Below are positions 1 through 64,000 of a stretch of DNA of 64,000 nt, piece after piece. The stretch lies in assembly GCA_027487835.1 (NCBI GenBank), contig JAIYCU010000001.1, positions 1-64,000 of the forward strand. The letters are read 5' to 3'. This stretch comes from Bacteroidota bacterium (lineage in GTDB: Bacteria > Bacteroidota > Bacteroidia > UKL13-3). Made by a program: the position numbers and the translations under genes. Numbering within the stretch: position 1 is the stretch's first letter; every line of letters starts with the position of its first letter. Below the pieces are notes generated by a model. The model was not told the origin of the DNA. It saw only the letters and a list, made by a program, of their open reading frames with translations, and searched no databases.

Positions 1-85
1 GAGAGCGGGATTCGAACCCGCGGTAGATATTACTACCTACGTCGGTTTAGCAAACCGGTGGTTTCAGCCTCTCACCCATCTCTCC
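1..85 (-). tRNA. tRNA-Ser (anticodon GCT), 3' end cut by window edge
   Basis: Read on the minus strand, the acceptor 5' strand GGAGAGA (79-85) starts the gene. The anticodon loop TTGCTAA gives anticodon GCT, which reads AGC/AGU serine codons. A long variable arm follows (about 22-42), as expected for a class II tRNA. The T arm GCGGG-TTCGAAT-CCCGC is complete. Only four bases of the 3' acceptor strand lie inside the window, so the last bases and the CCA end are missing. The first pair of the anticodon stem appears mismatched. Confidence 0.93.
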
Positions 86-327
86 GTGGCGGCTGAATTC
101 TTAAGAGGTGCGAATTTAATGCTCTGTCTTAAATTTGCAAGTATTATTTTAAGCAAACCCAAACTAAAAGTAAGATTTGAGTAATTTAACATTTTAGCCT
201 AAATATTAAGTCGCTAGTATTTAGTAGATTAATATGCTTTGCTTTGATTAAACTAAATTTTGTGCATAGCCTGCGTACGTTTTTTGACTAAAATATTGTT
301 GTATTGATATACCAATTCTAAACTACC

Positions 328-2931
328 ATGACCAAAGACCTGCTGAATAATTACAAATTTCGCGACCTTAAAATTTTTGGTTCAACCGAATGGCTTGCCA
401 ATAATGAGAAAAAGTATCGCTTGGTATTTGATGAGTCTGAGTGCTCATTTATTTATTGCGAATTATCCTTTTTTAATAAGCTTTTTGATGAAAACGACTG
501 GGACGTAAACATCAATTTAAAATGTATAAATAATGAGGATGGCACGATTGTTTGCAATTTAAGTGCAAGCAAAGCAATTACTAAAGATGAGAATATTGTT
601 TTTGTACGCGAAGGTTGGGGGGTTAAAAATCCAGGGAATTATTGGAAGAAGGGAGTCTATCGCTGGGAAGCTTGGATTGATGGGGTTTTTGTGGCAGAGC
701 GTCTGTTTTATATTATTGATCTTGGTGTTGTTTCGGATACGGTTAATCCCTTTTTTAATATCTCTAAAATAAAGCTATTTGAAGGTCCAGATACCTTGGT
801 AGAAAAAGCACAACGCAAATATTATTCTGTATTTAGTAGTGAAGAAACAAGATATGTTTGGTTGGAGTTAGAGATGGAAAATCTTATTTCGGAAGTGCCT
901 AGTTGGCCTTGCGAGTTGAATTTCCTTTTCCACACACATACTGGTCAGTTAAAAGGCTCAATTGATAAATTAACCTTCACAGATACCCGTGAACAAAAGT
1001 TTGAATTTACCATAGGTTGGGGAAATGAATTAAAAGGCACATGGGGCATAGATTCTTATACTATTTCTGTGGTTTTTATGGATCAAATAATTGCCAGCAT
1101 TCCCTTTGAGGTTGGGTTAGAATTTAAAGAACTAATGGCAATTGTTCCAAAAGTAAAACCTAGGGAGGTAATGCCAATTGCGGTTGTTGCCGAAGAAACG
1201 ATAGAAGCGGTGCTCAATGATTTGGATGCCTTGATTGGCCTTGCAGCCATTAAGAAAAAAGTAAAAGAGTACACTACTTACCTTAGCTTTTTGAAAATTA
1301 GAAAAGAAAAGGGTTTTGATGACAGTGAGAAAATTAACCTACATGCCGTATTTACTGGCAATCCGGGTACAGGTAAAACTACCGTAGCCAAAATGCTGGG
1401 TAAAATCTACCATCAAATGGGTTTGTTAAGCAAGGGACATGTGGTGGAGGTAGACCGTGGCGACTTGGTAGCCGAATACATTGGGCAAACAGCACCCAAA
1501 ACCAAAGAAGTAATTAAAAAAGCGAGGGGAGGGATTTTATTTATAGATGAAGCTTATGCCTTGGCGCGTAAAAACGACGACTCCAAAGATTTTGGAAAAG
1601 AGGCCATCGAGATTTTATTAAAAGAAATGAGTGATGGCGAAGGTGATTTGGCAGTGATAGTGGCGGGTTACCCAAGTGAAATGAATAGTTTCTTAGAATC
1701 TAATCCAGGCATGCGTTCGCGTTTTAGCATGTTTTATGAGTTTGCAGATTATTTGCCGCAAGAGCTTATGCAAATTGCGGAGTTTACCATGGAGAAACGA
1801 GGGGTTAAACTAAGTGAAAATGCAACTGATTATTTGTATAAAATGCTTGTTGATGCATACCGCGGCAGGGATAATATGTTTGGAAATGCACGTTATGTAA
1901 ATACGGTTATCGACGAAAGTAAGATGAACATGGGCCTAAGGATTATGACCGATAAAAATCCATCGGCCTTAAGTAAGGAGGACCTATCAACCATTCATAA
2001 AGAAGATATTCAAAAGATTTTTGAAGGAAAAGATAAAGGCTATGCCGATATTCCAGTAGATGAAGATTTATTAAAACAAGCGTTGGCAACCTTGCACCAA
2101 ATGATAGGTTTGGAAGCGGTAAAAACAGAAATTGATGAATTGGTAAAATTGGTTCGTTTTTACAGAGAGATTGGAAAAGATGTTAGGCAAAGTTTTTCTT
2201 TACATGCTGTTTTTACTGGCAATCCAGGTACTGGTAAAACCACTGTAGCCCGCATACTGGCTCAAATTTATAAAGCCTTAGGGATTTTAGAGCGCGGGAA
2301 TTTAGTAGAATGCGATAGGCAAGGTTTGGTAGGCGCATATGTAGGTCAAACTGCCATAAAAACTGCCGAGGTATTAGACAAAGCGCAAGGTGGCGTTTTA
2401 TTTATAGACGAAGCCTATGCCTTAAGTGAAGGGGGTGAAAATGATTTTGGAAAAGAAGCCATTGAAACCATTTTAAAACGCATGGAAGACAAGCGTGGGT
2501 CTTTTGTAGTAATTGCAGCAGGCTATACAGATAATATGCGAAGGTTTTTAGAAAGTAACCCAGGTTTACACTCCCGTTTTGATAGGGAGTTGAAGTTTGA
2601 AGATTACGATGCCCAGCAATTGTATGAAATAACCTTAAAAATGTTGCATGCCAATGCCGTAACACCAGATGAAACTGCTGCTGCGCACCTTAATAATTAT
2701 ATGACCTTTTTGCACAAGACCCGAAATCAGTATTTTGGCAATGCAAGAAATGTAAGAAAAGTAGTAGAAGAAACCATTAGAAACCAACACTTGAGATTGG
2801 CAAAATTACCTACTGAATCGCGCACCATTGAAATGATAAATACGATTTTATGGGAGGATGTTGAAGAATTTAAAATTGAAGATAAATCAGGTAGTGGTCC
2901 AAGAAGCATTGGTTTTAAGCAGCCTTCTTAG
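328..2931 (+). CDS. Double AAA+ ATPase of the CbbX/SpoVK type with an unknown N-terminal region
   Basis: This 867-residue protein has two tandem AAA+ modules. Each carries Walker A GNPGTGKTT (about residues 344 and 630) and Walker B with the sensor segment GG(I/V)LFIDEAYAL (about 400 and 688). Both modules resemble the CbbX/SpoVK branch, whose members remodel protein complexes using ATP. The first 290 residues are rich in aromatic residues and look beta-rich; I do not recognise a domain there. It may be a substrate- or partner-binding region. No signal peptide is seen, so it is probably cytoplasmic. It stands alone; its stop overlaps the stop of the convergent polyketide synthase gene by 4 bp. 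The family is clear, the target is unknown. Confidence 0.88.
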   Translation: MTKDLLNNYKFRDLKIFGSTEWLANNEKKYRLVFDESECSFIYCELSFFNKLFDENDWDVNINLKCINNEDGTIVCNLSASKAITKDENIVFVREGWGVKNPGNYWKKGVYRWEAWIDGVFVAERLFYIIDLGVVSDTVNPFFNISKIKLFEGPDTLVEKAQRKYYSVFSSEETRYVWLELEMENLISEVPSWPCELNFLFHTHTGQLKGSIDKLTFTDTREQKFEFTIGWGNELKGTWGIDSYTISVVFMDQIIASIPFEVGLEFKELMAIVPKVKPREVMPIAVVAEETIEAVLNDLDALIGLAAIKKKVKEYTTYLSFLKIRKEKGFDDSEKINLHAVFTGNPGTGKTTVAKMLGKIYHQMGLLSKGHVVEVDRGDLVAEYIGQTAPKTKEVIKKARGGILFIDEAYALARKNDDSKDFGKEAIEILLKEMSDGEGDLAVIVAGYPSEMNSFLESNPGMRSRFSMFYEFADYLPQELMQIAEFTMEKRGVKLSENATDYLYKMLVDAYRGRDNMFGNARYVNTVIDESKMNMGLRIMTDKNPSALSKEDLSTIHKEDIQKIFEGKDKGYADIPVDEDLLKQALATLHQMIGLEAVKTEIDELVKLVRFYREIGKDVRQSFSLHAVFTGNPGTGKTTVARILAQIYKALGILERGNLVECDRQGLVGAYVGQTAIKTAEVLDKAQGGVLFIDEAYALSEGGENDFGKEAIETILKRMEDKRGSFVVIAAGYTDNMRRFLESNPGLHSRFDRELKFEDYDAQQLYEITLKMLHANAVTPDETAAAHLNNYMTFLHKTRNQYFGNARNVRKVVEETIRNQHLRLAKLPTESRTIEMINTILWEDVEEFKIEDKSGSGPRSIGFKQPS

Positions 2932-4007
2932 GCATTGAAAATGCAAGTTTCTACAGTTAAGCCAGGGCCAAATCCTGCGGCAAAAACACTTTGGGTTTCC
3001 TTGTAGTCAGGTTGATTAATAATTTTATTTAAAACGTGCAAAATGGTGGTGCTACTTAAATTGCCTACTTCTTTTAAAACTTCATAAGAATGTTTCAAAG
3101 GGTTTTCGGTTTGAACCGAATTAGCTTTAAGTACCGTTTGAATGCCATCAACAATTTTTCTGCCACCAGGGTGAATGGCCCAATGCGTTATATTTTGAAA
3201 ATTAAAGCCATGTTGTTGCAAGGCATCAATCATTATACTACCTAAACCCTCTTCTATTAATTGCGGGATATAGGCGCTTAGGGTCATTAAAAATCCATCT
3301 TCATTAATATGCCATGCCATATCTGATTTGCCCTTATAAATTACCTTTGAATAGAAATTGCTAATTTTAAGAAAGCTATTTTCAGGTTGTTTAGTGCTTA
3401 TAATGCAAGCAGCAGCGCCATCGCCAAAGAGTAAATTTGCTGCCAATACATCTGTGGTAATTTGCTGGTTAAAATGCAAGGTGCAAAGTTCTACAGAAAC
3501 TACTAAAACCCGCGCATTGGGCCTTGAATTACAGATAGCATCGGCAATTTTAAAGGCATGAAAAAGGGCATAACAGCCCATAAAATTAACTGAAGTTCTA
3601 GGTGTTTCTGCTGGCAAGCCTAATGTTTGTAGAAGTATTAAATCTAAACCTGGAGCAGCCATTCCTGTGCAAGAAACCGTAATTAAGTGCGTAATTTCTT
3701 GGCCTTTCATGGATGCTTCACAAGCCTTTTGAGCGAGGGGAGGAGCATGTTCAAAATAGCTTGACATTCTTTTTGAAATTGGCACTTCTTGTCCTGTCTT
3801 AAAAAAACGCTCCGATTCATCTAGGTTCAACCCGAAATCTTTGAGTACACTGTATCTATTTTCAATGCCACTTCTGCCGTACATTAAGCTTAGTTTTTGT
3901 GCTTCTTTTGGTTCAAACCGATAACAACTAAGCATATAAGCTAGCAATTCTGCTTGCGAATATTTTTGGGATGGAAAAGCAAGGCCAATATTAGAAAGGT
4001 AACTCAT
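2928..4007 (-). CDS. Type III polyketide synthase (chalcone/stilbene synthase family)
   Basis: This 359-residue protein has the full Cys-His-Asn triad of the thiolase-fold type III polyketide synthases: Cys113 in VSCTGMAAPGLD, His279 in AIHPGGRK and Asn316 in KEVGNLSS, plus the GFGPG loop near 345-349. Such enzymes extend an acyl-CoA starter with malonyl-CoA to make pyrones, resorcinols or phloroglucinols. Its start overlaps the upstream UbiA-type gene by 17 bp, so the two are probably co-translated and may form a prenylated or membrane-anchored polyketide. No methyltransferase or oxidoreductase partner is adjacent. Starter and product cannot be read from the sequence. Two copies of the GGTT..AACC palindrome and one close relative of it lie inside the gene. 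Confidence 0.92.
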   Translation of the reverse strand: MSYLSNIGLAFPSQKYSQAELLAYMLSCYRFEPKEAQKLSLMYGRSGIENRYSVLKDFGLNLDESERFFKTGQEVPISKRMSSYFEHAPPLAQKACEASMKGQEITHLITVSCTGMAAPGLDLILLQTLGLPAETPRTSVNFMGCYALFHAFKIADAICNSRPNARVLVVSVELCTLHFNQQITTDVLAANLLFGDGAAACIISTKQPENSFLKISNFYSKVIYKGKSDMAWHINEDGFLMTLSAYIPQLIEEGLGSIMIDALQQHGFNFQNITHWAIHPGGRKIVDGIQTVLKANSVQTENPLKHSYEVLKEVGNLSSTTILHVLNKIINQPDYKETQSVFAAGFGPGLTVETCIFNA

Positions 4008-4884
4008 GCGTGTGTTTGATAAAGTAAACCGAAAGAAAATACAACACCATTACAATTGAAGATGTTTTGTTTAGCATCATGGTATATCTAAAATTGGCTT
4101 GGGATGGGTCATCCCATACTTTAAAAGCCCACCAAGTGAAAAAGGATACAATAGGAAAATTAAATAATAGAAAAAGGTAGAATAAATGAGATTGTTGGAG
4201 GCTAAAATAATGGTATCCCAATAGGCCACCTGCTAGTCCAAAGGCTAGTCCGCAAAATTCAAAGGTTCCTCTAATACCTAATAACATGCTTAAGGTATGG
4301 TCTCCATTTTTTTTATCGGCTTTGTGCTGATAAATCTGTGTCATGGGATAAACACCGGCAATTAATACAGAGCTAATAATTGCGGGAAGTAAATAATTAG
4401 CTTGCAATAATGCATTGTCAAAAGAACTGATTTGCCCAAATAAGAATACCAAACTATAAACAAAAGCGCCTTGGAAAAACATAACGGTTAGAAAACTTAT
4501 CAGGGCATAACGCTTTAACCTAACGACTTTCCAACTATACAAAGTGGACGCCAATACATAAATGAATAGGAGGAAAACAGCCAGCTTGCCCAGGAAAAAG
4601 TAAACTAAACTTAAGCCTATTAAATTAAAGATAAAGGATAACCATAAAACTAATTTACCAGCTTTAGGAGGGTTTTTTAGTCCGCCAATGCTGCCTTCAT
4701 CTTGGTCCATATAACTATTGTATGCATTAGAGGCAGGATAAATAAATAAATGTAAGGCCACAAAAAGGACTGCCATTTTAATTGGGTCTGGTGTTTCGCA
4801 AAGGGCAAAGGCAAAAAAGAAAACCGGTGTTAAATAGAAGGAAAACGGGATACGAAGTAGGATAAGGGCCTGCGCCAGGTTCAT
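3991..4884 (-). CDS. UbiA-family prenyltransferase
   Basis: This 297-residue protein is almost entirely hydrophobic, with about eight or nine membrane segments. It carries the two Asp-rich motifs of the UbiA superfamily: NAYNSYMDQDEG (residues 53-64) and D190-x4-D195 in YQHKADKKNGDHT. The family moves isoprenoid chains from a diphosphate to an aromatic or other acceptor in the membrane. It is the first gene of a two-gene operon with the type III polyketide synthase, which suggests that the polyketide is the acceptor; this is inference. The first motif is less acidic than the usual NDxxDxxxD, so substrate use may differ from quinone enzymes. Confidence 0.85.
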   Translation of the reverse strand: MNLAQALILLRIPFSFYLTPVFFFAFALCETPDPIKMAVLFVALHLFIYPASNAYNSYMDQDEGSIGGLKNPPKAGKLVLWLSFIFNLIGLSLVYFFLGKLAVFLLFIYVLASTLYSWKVVRLKRYALISFLTVMFFQGAFVYSLVFLFGQISSFDNALLQANYLLPAIISSVLIAGVYPMTQIYQHKADKKNGDHTLSMLLGIRGTFEFCGLAFGLAGGLLGYHYFSLQQSHLFYLFLLFNFPIVSFFTWWAFKVWDDPSQANFRYTMMLNKTSSIVMVLYFLSVYFIKHTHELPF

Positions 4885-4975
4885 TTGCTTAATTATTTCT
4901 TTAAAATATCTAAAGTAAGTCTTAAAAGATGGCTTTTGAGCAATAAGAGTATTACTTTATTGAGTGTAAATGTAA

Positions 4976-4983
4976 TAATTTCG
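4976..4983 (+). promoter_or_regulatory. Bacteroidota -7 box (TAATTTCG) upstream of the response regulator
   Basis: TAATTTCG fits the phylum's TAnnTTTG -7 element with TTCG in place of TTTG. It lies 18 nt before the ATG at 5002. The same variant stands before several other genes in the window. Confidence 0.45.
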
Positions 4984-5001
4984 TAGAGTAATCACAAACA
5001 T

Positions 5002-5718
5002 ATGGCACAAGAATCATTACCACATATTTTAGTAGTTGAAGATGATATTACACTTGCAACTTTATTAAAGGAAAATTTAAAACTAAATGCATATACAACC
5101 AGATTGTGCAAAGATGGAGAAGAGGCTTGGCAAGTTTATCAGAAGGAACGCTTTGATTTATGTTTATTAGATGTAAACATGCCTAAAAAGAATGGCTTTG
5201 AGTTGGCCAAGTTAATTAGGGAGCAAGATGCCTTTACCCCCTTGGTTTTTTTAACCGCCAATAGCAGCGAAGAAGATAAACTTAAAGGCTTTGGTTTAGG
5301 CGCAGACGAGTATATTACCAAGCCATTTAGCACCCAAGAATTATTGGCAAGGTTAAGAGCAATTCTTAAACGGTCTTCAAGTGCAAAACCAGAAATAGTG
5401 GTTAAAGAAGAAGTTTATGAATTGGCCGGAATGAAAATTGATATTCCCAATCATTTGGTAATGTATAGTCAGGGTGGAGAGAAACGAGTGAGTGGAACAG
5501 AAGCAGAATTATTAAAGTTGTTTGTTAAGAACAAAAATGTTTTACTTACCCGTAATAGTTTATTGCTAAGCGTGTGGGGAAGAGATGATTTTTATACAGC
5601 CAGAAACTTAGATGTATATATTAATAAATTGAGAAAGCTACTCAAAGATGAGCCCAATGTAGAGATAATAAATGTGCATGGATCTGGATTTAAGTTGATA
5701 GAAAATACTGCCAATTAA
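5002..5718 (+). CDS. OmpR/PhoB-type two-component response regulator
   Basis: This 238-residue protein has an N-terminal receiver domain (about 8-122) with acidic Asp14/Asp15, phospho-acceptor Asp57 (LLDVNMP) and Lys107 (ITKPF). A C-terminal winged-helix DNA-binding domain (about 140-232) follows, with the usual ending HGSGFKL. It is expected to bind promoter DNA when phosphorylated. The TPR histidine kinase begins directly after its stop codon (TAA then GTG), so the two are co-translated and almost certainly cognate partners. Its target genes are unknown. Confidence 0.93.
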   Translation: MAQESLPHILVVEDDITLATLLKENLKLNAYTTRLCKDGEEAWQVYQKERFDLCLLDVNMPKKNGFELAKLIREQDAFTPLVFLTANSSEEDKLKGFGLGADEYITKPFSTQELLARLRAILKRSSSAKPEIVVKEEVYELAGMKIDIPNHLVMYSQGGEKRVSGTEAELLKLFVKNKNVLLTRNSLLLSVWGRDDFYTARNLDVYINKLRKLLKDEPNVEIINVHGSGFKLIENTAN

Positions 5719-7737
5719 GTGCAGCGTATTCATACATATTTGTTGCGATTGTGTTTAAGCTTTGTTGCCCTTTTTTGCATGCACCACGCATATGGAATTC
5801 AACAAGATTCTATTTCACTTAAGTTGCAACAGGCAAGCGCCTTGGTTTATTCAAATCCCAATTTGGCAGAGCTTCAGTTAAGGGAGGTACTGCAGTATAG
5901 CGAAGAAAATAAAGAGTATATTACTTGGTGTGAGGCCGCAAAACAACTTGCTATTTTACAAATCAATGCAGGAAAGTTTAATCCCGCTGCTGCCGAGTTG
6001 CAAAAGGCAATACAGATTTCGGAGCAATGGAATTTATTGCTGTATAATGCACATTTTAAATACCTGTTAGGAAACACTTATCATGCGCAAGGCAAGCTTT
6101 CTTTAGCGGTAGAAAACTACTTAACAGCCCTTAGGTATTTTGAATCGGCTAAGGTAGAAACTGGCCTGCTAAATACTTACACCTCTTTGGCAGATGTATA
6201 CAGCCGACAAAATAATTTTAGCAGAGCTATTGAGTATAATTTAAAAGCCATAAAACTTTTTGAACAAAGAAAAGATAGATTTAGGTTGTTGAGTACGTAT
6301 GAGCAAGTAGGATTATGGTATGCAAGGCAAGGGCAAGTTAAAAAAGCAGAAGAATCGTATAAGAAGGCGCTTAAACTTTACCAAGAGTTAGGGAACAAAG
6401 CTGGCATAGCAGCCACTTATATCAATATGGGAGATTTGAGTTTCTCACTAAATGATTTCTCTTTGGCAATAAGCCAGTATTCAACTGCAAATACAGCTGT
6501 AAATGATTTAAAAATTATCCCTTTACAAATTAGAAGTTTATTGGGTTTGGCAAAATCACATGCCATGCTTAAGGATTATGAATTAGCAGCCATCGAATAT
6601 CGAAAAGCTACAAATTTAGCCAAGGAAACTGGGATGAAAATAGAGCTTGAAGAAGCTTATGAAGGGCTTGCAGATTTGTATCGGTCCTTAAATGATAGAC
6701 AAACTTCTAAAGCATATCAAAGTTTAAGTAACGAAATAAAAGATTCTTTATTTAATGACTCCATTCTTAGAAAAACTTCCGATTTGCAATTGCGTTATGA
6801 GGCAGAAAAGAAACAAGCCGAGATAGAGATTTTTAAGAAGGAAGATGAAATTAAGGCCATGCAATTGCGGCAAACCAATCAAGTTAAAGACTTTTTTATT
6901 GCCCTTTCTGTGCTTTTAGCCATACTCATATTTTTGTTTGTGTATTTCATTTCTGAGAACCGTAAAATCAACAAACAATTAAAACAAGGGCTAAATGAGC
7001 TTGAAGTTAAAAATCACGAGATATCTATTCAAAAAGAGCAATTAACCCAATTAAATCATGTTAAAGATCGCTTCTTTTCAATCATTTCACATGATTTAAG
7101 AAATAACCTTACCACCATGAAATTATATTTTGATTTGGTAAGTAATCCAGCCTATGATAATGCTTCCCAGAAAGATTTTGGTAAAGAGGTAGCCGCTTCA
7201 GTTCAGAACACAATTGATTTATTAGAGAACTTGCTCGTTTGGGCGAGTGGCCAAATTAAAGGGGTTCGGGTTGAACCTAAAAAAGTTAACTTATATGCAT
7301 TGGCCGAAGAAAATATTGGGATGCTAAAAAGCATGGCCATTCAGAAAAATATAACCTTGCATAACGAAACTGAATTAGATGCTTATCTCTTTGCAGATGC
7401 TAATATGGTTAATCTTATCCTTCGAAATTTGCTTTCAAACGCACTTAAATTTACAAAGGAAGGTGGAGAGGTAAGTATTTTATCTGAAGAATTTGATGCA
7501 TACCATCAAATTACCGTAATTGATAATGGGGTAGGTATTGATTTACAAAAGTTAGAAACTTTGTTTACTGCTCATATGAATGTGAGTACACAAGGAACGG
7601 CCAATGAAAAGGGAACAGGCCTAGGCTTGATGTTATGTAAAGAATTTACAGAAAAGAATGGAGGTAAAATTTGGGTGGAAAGCGAAGCTGGAAAAGGTTC
7701 TAGTTTTATGTTAACCTTTCCCAAATTTCTAGGATAA
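5719..7737 (+). CDS. TPR-containing sensor histidine kinase
   Basis: This 672-residue kinase has a signal peptide, TPR repeats over about residues 35-330 in the periplasm, a short coiled coil, one membrane segment (about 390-410), HisKA with phospho-accepting His458 (SIISHDLRNN), and a HATPase_c domain ending near 668 with N, G1 (DNGVGI) and G2 (GTGLGL) boxes. The start is a GTG abutting the regulator stop; the signal peptide begins here, which supports it. The TPR sensor suggests response to a protein or envelope signal rather than a small ligand; this is inference. The partner is the preceding OmpR-type regulator. Confidence 0.92.
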   Translation: MQRIHTYLLRLCLSFVALFCMHHAYGIQQDSISLKLQQASALVYSNPNLAELQLREVLQYSEENKEYITWCEAAKQLAILQINAGKFNPAAAELQKAIQISEQWNLLLYNAHFKYLLGNTYHAQGKLSLAVENYLTALRYFESAKVETGLLNTYTSLADVYSRQNNFSRAIEYNLKAIKLFEQRKDRFRLLSTYEQVGLWYARQGQVKKAEESYKKALKLYQELGNKAGIAATYINMGDLSFSLNDFSLAISQYSTANTAVNDLKIIPLQIRSLLGLAKSHAMLKDYELAAIEYRKATNLAKETGMKIELEEAYEGLADLYRSLNDRQTSKAYQSLSNEIKDSLFNDSILRKTSDLQLRYEAEKKQAEIEIFKKEDEIKAMQLRQTNQVKDFFIALSVLLAILIFLFVYFISENRKINKQLKQGLNELEVKNHEISIQKEQLTQLNHVKDRFFSIISHDLRNNLTTMKLYFDLVSNPAYDNASQKDFGKEVAASVQNTIDLLENLLVWASGQIKGVRVEPKKVNLYALAEENIGMLKSMAIQKNITLHNETELDAYLFADANMVNLILRNLLSNALKFTKEGGEVSILSEEFDAYHQITVIDNGVGIDLQKLETLFTAHMNVSTQGTANEKGTGLGLMLCKEFTEKNGGKIWVESEAGKGSSFMLTFPKFLG

Positions 7738-7743
7738 TTTCTG

Positions 7744-7751
7744 CATATTCG
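7744..7751 (+). promoter_or_regulatory. -7 box variant (CATATTCG), 4 nt before an ATG
   Basis: The octamer fits the -7 element variant seen at 21909-21916. Its last base is only 4 nt from the ATG at 7756, so transcription would begin at or next to the start codon, giving a leaderless mRNA. No clear -33 TTG is present. Confidence 0.35.
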
Positions 7752-7755
7752 TAGC

Positions 7756-8151
7756 ATGAAAAAACTAATTGTTGTTTTAGGTTTACTCGCTACTTTGAGT
7801 GCATGTTCAGATGCGCGTCAAAAATTGGCTGATACATTGGATAAAGAAGTAATGCAAATTCATGATGAAATAATGCCTCAAATGAGTAAAGTTTTGGCTT
7901 ATAAAAAGCAAATTAATCAGAAGTTAGATTCATGTCAAAACCAAGCCTGCAAAGACAGCTTACAACAAATATCTTATTTATTAACAAGAGCAGACGAAGA
8001 CATGATGCAATGGATGCGCACCTTTGAGCATCCCGAAGGGTTGGATACTGCAGAAGCTTATTTAGGGGCGCAAAAAGATGCAGTAGTTAAGGTAAAAGCC
8101 GAAGTAGAAGAAGGCATTACTGCCGCTGAAAAGTTTCTAGGCATTAAATAA
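7756..8151 (+). CDS. Small putative lipoprotein, helical
   Basis: This 131-residue protein begins with a lipoprotein signal ending in LSAC (Cys17), so it is likely anchored in the outer or inner membrane. The mature part is helical and charged, with a pattern around KEVMQIHDEIMPQMSKV (residues 30-46) that I associate with a small, uncharacterised Bacteroidota lipoprotein family sometimes labelled viral A-type inclusion protein. That label is uninformative and I do not use it. Two Cys residues in CQNQAC may form a disulfide. It lies 18 bp after the kinase stop. The last 8 bp overlap the convergent LuxR-type regulator. Confidence 0.75.
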   Translation: MKKLIVVLGLLATLSACSDARQKLADTLDKEVMQIHDEIMPQMSKVLAYKKQINQKLDSCQNQACKDSLQQISYLLTRADEDMMQWMRTFEHPEGLDTAEAYLGAQKDAVVKVKAEVEEGITAAEKFLGIK

Positions 8152-8794
8152 TTAACCGATTTTTACCAGCCTTGTTGAGTGCCTCAGTTCTAGAGCTAAC
8201 CTGCATTTTTCTATAAGTATTTTCTATGTGCTTTCTCACTGTACCATAACTAATGAAGAGATTATCTGCAATTTGCTCATAGCTTAATCCTTTGGCAAGG
8301 TGCTGCAATACTTGCTTTTCTCTATCTGTTAAACTAAAGCTTTCTTCATTTTCTAAGGGTTGTATATTTGTGTTTAGCTTTAGTAGTTGCAAGGTTCTTG
8401 CGGCAATACCAGCACTCATTGGCGCTCCACCTTCCAAAATTTCATAAATTGCCTTATGAATTTTTGCGGGAGATTCATCCTTCATAAGGTACCCACCAGC
8501 ACCTGCCTGAATGGCATTTAATAAGTGTTGGTCGTCATTAAAAATGGTACTCATAATGATTTTAATTTGGGGCCAACGCGTGCTAATTTTTTCGGTGGCT
8601 TCCAAGCCATTCATCATGGGCATTTCAATGTCCATTAGTAATACCTCAATTAACGCATCTTTTTCTAAAAAATCAATTGCCTCTTGGCCGTTGGCCGCGA
8701 TAAATTTTACCTCAAAATCGGGAGATAATAAAAGTTTATTTTTTAAAGCAAGGGCCAAACGCTCTTGGTCTTCTGTAATGCCAATTCGTATCAT
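8144..8794 (-). CDS. NarL/FixJ-type (LuxR) response regulator
   Basis: This 216-residue protein has a receiver domain with Asp9, phospho-acceptor Asp55 (LLMDIEMP) and Lys105 (YLMKDES). A LuxR helix-turn-helix over about 148-212 contains LTDREKQVLQHLAKGLSYEQIA. No kinase is next to it on this strand, but a HisKA_3-type kinase, the usual partner class for NarL regulators, lies 1.8 kb away (10618-12534). The two flank a pair of secreted unknowns that start 127 bp upstream of this gene in the opposite direction. They are likely targets, by position only. Confidence 0.92.
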   Translation of the reverse strand: MIRIGITEDQERLALALKNKLLLSPDFEVKFIAANGQEAIDFLEKDALIEVLLMDIEMPMMNGLEATEKISTRWPQIKIIMSTIFNDDQHLLNAIQAGAGGYLMKDESPAKIHKAIYEILEGGAPMSAGIAARTLQLLKLNTNIQPLENEESFSLTDREKQVLQHLAKGLSYEQIADNLFISYGTVRKHIENTYRKMQVSSRTEALNKAGKNRLII

Positions 8795-8920
8795 AGGGTA
8801 ATTGTGTTACAAAGCTAAGGCCTTAATCAAATTTAAAAATACGCAATTCTGCGTATAGGTTTCACTCCCGCCTAAAAATAAATTTGTTTTAACATTTTAC
8901 CCAACTTTAAAAATCAACTT

Positions 8921-9853
8921 ATGAAAAAGGCAATTTTAACAACACTATCCATGTTAACTTTTTTTATGATTAGTGCGCAAAACATTAATTATAAAATCAC
9001 CCAAAACGATCCAGAGAAGTTTCATCCTCGCTTGAGTGTGAATACCGTAATTAGTGGAATTGACATTTCTTTAACAAATATAGATGCCATGAACTTTTAT
9101 GTGGCCACCTTTGGCCATTTTATGGTTCAGGATAGAATTGGCATACAGTTTAATGCGCAAACTTCAATTTTAGCCTTGGGCAAGCTAAGCTCAAAAGATC
9201 AAGTTTCTCCTAAAGAGTTAAACCTAGGTGGTGTTTTGTTTCTAGGCAAAAGAACCAAAACCATCAAGGTGAAAGTTGATTTGAAAAGTGAGAATAAAAG
9301 AGTAAATAATAAAGATGTTGTTTCTACCACCTATATTATGGTGCCAGGAAATGTTGTTAAATTTAAGGGCGTTAGAGGTGGCTTATACACTAAAACAACT
9401 GCCTTTAACTTAGGAAATGATGAGAGTTTTGACAAGGTTAATTTAGAATCAGCTTCCATGCGCAATACAGGTTTATATGCTGGGTTAATTAGTCGCCGAC
9501 TTTCAAATTTGGTTGTGGAGGCAACAGGTTATGGCAAGCGCTTTCACTCACTTGGATTTGATTTTTATGTAGATGGAATGGTTCAATTCTCCAATAGATT
9601 TACCCTTAGAGAAACACCTGCTCCAATTTTCCAAGTTCCTTATACAAATGGCCAGGATATTACAGACGATGTAAAAAAAGTGTTTGGTACAAATACCATG
9701 GGTTTCAGAATTGGAATCAATGGATTTCAAATAGCACCCAAAGATGTAACAGGTAAAAAGTTTGGCATGTGCTATAATTTTGAAGCTGGCATCATGCCTT
9801 ATGTTGGATATTATTTTAAGGGAGGTGTGGGCATGACATTATTTAAGAAATAG
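8921..9853 (+). CDS. Secreted protein of unknown function
   Basis: This 310-residue protein has a clear Sec signal peptide ending near ISAQ (residue 20). I do not recognise the mature part. It has alternating hydrophobic and polar residues and ends in a YVGYYFKGGVGMTLF pattern like a closing outer-membrane beta strand, so a small beta-barrel is possible. It is followed after 4 bp by another secreted unknown, with which it probably forms an operon. Divergent from the LuxR-type regulator, it shares an intergenic region of 126 bp with it. Confidence 0.7.
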   Translation: MKKAILTTLSMLTFFMISAQNINYKITQNDPEKFHPRLSVNTVISGIDISLTNIDAMNFYVATFGHFMVQDRIGIQFNAQTSILALGKLSSKDQVSPKELNLGGVLFLGKRTKTIKVKVDLKSENKRVNNKDVVSTTYIMVPGNVVKFKGVRGGLYTKTTAFNLGNDESFDKVNLESASMRNTGLYAGLISRRLSNLVVEATGYGKRFHSLGFDFYVDGMVQFSNRFTLRETPAPIFQVPYTNGQDITDDVKKVFGTNTMGFRIGINGFQIAPKDVTGKKFGMCYNFEAGIMPYVGYYFKGGVGMTLFKK

Positions 9854-9857
9854 ACCT

Positions 9858-10646
9858 ATGAAAGGTATGTTTTTTTTATGCTATTATTTGGGTTTTTCAA
9901 TACTTGGAATGACCCAAACTTTAGATAAGTTTACGTATCTAAAAGATCGGTTTCATCAAGAAGAGTATCTTAATTTCTCTTTTATGCTTGCCAATCTAGA
10001 TAATCCTGCTGCACCAAATAACAGAGCCCTACACAAGCAAAGTGTGCCTTTTATTGATCTTTACTTTTTGAAACCAGATTTTTCAAAGGGTGGCTTGAAC
10101 CGACGGAGCGATTACAAGTTAATACCCGACATGTTTTGGCTTTTTAAACAGATAACTGAAAAGGACGAGAAGAAGCTGTATGCAAATCAAGGTAGTTCCA
10201 TTACAGGTGGGATAATAGGTTGGCATCATTGGTCGTGGAATATTATTGCTAAACCGCAACATTGTATTGGGTTAGGGATAAACCTTAGCGACTATTTTAT
10301 TGGTTCAATCTACCAAGGAGAAAACAATGACATTGTGTTACATGAGCCGCAAGGTTGGCAAATTGGATTAGGGCCTGTAATAACAATGTCAAACAGAATC
10401 AATAATACTTTTGTCTTGATAAGCTCAGCGGCCTATGTACCCTCTTTACTCAAGCCTGTAGATGTTAGCTATGCAAAGGCAGATGATGCTTATCCTAAGC
10501 CGCATTTTTTGCATGGAAACATTACTTTGATGAGTAAATGGGGGTTGTTTATGGAAGGTCAATTTGTGCAGCTTATTAACCGAGGAAATTTGCCAAACCA
10601 AACTAGGCGATTAGACCTTAAACTTGGGTTTGCATTTGTGTTATAA
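9858..10646 (+). CDS. Secreted protein of unknown function
   Basis: This 262-residue protein has a signal peptide ending near GMTQT (residue 20). The mature part has many aromatic residues and glycines, and its last strand, RRLDLKLGFAFVL, looks like the C-terminal strand of an outer-membrane barrel. No named family is recognised. It starts 4 bp after the preceding gene, so the two are likely co-expressed. Its last 29 bp overlap the convergent TPR kinase gene. Confidence 0.7.
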   Translation: MKGMFFLCYYLGFSILGMTQTLDKFTYLKDRFHQEEYLNFSFMLANLDNPAAPNNRALHKQSVPFIDLYFLKPDFSKGGLNRRSDYKLIPDMFWLFKQITEKDEKKLYANQGSSITGGIIGWHHWSWNIIAKPQHCIGLGINLSDYFIGSIYQGENNDIVLHEPQGWQIGLGPVITMSNRINNTFVLISSAAYVPSLLKPVDVSYAKADDAYPKPHFLHGNITLMSKWGLFMEGQFVQLINRGNLPNQTRRLDLKLGFAFVL

Positions 10647-12534
10647 TTGGCATGTATAATTTTAACTCAGTGCCATGCCCTGGGCTACTATTTATAATCA
10701 ATTGCATGCCATTTTCTGTTGCCCTGCTTTCCATATTTCTTAGGCCGTAGCCAGAAGCATAATGATTTTCTAACTTAAATCCTTTGCCATTATCTCTTAT
10801 GATAAAGTGAAGGGTTTTTTCATGCACTTTGGTTTCGATAAGTACATGGTTGCAATCAGCATATTTTATGGCATTATTAATACCTTCTTTTATAATTCTA
10901 TAAACATGCAAGGTTTGCGCAGGAGATAAAATTACAGCTGGAATGGTCTCTGGAAGTATCAATTGAATTCTTCCAAGTTCCAAAACACTTCTTGCATTAT
11001 CTGAAAGCCTTGTAAATAATTGTTCAAGTGTACTTTGATTTTGGTGAATTGCCCAAATGGTTTCTCTTAAACTGCGCATAGCGCCTCTCATTTTATCAGC
11101 CAATTCATTTAGACGTTCTCTTTGAATAGAATTGGTTTCAGCATAGGCTCTTAAATCCATTTCTGAGGCAAGCCAAGTGAGGTCGACACCAAGATTATCA
11201 TGCAAATCCCGTGAGATTCTCACTCTTTCTTCATTCATCGCAAATCGGTTTTGCTGCACTAGCAACTTTTTCTTTTGCTGGTAATACCTCCAATAGCCTA
11301 CAAAAAGTAAGAATAAAACAAGGGCTAACCCGATGCTCCAAATCAATAAGTTAGTGCGTTTTTTTAAGGCAACTTGGGTTTGTAAAAGCTGTTTTTCCTT
11401 ACTTAATGTTTCGTTTTTATGTCGTTCAACTTGATACTTTGCACTGTATTGTTGTGCCAAATTATTTGTTTCGGAATTGTAAATGCTATCTGAGCTTGCC
11501 TTATGGGCCTCCAAGTATTTTAGGGCTTTATCGGTGTTCTTATTTGCTTTGTTCCATTCATATAAATCAAATAGTAAGTTTTGAACTTGGTCGTTTAAAT
11601 TATTTTTTCTTGCATAATTAAGCGCAGTTTCAAAATTTTCTAATGCTTTTTTTTGTTGACCCAAATCACTATAGCAAAAGCCTAAATTTCTGTAAACATT
11701 TGCCAGGCCTGGCTCATCTCCTTGTTCTTTATAAGCTTCTAATGCCTTTAAATAATAATCTTTGCCTTCCTCAGCTCTTTTAGTCATTCGGCATAAAACC
11801 CCAAAAGATTCATAATACTTTGCTTTTTCATTGGCAAATCCCTGTAGTTCTATAAATGGTTTTACAGCCATCATCAAAAGTTCTGCCTTTCTAAGGTCTC
11901 CATATTTTCGGTAAATAATGGCTTGGTTAATTTTAGCCAAAACCTCACCTCTTTCATCTTTAATTGCATGGGCAAGTTCTCTGGCCTTTGTGTACCAGCG
12001 CATGGCTTCTTGCTTGTCTTTTAATTTTTCAAACAGTACACCCAAGTTGTTGCTTATTTGAACCATGCGGGCAGTATCACCTAATTTTTCGTAAATAAAG
12101 TTTGCCTTTGCTTGTTCAACTAAGCTTTGTTTATAGTTTCCTATTTCAAAATAGGCTTGCCCAATTTTAGATAAATTAGCAGCTGCCAATATGGGTTTTC
12201 CTGCTTTCATTCTAAGCACATACGCCTTTTTGTTCAAATATATTACGGAATCAAATTTTCCTGTAACCAAATAGGGCAGGCTCAAATCGTTAAGTGCTTG
12301 GGCAAATAATAATGAATCGGGTTGAACCGAAGCTTCTTTTACAGCGAGTGTTCCGTAATAAATTGCCTTATCTGGTTGCACATACATTAATTGAAAACAG
12401 AGTTCACCCAAAGTTTGAATCCGAAGTTTCCCCTTTTGATTTGGTAAAATGTTTTCAAGTGAATCAATTGATTGCGCCTTGCCAAGCCCTAAATTGATAC
12501 ATATATATAATAATAGTAAAAGTTGTTTCCTCAT
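10618..12534 (-). CDS. TPR-containing HisKA_3-type sensor histidine kinase
   Basis: This 638-residue protein has a signal peptide (1-20), about six TPR repeats over 30-340, a coiled coil, one membrane segment near 395-415, a HisKA_3 dimerisation helix with His445 (RISRDLHDNLG), and a compact HATPase_c domain with DNGKGF and GYGLRNM motifs. Kinases with HisKA_3 pair with NarL/LuxR-type regulators. The nearest one is at 8144-8794 on the same strand, with two secreted genes lying between them on the other strand. I infer they are partners. The 3' end overlaps the convergent secreted gene by 29 bp. Confidence 0.92.
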   Translation of the reverse strand: MRKQLLLLLYICINLGLGKAQSIDSLENILPNQKGKLRIQTLGELCFQLMYVQPDKAIYYGTLAVKEASVQPDSLLFAQALNDLSLPYLVTGKFDSVIYLNKKAYVLRMKAGKPILAAANLSKIGQAYFEIGNYKQSLVEQAKANFIYEKLGDTARMVQISNNLGVLFEKLKDKQEAMRWYTKARELAHAIKDERGEVLAKINQAIIYRKYGDLRKAELLMMAVKPFIELQGFANEKAKYYESFGVLCRMTKRAEEGKDYYLKALEAYKEQGDEPGLANVYRNLGFCYSDLGQQKKALENFETALNYARKNNLNDQVQNLLFDLYEWNKANKNTDKALKYLEAHKASSDSIYNSETNNLAQQYSAKYQVERHKNETLSKEKQLLQTQVALKKRTNLLIWSIGLALVLFLLFVGYWRYYQQKKKLLVQQNRFAMNEERVRISRDLHDNLGVDLTWLASEMDLRAYAETNSIQRERLNELADKMRGAMRSLRETIWAIHQNQSTLEQLFTRLSDNARSVLELGRIQLILPETIPAVILSPAQTLHVYRIIKEGINNAIKYADCNHVLIETKVHEKTLHFIIRDNGKGFKLENHYASGYGLRNMESRATENGMQLIINSSPGHGTELKLYMPIITQMQTQV

Positions 12535-12572
12535 TGGTTCACCAAATATAGGAAATAGCCTACATTCTATCT

Positions 12573-12580
12573 TACCTTTG
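12573..12580 (+). promoter_or_regulatory. -7 box (TACCTTTG), 4 nt before an ATG
   Basis: This is an exact match to TAnnTTTG. Its final G is 4 nt from the ATG at 12585, so the transcript should start at or beside the initiation codon. The SCO1 mRNA would then be leaderless or nearly so. No convincing -33 element is visible. Confidence 0.5.
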
Positions 12581-12584
12581 TGGC

Positions 12585-13208
12585 ATGAATCGGTTTATTA
12601 TTATATTATTTTTAGGACTATTGGCCTGTAATTCAGAAAAGAAACAATTACCAATTCTTGGGGAGCGAACCACAAAAATCACCGAAATTAACGGAAAAAC
12701 TAGTGTTGATACTATTTATGCCACTGTGCCTTATTTTTCATTTATTAATCAAAATGGAGATAGCTTGACCCAAACTGCCTTGAAAGGGAAAATTTATGTA
12801 GCAGATTTTTTCTTCATCTCATGCCCAACCATTTGCCCTATTATGAAGAAGGAAATGATTAGGGTTTATGAGGCCTTTAAAGGAGATACCGCTATCGCTT
12901 TGTTAAGTCATACCATCGACCCACAACATGATTCGCTTCCATTGCTTAAGCAATATGCAAGTGACTTAGGTTCGGACGGGAAGCAATGGCAGTTTTTAAC
13001 AGGGAACCGCGAGAAGATTTATGAAATGGCAGAAAAGGGATATTATGCCACGGCCTTACCAGATAGCACTGCACCAGGAGGATTTGTGCACAGCGGTGGA
13101 TTTATTTTGGTAGATAGATTGGCTAGGGTAAGAGGTATTTATGATGGCACCGATCCCAAGCAAGTAAGTCAACTCATTAAAGATTTAGCTCTTTTGAAAC
13201 AAGAATGA
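12585..13208 (+). CDS. SCO1/SenC/PrrC family copper-binding lipoprotein
   Basis: This 207-residue protein has a lipoprotein signal (LLAC, Cys15) and a thioredoxin-like SCO domain. The copper ligands are visible: Cys80 and Cys84 in FFISCPTICP, and His169 in GGFVHSGG. SCO proteins deliver copper to, or reduce thiols in, the CuA site of cytochrome c oxidase. It overlaps the following cytochrome c gene by 4 bp (ATGA), supporting a shared role in respiration. No oxidase subunit lies in the window. The ATG is supported by the lipoprotein signal and the -7 box just before it. Confidence 0.93.
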   Translation: MNRFIIILFLGLLACNSEKKQLPILGERTTKITEINGKTSVDTIYATVPYFSFINQNGDSLTQTALKGKIYVADFFFISCPTICPIMKKEMIRVYEAFKGDTAIALLSHTIDPQHDSLPLLKQYASDLGSDGKQWQFLTGNREKIYEMAEKGYYATALPDSTAPGGFVHSGGFILVDRLARVRGIYDGTDPKQVSQLIKDLALLKQE

Positions 13209-13609
13209 GAAATTTTATAATCCTAATCTTTAGCGTTTTTATTTTCGCCTGTTCAGACAATGAATTGGCCGATATGCATCGGATAAGTAACGGGGCAAAA
13301 TTATATAAAATGAATTGCGCAAACTGCCACCAAGAAAACGGGGAAGGCTTGGCTAAATTAATGCCACCTCTTTTAAAAAGTGATTGGTTCGAGAAAAATA
13401 TAGAAGAATTACCCTGTCTAATTAAAGTTGGTAATAAAGGCCCAATTACCGTGAACGGCTTGGTGTATACACAGCCAATGCCTGGGTTTGGACATTTATC
13501 GGATTCCGAAATCAAAGATGTTTCGGTGTTTGTGGCGCAAAAATTTGGAAATTTAACATGGGAGCAAGCAGATTCTTTGTTTTCAAGACCTATAAATTCT
13601 TGCAACTAA
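13205..13609 (+). CDS. Class I c-type cytochrome, lipoprotein
   Basis: This 134-residue protein has a short lipoprotein signal (IFAC, Cys16), one heme motif CANCH (Cys38, Cys41, His42), and a likely distal ligand Met92 in QPMPGFGHLSD. It should carry one covalent heme c on the outer side of the membrane and shuttle electrons, possibly to a copper oxidase. It is translationally coupled to the SCO1-like gene by a 4-bp overlap. Extra cysteines (Cys71, Cys133) are outside the heme motif. Confidence 0.92.
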   Translation: MRNFIILIFSVFIFACSDNELADMHRISNGAKLYKMNCANCHQENGEGLAKLMPPLLKSDWFEKNIEELPCLIKVGNKGPITVNGLVYTQPMPGFGHLSDSEIKDVSVFVAQKFGNLTWEQADSLFSRPINSCN

Positions 13610-13663
13610 GGTTTTGGGAATTCAGATAATCAAACTAAGTTTGCCAACCCAAAAATTACCATT

Positions 13664-14776
13664 ATGATCATTGGTGTTCCAAAAGAAATTAAAAACAACG
13701 AAAACCGCGTAGGTTTAACACCCGCAGGCGTTTCGGCCTTTGCTAAGGCAAATCATCAAGTATTTGTGCAGGCTACAGCTGGTAACGGCAGTGGCTTTAG
13801 CGATGAAGAATACGCGGCTGCAGGTGCAACTATTCTGTCTACCATTGAAGAAATTTACGGCAAAGCCGAAATGATAATCAAGGTAAAAGAGCCAATTGAA
13901 ACAGAATATCCTTTGATTAAAGAAGGACAATTATTATTCACTTATTTTCACTTTGCTTCATACGAACCGCTAACCAATGCAATGATTGAGCGTAAAGCGG
14001 TTTGTTTAGCTTATGAAACGGTAGAGAAAAAAGATCGTTCATTACCTTTACTTGTTCCTATGAGCGAAGTTGCAGGTAGAATGAGTATTCAAGAAGGAGC
14101 TAAATACCTAGAAAAACCAATGGGTGGAAGAGGAATTTTACTGGGTGGCGTGCCCGGAGTAAAACCTGCTCAAGTATTGGTATTAGGGGGAGGTATAGTT
14201 GGTACGCAAGCGGCAAAAATGGCAGCGGGCATGGCAGCAGATGTAACCATTATGGATATTTCTATACCGCGTTTACGTGAGTTGGATGATATTCTTCCAG
14301 CCAATGTTAAAACGGTTTTTTCAAATGATTATAATATCAAAGAAGCCATTAAAACAGCAGATTTGATTGTAGGTGCAGTTTTAATTCCAGGTGCAAAAGC
14401 TCCGCATCTTATTACCCGCGATATGTTGGGTCTTATGAGAAAAGGAACTGTGCTAGTAGACGTTGCGGTTGATCAAGGTGGTTGTATCGAAACGTGTAAG
14501 CCTACAACACACGAAAATCCAACGTATGAAATTGATGGTATCATCCATTATTGTGTAGCTAATATGCCAGGCGCTGTGCCTTATACTTCTACTTTAGCTT
14601 TAACAAATGCAACGCTTCCTTATGCTTTGCAATTGGCTAATAAAGGATGGCAAAAAGCTTGTCAGGATAATGAGGAACTAAGATTAGGTTTAAATGTTGT
14701 AAATGGTAAAGTGGTTTACAAAGGTGTTTCTGATGCTTTTGGATTGCCATATACACCGGTAACAGAAATCTTGTAA
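13664..14776 (+). CDS. ald: Alanine dehydrogenase
   Basis: This 370-residue enzyme matches alanine dehydrogenase along its full length. It starts with MIIGVPKEIKNNENRVGLTP, has the VKVKEP and YFHFAS segments of the catalytic cleft, the dinucleotide-binding GGGIVGTQAAKMA loop (about 175-187), and VDVAVDQGG. It converts L-alanine, NAD+ and water to pyruvate, ammonia and NADH, and the reverse. It is a cytoplasmic, single-gene unit closed by a strong hairpin terminator. Confidence 0.97.
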   Translation: MIIGVPKEIKNNENRVGLTPAGVSAFAKANHQVFVQATAGNGSGFSDEEYAAAGATILSTIEEIYGKAEMIIKVKEPIETEYPLIKEGQLLFTYFHFASYEPLTNAMIERKAVCLAYETVEKKDRSLPLLVPMSEVAGRMSIQEGAKYLEKPMGGRGILLGGVPGVKPAQVLVLGGGIVGTQAAKMAAGMAADVTIMDISIPRLRELDDILPANVKTVFSNDYNIKEAIKTADLIVGAVLIPGAKAPHLITRDMLGLMRKGTVLVDVAVDQGGCIETCKPTTHENPTYEIDGIIHYCVANMPGAVPYTSTLALTNATLPYALQLANKGWQKACQDNEELRLGLNVVNGKVVYKGVSDAFGLPYTPVTEIL

Positions 14777-14797
14777 TTTTTCTTACCAAATAAATTA

Positions 14798-14833
14798 AAA
14801 AGGCTGTGCTAAAATTTTAGCGCAGCCTTTTTT
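14798..14833. terminator. Rho-independent terminator, likely bidirectional
   Basis: AAAGGCTG(T/C)GCTAAAA pairs with TTTTAGCGCAGCCTTT with almost no loop, with A-tracts and T-tracts on the two sides. It sits between the convergent alanine dehydrogenase and the barrel-containing gene, so it can serve both. Confidence 0.85.
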
Positions 14834-14848
14834 TATGCTTGCTTTAAC

Positions 14849-16351
14849 TTAAAAACGTTTTCTTAAGAATAGGTTTAGTCCGGTGCTCCAAGGGCGTTGT
14901 CCTATCCAATTTTCAGCTTCAACCAAGTTGTTAATGCCTACTCTAAGTTGTGGCATTGCACCCACATCCAAAGTGCTACCCATTTGCCAAACAATGGCAG
15001 GTGAGAAATTTACAAACCACATGTTTTTATAGGTTGGAAATGACGCTTTGTCACTAATAACCATCAATCCAATACAGCTTTGATCAGGTAAATAGGCATT
15101 AACCAAATTTAATTTGCCATAGCTCAGGCCCAGGTTTAAATCAAAACCAACATGCTCTCCCCTGAAAATTTTATATCCAATGGAAACTGGAATTTCTGTG
15201 AAGCTATATTTATTTTTGGTGGTGTAAGAAGAGCCTACAACGATTGAATCTGAATTATGCATATAAAAATTAGCTGCATAACCCCTTTGAGGAACTGAGT
15301 CGGCATTGGTTAAATTATACCTAACATCTTGGGTAAAAGATAAAATTCCTATGCCTGCCCTTATAAAAAGCTTTTCGGTGATAGCATATTCTCCTGATAG
15401 GTTTGCATTATAATCAATTTCGGGGTTTTCAATTTCTTTTCTTAAGGCCAGGGCCTTTGATAATTGAGCGCTATTATTGGCAGGGGCAATTAATTGCATA
15501 AAACTCATATGCGCACCAATACTTGCAACGATGGAAAGTTTAGAAAGTTCTAAGTCACTTTCCATGTAGGCGTTTGTTTTAACTGCTGGACTCACAAGTT
15601 GGGAGTCGAGCAAGATTTTATTATCAGATATAGGTTTATCTGCTGCAATTTCTTTTACCTTATTTTGCAAGTCTGCAATTGGAGAAGCTTGTTTGGGTGC
15701 TTCTTGGCTTGGGCCAGCATTTGTTTGAGTGCTTGCAACTTGGTTGGGAGGTAATTGTGTTGAAACAATTTTATTTGTGCTGCTATTTGATTGGGATTCT
15801 TCTGCGCTTAAAGCGAGGGTTGGTTCAAGCCTTGCCTTCTTTTTTTGCTGAATAAAGGATTGCGTATTTGCCTTATTTTCCTCAAAATTAGTTTGGTTCA
15901 GCCCGGATAATACTTGCTTTTTGCTAGCCGCTGTTTTTGTTGTTTTTAGTTTAATTGAGGCTTGTACGCTTGGTTTCGCAGCTTTAACGCTTTGTGACTC
16001 AATTTTTGTGGTATTTTTGGCTTGAACCCAAGCCAAATTTTCTTCAGACGGGTTAAATTGAAAGTATCCAATAGTACCAGCAAGGCTAACTAATACTAGG
16101 GCACTGCTAAGCCAAAGCCAGCCGAATCTTCTTTTCTTTTCTGGCAATTGGGCCGAAAGTTGGTCCCAAGTTTCAGATTTGGGTTCTACTGAAAAATTAT
16201 GAAGTTTCTGTTGCAATTTGGGTTCAAAAGTATCTGTGCTGATATTTTGAGCAATCTTATCCCACAGGGCATCAGAAGGTTTGAACTCCATCCCGTCTAG
16301 GTTCTCTTGCAACTTCTGTTCAAAACTATTTTGCTTCTTCAAAGGGTTCAT
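14849..16351 (-). CDS. Sigma-factor-linked membrane protein with C-terminal beta-barrel-like domain
   Basis: This 500-residue protein sits just after an ECF sigma gene, overlapping it by 26 bp. Its N-terminus carries two similar 28-residue segments, FEQKLQENLDGMEFKPSDALWDKIAQ.. (10-37) and FEPKLQQKLHNFSVEPKSETWDQLSA.. (42-69). They are followed by KKRR and one membrane span (77-96), then a long low-complexity Ser/Gln/Lys linker, then a C-terminal part (about 280-500) with glycine/aromatic strands ending in LFLRKRF, like an outer-membrane barrel domain. The layout suggests an anti-sigma-like cytoplasmic region linked to an envelope sensor; this is inference from context. Confidence 0.8.
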   Translation of the reverse strand: MNPLKKQNSFEQKLQENLDGMEFKPSDALWDKIAQNISTDTFEPKLQQKLHNFSVEPKSETWDQLSAQLPEKKRRFGWLWLSSALVLVSLAGTIGYFQFNPSEENLAWVQAKNTTKIESQSVKAAKPSVQASIKLKTTKTAASKKQVLSGLNQTNFEENKANTQSFIQQKKKARLEPTLALSAEESQSNSSTNKIVSTQLPPNQVASTQTNAGPSQEAPKQASPIADLQNKVKEIAADKPISDNKILLDSQLVSPAVKTNAYMESDLELSKLSIVASIGAHMSFMQLIAPANNSAQLSKALALRKEIENPEIDYNANLSGEYAITEKLFIRAGIGILSFTQDVRYNLTNADSVPQRGYAANFYMHNSDSIVVGSSYTTKNKYSFTEIPVSIGYKIFRGEHVGFDLNLGLSYGKLNLVNAYLPDQSCIGLMVISDKASFPTYKNMWFVNFSPAIVWQMGSTLDVGAMPQLRVGINNLVEAENWIGQRPWSTGLNLFLRKRF

Positions 16352-16889
16352 TCATTATTTGGTAATGCTTGGCCAATAAGGCTTGCATATTTTGTTTTGC
16401 TCTTGAATATTGAGATTTTGAGGTGCCAACGGCAATATTTAATTTTTCGGCAATTTCTTTATGGGAATACCCTTCAATTGCGTAGAGATTAAAAATAGCG
16501 CGATAGCCTTCAGGCAGATGTTGAATAAGCGCAACAATCTCTTTTGCACTTATTTTTTCAAGTAATTCATCATGATAGGGGGCATCATAATTTTCTTGAT
16601 CAAGGTCTTCCTGAAATTTTCTGCTACGGTGTTTATAATGATTTATAGCATTGTAAACCATGATACGCCTTACCCATCCTTCAAAGCTTCCTTCGTTTTT
16701 AAATTTAGAAATACCTTGAAACACCTTCAGAAATCCTTCTTGTAGCATGTCTTCAGCTTCTGAGCGATCTTTGGCGTAACGCATGCAAACACCTAGCATT
16801 TTTCCTGCAAAGTGCTCATAAAGTGCTTTTTGAGCCGATCTCTCGCCCGCAATGCAGCCTTGTATGATATTTGCCTCTTGGTATGCCAT
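16326..16889 (-). CDS. ECF-type RNA polymerase sigma factor
   Basis: This 187-residue protein has sigma region 2 (about 20-90, with RSEAEDMLQEGFLKVF and FEGWVRRIMVYNAINHYK) and region 4 (about 125-180, with LPEGYRAIFNLYAIEGYSHKEIAEKL). It lacks regions 1 and 3, as in ECF sigma factors. It redirects RNA polymerase to a small regulon. The gene downstream, overlapping by 26 bp, likely encodes its membrane regulator. It is close to the RpoE-like group common in Bacteroidota. Confidence 0.94.
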   Translation of the reverse strand: MAYQEANIIQGCIAGERSAQKALYEHFAGKMLGVCMRYAKDRSEAEDMLQEGFLKVFQGISKFKNEGSFEGWVRRIMVYNAINHYKHRSRKFQEDLDQENYDAPYHDELLEKISAKEIVALIQHLPEGYRAIFNLYAIEGYSHKEIAEKLNIAVGTSKSQYSRAKQNMQALLAKHYQIMNEPFEEAK

Positions 16890-17021
16890 GAATATTTGCT
16901 ATAAGTTAAAGTCAGTTTGACCCTTTAAAAGGTTGTATCCTTGTCACGAAAATAGTCAGAAAAAATAGGAGTGGGACAAAATTTCTAGCTAGGTATGCAA
17001 AACTGTCAGCATTTTTTGCTT

Positions 17022-17035
17022 GGCATAGCTTTGGC
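17022..17035 (+). promoter_or_regulatory. Sigma-54-like -24/-12 promoter before groES
   Basis: TTGGCATAGCTTTGGCA carries GG at 17022-17023 and GC at 17034-17035 with exactly 10 bases between them, the spacing required by sigma-54. The -24 part (TTGGCA) fits well. The -12 part (TTTGGC) has one extra mismatch to TTGC. It lies 43 bp before the groES ATG. CTGTCA lies just upstream (17003-17008). Confidence 0.5.
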
Positions 17036-17078
17036 AAAGGGAAGAGGGTATTCGTTAACCAATAAAAATCTAAATTAT

Positions 17079-17366
17079 ATGTCAGTAAATTTAAAACCCA
17101 TTGCAGGCACTCAAAATCGTGTAGTGGTTGAGCCTGCGCCAGCAGAAGAAAAAACAGCATCAGGTATCATTATTCCAGATACAGCTAAAGAAAAGCCACA
17201 AAGAGGCACTGTAGTATCTGTAAGTGAAGTAGATGAAAAAGGAAACAAACCTGCGGTTAAAGCTGGAGACGTTGTACTTTATGGAAAGTATGCAGGAACT
17301 GAAATTACAGTAGAAGGCAAAGATTATTTGATCATGCGTGAAAGTGACATTTTTGCTACCATTTAA
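17079..17366 (+). CDS. groES: Co-chaperonin GroES (Hsp10)
   Basis: This is a 95-residue protein of the normal GroES length. It contains the mobile-loop segment [23 protein letters not shown] (written here in parts: [12 protein letters not shown] then TAKEKPQRG), the [13 protein letters not shown] segment, and the C-terminal RESDIFA. I chose the ATG at 17079: it gives the standard N-terminus [15 protein letters not shown], while the longer open frame back to 16995 runs through the promoter. It caps the GroEL ring during folding. groEL follows after 24 bp. Confidence 0.98.
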
Positions 17367-17372
17367 TTTTAG

Positions 17373-19028
<1,656 letters not shown>

Positions 19029-19076
19029 ATCAGGATTGAGTTGGAGAGTGAGTAGGGAGATCCTATTACAAAATAA

Positions 19077-19109
19077 AATCCCGGAGCATTTGCTTCGGGA
19101 TTTTTTTTG
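19077..19109 (+). terminator. Rho-independent terminator after groEL
   Basis: AATCCCGGAGCA-TT-TGCTTCGGGATT forms a 12-bp hairpin with one G-T pair and is followed by a run of T. It ends the groES-groEL transcript about 50 bp after the stop. Confidence 0.92.
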
Positions 19110-19202
19110 TTACTATTCTATTGCCTCGTGCCTTTATGAATTAGTCTTTTTTGGTTTGAACCAAACTAGGTTTTCAACTAAGTTATAATAACATTTATCC
19201 TT

Positions 19203-19210
19203 TATATTCG
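19203..19210 (+). promoter_or_regulatory. -7 box variant (TATATTCG)
   Basis: This matches TAnnTTYG, 20 nt before the ATG at 19231. A copy of the GGTTTGAACC palindrome lies 41 bp upstream (19153-19162). Confidence 0.45.
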
Positions 19211-19230
19211 TTAATCGATTTTTAACAACT

Positions 19231-20187
19231 ATGAAAAAACTATTCTTGATTTTAATAATTGTATTCATGAACCTTTTTTCCTTTGCGCAAGGGACTGAAT
19301 TTTACAACCATAATAGTAAGTTTAAAAAGGGTTTTCAGCCGAAGACGGAATATAAAGTGGCAATTTCTTATGATTCAACTTTTTCAGTAAATGGCAAACT
19401 AAAATTGGCAGAGTATGATCAATTCAATTCATTAGGGAAATTGACCTATAGAAATACTCGCAATGGAAAGCAAGAAACTTATTATACCTATTTTAGAGAT
19501 AGCATTTATAAAACTGGCATTACGCTTTGGAAAGGAGATACAGCGGGCATTTGGATGTATGATTTTAATGAAAAGGGTAAAATTGTGAAATATGTTTGGG
19601 CCTATAAAAGCATTCACAAAACAAGGTGGAGCCAAACCACACAATATGACAATCAATCAAGAGCCATTAAATACGAAAATCGCAATCATAAGAATAAGCT
19701 AACAGGTTATATTGAAATGTCTTATAATGTTGGTGGCAACATTGCAGAGAGGAAATATTACAACTCAAAAGGCAAATTGAAAAGTGTGTACTCTTATGCA
19801 TGTGATTCAAAAGGAGAGCAATTGAAAAAAGTAAATAGCGTAAACTATTGCACTAGTAAAGGAAAACATTCTGACGGTCGTTTTTATGAAACCATCGAAA
19901 CCATTAGAAAAGGAAAAGCGTCAAGGCAAGTGTATACCTACAGTTCGGATAGTTTGCTGCTTTCCTATGAATATACAGACGTAAAGGGAAAGCCAAAAGG
20001 AAAGACTTTGTATTTTTATAATGAGCAACAACTTTGCTCAAAGTATGAGTTATATAATGGCAAAGGAAAAAGAACTTCCTACAATGAATATGTGTATAAT
20101 AGTCGCGGATATCGCTCAGAGCTAAAGCGATTTAAATCTAGTGGTAAGTTGGAGTTGGTACAAAAATCTAGTTATTTGTGGTATTAA
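19231..20187 (+). CDS. Secreted protein with repeated Tyr/Gly/Lys-rich strands, function unknown
   Basis: This 318-residue protein has a Sec signal peptide ending at SFAQG (about residue 20). The rest is a run of loosely repeated beta-strand units with patterns such as YN..GK...Y, seen about ten times (for example YNSKGKLKSVYSY and YNGKGKRTSYNEYVYNSRGY). This resembles YD/RHS-like or MORN-like strand repeats, but not strongly enough to name. No catalytic motif is seen. It stands alone between the groEL terminator and a serine hydrolase gene. Confidence 0.7.
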   Translation: MKKLFLILIIVFMNLFSFAQGTEFYNHNSKFKKGFQPKTEYKVAISYDSTFSVNGKLKLAEYDQFNSLGKLTYRNTRNGKQETYYTYFRDSIYKTGITLWKGDTAGIWMYDFNEKGKIVKYVWAYKSIHKTRWSQTTQYDNQSRAIKYENRNHKNKLTGYIEMSYNVGGNIAERKYYNSKGKLKSVYSYACDSKGEQLKKVNSVNYCTSKGKHSDGRFYETIETIRKGKASRQVYTYSSDSLLLSYEYTDVKGKPKGKTLYFYNEQQLCSKYELYNGKGKRTSYNEYVYNSRGYRSELKRFKSSGKLELVQKSSYLWY

Positions 20188-20249
20188 TCTTGTTTGCATT
20201 TTAGATTTCAGGTGGTATAATTGTTTGTACTTTGAATTTTTATTTTACC

Positions 20250-21410
20250 ATGATGAAAAAGATAATTTTATATTTTCTTACAACTCTCCTAGTAATTTGG
20301 TTGGGCTTAAATTTTACAGGAAATTCTCATATACCTCGAACCCTTTACATGACCGTTTTGCAGGGCAAAATGGGTCCAGATATTAACGAATTAAATGATT
20401 TTCCAGTCAGAAAAATAAGCAAACAAAAGGCGCAAGTTTGGCCACAATCAATCGCCTATAATCAATATAAACTAAAGGATAGTACACTTGGAAAATTAAA
20501 GTTGTTAGAAACAACTGCACTTGTTGCCATACACCAAGATAGCCTCCTTTTTGAATGGTATGATTTAACATATGATGCGAATACCTTAAGCAATAGTTTT
20601 TCTATGGCAAAAAGTTTTACCTCGGCCTTAGTGGGCATAGCATTAAAAGATGGTTTTATAAAAAGTTTAGATGAGCCAATTGGTAATTATGTGCCAGCCT
20701 ATGCTGTTTTTCCATATGATAAAATTACTATTCGACATGCATTAATGATGAGCAGTGGTTTAGATTTTAAAGAAGATTATGGAAGTGTTTTTTCATGGCC
20801 TGCAAAGGCGTATTATGGGAAAGATGTGAATGCTACAATCCTTAATCCAGCTAAGGTAAATGAGCCAGGCCAAGTGTATGCCTATAAAGGAGGCGATACG
20901 CAGTTGTTAGGTATGGTTTTGGAAAAGGCCACTGGCAAAAAGGTGGCTGATTATGCAGCTGAAAAGTTATGGGGTAAAATAGGGGCAGAGTCTGATGCTT
21001 TTTGGAGTTTGGATGTACCAGAAGGAATGGAAAAGGTAAGCTGTTGTTTTTATGCTACTGCACGCGATTTTGCAAGGTTTGGGAAATTGTATTTTAATTT
21101 TGGAAAATGGGGGAATGAACAAATTATTGATAGCAGCTATATTGCTCAGAGTTTACAACCTGGTGCTGCTATTACACATGCAGGTGCAACCAATACAGAA
21201 TACGGTTACCAATGGTGGTTATTAAATTACAAAGGAGAATCTGTTTTTTATGCCCGTGGGATCAGAGGACAATATATTTTTGTAGTTCCTTCGCAAGAAC
21301 TAATTTTGGTTAGGTTAGGACATAAGAGAGCTGAGAAAAAAGGGGATGAGTTGCCTTCAGATATATTTGATTATTTGGATGTAGCAAATCAATTAGCTGC
21401 TAGTCATTAA
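20250..21410 (+). CDS. Beta-lactamase-fold serine hydrolase (class C / EstB type)
   Basis: This 386-residue protein starts with a membrane segment or uncleaved signal (residues 4-22). It carries the SxxK nucleophile motif Ser118-Met-Ala-Lys121 (SFSMAKSFTS) and a Tyr-containing second motif in VYAYKGGD. The family covers class C beta-lactamases, DD-peptidases and esterases; substrate cannot be told. The ATG at 20250 is preferred over a TTG at 20232. It is probably periplasmic. The neighbours give no hint of function; the following gene is convergent and starts directly at the stop. Confidence 0.88.
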   Translation: MMKKIILYFLTTLLVIWLGLNFTGNSHIPRTLYMTVLQGKMGPDINELNDFPVRKISKQKAQVWPQSIAYNQYKLKDSTLGKLKLLETTALVAIHQDSLLFEWYDLTYDANTLSNSFSMAKSFTSALVGIALKDGFIKSLDEPIGNYVPAYAVFPYDKITIRHALMMSSGLDFKEDYGSVFSWPAKAYYGKDVNATILNPAKVNEPGQVYAYKGGDTQLLGMVLEKATGKKVADYAAEKLWGKIGAESDAFWSLDVPEGMEKVSCCFYATARDFARFGKLYFNFGKWGNEQIIDSSYIAQSLQPGAAITHAGATNTEYGYQWWLLNYKGESVFYARGIRGQYIFVVPSQELILVRLGHKRAEKKGDELPSDIFDYLDVANQLAASH

Positions 21411-21833
21411 TCAATCCCTCACATCAACTAAATATTCTATATTTTCTGGAGATGGACCTGTGATTTTTATTAAACCTTTCTTGCCCTTTCTTGTCACAAT
21501 AACTAGGCCGTCTTTATTGTTACCAATATAGTCATAAATTGGGTCAAGCAAGATTTCGCCTTGCTCATTGATTAAGCCTAATAAGCCCATTTTTTCTACC
21601 CTAGCAAATCCTTTTTCAAATGGGTAAATTTGATCAAATTCAGGCTTGATGACCTCTTCTCCTTGCATATCTATAAAACCCATTTTACCATTTCTAATAA
21701 CCTTGGCTCTACCATTTTTGAAAGGGTAAATTACGTCGTAGCCTTTTAAAACTTTGCCACCAACTCTTTTTTGAGCCGAAAGGTTTTCAACCCCCCAAAA
21801 AAGTAATATTGCTAATAAAAGTAAGATTCTCAT
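21411..21833 (-). CDS. Small secreted WG-repeat protein
   Basis: This 140-residue protein has a signal peptide ending near LSAQK (about residue 21) and three WG-type repeats, each with a K-G/M-x-G-x-I/L-x-x-x-G-E core: GKMGFIDMQGEEVIKPEFD, MGLLGLINEQGEILLDPIYD and KGKKGLIKI. WG repeats form small beta structures of unknown role in many Bacteroidota proteins. The repeats have Met/Leu in place of the usual Trp. The gene is convergent with the serine hydrolase, with no spacer. Confidence 0.8.
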   Translation of the reverse strand: MRILLLLAILLFWGVENLSAQKRVGGKVLKGYDVIYPFKNGRAKVIRNGKMGFIDMQGEEVIKPEFDQIYPFEKGFARVEKMGLLGLINEQGEILLDPIYDYIGNNKDGLVIVTRKGKKGLIKITGPSPENIEYLVDVRD

Positions 21834-21908
21834 TGAGTCCGCAAATTAATGGTTTTGATTGAATTTCAAATCGTGTAATACTTTAATGTAGATTTAATTC
21901 TAAAATTG

Positions 21909-21916
21909 CATATTCG
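21909..21916 (+). promoter_or_regulatory. -7 box variant (CATATTCG)
   Basis: This is the same octamer as at 7744-7751, here 16 nt before the ATG at 21933. Confidence 0.4.
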
Positions 21917-21932
21917 CACAAACATTTAACCT

Positions 21933-22481
21933 ATGGACAAATTTTCCAAGAAAAGCTCAAAGGCATTAATCATGCGAGGGCTGTTTTATTTAATTGCAGG
22001 GATAGTAGCATTTTTCTTAAATCTTGAACAGGGTGGGCAGGCAATTCCATTAATTAGTATTTTATGCATTTTATCTGGTGGTGCAATTATAATTTCTTCA
22101 TTAGGCCATAAAAAGAAAGAGCAAATATGGTATTACACACTTGCTTGGGGTTTAATAGAATTTACTTTTGGGGTTTATTTATCTGCTTTTGAACCCGACT
22201 ATGAATTTTTTCTTAACCTAGTTTCAATTTTAGCGATTCTTATTGCATTGTTTTCAATTGTATTCTCATTTAATGCTAAGAAAAAGCAAAATTATTTTTA
22301 TTTAGTAGCAATAATTAATGGCGCTTGGGGCTTTGCCTTAAGTAATTTTACTACTATGTTACTGCCTTTTATTGGTTTGTTTTTAATTGGATTTTTAATT
22401 ATAGATGGCCTTTTTGCAATTTATGGGGGTCTCCTTTATCAATCTGTGCAGGAGAAAATACACCGCAGAAAATCAGCTTAA
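21933..22481 (+). CDS. Small integral membrane protein, HdeD/DUF308-like
   Basis: This 182-residue protein has six predicted membrane spans in three hairpin-like pairs. The first, LIMRGLFYLIAGIVAFFL, resembles the start of HdeD/DUF308 proteins, which are linked to acid or envelope stress in other bacteria; the match is by pattern only. A basic tail (KIHRRKSA) ends the protein. It lies 34 bp before the AlkB-like gene and may be co-transcribed with it. Confidence 0.65.
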   Translation: MDKFSKKSSKALIMRGLFYLIAGIVAFFLNLEQGGQAIPLISILCILSGGAIIISSLGHKKKEQIWYYTLAWGLIEFTFGVYLSAFEPDYEFFLNLVSILAILIALFSIVFSFNAKKKQNYFYLVAIINGAWGFALSNFTTMLLPFIGLFLIGFLIIDGLFAIYGGLLYQSVQEKIHRRKSA

Positions 22482-22515
22482 TATTTTATTTGGTTCAAAC
22501 TGAAAACTAAAAAGA

Positions 22516-23529
22516 GTGAAAGCAAAAAATAGAAATATTTTGTATTTATTTAGTTTGTCACCTGCACTGATGTGCATAATTGGCAATTTAAACGGAACTT
22601 ATTACACAAGTTTAAACTTCATTTATTCCTTGGTATTTTTAGGAATTGTTGAATGGATTACAAAACCTATCAATTCAAATGAGGCCTCAGCTAAATCAGA
22701 TTGGATGCCTAAATTTATATTGTTTTTGCATATTCCTTTTCAATTAGTAAGCATTAGTACTTTTATTATTGGAATCAATTCTGGCATAATAAATGGTCCT
22801 TGGGTTTGGGTTGCCGCAATTAGCACTGGAATTAATTCAGGTTCTTCAGCTATTGTGGTCTCACATGAGTTTATACACCAAAAAAATAAAATTGAACAAT
22901 TTTTGGGTCGTTGGTTACTTTTTACAGCCGGTAATATGTATTTTTTTGTTGATCATTTAAAGGTACATCATAAATGGGTTGGTACGAGTAAAGACCATGC
23001 CACCGCTAGAAGGGGAGAAAATTTATATTATTTCTTTTTTAAATCTGTTTTTGGCCAGTGGAAAGGGGCAATACAGCTAGAAACACAAAGGTTGAAAAAA
23101 GAGGGAAAAGTCAATTTTTTGCTGAACCATTATGTTTATCGACAATTTATTTTACATGGAATTTTTGATTCACTATTAGTTTGGTATGGAGGCTTTTTTC
23201 TGCTAAATTTATGGGTCTTTCATTGCATTGTAGCTAATTTCTTACTAGAGTATGTTAATTATGTTCAGCATTATGGATTGAGCAGGCCCGAAAATACACG
23301 AGTTACTGAGCAACATAGCTGGGATTCTGATTGTTTTGTAAGCAGATTTCTTTTAGTTGATTTGAGTAGACATGCAGACCATCACTACTATGCAGCTAAA
23401 CCCTACCACACCTTAATAAATTACGATAAAAGTCCAAAAATGCCCAGCGGATATGCTGGATTATTTTTTATTGCGGCAATACCTCCTTTATGGTTTGCCA
23501 TGATAGATAAAAGAATTCCAGCGGTTTAA
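22516..23529 (+). CDS. AlkB-like membrane di-iron hydroxylase (alkane 1-monooxygenase family)
   Basis: This 337-residue membrane protein carries the histidine motifs of the AlkB family: HEFIHQ, DHLKVHHKWVG and LSRHADHHYYAAKPY, plus NYVQHYGL. These bind a di-iron site that hydroxylates alkyl chains using O2 and electrons from rubredoxin. About five membrane spans are visible. The start is GTG at 22516, with no earlier in-frame start in the spacer. No rubredoxin or reductase gene is adjacent, so the substrate could be an alkane, a fatty acid or another lipid. Its stop shares TTAA with the convergent CoA-transferase gene. Confidence 0.92.
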   Translation: MKAKNRNILYLFSLSPALMCIIGNLNGTYYTSLNFIYSLVFLGIVEWITKPINSNEASAKSDWMPKFILFLHIPFQLVSISTFIIGINSGIINGPWVWVAAISTGINSGSSAIVVSHEFIHQKNKIEQFLGRWLLFTAGNMYFFVDHLKVHHKWVGTSKDHATARRGENLYYFFFKSVFGQWKGAIQLETQRLKKEGKVNFLLNHYVYRQFILHGIFDSLLVWYGGFFLLNLWVFHCIVANFLLEYVNYVQHYGLSRPENTRVTEQHSWDSDCFVSRFLLVDLSRHADHHYYAAKPYHTLINYDKSPKMPSGYAGLFFIAAIPPLWFAMIDKRIPAV

Positions 23530-24182
23530 TCTAAAAGCATTTCTGGTGCGTTTTCATTTGCAATTAACCTTCCTTCGGTTTTACTTTTTATATACTCAAC
23601 ACTCACTCCCGGCGCTCTTTCTAATAATACAAAGCCCTCGGATGTAATGTCGAATACGCCCAATTCTGTTACTACTTTTTTGACACAGCCCAAACCTGTA
23701 ATAGGCAAACTACATTGTTTAAGGAGTTTAGATTCGCCTGCTTTATTTACATGTTGCATGGCTACGATAATATGCTTTGCTGAGGCTACCAAATCCATAG
23801 CTCCGCCCATGCCCTTAACCATTTTTCCTGGAATTTTCCAATTGGCTATATCTCCATTATCTGCTACTTCCATGGCACCCAATACGGTTAGGTCAACCCG
23901 GCCACTTCTTATCATTCCAAAACTCATTGCCGAGTCAAAAAAACTAGAGCCAATAGTAGTGGTTACCGTTTGTTTACCTGCATTAATTAAATCGGCATCT
24001 ACTTCTTCTTCATATGGAAAAGGTCCAATACCTAATAAGCCGTTTTCTGATTGCAGAATTACTTCTATTCCTTTGGGCACATAATTGGCCACTAAAGTTG
24101 GGATGCCTATGCCAAGATTTACATAGTAACCATCTTTAAGTTCTTGCGCTATTCTTTTGGCAATTCCGAATTTGTCTAACAT
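23526..24182 (-). CDS. scoB: 3-oxoacid CoA-transferase subunit B (SCOT type)
   Basis: This 218-residue protein matches the B subunit of succinyl-CoA:3-ketoacid CoA-transferase. It starts MLDKFGIAKRIAQELKDG, has the YVNLGIGIPTLVANY segment, and the catalytic Glu in LQSENGLLGIGP. It moves CoA between succinate and acetoacetate, as an A2B2 enzyme. I use the ATG at 24182; a longer frame to 24233 adds an unrelated N-terminus. The A subunit is not adjacent: the next gene upstream is a divergent response regulator, so scoA must lie elsewhere. Confidence 0.94.
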   Translation of the reverse strand: MLDKFGIAKRIAQELKDGYYVNLGIGIPTLVANYVPKGIEVILQSENGLLGIGPFPYEEEVDADLINAGKQTVTTTIGSSFFDSAMSFGMIRSGRVDLTVLGAMEVADNGDIANWKIPGKMVKGMGGAMDLVASAKHIIVAMQHVNKAGESKLLKQCSLPITGLGCVKKVVTELGVFDITSEGFVLLERAPGVSVEYIKSKTEGRLIANENAPEMLLD

Positions 24183-24326
24183 ATTTACGCCTATTGAGAA
24201 CGACAAATTTAATTTACATTGTCTATTAACCAAATCATAACATAATTTATGCTAAAATTTTTAGTATTTATTGGTATTTAAAGGAAAAAATATTGAATAT
24301 TGAAGCGAAATTTTTAGCCAATTTTT

Positions 24327-24689
24327 ATGAACAAAAGAGACCTACTCATCGTAGAAGATGATCAAATGAGTTTTGAATCATTAAAGAAAATTCTTGACAA
24401 TTTAGGTTATCAAAATTTAGTGCATGTAACTAATGGCATGGATGCCTTGAATGAAGTAAAGCACAAGGTATTTGATGTAGTTTTAATGGACATTGGCCTA
24501 GAAGGCAAATTGGACGGCATAGACACAAGCTCCTTAATGGAGGGAAAATCGCGGGTTATCTTCACCTCTGCACATCATAAAGATGGAGAAACGTTTAAAA
24601 GAATTGCAAAAGCAGGAAGCTATGGCTTCATCTCAAAGCCTTATACTTTGCAACAAGTTAAGGATGCATTAGAAAATGCCTTGGCCTAA
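24327..24689 (+). CDS. Single-domain response regulator (receiver only)
   Basis: This 120-residue protein is a bare receiver domain with Glu10-Asp11-Asp12, phospho-acceptor Asp55 (VLMDIGLEG), and Lys104 (FISKPYT). There is no output domain. Such proteins act by protein contact, as phosphate carriers in relays, or as sinks. It is 61 bp before a TPR histidine kinase, the likely partner. The segment LEGKLDGIDTS next to the Asp resembles receivers linked to light- or redox-sensing kinases in this phylum, but this is weak. Confidence 0.9.
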   Translation: MNKRDLLIVEDDQMSFESLKKILDNLGYQNLVHVTNGMDALNEVKHKVFDVVLMDIGLEGKLDGIDTSSLMEGKSRVIFTSAHHKDGETFKRIAKAGSYGFISKPYTLQQVKDALENALA

Positions 24690-24715
24690 AAAGTAAAGAA
24701 TCGTTTTTTTTTGCT

Positions 24716-24723
24716 TACATTTG
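24716..24723 (+). promoter_or_regulatory. -7 box (TACATTTG) before the TPR kinase
   Basis: Exact TAnnTTTG, 27 nt before the ATG at 24751. It overlaps a possible TTG start at 24721, which argues for the ATG as the real start. Confidence 0.5.
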
Positions 24724-24750
24724 CCTTATATATTTAGGTTAATAAGGCTG

Positions 24751-26919
24751 ATGAATAACCACTTTTTTTATTTTGTTAGGAATTTAAGTTTATTTCTGTT
24801 GTTTTTGTTTGGCGGGGATTTGTGTTCTCAAAATCAATCCATCCCCAAATTGCATAAACAATGGATTGGGCATTCAAAAAATGATACGGCTGCCGTTCAT
24901 ACTTTGAACGACTTAGCCTTTGAATATAGAAACAACTTTCCTGATAGTACCATTTATTTTGCCACCAAGGCGTTGGCTTTGTCTGTTGAGCTTAATTATA
25001 AATTAGGGCAAGCAAATGCCTATAAACAATTGGCAATAGGCAATTACTATAATTCTAATATTCAATCAGCTAAAATTTTTAATAAGAAAGCACTTGTATT
25101 GTTTAAAGAAGTACAAGATAAAAAAGGGGAGGCAGCTACTCTCAATAATTTGGGAATGATGCACCATAATGAAGGTAAATTTGATTTGGCCCTTCAAAAT
25201 TATTTCCAAAGTTTAAAGCTGCGCAAAGAGGTAAAGGATGTAAAAGGAATAGGTGACAGTCATAATAATATTGGCAATATTTATTCTGATAAAGGAAACT
25301 ACAAAGAAGCAATAGAAAGGTATTTCGAAGCACTTCAAATTAGAGAAAGTCTTGGAGACTCAATTAGCATCGCCAATAGCTATTCAAGTATTGCTGGTGT
25401 GTATTTTTTGCTTGGCAAGTATAATGATTCTGAAAAATATGCCAGGATCGCCATGACCATTCAAAAGTCAATTGGAGAAAAGGTTGGTTATATTCAAACC
25501 ACGATTGATTTAGGAGGCATTTATACTTACCGCAAGCAATATGACTCAGCATTATTTTATTTTGGAATTGCCTATCAAATTACCAAAGAAATTGGCGACC
25601 AAGCCGATGAGATTGTATGCTTGGGTAATTTTGGGGACCTTTATAATGAAATGGGAATGCCAGACAGCGCGCTGTATTATTATGAAACCTCAATTCCTAA
25701 ATGCAAGTTGTACAACGATGTGACTGGCTTAGCCTTATGCGAATTAGGAATTGGAAAAGCAAAGTTTCTTAAAGGAGATTGGCAGGGCAGCTTAAAACAT
25801 ACCCAAGCGGGCTATCAATTGGCATTAGGAACTCATAACAAGCCGCAAATTTATAAAGGGGCACAACACATGGCCCTTGTTTTTCAAAAGCTTAAGAAAT
25901 ACCAGGACGCAACCCAATATTTAAATATAAGCATACTTTATAAAGACAGTTTGCTTATCGAAGAAAATGCCCAAAGAACGTATGAATTGGAATACAATTA
26001 TTTATTAGAGAAAAAGCAAAACGAAATTATCATTTTAGAAAAGGATAATTCTATACAAGCTGCTAGGAGTAAGTTTCAATATGCAATTACCATCGGGCTA
26101 TTGGTAATTGTAATCTTTTTGGTGGTATTTGTTTATATCATTAATCGTTCTCGCGGCAATGAAATCAAAGCCAAAGAGTTGGTTACCATTCAAAAATTAG
26201 CCCTTGAAAAACAAGCCAAAAATTTAGATGAATTAAATACCTATAAGAATAAAATATTTTCAATTCTTTCACATGATATCCGCAATCCAATATCCTCATT
26301 AAATCAGGTGGTGGAGTTAATTAATGAAGATGTATTAACCATAGACGACTTAAAATTTATAAAAGATAGGCTTCATGGTCAGTTAAATTCAATAAATATT
26401 CTATTAGACAATGTGCTTAATTGGAGTAAAAGTCAGCTAGAAGGTGAACTAAAACCCAATCAACAAGAAGTAGACCTTTCTAGTTTTATGTTTCAATCCC
26501 TTAATTTGTTTGCGCAATTTATTGAACAAAAAAATTTACAAATCGAGAATAAAATTACACCTGGATTTAAAGTTTGGGTCGACCCAAATCACTTAGATGT
26601 TGCAATTAGAAATATTCTTTTTAATGCTATTAAATTCTCTTTCCAAAACGGAAAAATCACCTTAATGGCTCATATAGAGGGTAAAGAAGTTTTTGTTTCT
26701 ATTAAAGATGAGGGGAAAGGAATGGATAAGAAAGAACTTCAAACTTTGTTTTCTTTTAATAAGCAGCCTGGTGTTTTTGGAACCAAAGGGGAACGAGGCA
26801 CAGGGATTGGTTTAATTTTAACGAAGGAATTTGTAATTAAAAACGGTGGTAGAATTTTGGTTGAATCTGCCGAAAACAAAGGGTCTACCTTTATTTTAGT
26901 TTTCCCAGTAGTGGTTTAA
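24751..26919 (+). CDS. TPR-containing sensor histidine kinase
   Basis: This 722-residue protein (from the ATG at 24751) has a signal peptide (about 1-27), a long array of TPR repeats over about 35-420, one membrane span near 450, a coiled coil, HisKA with His508 (SILSHDIRNP), and HATPase_c with the N box, KDEGKGM and GTGIGL motifs. Repeats follow the pattern A..NN.G......G....A...Y. It lies just downstream of a receiver-only regulator and lacks a receiver of its own, so the two may make a short relay. It is the third TPR kinase in 20 kb. Confidence 0.92.
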   Translation: MNNHFFYFVRNLSLFLLFLFGGDLCSQNQSIPKLHKQWIGHSKNDTAAVHTLNDLAFEYRNNFPDSTIYFATKALALSVELNYKLGQANAYKQLAIGNYYNSNIQSAKIFNKKALVLFKEVQDKKGEAATLNNLGMMHHNEGKFDLALQNYFQSLKLRKEVKDVKGIGDSHNNIGNIYSDKGNYKEAIERYFEALQIRESLGDSISIANSYSSIAGVYFLLGKYNDSEKYARIAMTIQKSIGEKVGYIQTTIDLGGIYTYRKQYDSALFYFGIAYQITKEIGDQADEIVCLGNFGDLYNEMGMPDSALYYYETSIPKCKLYNDVTGLALCELGIGKAKFLKGDWQGSLKHTQAGYQLALGTHNKPQIYKGAQHMALVFQKLKKYQDATQYLNISILYKDSLLIEENAQRTYELEYNYLLEKKQNEIIILEKDNSIQAARSKFQYAITIGLLVIVIFLVVFVYIINRSRGNEIKAKELVTIQKLALEKQAKNLDELNTYKNKIFSILSHDIRNPISSLNQVVELINEDVLTIDDLKFIKDRLHGQLNSINILLDNVLNWSKSQLEGELKPNQQEVDLSSFMFQSLNLFAQFIEQKNLQIENKITPGFKVWVDPNHLDVAIRNILFNAIKFSFQNGKITLMAHIEGKEVFVSIKDEGKGMDKKELQTLFSFNKQPGVFGTKGERGTGIGLILTKEFVIKNGGRILVESAENKGSTFILVFPVVV

Positions 26920-26987
26920 TTTATCTTTTTTCGGTTTGAACCAACGCTAGCTGCATAAAATCACCTTTTTCCTTTCTTAAACTTTGT

Positions 26988-26995
26988 TAATTTCG
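26988..26995 (+). promoter_or_regulatory. -7 box variant (TAATTTCG) before mdh
   Basis: The same octamer as at 4976-4983, 36 nt before the malate dehydrogenase ATG. A GGTTTGAACC palindrome lies 46 bp upstream (26933-26942). Confidence 0.45.
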
Positions 26996-27031
26996 CTGCT
27001 CTATTTTAAGTAAATTATTAATTTTTATACC

Positions 27032-27973
27032 ATGACAAAAGTATCCGTTATTGGAGCAGGGGCTGTAGGCGCAACTACAGCAGATGTAATTGCCAGCAGA
27101 GAATTGGCAGATGAAGTTGTTTTATTAGATGTGAAAGAAGGTTTTGCCGAGGGTAAGGCCTTAGACATTTACCAAACAACCTCATTAAGAGGAATTAGAA
27201 CGCGAATTTCTGGCACTACCAACGATTACAGCAAAACAGCAGGGTCAGACGTGGTTGTAATTACATCTGGTATTCCTCGTAAACCAGGAATGACCCGTGA
27301 GGAGTTAATTGGAACCAATGCAAATATTGTTAAAAGTGTAGCTGAAAATGTACTTAAGCATTCGCCAAATGCAATTATTGTAGTTGTATCAAATCCAATG
27401 GATACCATGACATATCTAGCATTAAAATCTACGGGATTGCCTAAAAATAGAGTTATTGGTATGGGAGGGATTTTAGATAGTGCTCGCTTTAAAGGGTATT
27501 TAGGATTAGCCACCAATGCACTTACTACAGATGTACATGCAACTGTTATTGGCGGCCATGGTGATACCACAATGATCCCATTAACCCGTTTGGCTACTTT
27601 AAATGGGGTTCCTTTTGCCAATTTATTAAGTGCCGATAAATTAAAGGAAATTAGCGATGCTACCATGGTTGGTGGAGCCACCCTAACGAAACTATTAGGA
27701 ACTTCTGCTTGGTATGCACCAGGTGCTGCCTCGGCTATGTTGGTAGAAAGTATTGTGCGTGATCAAAAACGTATTCTTCCTAATTGTGTGTTTTTGGAGG
27801 GGGAATATGGACAAAAAGATATTTGCTTAGGTGTGCCAGTTGTAGTTGGCAAAAATGGTTGGGAAGCTATTGTGGATTACAAGTTAAATGAAGAAGAACA
27901 AGCAGCTTTTAATAAGAGCGCAGATGCTGTAAGGGCTATGAATGCTGTGTTAAGCGAAATTGGTGTTCTTTAA
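27032..27973 (+). CDS. mdh: Malate dehydrogenase (LDH-like class)
   Basis: This 313-residue enzyme has the NAD-binding start VSVIGAGAVGATTADVIA, the mobile loop ITSGIPRKPGMTREELI with the substrate-binding arginines, VVSNPMDTMTYLA, and the catalytic His in GGHGDTTMIP. It oxidises malate to oxaloacetate with NAD+ in the citric acid cycle. The RKPGMTR loop marks malate rather than lactate specificity. It is a single-gene unit, closed by a strong terminator. Confidence 0.98.
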   Translation: MTKVSVIGAGAVGATTADVIASRELADEVVLLDVKEGFAEGKALDIYQTTSLRGIRTRISGTTNDYSKTAGSDVVVITSGIPRKPGMTREELIGTNANIVKSVAENVLKHSPNAIIVVVSNPMDTMTYLALKSTGLPKNRVIGMGGILDSARFKGYLGLATNALTTDVHATVIGGHGDTTMIPLTRLATLNGVPFANLLSADKLKEISDATMVGGATLTKLLGTSAWYAPGAASAMLVESIVRDQKRILPNCVFLEGEYGQKDICLGVPVVVGKNGWEAIVDYKLNEEEQAAFNKSADAVRAMNAVLSEIGVL

Positions 27974-27991
27974 TAATAATTTTCAAAGGAC

Positions 27992-28017
27992 AAAAGGGGG
28001 CTTGCCCCCTTTTTTTA
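27992..28017 (+). terminator. Rho-independent terminator after mdh
   Basis: AAAAGGGGG-CTTG-CCCCCTTTTTTT is a perfect hairpin with a 4-base loop and T-tail, starting about 20 bp after the mdh stop. Confidence 0.93.
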
Positions 28018-28041
28018 TGTCAAATTTTTCAACCATTTCAT

Positions 28042-28049
28042 TATTTTCG
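28042..28049 (+). promoter_or_regulatory. -7 box variant (TATTTTCG) before gldA
   Basis: This fits TAnnTTYG between the mdh terminator and gldA, 49 nt before the ATG. It probably starts the gldA-gldF-gldG transcript. Confidence 0.4.
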
Positions 28050-28098
28050 CTGTCTTACCTATGTAATTGAACTTAAAATTTAGGTAGTCTTTTAAAAC

Positions 28099-29001
28099 AT
28101 GTCAATAGAAGTTGTTGGTTTAAACAAAGTGTATGGGTTGCAGAAAGCTTTAGATAATGTGAGCTTTTCGGTTCAACCCGGCGAAATTTTAGGATTTTTA
28201 GGTCCAAATGGTGCTGGAAAATCCACCACTATGAAAATTCTCACTGGATATCTGCCACAAACTTCTGGGGTGGTTAAAGTATGCGGTTATGATGTAAATA
28301 GTGATAGCTTAGCATTAAGAAAACACATTGGTTATTTGCCAGAATTAAATCCTTTGTATGCAGATATGTATATCAAAGAGTATTTGTTGTTTGCTGCTGG
28401 TTTGATGGATATGAAGGGCGCAAAAGCACATGCTGCGGTTGAGGAAATGATTACCCGAACTGGCATCACACCAGAAAGAAATAAAAAAATTAACCAACTT
28501 TCAAAAGGGTATAAGCAAAGAGTAGGTTTAGCGGCAGCCTTACTGCATAACCCTGATGTGCTAATTTTAGATGAACCAACCACTGGTTTAGACCCCAATC
28601 AAGTGGTAGAGATTAGAAACTTAATCAAGGAAATTGGGAAAGACAAGACAGTTATTTTCTCAACACATATTATGCAAGAGGTAGAAGCTCTTTGCAGTAG
28701 AGTGGTAATTATTAATAAAGGTAAAATAGTTGCAGATAACGACATCGCTGGTTTGCAACAAATGATACGTAAGCAATTTATTTTGCAATTAGAAGTTAAA
28801 GGCAATTGTAATGTAAATGATTTCTTAGCAATACCGGGTGTAATTAGTGCATTGGCAAATGGTACATTTTGGACAATTAAGTCGGATAAAGATGTACGAG
28901 AAGCCTTGGCAATTCTATCTCAAAACAAGCAATGGATTATTCTCTCTATGCAATTAGAGGAACAATCATTGGAAGATGTTTTTCAAACTTTAACCAAATA
29001 A
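28099..29001 (+). CDS. gldA: Gliding motility ABC transporter ATP-binding protein GldA
   Basis: This 300-residue ABC ATPase has Walker A GPNGAGKST (35-43), a signature LSKGYKQR in place of LSGGQ, and Walker B VLILDEPTTGLDP followed by the H-loop STHIMQE. It heads a tight run with a GldF-type permease 3 bp downstream and GldG after that. GldA, GldF and GldG form the ABC transporter long linked to gliding in Flavobacterium johnsoniae. The operon context makes GldA the best call rather than a generic exporter ATPase. Confidence 0.92.
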   Translation: MSIEVVGLNKVYGLQKALDNVSFSVQPGEILGFLGPNGAGKSTTMKILTGYLPQTSGVVKVCGYDVNSDSLALRKHIGYLPELNPLYADMYIKEYLLFAAGLMDMKGAKAHAAVEEMITRTGITPERNKKINQLSKGYKQRVGLAAALLHNPDVLILDEPTTGLDPNQVVEIRNLIKEIGKDKTVIFSTHIMQEVEALCSRVVIINKGKIVADNDIAGLQQMIRKQFILQLEVKGNCNVNDFLAIPGVISALANGTFWTIKSDKDVREALAILSQNKQWIILSMQLEEQSLEDVFQTLTK

Positions 29002-29004
29002 AAT

Positions 29005-29733
29005 ATGCGCTCAATTTATTTAAAAGAAATTAGAAGCTTCTTGAGTTCATTGATAGCCTATATTGTGATGTTAGTCTTTTTATTAGCCACGGGCTTATTT
29101 ACTTGGGTATTGCCTGATTACAATATTTTTGATTATGGCTATGCAAATTTAGATACCTTATTTAGCATGGCGCCTTGGTTGTTTATGTTTTTAATAAGTG
29201 CTATTACCATGCGCAGTTTAAGTGAGGAAAAAAAGACTGGTACAATCGAGATTATTACCACTAGACCTGTAAGCGATTTGCAAATTATAGCAGGTAAATA
29301 TCTAGCGGGAATAACCTTGGTTTTGTTTACCATTTTGCCTACACTCATATATTTTGTTACTATCTATCAACTTGGCGCGCCAAAAGGTAATTTGGATATT
29401 GGCGCTATCATTGGTTCATATATTGGCTTGTTCTTTTTAGCCAGTTGTTTTGTGGCAATTGGAATGTTTAGTTCCGCACTGAGTGATAACCAAATTGTTT
29501 CCTTTATTTTCTCCTTGTTTTTATGCTTTCTTTTCTACAATTTTTTTGATTTGATTGCCGACTTTAAACTCTTGGGAACTTGGGATTCAGTGGTTGCTAG
29601 TTTAGGGATTAATGCCCATTATCAAAGTATCAGTAGAGGGGTTATTGATTCAAGAGACCTGATGTATTTTTTGGGTTTCGACCTAATTTTTATTTGGGCA
29701 AGTAAAACAATTTTTGAAAGCAGAAAATGGTAG
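29005..29733 (+). CDS. gldF: Gliding motility ABC transporter permease GldF
   Basis: This 242-residue protein has six membrane spans of the ABC-2 permease type. It contains the SLSEEKKTGTIEIITTRPVS cytoplasmic loop that contacts the ATPase. It starts 3 bp after gldA and overlaps gldG by 7 bp. GldF is the membrane part of the GldAFG transporter, whose substrate is unknown. Confidence 0.92.
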   Translation: MRSIYLKEIRSFLSSLIAYIVMLVFLLATGLFTWVLPDYNIFDYGYANLDTLFSMAPWLFMFLISAITMRSLSEEKKTGTIEIITTRPVSDLQIIAGKYLAGITLVLFTILPTLIYFVTIYQLGAPKGNLDIGAIIGSYIGLFFLASCFVAIGMFSSALSDNQIVSFIFSLFLCFLFYNFFDLIADFKLLGTWDSVVASLGINAHYQSISRGVIDSRDLMYFLGFDLIFIWASKTIFESRKW

Positions 29734-31451
29734 GAGGAGAGATGGAAAAAATGAAGAAAAGAAAATCTGAACGCTCACAAAGCCTACTGAAACTTTTATT
29801 AGTTGTGCTTTTAGTGGTTTGTGTAAATTTAATTTTTACCAATTACTTTTTTAGAATTGACTTAACCACTGAAAAACGGTTTTCATTATCTGAGGCTAGT
29901 AAGAAGATGGCTGCTAATGTTGCAGATGTGGCCTATGTAAAAGTTTACCTGGAAGGCGAGTTTCCAGCTGGCTTTAAGCGATTGAGTAAATCTACCCGAG
30001 AGATGTTAGATGAATTTGCCTTATACAGTAATGGAAATATTCAATATGAGTTTATAGATCCTTTTAAAGGAGCAGATTCCAAAAAAACCTCTGAGATTAT
30101 ACAGGAGTTGGGAAGTAAAGGTTTGCAACCAACAAATGTCCAAGTAAAAAAAGAAGATGAGTTTGCACAAAAAATATTAATTCCGGGTGCCATCCTCACC
30201 TACAGAGGCAAAGAGTATCCTATTAATTTATTAAGGAGTCAGTTTGGGCAAAATCCAGAAGAGGTTATTAATAGTTCAGTAGAACTTTTAGAATATGAAA
30301 TTGCCAATACCTTGCGAAATGCTTTACAAGGCAGTCAAAAGAAAATTGCAATTATTCAAGACCACGGCGAATTAGACAAATGGGATATTGTAGAAGCTGA
30401 AGCAATGTTAAGTAAGTTTTACAAGGTGGAACGGCTTTCTCTTTCCATTCAAGTTCCCCAAAAATTATTTGAATATGCTGGGATTATAATTGCTAAACCT
30501 ACCCTGCCAATTTCTGAATTTGATAAATTTAAAATAGACCAATTTATCATGCATGGTGGAAAAGTGCTTTGGCTCGTAGAAACACAAAGTGCCGATATGG
30601 ATAGCTTACGAAAAGAGAATCTTTTTGTAACGCCAAGTTATGAAACAGGTCTGGAAGATTTGCTATTTAAATATGGAGTAAGAGTAAATACCAATATGGT
30701 GCAAGATTTACAATGCCATGCCATTCCAGTACTTTCTGGCATGCGCGATGGAACTCCTCAGCAAAAGCTTCTTAATTGGCCTTATTACCCAATAGCTTCT
30801 GGTTTTGGAAATCATCCAATTGTGCGTGGTGTTGAACCAATCTGGTTTCAGTTTGCCGCTTCTATTGATACGCTTACCAATCCAGATATTAAAAAGACAG
30901 TGCTTTATAAAAGTAGTTTGTATTCTAGATTATTGACAGCACCTGTAAGGATAGATCTTAATGTTTCTCGACTTGATTTGCAGCCTGAAATGTTCCAACG
31001 CAAAAGTAAAGGCGAGTTTATAATGGGTGTTTTATTAGAAGGAAAGTTTACCAGTAATTTTGCTTATCGTTTCGATCAAAGTAGGACGCCTGACTTGCCA
31101 TTTAAAGACCATGTTGATCAAAATAAGATGATTGTAATTTCTGATGGAGATGTTATTCGAAATCAGTTTAAGAAGAGCACGGGAGAGGTATTTCCTTTGG
31201 GTTACGACAGGTTTACCAACCAGCAATTTGGCAATGAAAAATTGATCTTAAATTGCGTGGATTATTTGTGCGACGACTCTGGTATTATTGAGATTAGAAG
31301 TAAAGAGGTAAAGCTTAGGTTATTGGATAAAGGTAAGATTAAGAAGGATAGAAACTTTTGGATTGCTATTAACATCGGACTACCAGTTGCTTTGATTTTA
31401 TTATTTGGATTGGTAAATAATTTTATTCGTAAAAAGAAATATACGACATGA
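29727..31451 (+). CDS. gldG: Gliding motility ABC transporter substrate-binding protein GldG
   Basis: This 574-residue protein has an N-terminal membrane span (about 22-42), a large extracytoplasmic region with the DUF4350/ABC-transporter auxiliary pattern (FIDPFK, GAILTYRGKEYPINLL), and a C-terminal membrane span (about 550-568) followed by RKKKY. It matches GldG. The start may be the ATG at 29727, overlapping gldF by 7 bp, or the ATG at 29742, which is preceded by a GGAGGAG run; the N-terminal extension is only five residues. It overlaps the next gene by 4 bp. Confidence 0.92.
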   Translation: MVGGEMEKMKKRKSERSQSLLKLLLVVLLVVCVNLIFTNYFFRIDLTTEKRFSLSEASKKMAANVADVAYVKVYLEGEFPAGFKRLSKSTREMLDEFALYSNGNIQYEFIDPFKGADSKKTSEIIQELGSKGLQPTNVQVKKEDEFAQKILIPGAILTYRGKEYPINLLRSQFGQNPEEVINSSVELLEYEIANTLRNALQGSQKKIAIIQDHGELDKWDIVEAEAMLSKFYKVERLSLSIQVPQKLFEYAGIIIAKPTLPISEFDKFKIDQFIMHGGKVLWLVETQSADMDSLRKENLFVTPSYETGLEDLLFKYGVRVNTNMVQDLQCHAIPVLSGMRDGTPQQKLLNWPYYPIASGFGNHPIVRGVEPIWFQFAASIDTLTNPDIKKTVLYKSSLYSRLLTAPVRIDLNVSRLDLQPEMFQRKSKGEFIMGVLLEGKFTSNFAYRFDQSRTPDLPFKDHVDQNKMIVISDGDVIRNQFKKSTGEVFPLGYDRFTNQQFGNEKLILNCVDYLCDDSGIIEIRSKEVKLRLLDKGKIKKDRNFWIAINIGLPVALILLFGLVNNFIRKKKYTT

Positions 31452-32467
31452 AAAAAGGCACTTTGATTTTATTGTTCGTGGTAATTGGCTTAGGAATAGT
31501 AAGTATTGTTCTTATGCGTAAACCTTGGTCCAATTCCACCCGTTCTTCTGAAATGTTTGCCGTAAAAGATACCTCAAAGGTAACACGTGTTTTTTTAGCA
31601 GACAAAGCCGGAAGTAGCCTGTTATTACAAAGGAATTCCGATAATACTTGGAATGCCAATAAAAGTGTTTTGGTAGACCATACTAAAATAAATTTATTAC
31701 TGACTACTTTACATGATTTACAAATGAAGATACCCGTGGCTGCCTCTATGCACAATACTGCCATGGCAATTTTGGGTAGCAGTGGAATTAAATGTGAAGT
31801 TTATGCTGGTGATGAAATTGTTAAGGTGATTTATATAGGTTCCGAAACACCAGATAAAGAAGGTACCTTTATGATTTTGGAAGGAGAAGATCAACCCTAT
31901 ATTGTGCAACAGCCTGGCTTTATTGGTTTTCTCACCCCACGTTTTAGTACCGACGAAATTAAATGGAGAAGCAAGTTGATTTTTAATGTAGCTAAAAAAG
32001 ACATTGAAGAAATCACTATTACCTATCCAAATGCACCACAAGAGTCTTTTGTATTAAATGCTAAGGTAGCACAGCAGCAAGGTTTTATACAAGATATTAA
32101 AGGCAATTTGGTTCGAACCGACACCTTAAAAACTAACCTTCTCTTAAATGCATTTGAACAATTATATGCCGAAGGATTTTATGACGAAAAAGTATTTACA
32201 AAAGCCGAACGTGATTCTGTTTTTGCTCAGCCGGCTTTTGTTAAAATTCAACTTAGGCTCAGCAATGGAGAGTTGCAACAATTAAGCTTATTTGAAAAAC
32301 CAATTGGCGAAAAAACCAAAGACCGATATGATGAAAACAATGTTGAACGCAGTATCGACCCTGAAAAGTTTTTTGCAAAAGTTGGAGAACAAGACCTAGC
32401 GGCATCGGTACAGGAGTTTGCTTTTAGAAGGATTTTAAAGAAAAAGTCTGATTTACAATTGCCTTAG
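31448..32467 (+). CDS. DUF4340 domain protein, GldG-linked
   Basis: This 339-residue protein has one N-terminal membrane span (about 5-22) and a soluble extracytoplasmic part with the DUF4340 pattern (TSKVTRVFLADK, SLLLQRNSDNTW, then VDHTKINLLLTTL). DUF4340 genes often follow GldG-like ABC auxiliary genes in other bacteria. The 4-bp overlap with gldG shows it belongs to this operon. Its role is unknown. One perfect copy of the palindrome GGTTCGAACC lies inside it (32110-32119). Confidence 0.85.
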   Translation: MKKGTLILLFVVIGLGIVSIVLMRKPWSNSTRSSEMFAVKDTSKVTRVFLADKAGSSLLLQRNSDNTWNANKSVLVDHTKINLLLTTLHDLQMKIPVAASMHNTAMAILGSSGIKCEVYAGDEIVKVIYIGSETPDKEGTFMILEGEDQPYIVQQPGFIGFLTPRFSTDEIKWRSKLIFNVAKKDIEEITITYPNAPQESFVLNAKVAQQQGFIQDIKGNLVRTDTLKTNLLLNAFEQLYAEGFYDEKVFTKAERDSVFAQPAFVKIQLRLSNGELQQLSLFEKPIGEKTKDRYDENNVERSIDPEKFFAKVGEQDLAASVQEFAFRRILKKKSDLQLP

Positions 32468-32519
32468 TAAATTCTTGATTTGGGATTTCCTTTGATTATT
32501 GCCTAAATTGCAACACCAA

Positions 32520-33800
32520 ATGGACAATCCTTCCGTCATTATCATAGGCAGCATTTTGTTTTCTGCCTTTTTCGCTGGTATAGAAATAGCTTTTATATCT
32601 GCCAACAAATTACTTATTGAGCTTAAAAATAAACAAGGCAGTTATTATGCTCGGCTTTTATCGCCCTTTATTGCAAATCCTTCTAAATTTATAAGCACTA
32701 CACTTATTGGTAATAATATAGGTTTAGTAATTTATGGTATCTATATGGCCAAAGTGCTCGATGGCTTGTTTTTAAATTTATTGCCAAGCTTGGCCGAATA
32801 CCATTTTTTATTACTATTTATCCAAACATTGGTTTCTACACTGATCGTTCTTGTAACGGCAGAGTTTTTACCTAAGGTGCTTTTTAGAATTAATCCTGAT
32901 AGCATTCTTAAAATTTTAGTAGTTCCCTTTTTGTTTTTCTATTATTTATTTTGGCCTGTTGTTCATTTTATCACTTGGCTTTCTAAACTTATTCTTTCAA
33001 AGCTTGGAGGAGGGGAGTTTACAGAAAATACACCTGCATTTAGTAGGGTTGATTTAGACCAATACATTGATCAAATTACTGAGCATGACCTGCCGGATGA
33101 CATTGAAGTAGATACCGAAATTTTTAAAAATGCACTCGATTTTAGCAATATCAAAGTAAGAGAATGTCTTACGCCACGAACTGAGTTAATAAGCATGAAC
33201 ATAGATAGTGGTATTAATCAATTGCACACCTTATTTGTAGAAACTGGTTTGTCTAAAATATTAATTTATAAAGACAATCCCGACCAAGTAATTGGGTATG
33301 TTCATCAAAAGGAGATGTTTAAGAAGCCAAGCAATATTAGGAGCATTCTTATTCCGATAGAAATTGCAACTGAAACCATGTCTATTATGGATTTGCTCAA
33401 CCGATTTACTCGCACCCGAAAAAGTATCGCATTGGTGGTAGACGAATTAGGCGGAACAGCAGGAATTATTACCATCGAAGACATTATGGAAGAGGTATTT
33501 GGTGAGATTGAAGACGAACATGATGTGGAAGAATTGATTGAACAAAAAATAGAGGATAATACCTTTCGTTTTTCAGCAAGACAAGAAATAGATTATTTAA
33601 ACAATACCTACGATTTAGGAATTCCAGAAGGAGAATATCATACCGTTGGTGGTTATATAATTTCTTCTCATGAAAGTATTCCGATGGCAGGTGAACGATT
33701 GATTATTGATCAATTTGAAATTACCATTGAATCGGTAAATCAAGCAAAAATTGGCACTATAAAATTGCGTATAATTAGCGAAAATGCTTCTAATAACTAA
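32520..33800 (+). CDS. CNNM/CorC-family membrane protein (DUF21, two CBS domains, CorC_HlyC)
   Basis: This 426-residue protein has a DUF21 membrane domain with four spans (about 1-160) containing SAFFAGIEIAFISANKL. Two CBS domains follow (about 195-315; the marker LTPRTELISMN), then a C-terminal CorC_HlyC domain (about 340-425) after the acidic stretch GEIEDEHDVEELIEQK. Relatives export magnesium or other divalent cations, or confer hemolysin-like traits. The ATG at 32520 is preferred over a TTG at 32499. It shares CTAA at its stop with the convergent gene. Confidence 0.93.
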   Translation: MDNPSVIIIGSILFSAFFAGIEIAFISANKLLIELKNKQGSYYARLLSPFIANPSKFISTTLIGNNIGLVIYGIYMAKVLDGLFLNLLPSLAEYHFLLLFIQTLVSTLIVLVTAEFLPKVLFRINPDSILKILVVPFLFFYYLFWPVVHFITWLSKLILSKLGGGEFTENTPAFSRVDLDQYIDQITEHDLPDDIEVDTEIFKNALDFSNIKVRECLTPRTELISMNIDSGINQLHTLFVETGLSKILIYKDNPDQVIGYVHQKEMFKKPSNIRSILIPIEIATETMSIMDLLNRFTRTRKSIALVVDELGGTAGIITIEDIMEEVFGEIEDEHDVEELIEQKIEDNTFRFSARQEIDYLNNTYDLGIPEGEYHTVGGYIISSHESIPMAGERLIIDQFEITIESVNQAKIGTIKLRIISENASNN

Positions 33801-34246
33801 GCGATTGAAAGAATCTTAACTGTTTTTCCAGCCAATACAATTTCCTGACCAGCAGATTTTCCCATTAAGGCTTTTGCCAATGGCGAAACCTCAGAAATAA
33901 AAGCAATTTTTTGTTGGTTTATTTGCAAGGTCCCAATGGCTGCGCTTATAAAACAATAACTGGTTTCGGTTTGAACCAAAGCACCTATTTCTCCAATATT
34001 GGAAGGTTTTTCTGCGTTTATTTTGAGTAATTTTTGGCAATCAATTTGCAAAATTTCAAGCTGTTTCGATAGCATGTAAATCTCGTTTTGAGACATGGCT
34101 TTAGCCGTCTCATATTTATCGCCCATGCTGCTTTTTTGCTCAGAATTTCCGCTTTCTTGTACCTTTTTTATTGACAATTTTATTTCAGCAATTTTTTGCT
34201 CCTGAAAGTTTTTCGCAGTTTCCCAGATGTTTTGTTTAGAATGCAT
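33797..34246 (-). CDS. GreA/GreB-like protein
   Basis: This 149-residue protein has a helical N-terminal part (about 1-80) with paired charged helices, and a C-terminal beta domain with ISEVSPLAKALMGKSAGQEIVLAGKTVKIL, the pattern of the GreA/GreB C-terminal domain. Gre factors bind RNA polymerase to rescue stalled transcription. The acidic pair normally at the coiled-coil tip is not evident, so it may be a polymerase-binding relative without cleavage-stimulating activity. Similar proteins in this phylum carry the label 3-oxoacyl-ACP synthase, which the sequence does not support. Confidence 0.75.
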   Translation of the reverse strand: MHSKQNIWETAKNFQEQKIAEIKLSIKKVQESGNSEQKSSMGDKYETAKAMSQNEIYMLSKQLEILQIDCQKLLKINAEKPSNIGEIGALVQTETSYCFISAAIGTLQINQQKIAFISEVSPLAKALMGKSAGQEIVLAGKTVKILSIA

Positions 34247-34254
34247 GAGTCGGA

Positions 34255-35301
34255 TTATTCAACCCAGTCGCAAATAAATAAATTAGTATCTCTAGTGCCA
34301 CCATTGTTTCGGTTACTACTAAAGATTAACTTGGTTCCATCTGGAGAGAACATAGGAAAGGCATTGAATAAACTGTTATTTGTAATGCGTTCCAAACCAG
34401 TGCCATCTACGTTAATCATATACAATTGAAAATCGTAACCTTTTACACTATGATGATTGCTACTAAAAATAATCTTATTGCCAGATGGGTGAAAGAAAGG
34501 AGCCCAATTTGCTTTACCTAAGTTCGTAATTTGTTTTAAGTTGCTGCCATCAATATTGATAGTATACAATTCCATATTGGTGGGCGCCACTAAACCTTGT
34601 TTTAGCAAGTCTTGGTAATCCTTAATTTCTGCTTCGGTTTTTGGTCTGCTGGCTCTAAATACTAATTGTTTGTTATCAGGAGAGAAAAATGCGCCACCAT
34701 CATATCCTAATCCAAAGGTGATTTGCTTCACATTTTTCCCATCAATATCGCTAAGGTATAAATCTAAATCGCCATTGCGTGTGCTAGTAAAAACAATCAA
34801 TTTACCATCCGGACTTATTGTTGCTTCTGCATCGTAGCCTGGGGCATTGGTAATTTGCTTTGTGATTTTACCTTTTTCATCTGCTACAAAAATGTCAAAT
34901 TCTGGATAAATGGCCCAAAGGTATCTGCCAGTGCTCATAGGATCTGGCGGGCAAGTTTGGTGTTTTAAATGGGTTGAAGCATAAATTACATCATGGTTGT
35001 TTGGCATATAATAACTGCAAGTGGTTCTGCCTTTGCCTGTGCTTACCATTGGTGCTGTGCCATTAGAATCTATAATTGGATCATTCAAATTCATAGTGAA
35101 AATCTGATCGCATTTTAAGCCCCATTTTCTATTATTGCTTTGAAAGCTAATTTTATCTCCTCTCGGACTAAAATAGGCTTCTGCATTATCGCCACCAAAA
35201 GTTAGTTGTTGAAGATTCGCTAAGTGTTTTTCTTCATTTTGAGCTTGGGTCAAACCGAACCCAAAAAATAGAAGCGCTGCTAGTGAGGTGAGTTTTTTCA
35301 T
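34255..35301 (-). CDS. TolB-like beta-propeller protein (PD40 repeats), secreted
   Basis: This 348-residue protein has a Sec signal peptide ending TQAQ (about 21) and five or six PD40/WD40-like blades with repeated SPDGKxIVFxSxRxGxxDLY motifs (for example SPDGKLIVFTSTRNGDLDLY at about 163). Such propellers bind partner proteins or peptides. It is the last gene of the heme-uptake run, 5 bp after the HmuY-like lipoprotein, so a role at the receptor is possible. The pattern of blades resembles TolB but there is no Pal or Tol gene here. Confidence 0.88.
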   Translation of the reverse strand: MKKLTSLAALLFFGFGLTQAQNEEKHLANLQQLTFGGDNAEAYFSPRGDKISFQSNNRKWGLKCDQIFTMNLNDPIIDSNGTAPMVSTGKGRTTCSYYMPNNHDVIYASTHLKHQTCPPDPMSTGRYLWAIYPEFDIFVADEKGKITKQITNAPGYDAEATISPDGKLIVFTSTRNGDLDLYLSDIDGKNVKQITFGLGYDGGAFFSPDNKQLVFRASRPKTEAEIKDYQDLLKQGLVAPTNMELYTINIDGSNLKQITNLGKANWAPFFHPSGNKIIFSSNHHSVKGYDFQLYMINVDGTGLERITNNSLFNAFPMFSPDGTKLIFSSNRNNGGTRDTNLFICDWVE

Positions 35302-35306
35302 ACTGG

Positions 35307-36302
35307 TTATAATCTTTGTATTTCAAATTTAGGCGCTCCTTTTACCCCTTGTTCATCATAAAAATCTATGAATCTAAGTTTATAAAAAAAGCCTTTGGTA
35401 TCTTTTATAATATAAGTGTATTTTCTAATAACATCATATCGGTTCAAATCAAAATCATAGGTTTTCCAATCAAATCCAATTACGTCTTTCCTATTGGTAA
35501 ATTCAAATTTCTTTATGCTTTGTACATTCACATTTTCAAAACCAAGAAGGCTATCTTTTGCACAAATAACTTTGTTTGGATTTAAAATCACTCCGGTAAC
35601 ACTGTATGGTGTAAATGGTGTCGTATTATAATAAACGTGTCTATATCTTGTAAATAAGATGTCCCATTCTTCCATGTCTGGCTCAAGATCAATTACTTTG
35701 TTGGGGTCATCAAAATTTATATAAGAGTAATTGCGTCTTGCGATCCTTGGCACGGTATATTCATGTTGGTTTGAACCATCTAAGTTTGCAAACAAGAAGG
35801 TGAAATTGCTGGATGTTGCGTTGGTAAATTTTAGTTTTTTATACCTTGGATTGGCTGTTTGTCCTCTGTCAATTAGGTATACATAGCCATGGCATTTTCT
35901 GCTGAGTGAATCATACCATTCGCCAAATGCAGTGCCTTTCCATTCTCCAGCAGGGTTATCGTATTCCCATTCTACTCCCTGAATTGCGGGCACCTCAGAA
36001 AAATCTTTACTACCAGTATTGGCAACTTGTACTTCTTTACCGCCATTAATTTTTACAATATTACTATTGGGATTGCAGGAGAATCCTAAATCCCACGCCA
36101 TAAAATCATTGGCTTTAATATCGCCATTACTTAAGGTAAAAAATAGTTGGGTAGTATAATCTCTTCCAAGTTTAACAGTATAGCTTTTAACATCCCCTTT
36201 AGAGGCAGGTAAAACAAGAGCATTTTCTTCCTTTTCGCAGGCTGTCAATAGAAATATTGCTGCCATAGAAAGTATAGAGTTGTATAGAATTATTTTTTTC
36301 AA
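35307..36302 (-). CDS. HmuY-family heme-binding lipoprotein
   Basis: This 331-residue protein has a lipoprotein signal (LLTAC, Cys22). The mature part has the HmuY-type pattern YTVKLGRDYTTQLFFTLSNG, then WDLGFSC, and later EEWDILFTRYRHVYYN. HmuY binds heme outside the cell and passes it to a TonB receptor. It lies 4 bp after the receptor gene. It is clearly related to the T9SS-sorted protein at the head of the run (38587-39822), with the same WD(L/I)xF and LFTRY landmarks. Heme binding residues cannot be assigned by eye. Confidence 0.85.
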   Translation of the reverse strand: MKKIILYNSILSMAAIFLLTACEKEENALVLPASKGDVKSYTVKLGRDYTTQLFFTLSNGDIKANDFMAWDLGFSCNPNSNIVKINGGKEVQVANTGSKDFSEVPAIQGVEWEYDNPAGEWKGTAFGEWYDSLSRKCHGYVYLIDRGQTANPRYKKLKFTNATSSNFTFLFANLDGSNQHEYTVPRIARRNYSYINFDDPNKVIDLEPDMEEWDILFTRYRHVYYNTTPFTPYSVTGVILNPNKVICAKDSLLGFENVNVQSIKKFEFTNRKDVIGFDWKTYDFDLNRYDVIRKYTYIIKDTKGFFYKLRFIDFYDEQGVKGAPKFEIQRL

Positions 36303-36306
36303 TTTT

Positions 36307-38577
36307 CTAAAGGGTTATGGTCATTTGAACAAAAATACTGCGTCCCCAACTTACAGGCATAAGGCTACCACCTCCATGCACTGCGCCGCCGCTGGCTGCA
36401 TTGTTTATGTTTGTTACATTTAAAATATTTTTGGCTCCTGCTGTAAATGCTATCTTATTTTTATAAAAACTTTTAGTAGTACTTGCATCTAATAAACTAT
36501 ACGCGGCTATTAAGCTTTGTTCCACTTCATTGTTTTGATTGACAAAATATCCTGGTAAAGCGCCATTGTATTTACCAAAAATATTGATTTGCGCCAATAG
36601 TTTTGGAATAAGGTAACTCACATTTAATCGGTATTCTGGGGTGTAAGCGTATGGCTCAACATTAGCATGCGTATTTGCCATGATATTATATCTGGCACTA
36701 TAAGTATAGCCTCCATTAACGCTAAAGGATTGGTATTTAAATTCACCTTGAAGGTTAATACCAAAAGTTTTATAAGTCTCAAGGTTAATGTAAGTGTATA
36801 GTGGCGGAGTTGTATTTGGGTTTACAATAGCCAAACTTATCATGTTATAAATATGATTGAAGAATAGGGAAGTTTCGAAATTTAAAATATGTTTTTCAAA
36901 GGCTTTTCTTCCGCCTAATACCATGTTAAAGTTATGAGAGTTTTCGGCTTTTAAATTTTGATTACCTTGAATGCTATGATTAAAATCAAAGAAGAAGAGA
37001 TTTAGCTCTTTCAAAGAGGGCGCTCTAAACCCATTGCCATAAGAAGCTCTTAAGGTCCAAATTGGACTGATATCATATTTGATATTTAAGGAGGGCACCA
37101 GCGGAGCATTGAACCTGCTGTTATAGGCTAATCTTGCGGCTGGCATAATTTTTAGGCGCGCCAATGGTTTCCATTCCATGCTCAAAAAAGTGGCAGCATC
37201 CATTACAGCTGGGTTGCCAGCCATTCGGTCGCCTGTTCCAATTTCATAAACAACATCATAACCCAATTGATAATTGAGTCGTTGGTGTTGTTTGGTACTG
37301 TAAGTTCCCCTGAAGTTAAAGTTGCTAAATTTAATCCTACTTTGGTCGTCTTCTACTGGAATAAGATTCTCATTAAGGGTAACTAAATCTTTTCTGTACA
37401 AGGACTTTTTTCTGTCAAAAATAGAGTAAGCATTTATCAAGTTTAAATTGGCCTTACTTTTAAATTTTAAATTTAAAAATACAAAATTGTTAAGCCTTTT
37501 GGTTGCATAATAATCATCAAATGCATAGGCATCATAACTAGTAATGGTAGGTAAGCCTTTATTGCTTACTGTCTCATCAAAAAAGGAGGATTGATACGTT
37601 ATTTCCCCATTTCTAAATGAATAGGTGTAATTTAAGTCGGCAAAGTATTGTGTTTTAGGCAACCATTGTTGTTTGCGTTCAAAGTAAGATTCGTAGGCTG
37701 TATTGGTAATGGCAGGTGCAATATTTTGCGCTCTATATTGATTACTTGTAAAGCCATCAAAGAAGTTTCTCCCAGCGCCCATTTTCAGGGCATGTTGTTT
37801 TTTGCGAATCCCTAGACTGGTATTTACATTGTATTGCCCTACGCTTTCTGTATAGGCTTGCAAGCTGCCACTTATTTTTGTTTTGAGTTGTTTCTTGCTA
37901 ATTAAATTAATAACTCCACCCAAGGCATCCGTGCCATAAACAACGCTCATGGGGCCTTCTATGATTTCCACGCGTTCTATATTGCTAAGGTTAAGCTGAC
38001 TCAAATCTATGTTGCCATTTACTCTTCCAACAATAGGCACACCATCAATTAAAATTTTAATATTCTGTCCTGATATCCCTTGGAGCGAGAGTCCAGCGCC
38101 TAATATATTATCTTGAGAAACCCTAACATTAAGTTCGTTCGCCAATAAATCTTTAAGGTTAACGGCACCTTGTGCTTGAATTCTTTTTTGATCTATAATT
38201 CTAACTTTTTGTAAAGATTGCTGGGTGCTGGTTTTTTCATATTCTCCAGTTATTACAAACTCCTCTAAATCATTGGGTGTTTCACCTAGCACGATGGATT
38301 GTTTAACTCCCGGCACTAAAACTAGTTTCTTGAGTTCAAACCCAATTTTTTTTACGGTAGCTTCATAAGTTCCGCCACTTGGTATATTCACCCATCCCTT
38401 AGCATCAGAATAAAGTATTTCTGTTCTGTTTTTGCAGGGCCCTTCAATACACTTCACATATACCATAGCACCTTCTAGCGGGTTGCCAGATTTTTGAAGA
38501 ACCTGCAAAACACTTTGTGCCTTTATTTGGGTAAAGGCACAAAGTGAAAAGAGTAATATAAGTTTAAAATACTTCAA
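36307..38577 (-). CDS. TonB-dependent outer-membrane receptor, HmuR-like (heme)
   Basis: This 756-residue protein has a signal peptide (1-20), an N-terminal carboxypeptidase-like beta domain (about 22-95), a plug domain (about 115-235, with LNVRVSQDNILGAGLSLQG and GPMSVVYGTDALGGVINLI) and a beta-barrel. In the barrel, FRAPSLKEL followed by GNQNLKAE matches the FRAP/NPxL box typical of heme receptors. Heme enters using TonB-ExbBD energy. It sits between two HmuY-like proteins, 4 bp from one and 9 bp from the other. Substrate is inferred from the box and the neighbours. Confidence 0.9.
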   Translation of the reverse strand: MKYFKLILLFSLCAFTQIKAQSVLQVLQKSGNPLEGAMVYVKCIEGPCKNRTEILYSDAKGWVNIPSGGTYEATVKKIGFELKKLVLVPGVKQSIVLGETPNDLEEFVITGEYEKTSTQQSLQKVRIIDQKRIQAQGAVNLKDLLANELNVRVSQDNILGAGLSLQGISGQNIKILIDGVPIVGRVNGNIDLSQLNLSNIERVEIIEGPMSVVYGTDALGGVINLISKKQLKTKISGSLQAYTESVGQYNVNTSLGIRKKQHALKMGAGRNFFDGFTSNQYRAQNIAPAITNTAYESYFERKQQWLPKTQYFADLNYTYSFRNGEITYQSSFFDETVSNKGLPTITSYDAYAFDDYYATKRLNNFVFLNLKFKSKANLNLINAYSIFDRKKSLYRKDLVTLNENLIPVEDDQSRIKFSNFNFRGTYSTKQHQRLNYQLGYDVVYEIGTGDRMAGNPAVMDAATFLSMEWKPLARLKIMPAARLAYNSRFNAPLVPSLNIKYDISPIWTLRASYGNGFRAPSLKELNLFFFDFNHSIQGNQNLKAENSHNFNMVLGGRKAFEKHILNFETSLFFNHIYNMISLAIVNPNTTPPLYTYINLETYKTFGINLQGEFKYQSFSVNGGYTYSARYNIMANTHANVEPYAYTPEYRLNVSYLIPKLLAQINIFGKYNGALPGYFVNQNNEVEQSLIAAYSLLDASTTKSFYKNKIAFTAGAKNILNVTNINNAASGGAVHGGGSLMPVSWGRSIFVQMTITL

Positions 38578-38586
38578 TCCTTTAAA

Positions 38587-39822
38587 TTAGCGTGCAATCA
38601 CAATTTTACTAACCGCGCGATAGCCATTGCTTTCTAAACTTAATAAGTAAATGCCTTCGTTTAATTGACTAACTGGTAATTGTAGTTCTTGCATGCCTTT
38701 GTTTACCTCATAAGTTTGTTCTGCTACTAAACGTCCGTTTAAGTCGGTTATGTGTAGGATTGCAGAATTAAGGGTAGTATTATCTAGCACAACTTGAATG
38801 GTTTCATTGGCTGGCGTAGGGTAAACGGCTAATTTAGCCAATGTATTTTTGGTTTGATCCAATAAGCCAACAGTAAATAGTTTTTGTTTGTTGAAGTATG
38901 ATTTTCCAGCCTGTGAACCGCTAAAACCTGTAAACCAAAGTTTCCAAATATCTCCATCTTTAGCACTTACAAAATATACCATTGAATCAGCAATTTTCCA
39001 TTGGAAGGTGTTGTTGTCAAATGATTTCCAATCTGCACCAATCACAGAAATACTGCGCGCAAATGCGTTTGATTTGTAATCTAAATAAGTTGCTTTATCA
39101 ATGCCTGCAACTTTACTTGCAACCACACCACGGTTATTTAATACGCCTGTAGAAGGGTAATAAATCTGTTGCGCAGGTTGTAGAGAGTTATACCTTGTAA
39201 AAACAAAATCCCAAGTAGAATCAATTGGTTCTCTGTATTCAACTTTACCCGTTAAGAGGTTAACATAGCCAAAGTTATTTCTACGAATATTGGTATTTAA
39301 AATTTCAAGGGTGGTGTCTAAGGTTGGGGTTCCAATTCTAATTTTCCAATTGCCATAATCTTTTTCAATTACCCAAAGTTTAATCCAAGTATTTCCTTGC
39401 TTTATTAAGAATAGGGAATCTCCTGTAACTTTATGGGTAATGGTATTGTATGCACCCCAGCTGCAATATGGGCTATCAAAAGTTCTGTTAAATGCACCAA
39501 TGTCCCAACTGGTATCAGTATTAAAAACTTCCATGCCTGCATTATTGCTGTCTAAACTAGCCCAAGCACTAGTATCCCTATTGGTTAAAAATCCCCTAGT
39601 TGCATTGGTAGAGTTAATAAAAATCCCATCACTAATAAATCCGCTGCGAAAGGCAAGATGCCAGTTATTGTTAGGAGCTTCAGCAATTTTGCCATTTTCT
39701 AAGCTGTAGAAAATGTCTTTTCCATAACCAGGCCCCATGGCTGCAGAATCGCTCACGATGGCTTGGGCAGAAATCATTTGGGTAGTAAAGGCTAATGAAA
39801 GAAGTAAAAGTAGTTTTTTCAT
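38587..39822 (-). CDS. HmuY-like protein with type IX secretion C-terminal sorting domain
   Basis: This 411-residue protein has a Sec signal peptide (about 1-19, ISAQ), a HmuY-like central region (GKDIFYSLENGKI, NNNWHLAFRSG, TWDFVFTRYNSL), and a C-terminal type A sorting domain (about 335-411) with LAVYPTPANETIQV, ILHITDLNGRLV and LNEGIYLLSLESNG. The last domain sends proteins through the type IX secretion system to the cell surface or medium. It heads the run and should act as a released or surface heme-binding protein. It has a paralogue three genes on (35307-36302), anchored as a lipoprotein. Confidence 0.88.
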   Translation of the reverse strand: MKKLLLLLSLAFTTQMISAQAIVSDSAAMGPGYGKDIFYSLENGKIAEAPNNNWHLAFRSGFISDGIFINSTNATRGFLTNRDTSAWASLDSNNAGMEVFNTDTSWDIGAFNRTFDSPYCSWGAYNTITHKVTGDSLFLIKQGNTWIKLWVIEKDYGNWKIRIGTPTLDTTLEILNTNIRRNNFGYVNLLTGKVEYREPIDSTWDFVFTRYNSLQPAQQIYYPSTGVLNNRGVVASKVAGIDKATYLDYKSNAFARSISVIGADWKSFDNNTFQWKIADSMVYFVSAKDGDIWKLWFTGFSGSQAGKSYFNKQKLFTVGLLDQTKNTLAKLAVYPTPANETIQVVLDNTTLNSAILHITDLNGRLVAEQTYEVNKGMQELQLPVSQLNEGIYLLSLESNGYRAVSKIVIAR

Positions 39823-40045
39823 TTTTGATATTTAATGTGGGTGCAAATAAAATTCCTTCTAGGCAGAACAACAGCTAACTTTTATCATATTTTGGGTTTG
39901 TGACATTATTTTGACGTAAGTATTTTCAAGGTTTTACATGACATTTACATAATTAGTAAAATTAGGCCTTTTGGCAACTTATTTAAGTTACTTTTTTGAC
40001 AATCCTATAAGATTTAATACTAATATTGCCTCCAAAATTAAAGTG

Positions 40046-41242
40046 ATGAAACCTGTATATATTGTGGATGCGGTACGCACACCTATTGGTAAGTTTGGTG
40101 GTGCTTTAAGTACCATTCGCCCAGATGATTTGGCAGCCTTGGCCATCAAAGCTTTGGTCGCTAGAAATCCTAGCATCGACCTATCGCTTATTGAAGATGT
40201 GATTTTTGGTGCAGCCAACCAAGCGGGCGAAGACAACCGCGATGTAGCCCGAATGGCATTACTATTGGCAGGATTGCCCACTACTATTGGCGGAAATACA
40301 GTAAACAGACTATGTGCCAGTGGCCTCCAAAGTATTATTGATGCCTCACGTGCCATAGAAGTTGGGGATGGTGAGATTTATATTGCGGGTGGTGTAGAAA
40401 GTATGACCCGCGCCCCATTTGTGATGGCAAAAGCGGATGCGGCTTTTAGCAGAACCCCAGAAATATATGATACCACCATTGGTTGGCGTTTTACCAATAA
40501 GGCTTTAGCGGCCCTCTATCACCCATACAGCATGGGCGAAACGGCAGAGAATGTAGCCCAACAATGGAAGGTGAGCCGTGAAGACCAAGATGTTTTTGCC
40601 TACCAATCCCAAATTAAGTACCAAGCCGCGCACGTGGCTGGAAAATTTGCAGATGAAATGGTTCCGGTTGCCATTCCACAAAAAAAGGGAGATCCCAAAC
40701 TATTTGATAAAGATGAACACCCACGCTTAAGTTCATTGGAAGAACTGGCGAAGCTTAAACCTGCATTTCGCAAGGATGGCTCGGTAACTGCTGGCAATGC
40801 CAGTGGCATAAATGATGGGGCTGCGGCCTTGTTTTTGGCCAGTGAAGAAATGGTAAAGCAGTTTAATCTTGCGCCCATTGCCCGCATTGCAGGCAGAGCC
40901 ATTGCCGGGGTTGATCCTTCAATTATGGGAATAGGTCCTGTACCCGCCACCCAAAAGGCCCTTAAAAGAGCCGGAATTGGGGTGAATGATTTAGGCTTAG
41001 TAGAGCTCAATGAGGCATTTGCCTCTCAAGGGTTGGCGTGTATGAGAGAGCTAGAACTCAATCCAGATATTGTAAATGTAAACGGAGGTGCCATTGCCCT
41101 TGGTCATCCATTAGGTGCAAGCGGGTCTAGAATATCTACCAGCCTCTTGCACGAAATGAAAAGACGCAAGGTAAAGTATGGCTTGGCAACTATGTGCATT
41201 GGCGTTGGCCAAGGTGCTGCCGTTGTTTATGAGCTTTGTTAA
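40046..41242 (+). CDS. Acetyl-CoA acyltransferase (3-oxoadipyl-CoA thiolase-like)
   Basis: This 398-residue thiolase starts at the ATG at 40046 (MKPVYIVDAVRTPIGKFGG), not at the TTG 75 bp upstream. It has the nucleophile Cys in NRLCASGL, His in GGAIALGHPLGASG and the second Cys in MCIGVGQG. The segment FGAANQAGEDNRDVARMALLLAGLP matches the PcaF/PaaJ group, which cleave 3-oxoadipyl-CoA to succinyl-CoA and acetyl-CoA. No aromatic-degradation genes lie beside it, so a general beta-oxidation role is also possible. Its codons are richer in G+C than those of the neighbouring island genes. Confidence 0.93.
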   Translation: MKPVYIVDAVRTPIGKFGGALSTIRPDDLAALAIKALVARNPSIDLSLIEDVIFGAANQAGEDNRDVARMALLLAGLPTTIGGNTVNRLCASGLQSIIDASRAIEVGDGEIYIAGGVESMTRAPFVMAKADAAFSRTPEIYDTTIGWRFTNKALAALYHPYSMGETAENVAQQWKVSREDQDVFAYQSQIKYQAAHVAGKFADEMVPVAIPQKKGDPKLFDKDEHPRLSSLEELAKLKPAFRKDGSVTAGNASGINDGAAALFLASEEMVKQFNLAPIARIAGRAIAGVDPSIMGIGPVPATQKALKRAGIGVNDLGLVELNEAFASQGLACMRELELNPDIVNVNGGAIALGHPLGASGSRISTSLLHEMKRRKVKYGLATMCIGVGQGAAVVYELC

Positions 41243-41703
41243 TTGGTTTTGGGTTGAACCAAATATAAAATAAAGTTTCTTGGACTTTCATATTCCATCA
41301 AACTGCGCGTTAAGTTGGTGTAAACTGATTTTGGTTCAGCCCAATACTTATTGTTTACCACAAACTTAAATTCTACTTGCGATTTTCCTTTAAAATCAGA
41401 AAGCTTCATGCGGTACTCATACACCTCACCTACCTTTTTCATTTGAAAATTTTTGGCTGTGGTCATCCAACCGTTAAATTCTCCGCATAGCGTAACTTCC
41501 TTAATTTTGACATTTTGTTTGCTCCGCCACATGCCATAAGAAGTGGTAAAGTCGCTGTATTCGGATGGGTCAAAGCTAAAGATTACTTCATCTTGCTCTA
41601 TGCGATAGCCGCCAATTTTTACATTGGCAGTAGTGTCATTGGATTGTGCTTTTAAACCAATTAAACATCCTAAAAGGATTAGGGTACTCAACATTTTTTT
41701 CAT
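41239..41703 (-). CDS. Small secreted protein with a CBM48/AMPK-type glycogen-binding-like fold
   Basis: This 154-residue protein (from the ATG at 41703) has a signal peptide ending GLKAQ (about residue 20). Its second half has the E-set strand pattern of AMPK/CBM48 domains: VTLCGEFNGW, then EYRMKL, then VEFKFVVNNKYWAEP. In known relatives, the W of FNGW and the W of YWAEP line the glycan site. It has no catalytic partner domain. It may bind glycan or protein in the periplasm. It shares TTAA stops with the thiolase. Confidence 0.72.
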   Translation of the reverse strand: MKKMLSTLILLGCLIGLKAQSNDTTANVKIGGYRIEQDEVIFSFDPSEYSDFTTSYGMWRSKQNVKIKEVTLCGEFNGWMTTAKNFQMKKVGEVYEYRMKLSDFKGKSQVEFKFVVNNKYWAEPKSVYTNLTRSLMEYESPRNFILYLVQPKTN

Positions 41704-41833
41704 TGTTTTCTCATTTTGATGGAACAAGAATAGCTGTTTTAGTTCTTCGTCTAAATTTCAAATGTACCAGTATGCATTTTTAATCTCCCAACTTTAATTT
41801 TCAGGATGCAAACTAAAATTAGCCAATTGGGAT

Positions 41834-42736
41834 TTAATAATACAACCAATGTCCTTGCCAATCACCTTTGGTATTAAATGAAAGGGCAGGGAAGGGAACT
41901 TTAATCATAAACATATGGTTGAATACCTTTTTAAGGGTTTTGTTTTTACAAGGGATTTTCCCAAAGTCTATGTCCAATGACAATACAAATTTTCTATACC
42001 GTTCTGTGGTAGGTATGCCCACGCCTCTATAGCTTTTTCTGTTTTCAAATTCCCCAAACATACCGCCCGCACCATATCCAACTGCTAAGTTTAGCCACTG
42101 TGGTATCTTATTGCTTTTGCTAAAATGATGCAATCCAAAACTCAACCAATAGGTATGTCCATTATAATCATAAAATACTTGATTAAAACCTGCGCCTAAA
42201 TAACCGTTGGCTTGCTTGGCATATGGACTTGGAGAAAAACTAAATTTGTATTTAACAGGGATGTCTTTAAACAACAATCCCTGTGTTATAATTAGGCCTG
42301 AACCCAATGCGTTTGCCCCAATATCGCTCCAAGAAAAGCCCCAGCCGGGATACAAACCATCCCAAATTTCGATGGGTAATTGCAACAAAAAGCCCACACT
42401 GCCACCTAATAGTGCAGCCTTTGTGTTAGATACCCCTGCCCATTTTAAGGATTTATACCCTACATAACTTCCCATATAAGCACCATATACATGCCCCATT
42501 TTGTCTATTTGTTGATAGCCTTTTGAATCATTGTAAAATTGAAACCCAGTAGGTGTTTGGTCCTTGTACCACACATTTTGTAAATAATATAGCAATCCAA
42601 TTTCAGTAGCAGTAATGCTTGCAGCAACAGTCCGCACTCGATTTTTATTATACAAGGAATCCTGTGCTTTGCTTGGGCCAAGAAAAACTATTGATAGTAA
42701 AAGCAAACTGATTTTTATTTTTAGGTTTAAATTCAT
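41834..42736 (-). CDS. DUF2279 family membrane/outer-membrane protein
   Basis: This 300-residue protein has a signal peptide (about 1-24) and the DUF2279 core: KMGHVYGAYMGSYVGYKSLKWAG (given here in parts: KMGHVYGAYMG and YKSLKWAG), LPIEIWDGLYPGWGFSWSDIGANALGSG. The domain resembles the YfiM family of E. coli. The middle has two hydrophobic spans; the C-terminal part looks like outer-membrane strands. Function is not known. It is divergent from the WG-repeat-like gene, with a 22-bp spacer. Confidence 0.82.
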   Translation of the reverse strand: MNLNLKIKISLLLLSIVFLGPSKAQDSLYNKNRVRTVAASITATEIGLLYYLQNVWYKDQTPTGFQFYNDSKGYQQIDKMGHVYGAYMGSYVGYKSLKWAGVSNTKAALLGGSVGFLLQLPIEIWDGLYPGWGFSWSDIGANALGSGLIITQGLLFKDIPVKYKFSFSPSPYAKQANGYLGAGFNQVFYDYNGHTYWLSFGLHHFSKSNKIPQWLNLAVGYGAGGMFGEFENRKSYRGVGIPTTERYRKFVLSLDIDFGKIPCKNKTLKKVFNHMFMIKVPFPALSFNTKGDWQGHWLYY

Positions 42737-42758
42737 TTATATTTACTTTTTTAAGTGT

Positions 42759-43754
42759 ATGAACAAAATGAAATATTCAAAGAGCAAATTACGCATCCCT
42801 TCACAAAAAATGATAAGAAGTTTAAGTTTAATTTGTATCCTATTTTTTGCTTTTTCTGTGTCGGGTCAAACCGTTAAAGCCTTTAAAGAAGGTTCCTTAT
42901 ACGGCGTTCAATTTTTAGACAATGAAGAAAAAGTAATTAAAATTATACGTCCTCAATTTGAAGACCTTGCCATGATGGTAAAAACACGCATTGGAGGTGT
43001 AGACCTTGGCGAAGGATATTTATCGTGCCGCTTTTGGAGCGATACCGAGTTTATTGAAGTGCCCATTGATCCTAACGACCCAGAGAAAGTAGTGGTGCAA
43101 TTAGAAGTGAATGATAGAAAAATATACTTGCCCAAAAAGCCTATTATGGCGAAACTTAATGGCAAATGGGGCCTCATAAATGAAGAAGGATTGCTATTAA
43201 AACCCCATGTGTATGATGAAATTATAGACCTTTCTAAAAACAAATGGGAAGGCATAACAGAAGAACGTTTGCCCTTGCTTTTATTGAGTAATGGCAAAGA
43301 ATTGAGTTTAATTGATGCCTTAGATATTACAATTATTAAACCACAGCAATTTCCGCCATACTTCGGCGGTTTAAAAAGAAAAGCAGATGCCATAGAGTTA
43401 TGTTATTTTGGTAATTATTTATTGATAAATGAAGGGGGTGTTTTGGCTGATTCTATTATTAAAGTGCCTGCTGTAAAGGTGCAAGAAAATGGCAAAACAG
43501 TGGTGAAAGAGCCTGCCTATAGTTATAGTATTTACGTGTATAAGAAGGGTAAGTTTAACGTTTTGAACCTAAACACAGGTAATATGTTATGGGAAAAATC
43601 TAGAAACAACGTTGAAATTACCCTAAAAGACGGCGAAGGAAATCCCTATTTTGAAAGCCTAAACCCAAGAATACCAAAGTCGGTTGGCAAGTATCAAGAG
43701 AATTTGAGATTAGGCATCAACCCTGCAGTGGTTGAATTTGTAGGTAAGGATTAA
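42759..43754 (+). CDS. Secreted WG-repeat-like protein
   Basis: This 331-residue protein has a signal peptide ending FSVSGQ. The clearest signal peptide begins at an internal ATG (42810, MIRSLSL), so 42810 is a possible start; I keep 42759 as the first ATG after the spacer. A WG-type repeat is seen at KLNGKWGLINEEGLLLKPHVYDEI (in parts: LNGKWGLINEEG and LLLKPHVYD). Other strands are looser. Function is unknown. It lies 67 bp before isocitrate dehydrogenase. Confidence 0.72.
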   Translation: MNKMKYSKSKLRIPSQKMIRSLSLICILFFAFSVSGQTVKAFKEGSLYGVQFLDNEEKVIKIIRPQFEDLAMMVKTRIGGVDLGEGYLSCRFWSDTEFIEVPIDPNDPEKVVVQLEVNDRKIYLPKKPIMAKLNGKWGLINEEGLLLKPHVYDEIIDLSKNKWEGITEERLPLLLLSNGKELSLIDALDITIIKPQQFPPYFGGLKRKADAIELCYFGNYLLINEGGVLADSIIKVPAVKVQENGKTVVKEPAYSYSIYVYKKGKFNVLNLNTGNMLWEKSRNNVEITLKDGEGNPYFESLNPRIPKSVGKYQENLRLGINPAVVEFVGKD

Positions 43755-43821
43755 ATCATTTTCTATATACCAATTTTTGGCTAATATTGAGCCTGAAAAT
43801 TACTCATATTTATAGATAGAA

Positions 43822-45048
43822 ATGGCAAAAATTAAAGTAGACAATCCTGTTGTAGAGCTGGATGGTGACGAGATGACTCGTATTATTTGGAAGTTTATTA
43901 AAGACAAATTAATTCTTCCTTATTTAGATTTAGATATTAAGTACTATGACCTTGGCATGGAGTACCGCGATGAAACCAATGACCAAGTTACAATTGATGC
44001 CGCAGAGGCCATCAAAAAATACAGTGTTGGTATTAAATGCGCTACTATCACACCTGATGAACAACGCGTAAAGGAGTTTAACCTTAAACAAATGTGGAAG
44101 AGCCCAAATGGTACCATTCGTAATATTTTGGATGGAACTGTTTTTCGTGAACCTATTGTGTGCAGCAATGTACCACGTTTGGTGCCCAACTGGACTGCCC
44201 CAATCATGATTGGCCGTCATGCTTTTGGCGACCAATACCGCGCGACGGATTTTGTGACCAAAGGAAAAGGTAAACTTACCGTGAAGTTTGAAGGCGAAGA
44301 TGGAACTGTGCAAGAATATGAAGTGTACAATTATAAAGGAGATGGGGTAGCACTTACCATGTACAATACAGATGAAAGCATCAAGGGCTTTGCACATTCA
44401 TGCTTTAACATGGCCCTTAGCAAAAAATGGCCTTTATACCTTTCAACCAAAAATACCATTTTGAAAAAATATGATGGTAGGTTCAAAGATATTTTTGAAG
44501 AGATTTATATTAGCGATTACAAAGCACAATTTGAAGCAGCAGGCATTACCTACGAACACCGTTTAATTGATGACATGGTGGCTTCTGCTCTTAAGTGGAA
44601 TGGTAATTTTGTATGGGCTTGCAAGAACTATGATGGCGATGTGCAAAGCGATACCGTAGCGCAAGGTTTTGGTTCTTTAGGTTTAATGACTTCTGTATTG
44701 GTTACCCCTGATGGCAAAACCATGGAAGCAGAAGCTGCCCATGGAACCGTTACGCGCCACTTCCGCGACCATCAAAACGGAAAGCCTACATCTACCAACC
44801 CAATTGCCAGCATTTTTGCATGGACAAGAGGTTTAGCCTTTAGAGGTAAATTAGACAATAACCAAGCCCTCATTAATTTCTGTACTGCTTTAGAAGAAGT
44901 ATGCATAGAAACGGTAGAGAGTGGCAAAATGACCAAAGACTTAGCTGTGTGTATTCATGGCAATAAAGTTGCTCATGGCCAACATTACTTATATACCGAA
45001 GAGTTTTTAGATGCCTTAGACCAAGGCTTAAAAGCTAGGTTAGGATAA
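43822..45048 (+). CDS. icd: NADP-dependent isocitrate dehydrogenase (dimeric, eukaryote-like type)
   Basis: This 408-residue enzyme matches the type II isocitrate dehydrogenase group: [13 protein letters not shown] near the start, [36 protein letters not shown] with the substrate-binding Ser-Asn-Arg, LIDDMVA, and [10 protein letters not shown] followed by [14 protein letters not shown]. It makes 2-oxoglutarate, CO2 and NADPH. It is a single-gene unit closed by a hairpin terminator. Confidence 0.97.
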
Positions 45049-45061
45049 TTTGCCAAACATA

Positions 45062-45100
45062 AAAAAGGGCTGCAAGATTAAACTGGCAGCCCTTTTTTTT
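45062..45100. terminator. Rho-independent terminator after icd, likely bidirectional
   Basis: AAAAAGGGCTGC pairs with GCAGCCCTTTTT across a 14-base loop, with a T-tail after and an A-tail before. It ends icd and, read backward, the convergent SRPBCC gene, whose stop it touches. Confidence 0.88.
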
Positions 45101-45635
45101 ATGGTTTGTTCTCCATGATTTTTTTGAGATTGACTAAGCTTTCATTCATGTCTTTTGCCAAAAGTTTTTCAATAAAAGGCAACAATACATTCAAAGGATA
45201 CTTCATTTCGCTGTCATTTGTCCAGCTAATTTGAGCATTTCCATTGCCCAAGTCTTCAATGTCCATTATAGAAATTGCCAAGCCTTCAATGGGTCTTTTA
45301 AATCTAATTTCTGTTACTACCTGTTTGTTTTCTATGAGTGATTTAATCTCTTGCTCGCCTTCACCCGCTTTTTTGTTTCCATTCCAGCCATAAACAAAGC
45401 CTAGTTCGCCATCTTGTCCTTTAAATATGCGCTGCATGTTGGGCTCAACCATCACCCACTTGTTAAAGCGGTCTTGGTTTTTTAAGTGCCTCACAAAATC
45501 ATACGCCGCTGCAGCTTGGGTATTCATTTCAATTTTACAAATAATGCTATACTTTCGGCGCATCACAAGGGCTGCAAGTAGCAATAAAGCAATCAATGCC
45601 AATAAGCTTAAGAGTAGGAGTTTGAGTATTAACAT
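45099..45635 (-). CDS. SRPBCC-family protein with an N-terminal membrane anchor
   Basis: This 178-residue protein has one N-terminal membrane span (about 4-25) followed by a START/Bet v1-like (SRPBCC) domain: AAYDFVRHLKNQDRFNKWV, GFVYGWNGNKKAGEGEQ and ISWTNDSEMKYPLNVLLPF. The last segment matches the polyketide-cyclase/dehydrase type common in bacteria. The domain forms a hydrophobic pocket. Ligand unknown. It follows an alpha/beta hydrolase gene on the same strand with a 20-bp spacer. Confidence 0.85.
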   Translation of the reverse strand: MLILKLLLLSLLALIALLLLAALVMRRKYSIICKIEMNTQAAAAYDFVRHLKNQDRFNKWVMVEPNMQRIFKGQDGELGFVYGWNGNKKAGEGEQEIKSLIENKQVVTEIRFKRPIEGLAISIMDIEDLGNGNAQISWTNDSEMKYPLNVLLPFIEKLLAKDMNESLVNLKKIMENKP

Positions 45636-45655
45636 TTCTATTATAAATTATTGAA

Positions 45656-46648
45656 TTACTTTAAATCGCTTGTTAAGTTTAGTATTTCTTGAGAAAAAGT
45701 TTGTATTTCTCTTTGCACACCAGCTACATCCTTAGACCTAATGGGATTGCCCAAAATATGATCACCAGCTTCTGGTAGATTAACCAAACGTTTTGCGTTA
45801 GGTGAAGTTGCAAGGTTTTGGTGCATCCAAATAATTTTATCGGTATTCACCAATTGGTCGCAATGGTCTTTGTCTTTAAAGTAATATAAAGTTAAGGTAG
45901 GTTTATTGACCTTTGCAAAAGTTTCTTGGGTCATGTTTTTTTCTAACAATTCTTGCAATTGCGCGGTAGATTCTAGTCGATAAGAATTATACCAATACTT
46001 ACCAAATTCTGGTTCATTCTGAAAAGTTAAAGAGTCTGAACCAATGATTACTCTTGCAATATTTAATCCCCAAGGATTATTGAGCACAAAGGCTGCAGGG
46101 TCTTTAATTTTAATATTTGGTGACAATAACACAAGCCCTTTGATTTCAGGATAACGTGCTGCAAGCATTAAAGCAAGCGTACAACCTGTGGAGGTTCCCA
46201 TAATAATAACAGAATCACCTAGTGTTTTTGCAATTAAATAAGCCTCCTTTGCAGACTCCCAAAGAGAATTTGCGGTAAGGTCTAACATGGCATTGCCCCC
46301 TGTTAAACCATGATGAGCCAAAAGTGGTACATACAGGTTTAAATCATATTGTTTAGCAAACCACTTATGAACAGGATCTCCTTCGAAAGGAGAAGCTGCA
46401 AAACCATGAAGATACAATACTGATATTGGCTTTTTCTGAGGTACTGAATCTGCAAACAGAAAAAAAGATTGATTGCCACTTTTTATAGGGGCATTTTTCT
46501 CTTTAGCACTTACAAATTGAATGGCCTCTTCAATATTTGGATTGAGGTCAGTTAATTTATCATTGGCAGTAAATTCAGCCGTTTGCGGACCTAAAAAATA
46601 AAGCAATACAAGCAGGCCAAGAATAAGGGGTAATATGAATTTTTTCAT
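45656..46648 (-). CDS. Alpha/beta hydrolase (serine esterase/lipase type), membrane-anchored
   Basis: This 330-residue protein has an N-terminal anchor or signal (about 4-22), the oxyanion segment LYLHGFAASP, nucleophile Ser153 in GTSTG, and later the likely acid in FKDKDHCD and His in EAGDHILGN. These form the usual triad. Relatives include carboxylesterases and monoacylglycerol lipases; the substrate is not known. It is 20 bp upstream of the SRPBCC gene and 14 bp downstream of the VOC-family gene, so the three may form an operon. Confidence 0.88.
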   Translation of the reverse strand: MKKFILPLILGLLVLLYFLGPQTAEFTANDKLTDLNPNIEEAIQFVSAKEKNAPIKSGNQSFFLFADSVPQKKPISVLYLHGFAASPFEGDPVHKWFAKQYDLNLYVPLLAHHGLTGGNAMLDLTANSLWESAKEAYLIAKTLGDSVIIMGTSTGCTLALMLAARYPEIKGLVLLSPNIKIKDPAAFVLNNPWGLNIARVIIGSDSLTFQNEPEFGKYWYNSYRLESTAQLQELLEKNMTQETFAKVNKPTLTLYYFKDKDHCDQLVNTDKIIWMHQNLATSPNAKRLVNLPEAGDHILGNPIRSKDVAGVQREIQTFSQEILNLTSDLK

Positions 46649-46662
46649 GAATTCAAATAAAG

Positions 46663-47124
46663 TTATTTTAGTTCTGTTAAGATAATTTTCTTTTGTTGCA
46701 TTGTGTTCTTCATGGCCTTTTCTCTAACCTCTGGGTCAGCGTTGTTTATTAAGGCAAAATACTCAACAGGAACTACCTGCCACGATAAGCCATATTTGTC
46801 TTTGCACCAACCGCAGGAACTTTCTTGGCCACCATTTTTAGTTAAGGCATTCCAATAATAATCTGTTTCGGCTTGGTCTATTGTGTTAATAACCAAAGAA
46901 ACAGATTCATTAAATTTTTGAAATGGACCTGCTGCTAAAATGTTTAATTCCATGCCAGCAATTTCAATCATAGCTGTTTCAAAGTTTCCACCTCCTGCTT
47001 CTGGTGGGTTTATGTATTTTCGATGGTCTATTAATTTACCATCTTTAAAAATTGAAAGATAATAGTCGGCAACTGCTTTTGCATCTGTTGTTTCGACCCA
47101 AATGGAAGGTGTTATTTTGTTCAT
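46663..47124 (-). CDS. VOC-superfamily protein (PhnB/3-demethylubiquinone-methyltransferase-like fold)
   Basis: This 153-residue protein starts at MNKITPSIWV (47124); an in-frame ATG at 47130 adds only two residues. It has the VOC/glyoxalase pattern: TPSIWVETTDAKAVADYYLSIF, GMELNILAAGPFQKFNESVSLVI, then CGWCKDKYGLSWQVVP. The PhnB-like subgroup usually binds no metal or an uncertain one. Function is unknown. It is the first of three genes on this strand. Confidence 0.9.
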   Translation of the reverse strand: MNKITPSIWVETTDAKAVADYYLSIFKDGKLIDHRKYINPPEAGGGNFETAMIEIAGMELNILAAGPFQKFNESVSLVINTIDQAETDYYWNALTKNGGQESSCGWCKDKYGLSWQVVPVEYFALINNADPEVREKAMKNTMQQKKIILTELK

Positions 47125-47212
47125 TGTCATAAATAAATTTAACATATGGCTTGGTTTGCGGCCACCAGGAAAGGCTTGTTGTTAGGTGAAGTGGCTCTAT
47201 TTCTTATCCGTT

Positions 47213-47770
47213 TCAATTGTCAAATAGTTCGTGCAATTTTTGTTGTAAAAGTTTTTTATCAGGCAGTTGCGTTTTATATTCTGAAACCATTGTTGGGGAA
47301 AGGCTTCTGCTTAAAGCATATTCAACTACTTCACTGTCTTTGTCCTTGCCGAGTTCAAGAATGAAGTTTTTCATTTGTCTTACAAGACCGCGCTGCAAGT
47401 CGCTCTCACTGTGTGGCTCAGGTAAATTCAGAAACTCAAATACATAACTGTCTTTAAAAGTATTTGTTAGGTCGTGATTACTTTCTCTCAACAGTGTTGA
47501 GAGTTTTGGAAAGTCCTTGTAAGTCTCGTAAAACTGCTTCATTCTCCAAATGTTTTTATCGGAGAAGCCTTTTATTTCGGGTTCGTTTGTCTGTATGAAG
47601 TTGGCTAATTCTTTAACTACAGAGTCGCCCCATCCTGATTGTTCAATTTTCTTATTGATATATTCTCCAATATTCCAATAGAGGTTTATAAGTTCAGCAT
47701 TTACGGCTTTTATGGCATTAGATCTAGATTGCTTTATTAGCTGAATTATATCTGCAAAACGATTGTCCAT
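47213..47770 (-). CDS. DUF1016 (YhcG-type) protein with two internal deletions, nuclease core missing
   Basis: This 185-residue open frame matches the ends of DUF1016 proteins, which normally run to roughly 330-350 residues and carry a PD-(D/E)XK nuclease domain. The N-terminal DUF1016_N part (1-100) is normal, with LINLYWNIGEYINKK and FSDKNIWRMKQFYETY. At LLRESN-HDLTN the segment leading into the nuclease domain is missing. At LGKD-KDSEVVEYALSRSLSPT the core with its catalytic Asp/Glu-x-Lys is missing. The C-terminus, ending KKLLQQKLHELFDN, is intact. Both deletions keep the frame. It is probably a decaying remnant. It could still bind its partner or DNA, but it should not cut. Confidence 0.8.
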   Translation of the reverse strand: MDNRFADIIQLIKQSRSNAIKAVNAELINLYWNIGEYINKKIEQSGWGDSVVKELANFIQTNEPEIKGFSDKNIWRMKQFYETYKDFPKLSTLLRESNHDLTNTFKDSYVFEFLNLPEPHSESDLQRGLVRQMKNFILELGKDKDSEVVEYALSRSLSPTMVSEYKTQLPDKKLLQQKLHELFDN

Positions 47771-47881
47771 TGTTTATTTCTATATGGTACAAACTTATGT
47801 TTTTAGGCCCATAGTTGTCTGTTTTGCTCGGATTTTTAACATTACCGCCAACTATTAAACAACCGCAACTATACCCCGAGC

Positions 47882-47923
47882 ATTTAAACAAACATACCCA
47901 ATCTCCTTCACCCAAAAAATACC
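47882..47923 (+). repeat. Short repeat A, similar to repeat B at 50295-50335
   Basis: ATTTAAACAAACATACCC..CACCCAAAAAATACC here is matched by ATTAAACAAACATACTT..CACCCAAAAAATACC at 50295-50335, in the same direction and about 85% alike over 41 bp. A weaker match reaches about 20 bp further upstream (CAACCGCA.CT here, CAACCCCCGCAGCT there). Together the copies bracket the two-gene block 48032-50209. Confidence 0.6.
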
Positions 47924-48031
47924 ATTGTTTGGATATGGGTGTTGGATTATGCCATTTTTGTTGTTCTTATAAATTGGCTAAAAAACGGCCGCTTAGAAAA
48001 TATATTTAGGGTAATTAGTAGCTAAATTAAC

Positions 48032-49612
48032 TTAATGCCTATTGTCGCACCTGAGGTAAATACTTCTTTCAGATAAGTCTAGAATTGAAATATGTGGACA
48101 GCCAAATGATTCAAAGTTAAATCCAAAAACTACAGGTGCTTTGTTTTTAAACAATTTACCTGTCCATTGATAAATAAAATCACCTTCCTTATTAATAGCA
48201 TTATTCAATGGAGTAGTTGAAGTACTTTCTCCCTCATCAAATAGTTCATCAAGCACAACCTCATTGGATTTATTCTCGATGATAATCAATCTTCTTAACT
48301 TGGAAACATAATTATAATTATTTACGAAAATATCTTTTACATAATAAGAATGGATTGAATTGATACATTTATAATTTGAATCTGAGGCATTAATACATCG
48401 TTTTGTCAATAAATCATTTTCTGTACTGTTGCCTTTATTAGGGTATTCCGACCTTTTAATTTTAGTCCAAACAAGAGGTTTGAGCTGATTCTTAAGGAAA
48501 GGATTTACTTTTCCAATACAAACAAAAGACTGATAGTATTTGTCTCCTAAACGTTTTAAAATACTAGGTTCAACTTCAAATCCGATCATATAATCATATT
48601 GATCAAAGCCTTCAAAATCACTTTCGTTTTGTTCTCCTTGTCTATAAACATTAAGGCAAGCAACAACATTCAATTTATTTACTTTTAATGAAATTAAAGT
48701 ATCCATTCCGTAATCATAGATAAACAAAGAATCGTTTTCTGATATTTTTAATTTACTTAAAAACAACTTTCTGTGTTTACTATCTAATTTGATATATTCT
48801 TCTTCATAATATTTATTACCAGAATACTCGGATTCCTGATTTATTTGAATGGCCAATGAATCTGGGTGCTCGCTTAACTGATATTTATCTGAAAAAGAAA
48901 TAAATCCAATCTTCTTATTTTTGTTGATTTGAAATGAACTTAAATAGAAAACTTCAGGATTAGTACTTGATTCAAAATAGTTATTGGGATTAAGAACTTT
49001 AATTTCATTATTTATTTTTTGAGGAGAATCTTTGATGGTAAACTTTACTTCTGTTATGATGCTGGTATCGGCACTCATGAATGTTGTACTGTAGAATAAT
49101 TCTCCGTTTTTATGGTGATGAAATTGAATATCAAATAGTTTTATTTTATTAAACTGCCATTCTTCAATTACTGGTTTGAATAGATCTTTATGGATGATTT
49201 TATCAAAAAAAGGTTTTTGGTTTTTAAGCACATAAAAATGAATTTTTCTATTATGAAAATAATTGATGTTTTTAAAAACAAGTTCATTGTTTTTATTGAA
49301 TTGTTTTTTCTCCTGAAAAACGCCGCTGTCATTTAAAGAATATTCATAAAAAAAGAAGTGAAAGGTTTCTTCATTTATTGCCTTTTTTAGTTCAGAATAA
49401 TTGGTGTCAAAATCGAGACTTTCATAACTAATAAGACTGTCTAACGTCTTGGCTGAAACGGATACATTTGAATCTACTTTTTCTGTTTGTGTTGAAATTT
49501 GCTTTTCATCAGCGGCACCCGAACCGCAAGAACTTAAGGTAATTAGCAAGAAAATGAAAGCGTACAGTAGCGCATTTAATTGGGATTTAGATGGGGAATT
49601 GGATTGCTTCAT
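48032..49612 (-). CDS. Putative lipoprotein of unknown function, accessory block
   Basis: This 526-residue protein has an N-terminal lipoprotein signal (TLSSC, Cys29) followed by a polar stretch. I do not recognise the mature region. It is rich in Asn, Lys, Ser and aromatic residues and appears to be beta-rich, with repeated strands such as FYSTTFMSADTSII. Its codons are AT-rich compared with flanking conserved genes. It and the next upstream gene (49679-50209) form a block between repeats A and B, suggesting that the block was gained as a unit. Confidence 0.7.
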   Translation of the reverse strand: MKQSNSPSKSQLNALLYAFIFLLITLSSCGSGAADEKQISTQTEKVDSNVSVSAKTLDSLISYESLDFDTNYSELKKAINEETFHFFFYEYSLNDSGVFQEKKQFNKNNELVFKNINYFHNRKIHFYVLKNQKPFFDKIIHKDLFKPVIEEWQFNKIKLFDIQFHHHKNGELFYSTTFMSADTSIITEVKFTIKDSPQKINNEIKVLNPNNYFESSTNPEVFYLSSFQINKNKKIGFISFSDKYQLSEHPDSLAIQINQESEYSGNKYYEEEYIKLDSKHRKLFLSKLKISENDSLFIYDYGMDTLISLKVNKLNVVACLNVYRQGEQNESDFEGFDQYDYMIGFEVEPSILKRLGDKYYQSFVCIGKVNPFLKNQLKPLVWTKIKRSEYPNKGNSTENDLLTKRCINASDSNYKCINSIHSYYVKDIFVNNYNYVSKLRRLIIIENKSNEVVLDELFDEGESTSTTPLNNAINKEGDFIYQWTGKLFKNKAPVVFGFNFESFGCPHISILDLSERSIYLRCDNRH

Positions 49613-49678
49613 AAAATATAAATGCGAGTTGGTAATTCGGATATGGATTCAAATTCACTCTGAGATAATTTGATTTGA

Positions 49679-50209
49679 TTATTTTTTCTTTCTTATGATT
49701 ACTCCTCTGCTGTTTATCTCAAAAATTGCCTTTATTACTTGTTGATTTGATGCATTAGATTTAATTTCATTAAGTGAAATTGCATTTTGAGAAATAACAT
49801 TTAAAATATATGTAACAGTAGATGTGGAATCGTTGGTGCATATATCCTCAAATAAATTTTTATAAGAATTTCCAAGTCCTTCTCTATTCGTTACAAAGAG
49901 ATATGGGACATACTTTTTACCAACTAATTCACCGCAAATTAGGAGGTTAAAATTTGGATTAATTGACAATTTCCCTATAATCTCAAAACCAGCAGGTGTA
50001 AAGGGTCTTAACTTTTCCCTTTTGTTAATATCTAAAATCAGACTTTCGAAACTGCAATTGATTTCGATTGGCGTTTTTAGTTCCGGCACCGAATCAATAA
50101 ATTCTGAGTAGAATGGTACATTTTTCGGCCCAATTCCTTGAGCGTTTCCTTTTTGGAAACTGAAATGAACTAGGATACTTGCAATTAACAGTATTCTCCA
50201 ACTTTTCAT
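49679..50209 (-). CDS. Small secreted protein of unknown function, accessory block
   Basis: This 176-residue protein has a Sec signal peptide (about 1-23, KGNAQ). The remaining 150 residues include NPNFNLLICGELVGKKYVPYLFVTN. No family is recognised. It lies 66 bp upstream of the large lipoprotein gene on the same strand. Base use is AT-rich, as in its neighbour. Confidence 0.65.
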   Translation of the reverse strand: MKSWRILLIASILVHFSFQKGNAQGIGPKNVPFYSEFIDSVPELKTPIEINCSFESLILDINKREKLRPFTPAGFEIIGKLSINPNFNLLICGELVGKKYVPYLFVTNREGLGNSYKNLFEDICTNDSTSTVTYILNVISQNAISLNEIKSNASNQQVIKAIFEINSRGVIIRKKK

Positions 50210-50400
50210 TTATTGTATTTTTAAGTATTTATTAAAATTGGTTTTGAGTTTGCGCTTTTGACGTTAATTCAACCCCCGCAGCTTCATCTCGCTTATTAAA
50301 CAAACATACTTAATCCCTCTCACCCAAAAAATACCCGTAAGCAGGTATATTTAAAATAGAAAAGTGCTAAAAGCAGAAATGCCATGATGCTCTATACAAT
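50210..50400. other. Non-coding stretch with repeat B
   Basis: No gene is seen. It holds repeat B (50295-50335) and an AT-rich run leading into the tandem array. A weak hairpin-prone sequence (GTAAGCAGGTATATTTAAAATAG) lies just before the array. No promoter could be assigned to it. Confidence 0.5.
50295..50335 (+). repeat. Short repeat B, similar to repeat A
   Basis: This 41-bp copy matches 47882-47923 in the same direction (see that entry). It is 85 bp before the start codon of the 49679-50209 gene on the other strand. Confidence 0.6.
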
Positions 50401-50733
50401 CAAATTAGGAGGTATTAGAAGCAAATTCAGAGGAATAAGACCCATTTTGCTTCTTAATACAAGCAAATTAGGAGGTGTTAGAAGCAAATTCAGAGGAATA
50501 AGACCCAATTTTGCTTCTTATTACAAGCAAATTAGGAGGTGTTAGAAGCAAATTCAGAGGAATAAGACCCAATTTTGCTTCTTATTACAAGCAAATTTGG
50601 AGGTGTTAGATGTAAATTAGGAGGAATAAGACCCATTTTGCTTCTTAATACAGGCAAATTAGGAGGTGTTAGATGTAAATTCAGAGGAATAAGACCCATT
50701 TTGCTTCTTAATACAAGCAAATTAGGAGGTGTT
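50401..50733. repeat. Tandem array, five 63/64-bp units plus a partial unit
   Basis: Units begin at 50401, 50464, 50528, 50592 and 50655, with lengths 63, 64, 64, 63 and 63 bp. A 16-bp partial copy follows at 50718-50733. Each unit is about three 21-bp blocks: two direct (GCAAATTAGGAGGTGTTAGA and GCAAATTCAGAGGAATAAGA) and one inverted (ATTTTGCTTCTTAATACA). GAAGCAAA and TTTGCTTC can pair into a stem in units 1-3. Units 4 and 5 have lost the left arm (TGTAAATT). Inserted bases in units 2 and 3 break any reading frame. It ends 22 bp before the toxin gene. Confidence 0.93.
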
Positions 50734-50754
50734 CGCAAACTCTGCCGTCAGAAG

Positions 50755-51165
50755 CTAGTTTAGAAAAAACTCATCAGGACTTATAACTGGAATTTCGCTC
50801 CCCTTGAAATCTTTCCCATCACGCGTAATAATGTAATTTATTTTTTCGACGGAGGAGGCACACAAAATTTGTATGGAATCCTCAAAATCTTTGTGATTTG
50901 ATAAAAGTCCTCTTTTTATGATGTCGATATCAACAGGAATTACAGTTAAAAATTCTAGCAGATTATATAATACTTCACGGAGTGATTTTTCATCTAGGTA
51001 TTTTTTCAATAAATAATGTGTAGTTGCAATCGAATGTGAAGAAGTGAATATTTGCAGCTTATTTTCTTCTGCAAGTTGAAATAACTCAATTGCATATTTG
51101 CTGAAAGGTTTACGATTAGCAATTAAGTCTACAATTATGTTTGTGTCTATAAATACTTTTTTCAT
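50755..51165 (-). CDS. PIN-domain toxin (VapC type)
   Basis: This 136-residue protein has the PIN nuclease pattern: FIDTNIIVDLI (Asp7) at the start, an acidic patch in NHKDFEDSIQILCA, and TRDGKDFKGS near the end. These acidic residues normally bind the metal that cleaves RNA, often tRNA. It overlaps the antitoxin by 4 bp (ATGA), as in type II toxin-antitoxin pairs. It ends next to a tandem repeat array. The overall fold is well supported; the RNA target is not known. Confidence 0.88.
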   Translation of the reverse strand: MKKVFIDTNIIVDLIANRKPFSKYAIELFQLAEENKLQIFTSSHSIATTHYLLKKYLDEKSLREVLYNLLEFLTVIPVDIDIIKRGLLSNHKDFEDSIQILCASSVEKINYIITRDGKDFKGSEIPVISPDEFFLN

Positions 51166-51404
51166 AGGTGCTTCTTTTCCATTGAAGACCTAATTTCTGT
51201 TTCTTCATCAAAATCTGCAGGTAGATTTACTGCGCCTACAATTTTTTTAAGTTTTGGAGAAAGTTCATTTACTTCCTTTTCTGTTGTAATCGAATCCAAG
51301 TAGCTTTCAATTAGTTCAGATAAACTTCTACCCGTATTTTTAGCGTAAGATTTAGCTTTATCTATTATTGACTTATCTACTGTCAATGTAAGTTTAGTTG
51401 ACAT
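51162..51404 (-). CDS. Ribbon-helix-helix antitoxin (DUF6364-like)
   Basis: This 80-residue protein has an N-terminal beta strand and two helices, STKLTLTVDKSIIDKAKSYAKNTGRSLSELIESYLD (in parts: LTLTVDKSIIDKAKSYA and GRSLSELIESYL), which is the ribbon-helix-helix fold. The C-terminal part is acidic and flexible, the usual place for toxin binding. It precedes and overlaps the PIN toxin by 4 bp. It should repress its own operon by binding the repeated operator just upstream. Confidence 0.85.
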   Translation of the reverse strand: MSTKLTLTVDKSIIDKAKSYAKNTGRSLSELIESYLDSITTEKEVNELSPKLKKIVGAVNLPADFDEETEIRSSMEKKHL

Positions 51405-51440
51405 AATACGTGTTTTATTTTCAAATATACGTATTTTATT
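51405..51440 (-). promoter_or_regulatory. Promoter and putative operator of the toxin-antitoxin pair
   Basis: Two direct copies of AATAAAAYACGTATW lie 21 bp apart (51405-51419 and 51426-51440), two helical turns. Between them, on the minus strand, is TATATTTG (51422-51429), an exact TAnnTTTG -7 box, 17 nt before the antitoxin ATG. A TTG lies 16 nt further upstream, a little closer than usual for -33. Antitoxin bound to both repeats would cover the promoter. Confidence 0.6.
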
Positions 51441-51532
51441 GAAAACAATAGATAGTGCTCAAGTTATCCTAGTATTTCTTTGGTTCCATAAAACGCCGAC
51501 TCTTGAACTCAAAACTAGCAAACAAATAATCC

Positions 51533-51934
51533 CTACGGCAACACTACATTTATCGCACCCTCCTTTAAATCAATATGGCAACAATCTGTGGCTACAACAT
51601 ATTGGCCAGTGTAGATTAAAGAATCCGACTGATAAACTTTAAAAAGCATGCTGTTTTCTTTGTTGTAACCCAATTGTCTTAAGTGAGAATCGGTGGCCAA
51701 GCCAAAATATTGCCCTTGAAAGGCGTTCTTAGCACTGTCTCTTTCCAAAACCACATTGCCTTCTACCAATATACTTTCGGTTCTTATCTTGTTTAAACTA
51801 GGGTTGCTAGAAGAACTTAGCTTTACCAAAAGCATAGCAAATTCCTCTGTGCAAATTGCATTGTTGCAGTTTTTATTATTGCAGCTTTGGGTCAACCCAA
51901 ACCCTAGTATAAACAAGACAAGTATTTTTCTCAT
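51533..51934 (-). CDS. Small Cys-rich lipoprotein of unknown function
   Basis: This 133-residue protein has a lipoprotein signal ending TQSC (Cys18). The mature part starts with an unusual run of cysteines (Cys18, Cys23, Cys28 in NNKNCNNAICTEE) and has a second pair, DCCHIDLK (Cys118, Cys119), near the end. The spacing allows disulfides or metal binding. No family is recognised. It sits 2 bp after the subtilase gene and may be co-transcribed with it. A palindrome variant TTGGGTCAACCCAA lies in its signal region. Confidence 0.72.
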   Translation of the reverse strand: MRKILVLFILGFGLTQSCNNKNCNNAICTEEFAMLLVKLSSSSNPSLNKIRTESILVEGNVVLERDSAKNAFQGQYFGLATDSHLRQLGYNKENSMLFKVYQSDSLIYTGQYVVATDCCHIDLKEGAINVVLP

Positions 51935-51936
51935 GC

Positions 51937-53508
51937 TTAAGGAAGTTTAACTTCTCCCTTGCTCACTTTTTCTGCCAATACCAAAGCTGCATATAAGTTA
52001 ACAATGCCGCCTGTTCTGCTAATTTTAGCCAATTTGGTTTTTTTCTTGGTACCTGGTATAATTACTTTCTCGGTGCAAACAATGGCACTCATCATAATAA
52101 TTTGCTTGGTTTGTGCCGCACTTAGTGCAGGGTAATTTTGACGAATAACTGCTGCCACGCCACATACCATTGGGGCTGCCATGCTGGTTCCATTTTGGCT
52201 TTTATACTCACTGCCGGGTACACATGAGTAAATATCTACCCCTGGTGCAAATACATCTACATGGGTTTTGCCATAGTTAGAGAAAGCGGCCACGCGCTCT
52301 TTTCCTTCTTTGGCACTCATTGCGCCAACTTCTATCCAATTGCTAAAATTAACGCCTGTTCCTGCTACAAAACCTTGTGGGTAAAATACTTCTTTTTCTA
52401 AGTTGGCAGCATCATTTCCTGCAGCATGAATTAATAGAACATCTTTGCTTTCGGCATATTTTATGGCTTCTAAAACCAATTCAGAATAAGGAGAAATCTT
52501 TTTGCCAAAGCTCATGTTCACCACCTTGGCCCCATTGTCTGCAGCATACCTAATGGCATTGGCCACGTCTTTATCGCGCTCATCTCCATCTGGCACACAT
52601 CTAACGGTCATAATTTCTGCCATTTGGCAAATGCCCATCATGCCTTTGTTATTGTTTCTATCAGCTGCAATGATACCTGCCACATGCGTACCATGGTCGG
52701 CTTTTGGTCCGTTTACACGGTTGTTGCCATAGCCAATTTCTTTGTTGTCATTGTAATTATCACCCACCAAATTGCGCGGGTCAAATTTTTTGTTCAAGCC
52801 ATGTTCCAACACACCTTGATAATGTTCTTGCCCTTCTTTTAGCGATTTCATAATGGGCGAGTTAAGCATGCCTCCAGTTTGAACCACATATTGCAAAATT
52901 TGCTTGCCAAGTTTTTCTTCTTTGCTATTGGTTTCAATGGCTTTTACCTGGTCTAAACTTGGGTTGGGCTTGCCTGTTTTTTTAAGTGCATTTTGAATGG
53001 CTTCTAGTATATCATTTAATTGCTTTACCTGCTCTTCTGTTTCTTTTAGCGAAGCATTATAAAGCTTAAGCGCCTGCTGATACATGGCTTCTTCTGCTGC
53101 TGTTTTGTTGGCTTTGTTTTCTAACAATACCACCAAACGGGTAGATTCATACGTGTCTTCACCCACATTTTTTTCTTTGCCGCCAATAAAATTCCAACCA
53201 TAAATATCATCTATATAGCCGTTTTTATCGTCGTCTATGCCATTTTCTGCAATTTCATTTTTGTTGACCCAAAGCATCGATTTTAAATCTTCATGGTCTA
53301 TGTCGGTACCCGCATCAATAACCGCTACCACCACTTTGGGTTTGCCATTATTGTTTAGCTTAAATTCCTGGTAAGCCTTTTCTGTGCTTAATCCCCAAAC
53401 GCCATCACTTGTGGGGTCTTGGTTGAACCAATTTTTGTTTGATTTGTTTTGTGCAAACAATGAAATGCTTAAGGCAATACTCACTGCTAAAAGGGCAACT
53501 CTTCTCAT
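51937..53508 (-). CDS. Secreted S8-family serine peptidase (subtilisin-like)
   Basis: This 523-residue enzyme has a signal peptide (about 1-20, SLFAQ) and the subtilase triad: Asp65 (VAVIDAGTDIDHEDL), His272 (DHGTHVAGIIAADR) and Ser442 (NGTSMAAPMVCGVAA). Asp and His are 207 residues apart, against about 30-60 in subtilisins, because of an inserted helical region over about 110-240 that may act as a binding or regulatory lid. There is no long pro-domain and no C-terminal sorting domain. It is likely periplasmic or extracellular. Substrate is unknown. Confidence 0.94.
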   Translation of the reverse strand: MRRVALLAVSIALSISLFAQNKSNKNWFNQDPTSDGVWGLSTEKAYQEFKLNNNGKPKVVVAVIDAGTDIDHEDLKSMLWVNKNEIAENGIDDDKNGYIDDIYGWNFIGGKEKNVGEDTYESTRLVVLLENKANKTAAEEAMYQQALKLYNASLKETEEQVKQLNDILEAIQNALKKTGKPNPSLDQVKAIETNSKEEKLGKQILQYVVQTGGMLNSPIMKSLKEGQEHYQGVLEHGLNKKFDPRNLVGDNYNDNKEIGYGNNRVNGPKADHGTHVAGIIAADRNNNKGMMGICQMAEIMTVRCVPDGDERDKDVANAIRYAADNGAKVVNMSFGKKISPYSELVLEAIKYAESKDVLLIHAAGNDAANLEKEVFYPQGFVAGTGVNFSNWIEVGAMSAKEGKERVAAFSNYGKTHVDVFAPGVDIYSCVPGSEYKSQNGTSMAAPMVCGVAAVIRQNYPALSAAQTKQIIMMSAIVCTEKVIIPGTKKKTKLAKISRTGGIVNLYAALVLAEKVSKGEVKLP

Positions 53509-53700
53509 TTTTTAGGTTTGTTAATAATGGGCAATTATATTTGATGTTTACAATATAAAATAAAAATTCTTTTAAGTGGCAATTTTAAATGATTCATCCA
53601 AACTTCGGTCGGATAAACAACTTAGGCGTTGGTATTTTTTGGTGATTGCTTTTTTGGTAGTTGAAATTATATTGGCTTACCTTTTAACCTTATCCTTCTC

Positions 53701-55413
53701 ATGAGCTGGTTAGATTGGCTAGTACTTATAAGTTCTTTGGTTTTTATCTCTGGTTATGGCATTTGGAAAAGCCGTGGCCAAAAAAATATTGAGTCATACC
53801 TTAAAGGAGACAATAGCATTCCTTGGTACATGGTGGGATTATCTATTATGGCCACTCAAGCCAGTGCTATTACCTTTCTATCCGCTCCAGGGCAAGCCTA
53901 TACCGATGGAATGCGATTTGTGCAATATTATTTTGGGCTACCTATTGCCATGGTGGTTTTAAGTATTTTCTTTTTACCTATTTATCATCGGCTTAATATT
54001 TACACGGCTTACGAATTTTTAGAACAACGTTTCGACCAAAAGACACGGGTATTTACTTCCCTCTTGTTTCTAACACAAAGGGGCTTGGCATCTGGACTTA
54101 CCCTTTACGCGCCTGCCTTGATATTATCTGCCTTGCTGGGATGGAATATTTATTATACCAATTTATTCATTGGGGCCTTTGTGATTCTTTATACGGTATT
54201 GGGTGGCTCAAAGGCAGTAAGCTATACGCACTTGCAACAAATGTCTATTATTTTTATTGGGATGTTTATTGCCGGATACATGATAGTGCATCTTTTACCC
54301 GAAGAAATTGGCTTTACCCAAGCGGTTAAGATGGGCGGTAAAATGGGGAAGATGAATGTAATTGATCTTAACTTCGACCTTAACAATAAGTACAATATTT
54401 GGAGCGGTTTAATTGGAGGATTCTTCTTGGCCTTGTCTTATTTTGGTACAGATCAGTCGCAGGTCTCACGGTATATTAGTGCCAAAGATTTAAAACAAAG
54501 TAGGATGGGACTTCTTATGAATGGGTTAATAAAAGTGCCCATGCAGTTTTTCATCCTTTTAATTGGGGTATTGTTATTTGTTTTTTATCAGTTTAAGCCA
54601 GCGCCATTGTTTTTTAATTCTAATGAAATTACAAAATTAGAAAATAGCACTTACGCAGCAGATTGGCATAAAATTAATCAATCCCATAGCGCATTGTTTG
54701 CGCAAAAGAAAGAAGCTGCATTCGGGTTGAACCAAGCCATAGAGACAGGGAATGAGTTGGGAATTGAGACCCACAAATCGGTATTGGTTCAAACCGAAAA
54801 AGAAATGCAAAGCCTAAGAAAGCAGGCCACCGATTTAATGAAGTTAAACGACCCCAAAGCAGAAACGGATGATACCAATTATATCTTTTTAAGGTATGTG
54901 ATAGATTACTTACCCCATGGATTAATTGGCTTATTGATAGCTGTAATTTTTGCAGCCTCTATGCAAAGTAAGTCGGCAGAGTTAAATGCCTTGGCCTCTT
55001 GCACCATGGTAGATATTTATAAGCGTAGTTTTGTGAAGAATGCCAGTGAAGCGCACTATTTAAAAGCCTCTAAATGGGCAACAGGTTTATGGGGTGTATA
55101 TGCCATTGGGGTTGCCATGTTTGCCAATAAATTAGGAAGTTTAATTGAAGCCGTAAATGTATTGGGTTCTTTGTTTTATGGAACCATTTTGGGCATATTC
55201 TTAGTTGCCTTTATGTTTAAATACATTAAGGGCGGAAGTGCCTTTTATGCTGCGGTAATAGCCGAGGCTATTGTATTGTATTTATACTTTTTTACCAGCA
55301 TTAGCTTCCTTTGGTTCAACCTATTTGGAAGTGCATTGGTAATCTTGTTCAGCTTTGTGTTTCAGCTTTTGCAAACCAAATATTCCCCTTCCATTTCTGG
55401 TACCAAGGAGTAA
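53701..55413 (+). CDS. Sodium:solute symporter (SSS family)
   Basis: This 570-residue protein has about 13 membrane spans, the SSS signature region GSKAVSYTHLQQMSIIFIGMFI (about 165-190), and FLALSYFGTDQSQVSRYISAKDLKQSR (in parts: ALSYFGTDQSQVSRYI and SAKDLKQSR). It couples sodium entry to uptake of a sugar or other solute. A cytoplasmic insert rich in charged residues sits at about 310-390. Substrate is not identifiable. Its last 52 bp overlap the convergent comB gene. Three copies of the palindrome lie inside it. Confidence 0.93.
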   Translation: MSWLDWLVLISSLVFISGYGIWKSRGQKNIESYLKGDNSIPWYMVGLSIMATQASAITFLSAPGQAYTDGMRFVQYYFGLPIAMVVLSIFFLPIYHRLNIYTAYEFLEQRFDQKTRVFTSLLFLTQRGLASGLTLYAPALILSALLGWNIYYTNLFIGAFVILYTVLGGSKAVSYTHLQQMSIIFIGMFIAGYMIVHLLPEEIGFTQAVKMGGKMGKMNVIDLNFDLNNKYNIWSGLIGGFFLALSYFGTDQSQVSRYISAKDLKQSRMGLLMNGLIKVPMQFFILLIGVLLFVFYQFKPAPLFFNSNEITKLENSTYAADWHKINQSHSALFAQKKEAAFGLNQAIETGNELGIETHKSVLVQTEKEMQSLRKQATDLMKLNDPKAETDDTNYIFLRYVIDYLPHGLIGLLIAVIFAASMQSKSAELNALASCTMVDIYKRSFVKNASEAHYLKASKWATGLWGVYAIGVAMFANKLGSLIEAVNVLGSLFYGTILGIFLVAFMFKYIKGGSAFYAAVIAEAIVLYLYFFTSISFLWFNLFGSALVILFSFVFQLLQTKYSPSISGTKE

Positions 55414-56075
55414 GTATTTTGCTGCAAACAGAAGCTAACATCATCTGTTTGCAAGTGCAATAATTGGAAGCGGTTGGCATGAGAGCTTTTTCTTACCAAT
55501 GCCTCTAAGTTGTTTTCATGTTGCTCAAACAATAGCAAGGCAGAGAGGGCCGCATCATCAGGCATCTCATATGAATCTTGTAGTTTACTAAGCACAGCGC
55601 CTGCAAACAGGGTATCTTCTAAATTGTATTTGTCTTTCCAGCCTGCACAAAGTAAGATTAGGTCTTTGCCGCTTGCTTTAATTTTTTGACACAAGGCATC
55701 GATGTTTAAGAAGGCACCAATGAGGATACTATGGGGGTTTTTAGCCTTTGCCATTTTAATGGCTTTGGTGCCATTGGTGGTGGTAAAGGCAATGTTTTTT
55801 CCACTTAAAAAAGGATTCTCGTATTCAAAGGGAGAGTTTCCCATATCAAAGCCGGGCACTTTCACGGCATTTCTTTCGGCAGCAATGATAAAATCAAACT
55901 CCTTAAACATAAGGCATTCTTCCGGGTTTGAAACCGGAAGGATTTTTTGAACGCCTGTGTTAAAGGCTACGCACATAGTGGTGGTAGCCCTAAGAATATC
56001 TATTACCACTACCACTTTATCAGTTAAATCATAAAGGGGAAGTAGGGCAGGTGTATGAACAACCTCTGCTTTCAT
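55362..56075 (-). CDS. comB: 2-phosphosulfolactate phosphatase ComB-type
   Basis: This 237-residue protein matches ComB: VVVIDILRATTTMC near the start, ERNAVKVPGFDMGNSPFEY, FTTTNGTKA, and LLCAGWKDKYNLEDTLFAGA. ComB removes phosphate from 2-phosphosulfolactate, a step in coenzyme M and sulfolactate synthesis. No ComA or ComC is near. In a bacterium of this type the product may feed sulfonate lipids or compatible solutes rather than coenzyme M; this is inference. Its ATG overlaps the gcvT stop as TAATG. Confidence 0.9.
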   Translation of the reverse strand: MKAEVVHTPALLPLYDLTDKVVVVIDILRATTTMCVAFNTGVQKILPVSNPEECLMFKEFDFIIAAERNAVKVPGFDMGNSPFEYENPFLSGKNIAFTTTNGTKAIKMAKAKNPHSILIGAFLNIDALCQKIKASGKDLILLCAGWKDKYNLEDTLFAGAVLSKLQDSYEMPDDAALSALLLFEQHENNLEALVRKSSHANRFQLLHLQTDDVSFCLQQNTYSLVPEMEGEYLVCKS

Positions 56076-57151
56076 TATAAGAAAGGAATTTTAACCACTT
56101 TGGCTTTAATCACTTTATCTCTAATTTCAATAAAGATTTCGCTGTCAATTTTGCTATGCGCAGCGCTAACATATCCTAAACCAATGCCTTTATTAAGTGT
56201 TGGAGATTGTGTGCCAGAAGTTACTTCGCCAATAATATTTCCCGCTGCATCTTTAATGGTATAATGTTGGCGAGGGATGCCACGTTCAACCATTTCAAAG
56301 CCTACTAATTTTTTTGTAGCGCCATTATCTTTGATGGCTTTGTGGTGTTCGTGGTTTATAAAAGGCTTAGTAAATTTGGTAATCCAACCAAGGCCAGCTT
56401 CAATAGGAGAAGTTTCATCATTGATGTCATTTCCGTATAAGCAAAAGCCCTTTTCTAAACGCAGGGTATCGCGTGCACCAAGTCCGCATGGAGTGATTCC
56501 AAATTCTTTTCCTGCTTCAAAGAGTGCATCCCAAAGTTTGCGTGCATCTTTGTTCCAAACATACAATTCAAAACCACCTGAACCAGTATAACCCGTATTA
56601 GAAATAATTACATCCTCGCAACCCGCTACCGTGCCACTGGTAAAAGTATAATATTCCATTGGGGCTAGGTTAACTTCTGTAAGTTTTTGAATAACCTTGA
56701 TAGCATCTGGTCCTTGCACAGCCAATAAGCTTAAGTCATCACTCATATTGGTCATTTCAACCCCAAAGGTATTGTGTTGGCTAATCCAGTTCCAATCTTT
56801 TTCAATATTGCTTGCATTCACCACAAGGTAGTATTCGGTAGCACTGTATCTGTAAACAAGTAAGTCATCTACAATACCTCCTTTGTCGTTTGGCAGACAA
56901 CTGTATTGTACTTTTCCATCCGTAAGTTTTGAGGCATCGTTTGAGGTAACCAATTGAATAAGTTCGAGTGCCTTTTCTCCCTTTAACATAAATTCACCCA
57001 TGTGGCTCACATCAAAAACGCCCACGCTATTGCGCACTGCTTGATGCTCTTGAATAAGGTTGTTATAAAGCACAGGCATATTGTATCCTGCAAATTCAAT
57101 CATCTTGGCTCCAAGAGAAACATGGAGGTCGTTGAGTGCTACGTATTTCAT
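56075..57151 (-). CDS. gcvT: Glycine cleavage system aminomethyltransferase (T protein)
   Basis: This 358-residue protein is a typical Gcv[21 protein letters not shown] near the start, [12 protein letters not shown], the [14 protein letters not shown] segment, [22 protein letters not shown] (in parts: [14 protein letters not shown] and LYGNDI), and [21 protein letters not shown]. It moves the methylene unit from the H-protein arm to tetrahydrofolate. GcvH and GcvP are not in the window. It is translationally coupled to comB, a pairing with no obvious shared pathway. Confidence 0.97.
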
Positions 57152-57198
57152 GTGTGTGTGTATTTTGGGTTCAAATTAAAGTAAAACTATAGAATAAT

Positions 57199-59949
57199 TT
57201 ATATTCTTCTATTGTCAAACCAATCTTTACGTTTAGGTACTTTTAAATCTTGCAAGGTTGGTGATTTCACTTGTATGTTAAAAATAAAGTATTGGGTACC
57301 AAAAGCCGAGAGGGGAGTCCAGCTAAAGGTAAACTGCCAACAATGCAAGTCGCGGCGCAAATCAATGCCTAAATGTGATATTTTTTTGCTGGTAAAATCA
57401 TACCCTGAATTAAAATCTAAGAACCAATTTTTAGTAGGATTAAGTTTACCATTAAAGGAAAGGGTTTGAATAAATGGTTTAGCGTTTTCTTCTAAGCGCG
57501 TGGTATGATTATAATTAATCGTATAATTAAAATTAAGTGCCCAATCCAGCGCAGGTTCTGTAAAGTTGAGCTTTGTCATTTCCTTCTTTCGCGCTTCAGT
57601 TCTTTCTTGTATTTTTCCTTTAAACATTTGGGGAGTTACGCCTGCAGTTATACCCATATTGGCATTAGTGATTTTCCCTAAAGAGCCTGTTTCAGAAAAG
57701 TAAAAGCGATTCACCCTGCGGTAAAATTTTGTGTTAAATTCATTGCTCACAATTTCATTCACATAAGGGTCTAATTGGGCCCCGCCAATAAGACTGATGG
57801 TTTTAAATAAAGTGGTACGCCATGAAATTGGAATGGTGCTTAGCTTTAAAGAGTCGGCAAAAATATTATAAGCTCCGCTCAACCTTATGCTTTCAAAGAT
57901 TTTTATTTTCTCTACTTTTTCTGAGGTGTCTTTGCCTTTTTTCCATTTAATTTCAAAGTTATTGTCGATCCCAAAATTGATATTGCCTTGGCGACCTTTG
58001 CCAGGGCTGCCGTACAAAGAGCCTTCAAACCTCGAGTATTCTAATTGGTTGCCTGCTGAGTCGGTTTGCACCTTTTGGAAATAGCCATACCTAGCATTTC
58101 CAAAATCAGGAACATAACTAAAACTCATATCCGGATTTATAACATGCCTAATGGCCACTAATCTACCTTTTTTAAACTGCACGGTTCCAAAGAAACGTGT
58201 GTTAAGTCCGCTTCTAAAAGAATACTGACTAAATCTATCAAAACCACCATTGGTAGTGGTTAAAACACTTCGGTTACTTGAGTCATAAGACTTATCAATT
58301 GTTTTTAATACCCACACTTCATTATAATCCGCTCCCACAGAAAGCGTATAATGTTTAAACAAGTTAAATGAATTTTGAATAGAGGCGTTATGTCTAAAGC
58401 CATTGCGCATGATACTGTCAAAATAGCTTTTATTGTCTTCTGAATTTCTCGGTTTAAATAATAAAGTATCCCGTGTATTGATAATGTTTTGGAACTGACC
58501 AGTATAGTTGATGCTGGTTTTCTCATACCACTTATCGGCAGTTGGTTTCCATTTGGGCTTAAAGGGTTGGAAGGAAGGAACCGTAAAGGTGAGGTCGGGC
58601 AGGGTAATACTAATTACACGTGTTGCCATATTTTGTGAAGCCCTAGCAGAAGTATTTAAGTTGTATTTGCCCTTTGCAAACGACTGGCTATAATTAACAG
58701 AGGAGTTAATATTATTTTGAAAGGCAGTATTGTTATTATTGGTGTAGGTATTTAGGGCTAAATATTGGTTTCCAGCTAGGTTTACATCTGCTCTAAAAGA
58801 GATGCCGGGTCTAGCCTTGGCGTCCATGCCATGGGTCCAACGAACATTGAAGGTGTTAAACTTTTGAAAGTTTCTATCTTCGGGTAAGCCGTTTTTATTA
58901 AAAGCGTAATTGGCAGTAAAATTACCATTGAAGCGATAGCGTTGCACATAATTGCTTCGCATTCCTAATTGCCAGCTACCATTGGTAAAGATATCACCCA
59001 AGAGGGCTAGGTCCATTTTTGACCCTAATCCAAAATAATAACCACCTTGTCTTAAAAAATAGCCTCTACCCAGTGCGTTTCCATAAGAAGGAATGATAAT
59101 GCCACTTTGTTGACCTCTTTTAAGCGGAAATAATCCAAAAGGTAATACCAAAGGCGTCGGCATACCACCAATACTAAGATTGGCTGCACCTGTAATTACT
59201 TTAGAACCTGGAATTACTTTTAGTTTTTTTGCCTTAATACTAAAATGCGGATGGTCTAGGTCGCAAGTAGTATAGTAACTATCTCTAATATAAAAGTTAT
59301 TAAACTCATCTCTTTTTACGCGCTCGCCTTTAATAAATCCATCGCCCTCTTGGGTTCTAAAGGCTCGCATTAATCCCCTTTTAGTTTCATAGTTAAAGGT
59401 AACCTCTTCAATTTTGTATTCATCAGAACCTTGTTTAAATACAGGAGTATTGCTAAGTTTTCCGGTCGAGTCTTTTTCTCCAGTTGCATTAATTAACTTT
59501 TTATCGAGGTTTATCAAAATGCGGGCAGATTTCATGTCATACTCGTCATAATTAATTTGTGCCTCGCTAAACAATGCGGCAGTTTTTGCATCTGAATCAT
59601 ATACAATTGAATCTTTGGCGTTGTATTTGATTTTAGTTTTAATGGCAGATTTGGTTCGAGGTAAATAATTACTATCCATGGCCAAGGAATCTGGAAGACT
59701 CGCGGCGCCAGTAATTATGGTATCTGGAATTTGATAGGTGTTTGATTTATAGGACTCTTCTTTGGTGATGTTTGGATGTTTTGTAGCATTAGCTGACAAA
59801 TTGCTTAAATTCGCATCCAAGTTGAAGTCAGTAGCATAGGTAGAAAAAACGCCAATTAAACACAAGCATGCGAGTAAATAAATCCGACTGCGGTTATTCA
59901 ACAATAAGGTAAACTGATATGAGACAATTGTATTCAATGTGGTGGGCAA
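57199..59949 (-). CDS. LptD-like outer-membrane LPS assembly protein (OstA/Imp)
   Basis: This 916-residue protein has a signal (RIYLLACLCLIGVFSTYA), an N-terminal jelly-roll-like OstA part (about 95-240, with DSDAKTAALFSEAQI and YYTTCDLDHPHFSIKAKKLKV), a GFFPLKRG-like segment (PFGLFPLKRGQQSGIIIP), and a long beta-barrel. LptD inserts lipopolysaccharide into the outer membrane. The start is uncertain: no ATG precedes the signal, and TTG codons at 59949 and 59937 are the candidates. The start region overlaps that of the divergent amidase by 31 bp. Confidence 0.9.
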   Translation of the reverse strand: MPTTLNTIVSYQFTLLLNNRSRIYLLACLCLIGVFSTYATDFNLDANLSNLSANATKHPNITKEESYKSNTYQIPDTIITGAASLPDSLAMDSNYLPRTKSAIKTKIKYNAKDSIVYDSDAKTAALFSEAQINYDEYDMKSARILINLDKKLINATGEKDSTGKLSNTPVFKQGSDEYKIEEVTFNYETKRGLMRAFRTQEGDGFIKGERVKRDEFNNFYIRDSYYTTCDLDHPHFSIKAKKLKVIPGSKVITGAANLSIGGMPTPLVLPFGLFPLKRGQQSGIIIPSYGNALGRGYFLRQGGYYFGLGSKMDLALLGDIFTNGSWQLGMRSNYVQRYRFNGNFTANYAFNKNGLPEDRNFQKFNTFNVRWTHGMDAKARPGISFRADVNLAGNQYLALNTYTNNNNTAFQNNINSSVNYSQSFAKGKYNLNTSARASQNMATRVISITLPDLTFTVPSFQPFKPKWKPTADKWYEKTSINYTGQFQNIINTRDTLLFKPRNSEDNKSYFDSIMRNGFRHNASIQNSFNLFKHYTLSVGADYNEVWVLKTIDKSYDSSNRSVLTTTNGGFDRFSQYSFRSGLNTRFFGTVQFKKGRLVAIRHVINPDMSFSYVPDFGNARYGYFQKVQTDSAGNQLEYSRFEGSLYGSPGKGRQGNINFGIDNNFEIKWKKGKDTSEKVEKIKIFESIRLSGAYNIFADSLKLSTIPISWRTTLFKTISLIGGAQLDPYVNEIVSNEFNTKFYRRVNRFYFSETGSLGKITNANMGITAGVTPQMFKGKIQERTEARKKEMTKLNFTEPALDWALNFNYTINYNHTTRLEENAKPFIQTLSFNGKLNPTKNWFLDFNSGYDFTSKKISHLGIDLRRDLHCWQFTFSWTPLSAFGTQYFIFNIQVKSPTLQDLKVPKRKDWFDNRRI

Positions 59950-60770
59950 AGCTAATTAAAGGAAGGCAAATTCTGAACTATGAAAAAATTGTGCCGTTCT
60001 TTCTCTTTTTTTTGATGGCTTTAACTTTTCCCCCTAATAAACCAGCTGGCCTAAAAAAAACAATCACCACCATTGTTATTGATGCAGGGCATGGAGGCAA
60101 CGACCCGGGTTCTATGAGTTCAGGGGTGAAGGAAAAGGATGTTACTTTGGCCTTGTCTTTAGCCTTTGGAAAAAAGTTGCAAGAATTATTACCAACTGTA
60201 AAAGTAATTTATACCCGTTCCACCGATAAATTTATTCCGCTTTGGGAGCGCGCCACTGTTGCCAATAAAAATGCGGCTGATTTATTTATCTCTATTCATT
60301 GTAACTCGCATACCAATACCAGCATCATGGGTACCGAAACTTTTGCCATGGGTTTACACAAAGCTGAAGATAATCTAGAAGTAGCCAAAAGAGAAAACGA
60401 TGTTTTATTGTTAGAAAACGATTATCAAGAAAAGTATGAAGGTTTCGACCCAAATTCTCCTGAGTCGCATATTTATTTCTCTTTGTATCAAAACGCCTAT
60501 ATGGATCAAAGCATTAAGTTGGCTGCAAAGGTTGAACATCAGATTTCAAAGGGCATTAACCGACCAAGCAGGGGAGTGAAGCAAGCTGGTTTTGTGGTAT
60601 TATGGAAAACTGGAATGCCTAGTATTTTAATAGAATCGGGATTTATTTCTAATCCTAAAGACCGTGAATATTTAAACAGCACTGCAGGCGTAGAAGAAAT
60701 GGCTATTGCCATGGCTACCGCTGTTTTGGAATTTAAAAAGTCTTACGAAACACCTGTTGCGCCTAAGTAA
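59919..60770 (+). CDS. N-acetylmuramoyl-L-alanine amidase (Amidase_3)
   Basis: This 283-residue enzyme has a signal or anchor (about 25-40, PFFLFFLMALTF) and the Amidase_3 zinc site: His in DAGHGGNDPG, Glu downstream, His in SIHCNSH, and catalytic Glu in LIESGFISNPKDREYL. It cleaves the amide between MurNAc and the first alanine of the peptide stem, for cell separation and wall turnover. The start is the ATG at 59919, or a nearby ATG at 59937; either overlaps the divergent LptD gene. It is 48 bp before the MCE gene's likely start. Confidence 0.93.
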   Translation: MRQLYSMWWAKLIKGRQILNYEKIVPFFLFFLMALTFPPNKPAGLKKTITTIVIDAGHGGNDPGSMSSGVKEKDVTLALSLAFGKKLQELLPTVKVIYTRSTDKFIPLWERATVANKNAADLFISIHCNSHTNTSIMGTETFAMGLHKAEDNLEVAKRENDVLLLENDYQEKYEGFDPNSPESHIYFSLYQNAYMDQSIKLAAKVEHQISKGINRPSRGVKQAGFVVLWKTGMPSILIESGFISNPKDREYLNSTAGVEEMAIAMATAVLEFKKSYETPVAPK

Positions 60771-60793
60771 TTAGTAAAGGTGTGTAATTTTCC

Positions 60794-60801
60794 TATTTTT
60801 G
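60794..60801 (+). promoter_or_regulatory. -7 box (TATTTTTG) before the MCE gene
   Basis: This fits TAnnTTTG, 17 nt before the TTG at 60819. It lies inside the longer open frame that starts with GTG at 60780, and so favours the TTG as the real start. Confidence 0.4.
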
Positions 60802-60818
60802 TTAAAAAATTGGCAATT

Positions 60819-61790
60819 TTGAAAATCACTAGAGAAGCAAAAATCGGTTTGTTCGCGGCCGTTTCATTAGCAGCCTTATATTTTGGCTATAATTTTTTGA
60901 GAGGAAAGAAAGTATTTTCCCCGTTAGTTACCTATTATGTTGTTTACAATAGGATTGATGGGATTGTAAAATCTACGCCTATCTATTTCAAAGGACTCAA
61001 GGTGGGTCAGGTAGAAAAATTAGAATTATTTAGAACAGATAGCGCTAACTTAATTTTAGTAACGCTCAACATCGATAAAAAAATCCAACTAAGTAGAAGT
61101 TCAGAAGCAAGGATTGTAAGTATGGATTTATTGGGAGGAAAAGCGATATCATTAATGATTCCAAGTTTGCTTGATCCAATTAAATCAAAAGACACACTCA
61201 TTGGTTCGATAGAGACTACTTTATCTGCCTCTATTTCTGAAATGATAACGCCTGTTAAAAACAAAACAGAAAATGTTTTAGTATCCTTAGACCATATTTT
61301 GGCAGAGTTTGAAAAAGTGTTGGATCAAGGCGGAACTCAAAATTTAACTGCCTCTACAAAGGATTTAGCCATCATAATGAAAAACCTTAATGAGATGTCG
61401 TCTACCCTTAATCGCGTTATTAAATCTCAAGAAGGAAATGCCAATCAACTTGCTGGTAACCTAGAAGCAATTACAGCTAATATTAAACGCAGTAATCAGG
61501 ATATTGCATCCTCTCTTAAGCACATGAATCAATTGAGTGATTCATTGGCACAAGCACCCTTAAAATCTACCATAGAGCAACTTAATAAAACATCTATTGA
61601 GCTTGCCAGCATTTCTAAAAAGTTAAATAGCGGGGAAGGCACTGCGGGCATGTTATTAAATGATGAGGCACTTTATAATAACCTCAACAAAACTACCGAG
61701 GAATTAAATGCCTTGCTTAAAGATTTAAGAGAAAATCCAAAACGCTACATTAACGTGAGCGTTTTTGGAGGAAAAGATAAGAAGAAGTAA
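60819..61790 (+). CDS. MCE/MlaD-family lipid-transport protein
   Basis: This 323-residue protein (from TTG at 60819, giving the family start KITREAKIGLFA) has one membrane span (about 8-25), an MCE domain (about 38-120, with YNRIDGIVKSTPIYFKGLKVG), and a long helical coiled-coil tail. MlaD-type proteins form a hexamer that passes phospholipids between membranes. The tail is 180 residues long, which is longer than in E. coli MlaD. No mlaE or mlaF lies next to it. Confidence 0.9.
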   Translation: MKITREAKIGLFAAVSLAALYFGYNFLRGKKVFSPLVTYYVVYNRIDGIVKSTPIYFKGLKVGQVEKLELFRTDSANLILVTLNIDKKIQLSRSSEARIVSMDLLGGKAISLMIPSLLDPIKSKDTLIGSIETTLSASISEMITPVKNKTENVLVSLDHILAEFEKVLDQGGTQNLTASTKDLAIIMKNLNEMSSTLNRVIKSQEGNANQLAGNLEAITANIKRSNQDIASSLKHMNQLSDSLAQAPLKSTIEQLNKTSIELASISKKLNSGEGTAGMLLNDEALYNNLNKTTEELNALLKDLRENPKRYINVSVFGGKDKKK

Positions 61791-61793
61791 GAA

Positions 61794-64000
61794 TTACCTA
61801 AGGATTATTCTTTGGAAATTCTTGTCCACTTTAAACTTAATAGTGCCTACTGCAAAGTGCTTTTCAGTTAACTTTATGCTTTTGCCATCTACAATGGCTT
61901 CTTTACAATTGAAAGGTAAGCCATGAAATACTACCTTGAAATTTCTACAAGGAGAATCATAATTGCCTTCTTCCAAAATATGATTTAGAATTAGGTTTTT
62001 ATCATTGCCAGAAACATAAAAACGATTGTGGTTAAACAAGCCAGCTTTGTAGCCATAATTATCGCCAGCATCTTCATACAATACGCTTAATACGTTTTGA
62101 TCTTTGGTAAAATATACGTTTAGGGTTATTTCTGTAATTTCAATTTCCCCTACATATTGCATTTTGGGATAATTGGGAATAACTGCTCCTGCTCGCACAA
62201 AAACGGGTATTCTATCTATTGGGCAAGTAACATTGTATTCTTTTCCTCCTTTATATTCAGTGTCATTCCACAAGTGATACCAAGTGCCTCTTGGAATATA
62301 TACCACACGTTCGTTGGTTCCAGGATGCAGTACTGGGCAAATGAGCAAATGGTCGCCAAAGCAATACTCATCCATTCTATCTCTGGTTTCTGGGTCGGTT
62401 TGATCCAAAAAAGACAAGGGTCTTATAATTGGCGTTCCATAATTGCTATGTTGCCAAAAGGAGGTGTAAAAATAGGGAAGTAGTTGGTACCTTAAATGAA
62501 TGAACTTTTTGATGATAAACTCATATTTGGTTCCAAAACTCCAAGGCTCTTGGTTAAACTTGGTCTCATTACCCGCACTGTGAGTTCTAAAAAAAGTATG
62601 AAAGGTAGCCAATTGAATCCAACGAGTATAAAGTTCTCCATCTGGTTCTCCTATGAACCCACCCACATCACTACCCGCAAAAGATACGCCTGAAATAGAA
62701 AGGCGTTGGCATTGGATATTGGCTAGCCATAAATGCTCCCAACTTGCGGTATTGTCACCTGTCCAAACGCTAGAGTAGCGCTGCATGCCACTATAACCAG
62801 AGCGTGTAATAACAAAGGGGCGATTAGGCATCAAGAATTTTTTCAATCCATTATAAGTAGCCCTAGCCATTTGCATTCCGTAAACATTATGACCTTTTCT
62901 ATGGCTGCATGGATTGCCATCAAAATCATGGCGAACATCTTCAGGGAAAGTGCCAATTTCAAACACTGCTGGCTCATTCATATCGTTCCAAACACCTTTA
63001 ACACCTGCTTCCACTAAGCCATTAAACAAAGTACTCCACCATTCCCTTACCGCTGGGTTGGTAAAGTCTGGAAAGTGGCACTTGCCTGGCCAAACATCTC
63101 CCTCCATTAAGGTTCCATCCGCCCTTTTGCAGTAGTAATCATTCTGAATGCCTTGCTGCCAAACATCATAATCTTTGTCAATCTTAATGCCCGGATCGAT
63201 AATAACTACTGTTTTAAAACCTTGTTCACTCAAATCACTAAGTAAACCTTTTGGGTCAGGAAAATACTCTTTGCTCCAAGTAAAACACCTGAAGCCTTCC
63301 ATATAATCAATGTCAAGATATATTACATCACAAGGGATTTTACGCTTTCTAAACTCCTCTGTAATTTCCCTCACTTTGCTTTCAGGATAATAACTCCATT
63401 TGCACTGATGATAGCCAAGAGCCCACAAAGGGGGAAGTTCATGGGTGCCAGTTAAGGAGGCATATTGTTCAACTACATTTGTAAGTTGAGGGCCATAAAT
63501 AAAATAGTAATTCATCTCGCCCCCACGGGCCCAAAAGCTACAGGTATCGTTTTGCTCTTTGCCAAAATCAAAAATGGTTCTAAAGGTATTGTCATAGAAA
63601 ACGCCATATCCATGTTTGCCTTGCCCGTGTAAGCCCATGTAGAAAGGGATGTTCTTATAAAGCGGGTCGGTATCTTTTCCATAACCATATACATCCGAGC
63701 CGTAATTTTCAAAATATTTGCCACGCATATTCAGCTCTGTAGGTTTGTCTCCCATTCCGTAGAATGATTCGTCGGGCTGAATTTTCTTGCTGCAATAATT
63801 TATTTTGCCGCCCTTTAAAAGATAGTGCTGCCAATGAAAACCAAGTTCATCCTCTAAAATGATTTCTCGGTTTTTGTTCATTAAGGTTATGGCAATATTT
63901 GCTTTGTTGATTTGACAAATTACTTTGGCTGTTTCAATTTCGTAATAAGTGTCAAACTCCCTAAAATCCATTGAAGTTAACTTTATTCTAAAGTATTTGC
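61794..64000 (-). CDS. Glycoside hydrolase family 31 alpha-glucosidase, 5' end beyond the window
   Basis: From the first ATG (63971) this gives 725 residues; the frame stays open to the window edge. GH31 enzymes are nearly 800 residues, so the true start probably lies outside. The nucleophile is Asp330 (GVWNDMNEP) and the likely acid/base is Asp406 (VWTGDNTASW), counted from the ATG. The N-terminal galactose-mutarotase-like part and catalytic barrel are clear. It releases alpha-linked glucose or related sugars. No signal peptide can be judged. It ends 3 bp before the MCE gene's stop on the other strand. Confidence 0.93.
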   Translation of the reverse strand, partial: KYFRIKLTSMDFREFDTYYEIETAKVICQINKANIAITLMNKNREIILEDELGFHWQHYLLKGGKINYCSKKIQPDESFYGMGDKPTELNMRGKYFENYGSDVYGYGKDTDPLYKNIPFYMGLHGQGKHGYGVFYDNTFRTIFDFGKEQNDTCSFWARGGEMNYYFIYGPQLTNVVEQYASLTGTHELPPLWALGYHQCKWSYYPESKVREITEEFRKRKIPCDVIYLDIDYMEGFRCFTWSKEYFPDPKGLLSDLSEQGFKTVVIIDPGIKIDKDYDVWQQGIQNDYYCKRADGTLMEGDVWPGKCHFPDFTNPAVREWWSTLFNGLVEAGVKGVWNDMNEPAVFEIGTFPEDVRHDFDGNPCSHRKGHNVYGMQMARATYNGLKKFLMPNRPFVITRSGYSGMQRYSSVWTGDNTASWEHLWLANIQCQRLSISGVSFAGSDVGGFIGEPDGELYTRWIQLATFHTFFRTHSAGNETKFNQEPWSFGTKYEFIIKKFIHLRYQLLPYFYTSFWQHSNYGTPIIRPLSFLDQTDPETRDRMDEYCFGDHLLICPVLHPGTNERVVYIPRGTWYHLWNDTEYKGGKEYNVTCPIDRIPVFVRAGAVIPNYPKMQYVGEIEITEITLNVYFTKDQNVLSVLYEDAGDNYGYKAGLFNHNRFYVSGNDKNLILNHILEEGNYDSPCRNFKVVFHGLPFNCKEAIVDGKSIKLTEKHFAVGTIKFKVDKNFQRIILR

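Follow-up and report, generated by a model that had tools for sequence, protein, structure and literature searches.

What does a type III polyketide synthase (PKS) make together with a UbiA-family membrane protein if the two genes overlap and neither a methyltransferase nor an oxidase is encoded beside them? Such a pair is found on the minus strand of the DNA analysed here, a stretch of 64,000 nucleotides from a Bacteroidota genome which is referred to as the window (Table 1). A sequence-only reading had described the pair as a minimal operon whose prenyltransferase may either prenylate the aromatic product or attach it to an isoprenoid carrier.

The gene pair and its neighbourhood

Both open reading frames and their overlap of 17 bp are present as initially read, and 10 further loci of the genus show the identical overlap. 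It is also true, locally, that no methyltransferase or oxidase adjoins the pair, the neighbours being an AAA protein gene and a divergently oriented response regulator/histidine kinase pair. Similar response regulators and histidine kinases are neighbours in 38 and 32, respectively, of up to 139 loci compared (some of them from the same genome); both are conserved neighbours and candidate regulators. In loci from named genera, matches of an SDR profile to the gene divergent from UbiA denote a response regulator, one such sequence being part of the profile. The GC fractions of the two genes, 0.377 and 0.365 vs 0.364 for the window, show nothing unusual that would point to a foreign origin of the pair.

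Table 1. Positions of the described features within the window
Feature	Position	Strand	Basis
Type III polyketide synthase, 359 aa	2928..4007	-	ORF; Pfam PF00195/PF02797; AlphaFold model; triad invariance
Catalytic Asn316 codon	3060..3062	-	Alignment to Pks18; invariant; codon checked
Catalytic His279 codon	3171..3173	-	Alignment to Pks18; invariant; codon checked
Catalytic Cys145 codon	3573..3575	-	Alignment to Pks18; invariant; codon checked
UbiA-superfamily membrane transferase, 297 aa, noncanonical metal motifs	3991..4884	-	ORF; Pfam PF01040; AlphaFold model
Second UbiA motif, Q186-H-K-A-D190 (for DxxxD)	4315..4329	-	Alignment; codons checked
First UbiA motif, N56-S-Y-M-D60-Q-D62 (for NDxxDxxxD)	4699..4719	-	Alignment; codons checked
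17-bp overlap, UbiA 3' end / PKS 5' end	3991..4007	-	Sequence; recurs within genus
AAA protein, neighbour of the pair	328-2931	+	ORF, Pfam
OmpR-type response regulator, divergent from the pair	5002-5718	+	ORF, Pfam
TPR histidine kinase, divergent from the pair	5719-7737	+	ORF, Pfam

The type III polyketide synthase

The PKS scores above the cut-offs of 27 bits for Chal_sti_synt_N (87.1 bits) and Chal_sti_synt_C (76.2 bits). Its AlphaFold model (pLDDT 92.7) has the fold of solved type III PKSs, with a TM-score (query) of 0.90 to 4b0n and 7d41, and the best solved matches are Ectocarpus PKS1, a type III PKS of M. marinum, Cannabis TKS and Pks18. Cys145, His279 and Asn316 align with the triad regions of Pks18, and none of the three varies among the 45 PKSs aligned (alignment A6, 44 of 44 sequences plus the window), which confirms the complete Cys-His-Asn triad noticed at the outset. 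A further PKS alignment, A2, comprises 22 of 32 sequences, while A3 and A4 comprise 9 of 10 and 8 of 9 sequences, respectively. Thr114, Ala118 and Cys175, kept in the UbiA-linked group, align with T144, A148 and C205 of Pks18, residues which we take to line the long-chain tunnel of that enzyme. Readings as DpgA (3,5-dihydroxyphenylacetyl-CoA synthase) or FabH were ruled out as the curated cut-offs are not reached, the NCBIfam profile of DpgA (NF042429) yielding 139.2 bits compared to a cut-off of 425.

In a tree of 53 rows the UbiA-linked PKSs are placed within a group of 44 members, three of which originate from genomes without this UbiA; a warning issued by the tool indicates that long branches meet at the very split bounding this group. 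An ICMT-family gene directly behind the PKS, presumably an arrangement like that of Bacillus bps, is absent at the window and occurs behind distant PKSs in three loci (L067-L069, by Pfam in L068).

The UbiA-fold protein and its altered motifs

The protein encoded by the overlapping gene belongs to the UbiA superfamily (PF01040, 61.9 bits vs a cut-off of 34.2). Its AlphaFold model (pLDDT 96.2) can be superposed on UbiA structures with bound substrate over 262-274 residues, the comparison with the DMAPP/Mg-bound structure 4tq4 giving a Z of 23.2 and an rmsd of 3.5 for 274 aligned residues. Among solved structures a single-sequence search returned no match at E up to 5 and a profile search none at 0.01. 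The fold also matches the membrane phosphoribosyltransferase 8j8j (Z 17.4), which presumably acts on polyprenyl phosphate, and this resemblance would suit a UbiA that links the polyketide to an isoprenoid carrier, be it for export or for transfer to a surface polymer. We consider such a role highly improbable since Z is higher for UbiA prenyltransferase homologues (23.2 to 21.2) and since the recurring neighbours that were scanned, a minority of all neighbours, include no identified carrier-linked ligase or transferase. With respect to the choice between carrier attachment and ring prenylation, no result obtained here favours the carrier.

Canonical aromatic UbiA enzymes harbour NDxxDxxxD as the first and DxxxD as the second motif, and neither is present in the window UbiA. 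The deviation, already pointed out in the sequence-only reading, is real and family-wide: N56, S57, D60, D62, Q186 and D190 are invariant in 61 of 61 UbiA sequences (alignment A5, 60 of 74 plus the window), the motifs of the family thus being NSxxDxD and QxxxD. A further alignment, A1, contains 22 of 35 UbiAs, with five lacking the first motif and the UbiA of genome G008 left out. The first motif was aligned with NDFYDRD of chlorophyll synthase (E 2) and the second with DIDFD of 4od4 (E 0.06), both of them weak profile matches (E up to 10) that were used for the motif columns only; N56, D60 and D190 thereby coincide with canonical UbiA positions. With three of the customary aspartates of the motifs replaced, an ordinary prenyl transfer cannot be taken for granted, and a sequence rule would call the enzyme inactive.

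The protein might accordingly be imagined to act in the same pathway without prenylating the ring, be it by transferring another group, by cyclising a tail or by binding and positioning a phenolic lipid in the membrane. Ser57 and the glutamine opening the second motif, both unlike canonical UbiA, would agree with this, as would five genomes (81-99% complete) in which a full-length UbiA ORF is in place while the first motif is gone, as if its role were non-catalytic. We nevertheless regard it as unlikely, since the invariant N56, D60 and D190 occupy canonical positions, since the fold is that of the substrate-bound enzymes, and since all five motif-less versions come from genomes that lack this PKS as well as the methyltransferase and FAD enzyme described below.

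The window UbiA stays below every NCBIfam cut-off, including those of the MenA and heme O synthase (CtaB) equivalogs, and a reading as MenA was discarded for this reason. Separate MenA and CtaB proteins, both over a cut-off, are encoded on contigs C40 and C41 of the genome.

A methyltransferase and an FAD oxidoreductase on another contig

In some sister genera a class I methyltransferase and an FAD oxidoreductase are encoded directly after UbiA and the PKS. Homologues of these two (55% and 53%, respectively) adjoin each other on another contig of the same genome (C20 of G000), and the operon can therefore no longer be called minimal. As both enzymes belong to the pathway and are merely unlinked here, there is no two-gene pathway. 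The three gene types of an srs-type system, PKS, methyltransferase and FAD hydroxylase, are all present in the genome and are inherited together.

The best curated match of the FAD enzyme is the geranylgeranyl reductase family, whose cut-off of 158.8 bits it does not reach (105.4 bits), and this renders a reduction of the prenyl tail possible. We rank this function lower because the enzyme is present in 55 genomes without this UbiA within a phylum sample of 296 genomes; it probably acts on the ring rather than on the tail.

Co-occurrence and gene arrangement

All co-occurrence counts given here are uncorrected for phylogeny. Within an order sample of 62 genomes (64 minus two, with G054, whose UbiA lies near a contig end, among those left out) this PKS is present in 30, not counting three distant PKSs (best E 9e-34 to 8e-31). 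Methyltransferase and FAD enzyme are both found in 29 of these 30 genomes; among the 32 genomes without this PKS the methyltransferase occurs in none and the FAD enzyme in one, leaving 31 with neither (Fisher p, with kinship ignored, 7e-17 for the PKS with the methyltransferase and 3e-15 with the FAD enzyme). In the phylum sample UbiA is present in 47 genomes, all 47 of which encode the PKS. An exception, from the order sample, is G008, which possesses UbiA without this PKS, also lacks methyltransferase and FAD enzyme, and carries K in place of Q186. Together with the five genomes mentioned above, a damaged UbiA motif is thus observed in six genomes devoid of the other three genes. G253 contains UbiA, PKS and FAD enzyme with no matched methyltransferase. 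In a family with a weaker UbiA, the methyltransferase is present in 25 of 26 genomes and no match to this FAD enzyme in 25 of 26; a different FAD enzyme is encoded behind PKS and methyltransferase in one examined genome of this family.

UbiA was located by six-frame search in all 80 loci from named genera, including GC-rich ones; several of the 80 share genomes with the order sample. No PKS is found near UbiA in 36 of the 80. The frequent separation of the pair in relatives, on which the initial proposal was to be judged, hence exists on the map but not in gene content, as all 33 searched genomes with a UbiA apart from the PKS encode the PKS elsewhere. Contiguous UbiA-PKS-methyltransferase-FAD operons are present in sister genera (L058-L061, L063-L065) as well as in named genera such as Mucilaginibacter, Lacihabitans and Flammeovirga. 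The operon extends in some sister genera into genes for an SDR, a flavin reductase-like protein and a photolyase-related protein, and is adjoined by YceI-like genes in seven loci (one checked by Pfam). In G359, reached via L121 and apparently identical with the contaminated G001, the PKS detected adjoins a second UbiA copy.

These data also bear on the possibility that the functions are independent, with PKS, methyltransferase and FAD enzyme producing a methoxylated alkylquinone on their own and UbiA serving another lipid under shared regulation. The core genes are indeed commoner than UbiA in the phylum sample (PKS in 138, methyltransferase in 105 and FAD enzyme in 77 of 296 genomes, 14 of the 77 matches being weak and partial), and in loci of Hymenobacter, Pontibacter and Rufibacter UbiA is separated from the PKS and adjoins another methyltransferase that matches weakly. 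The constant company of the PKS wherever UbiA occurs in the phylum sample and in the genomes with UbiA apart, however, as well as overlapping and divergent UbiA/PKS pairings that recur in several families, make independent functions quite improbable.

The proposed pathway

Prenylation of the PKS product by UbiA, as put forward in the sequence-only reading, remains the best-supported interpretation given that UbiA is almost never encountered without the PKS; what does not hold is that the two genes suffice. We are inclined to believe that the pair constitutes half of a four-enzyme pathway making a prenylated, quinone-like lipid or pigment. The four genes are inherited together in many Bacteroidota and probably provide a membrane lipid composed of a polyketide ring and an isoprenoid tail. 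The PKS would most likely load a long-chain acyl starter to form a phenolic lipid of the alkylresorcinol or alkylpyrone type, to whose ring the UbiA-fold enzyme would transfer, in the membrane, a prenyl group from a prenyl diphosphate. Hydroxylation of the ring by the FAD enzyme and O-methylation by the methyltransferase may follow, in an order that we infer, to yield the prenylated, quinone-like product. Very tentatively, this product could represent a new class of isoprenoid quinones in Bacteroidota, with a polyketide-derived, prenylated and methoxylated ring assembled with the aid of a UbiA of altered metal site, and serving as membrane redox carrier, antioxidant or light-linked protectant. 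If the product is a quinone, a polyketide route to isoprenoid quinones would exist.

The present assignment provides a large group of type III PKSs in Bacteroidota with a defined set of enzymes. Since the genes are partly unlinked, some of them would be missed by cluster-based mining. This UbiA is found in records of Pontibacter, Hymenobacter, Lacihabitans and Emticicia strains, so that the product can be searched for in laboratory strains. No description of a Bacteroidota type III PKS with a UbiA was found in the literature searched, outside of which most subscription journals lie. The text of PMC13283328 contains the terms T3PKS, Bacteroidota, prenyltransferase and methyltransferase, and surveys of Flavobacteriaceae count type III PKS clusters, with no product given in their accessible parts (PMC10734526, PMC7440613).

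Comparison with known systems

The proposed pathway shares its logic of PKS, methyltransferase and FAD enzyme with the srs system, in which a type III PKS, a methyltransferase and an FAD hydroxylase (SrsA, SrsB and SrsC) afford methoxylated alkylquinones. This likeness refers to gene type and not to the sequences of SrsB or SrsC, and the Bacteroidota set differs by its UbiA, none being known in srs. In the late ubiquinone pathway, UbiA, UbiG and UbiH bring about prenylation, FAD-dependent hydroxylation and O-methylation of a membrane phenol, the UbiA having canonical motifs; the ring of ubiquinone is derived from chorismate, whereas here it would be a polyketide. The prenyltransferases of plant cannabinoid-type pathways, in which a PKS is likewise followed by a prenyltransferase, possess canonical motifs as well, their kinship to the present enzymes being known at the family level.

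SrsA of the phenolic-lipid system of Streptomyces griseus is treated in the accessible part of PMC6560455. In the plant pathways, according to the accessible text of PMC8309193, an aromatic prenyltransferase that resembles UbiA-type enzymes acts after the type III PKS chemistry. Likened by gene type, the loseolamycin locus of Micromonospora endolithica also combines a type III PKS gene, losA, with nearby genes for a UbiA family prenyltransferase (three genes away) and a putative methyltransferase (two genes away), as far as its accessible description goes (PMC7587189). It differs in being actinobacterial and in an intervening acyl-CoA dehydrogenase gene; an FAD oxidoreductase is absent from the accessible part of the gene table and prenylation is unmentioned in the accessible text (PMC7587189). 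According to the same text, a BAC in which losA was switched on gave rise to alkylresorcinols, with C16-C18 hydroxy fatty acids as proposed starters (PMC7587189).

The UbiA-PKS pair and its distant partner genes

The UbiA-family gene in the window overlaps the gene of a type III polyketide synthase (PKS) by 17 bp, as the sequence-only reading had stated, and alignment reveals the Cys-His-Asn triad which that reading had ascribed to a complete PKS (see table). That no methyltransferase or oxidase lies beside the pair is likewise correct. Its further view of the pair as a minimal pathway, however, is not borne out since both a class I methyltransferase (MT) and an FAD oxidoreductase (FAD enzyme) are encoded on contig C20 of the same genome. 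In some sister genera (L058-L061, L063-L065) these two genes directly follow UbiA-PKS. At four of these loci, SDR and flavin reductase-like genes come after the FAD enzyme, three of the four also carrying a photolyase-related gene (Pfam names taken from the C20 copies). On C20, the order MT, FAD enzyme, SDR, flavin reductase-like, photolyase-related is the same as in the sister genera, with identities of 55% for MT and 53% for the FAD enzyme. As the second half of the four-gene set is thus present in the same order, the set is split in this genome, not reduced. In other relatives, e.g. L054-L057, MT and FAD enzyme lie apart from UbiA-PKS and from each other. An AAA+ protein similar to the one next to the pair in the window is a neighbour in 20 of the compared loci.

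Features of the window and of compared loci
Feature	Position	Strand	Remark
Double AAA+ protein	window 328-2931		convergent with PKS
Type III PKS, 359 aa	window 2928-4007	minus	Pfam cut-off passed; downstream of UbiA gene
UbiA-family gene, 297 aa	window 3991-4884	minus	Pfam cut-off passed
Response regulator and TPR histidine kinase	window 5002-7737		divergent from UbiA
SDR, flavin reductase-like and photolyase-related genes	L084:6547-9410 (contig C20, same genome)		3' of MT and FAD enzyme
UbiA ORFs, full length, first motif lost	L070, L073, L074, L075, L076		from sequence
Different MT-like gene near UbiA	L162:7115-7909 and 17 other loci		just under Pfam cut-off
FAD enzyme-MT-PKS set without this UbiA, then SDR, FabA-like, ketosynthase-like and ACP-like genes	L200:6003-12363

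Joint inheritance

The pathway genes are inherited together although they are unlinked. Among 62 genomes of the order, the PKS (scored at E below 1e-75) is present in 30, of which 29 encode the MT and 29 the FAD enzyme, the single genome missing both being 81% complete. The 32 genomes without that PKS contain no MT and one FAD enzyme, the latter in a genome 65% complete. Fisher tests of co-occurrence with the PKS, kinship ignored, gave p values of 7e-17 for MT and 3e-15 for the FAD enzyme.

A scan of named genomes turned up this UbiA in at least 558 stretches, from Hymenobacter, Pontibacter, Rufibacter, Emticicia, Flammeovirga, Lacihabitans, Fulvivirga, Mucilaginibacter and others; 80 were kept. 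The PKS lies within 500 bp of UbiA in 44 of these loci and was not found in the locus in 36. Separation of the two genes in relatives, which the sequence-only reading had taken to speak against the pair if frequent, is hence common on the map (36/80) but rare in gene content: in 34 of the 36 loci the contig extends at least 2.5 kb to each side, 33 of these were searched as genomes, and all 33 encode the PKS elsewhere. At eight remote PKS loci inspected, the MT adjoins the PKS in each case and the FAD enzyme is present in six; in one of these six the contig edge truncates it, and a second UbiA copy stands alongside. Some loci of Hymenobacter, Pontibacter and Rufibacter have a different MT-like protein near UbiA.

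Among 296 Bacteroidota genomes, UbiA was matched in 47, PKS in 138, MT in 105 and the FAD enzyme in 77, the latter including 14 weak, partial hits, and all 47 UbiA genomes possess the PKS. In the 21 genomes with a strong UbiA match, the PKS is adjacent in the same direction (6), divergent within about 600 bp (10), or apart or on a different contig (5); 20 of them encode the MT and all 21 the FAD enzyme. The remaining 26 come from a single family whose UbiA matches less strongly, and NSxxDxDEGPIGGLK is still present in the seven of its UbiAs read. The MT is found in 25 of the 26, a match to this FAD enzyme in one, and weakly, and in the single genome inspected PKS and MT are followed by a different FAD enzyme. 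Since the FAD enzyme occurs in 55 genomes of this sample without this UbiA, it probably acts on the ring.

UbiA fold and metal motifs

The AlphaFold model of UbiA (pLDDT 96.2) best matches two UbiA structures with DMAPP or GPP and Mg (Z 23.2 and 22.7 for 274 and 272 aligned residues, rmsd 3.5), followed by isoprenyl diphosphate synthases at Z 15.0 or less. The motifs, already described as unusual from the sequence, recur throughout the family: N56, S57, D60, D62, Q186 and D190 do not vary across 61 aligned sequences. Compared with chlorophyll synthase and Aeropyrum UbiA, both weak matches, residue 2 of the first motif is Ser for Asp and the third Asp is absent; in the second motif Gln replaces the leading Asp. 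The odd motif was not found in the sequences of the genome's three other UbiA-family proteins, namely heme O synthase and MenA, each exceeding a curated cut-off, and a prenyltransferase-like protein which scores below the cut-off of its closest model, a prenyltransferase. Most likely, the window UbiA works like a canonical aromatic prenyltransferase, yet as it fails the canonical motif tests we do not claim it as one.

Five genomes, all from one genus and 81-99% complete, have a UbiA ORF that is devoid of the first motif but retains D190. MT, FAD enzyme and this PKS were not found in these five, one of which has a distant PKS only. Judged by their sequences, these UbiAs are apparent pseudoenzymes retained in place; they still adjoin the response regulator gene, and SDR and flavin reductase-like genes lie directly 3' of them. 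Across the order, numerous loci keep the response regulator and histidine kinase, including those in which UbiA has lost its motif. In a further genome without this PKS, MT and FAD enzyme (G008), Q186 is exchanged for Lys. Loss or alteration of the motif where the partner genes are missing argues that it represents a working active site for the pathway, which would decay without it. The SDR, flavin reductase-like and photolyase-related genes after MT-FAD, and the SDR and flavin reductase-like genes after motif-less UbiA, hint at a light-linked regulon.

PKS starter and likely product

Among the best solved matches of the PKS model (pLDDT 92.7) are Ectocarpus PKS1, an M. marinum type III PKS, Cannabis TKS and Pks18; a C205F mutant of Pks18 is also among the solved structures. 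Thr, Ala and Cys align with T144, A148 and C205 of Pks18, residues which we take to open a long-chain tunnel, and all 44 members of the UbiA-linked group in the PKS tree share the three residues. Nine more distant PKSs keep Thr and differ at the Ala position, four of them also at Cys; these four adjoin a ketosynthase-like gene. One of the four loci, L200, has a FabA-like gene according to Pfam and, on reading, ACP-like and phosphopantetheinyl-transferase-like genes; together these may form a starter supply dedicated to the PKS. Distant PKSs in L067-L069, from three genomes that belong to one family, are followed by an ICMT-family methyltransferase. Comparison of up to 139 loci showed YceI-like genes next to the operon in 7; the YceI family has polyisoprenoid-binding members. 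The Pks18-like residues, the FAD enzyme in genomes without UbiA and the YceI neighbours together favour an alkyl-phenol which would be prenylated in the membrane and oxidised and methylated to a putative quinone-like lipid.

Comparison with known systems

While the enzyme families are known, their combination as a Bacteroidota set appears to be undescribed, as our literature search found no description of it. Phenolic lipids are made by Streptomyces SrsA (PMC6560455), and in plants, cannabinoid-type routes pair UbiA-like prenyltransferases with the chemistry of type III PKSs (PMC8309193). In Micromonospora endolithica a BAC with losA switched on leads to alkylresorcinols, prenylation not being mentioned in the passages covered (PMC7587189). 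There, genes for a UbiA and for a methyltransferase are situated close to losA, the type III PKS gene (PMC7587189).
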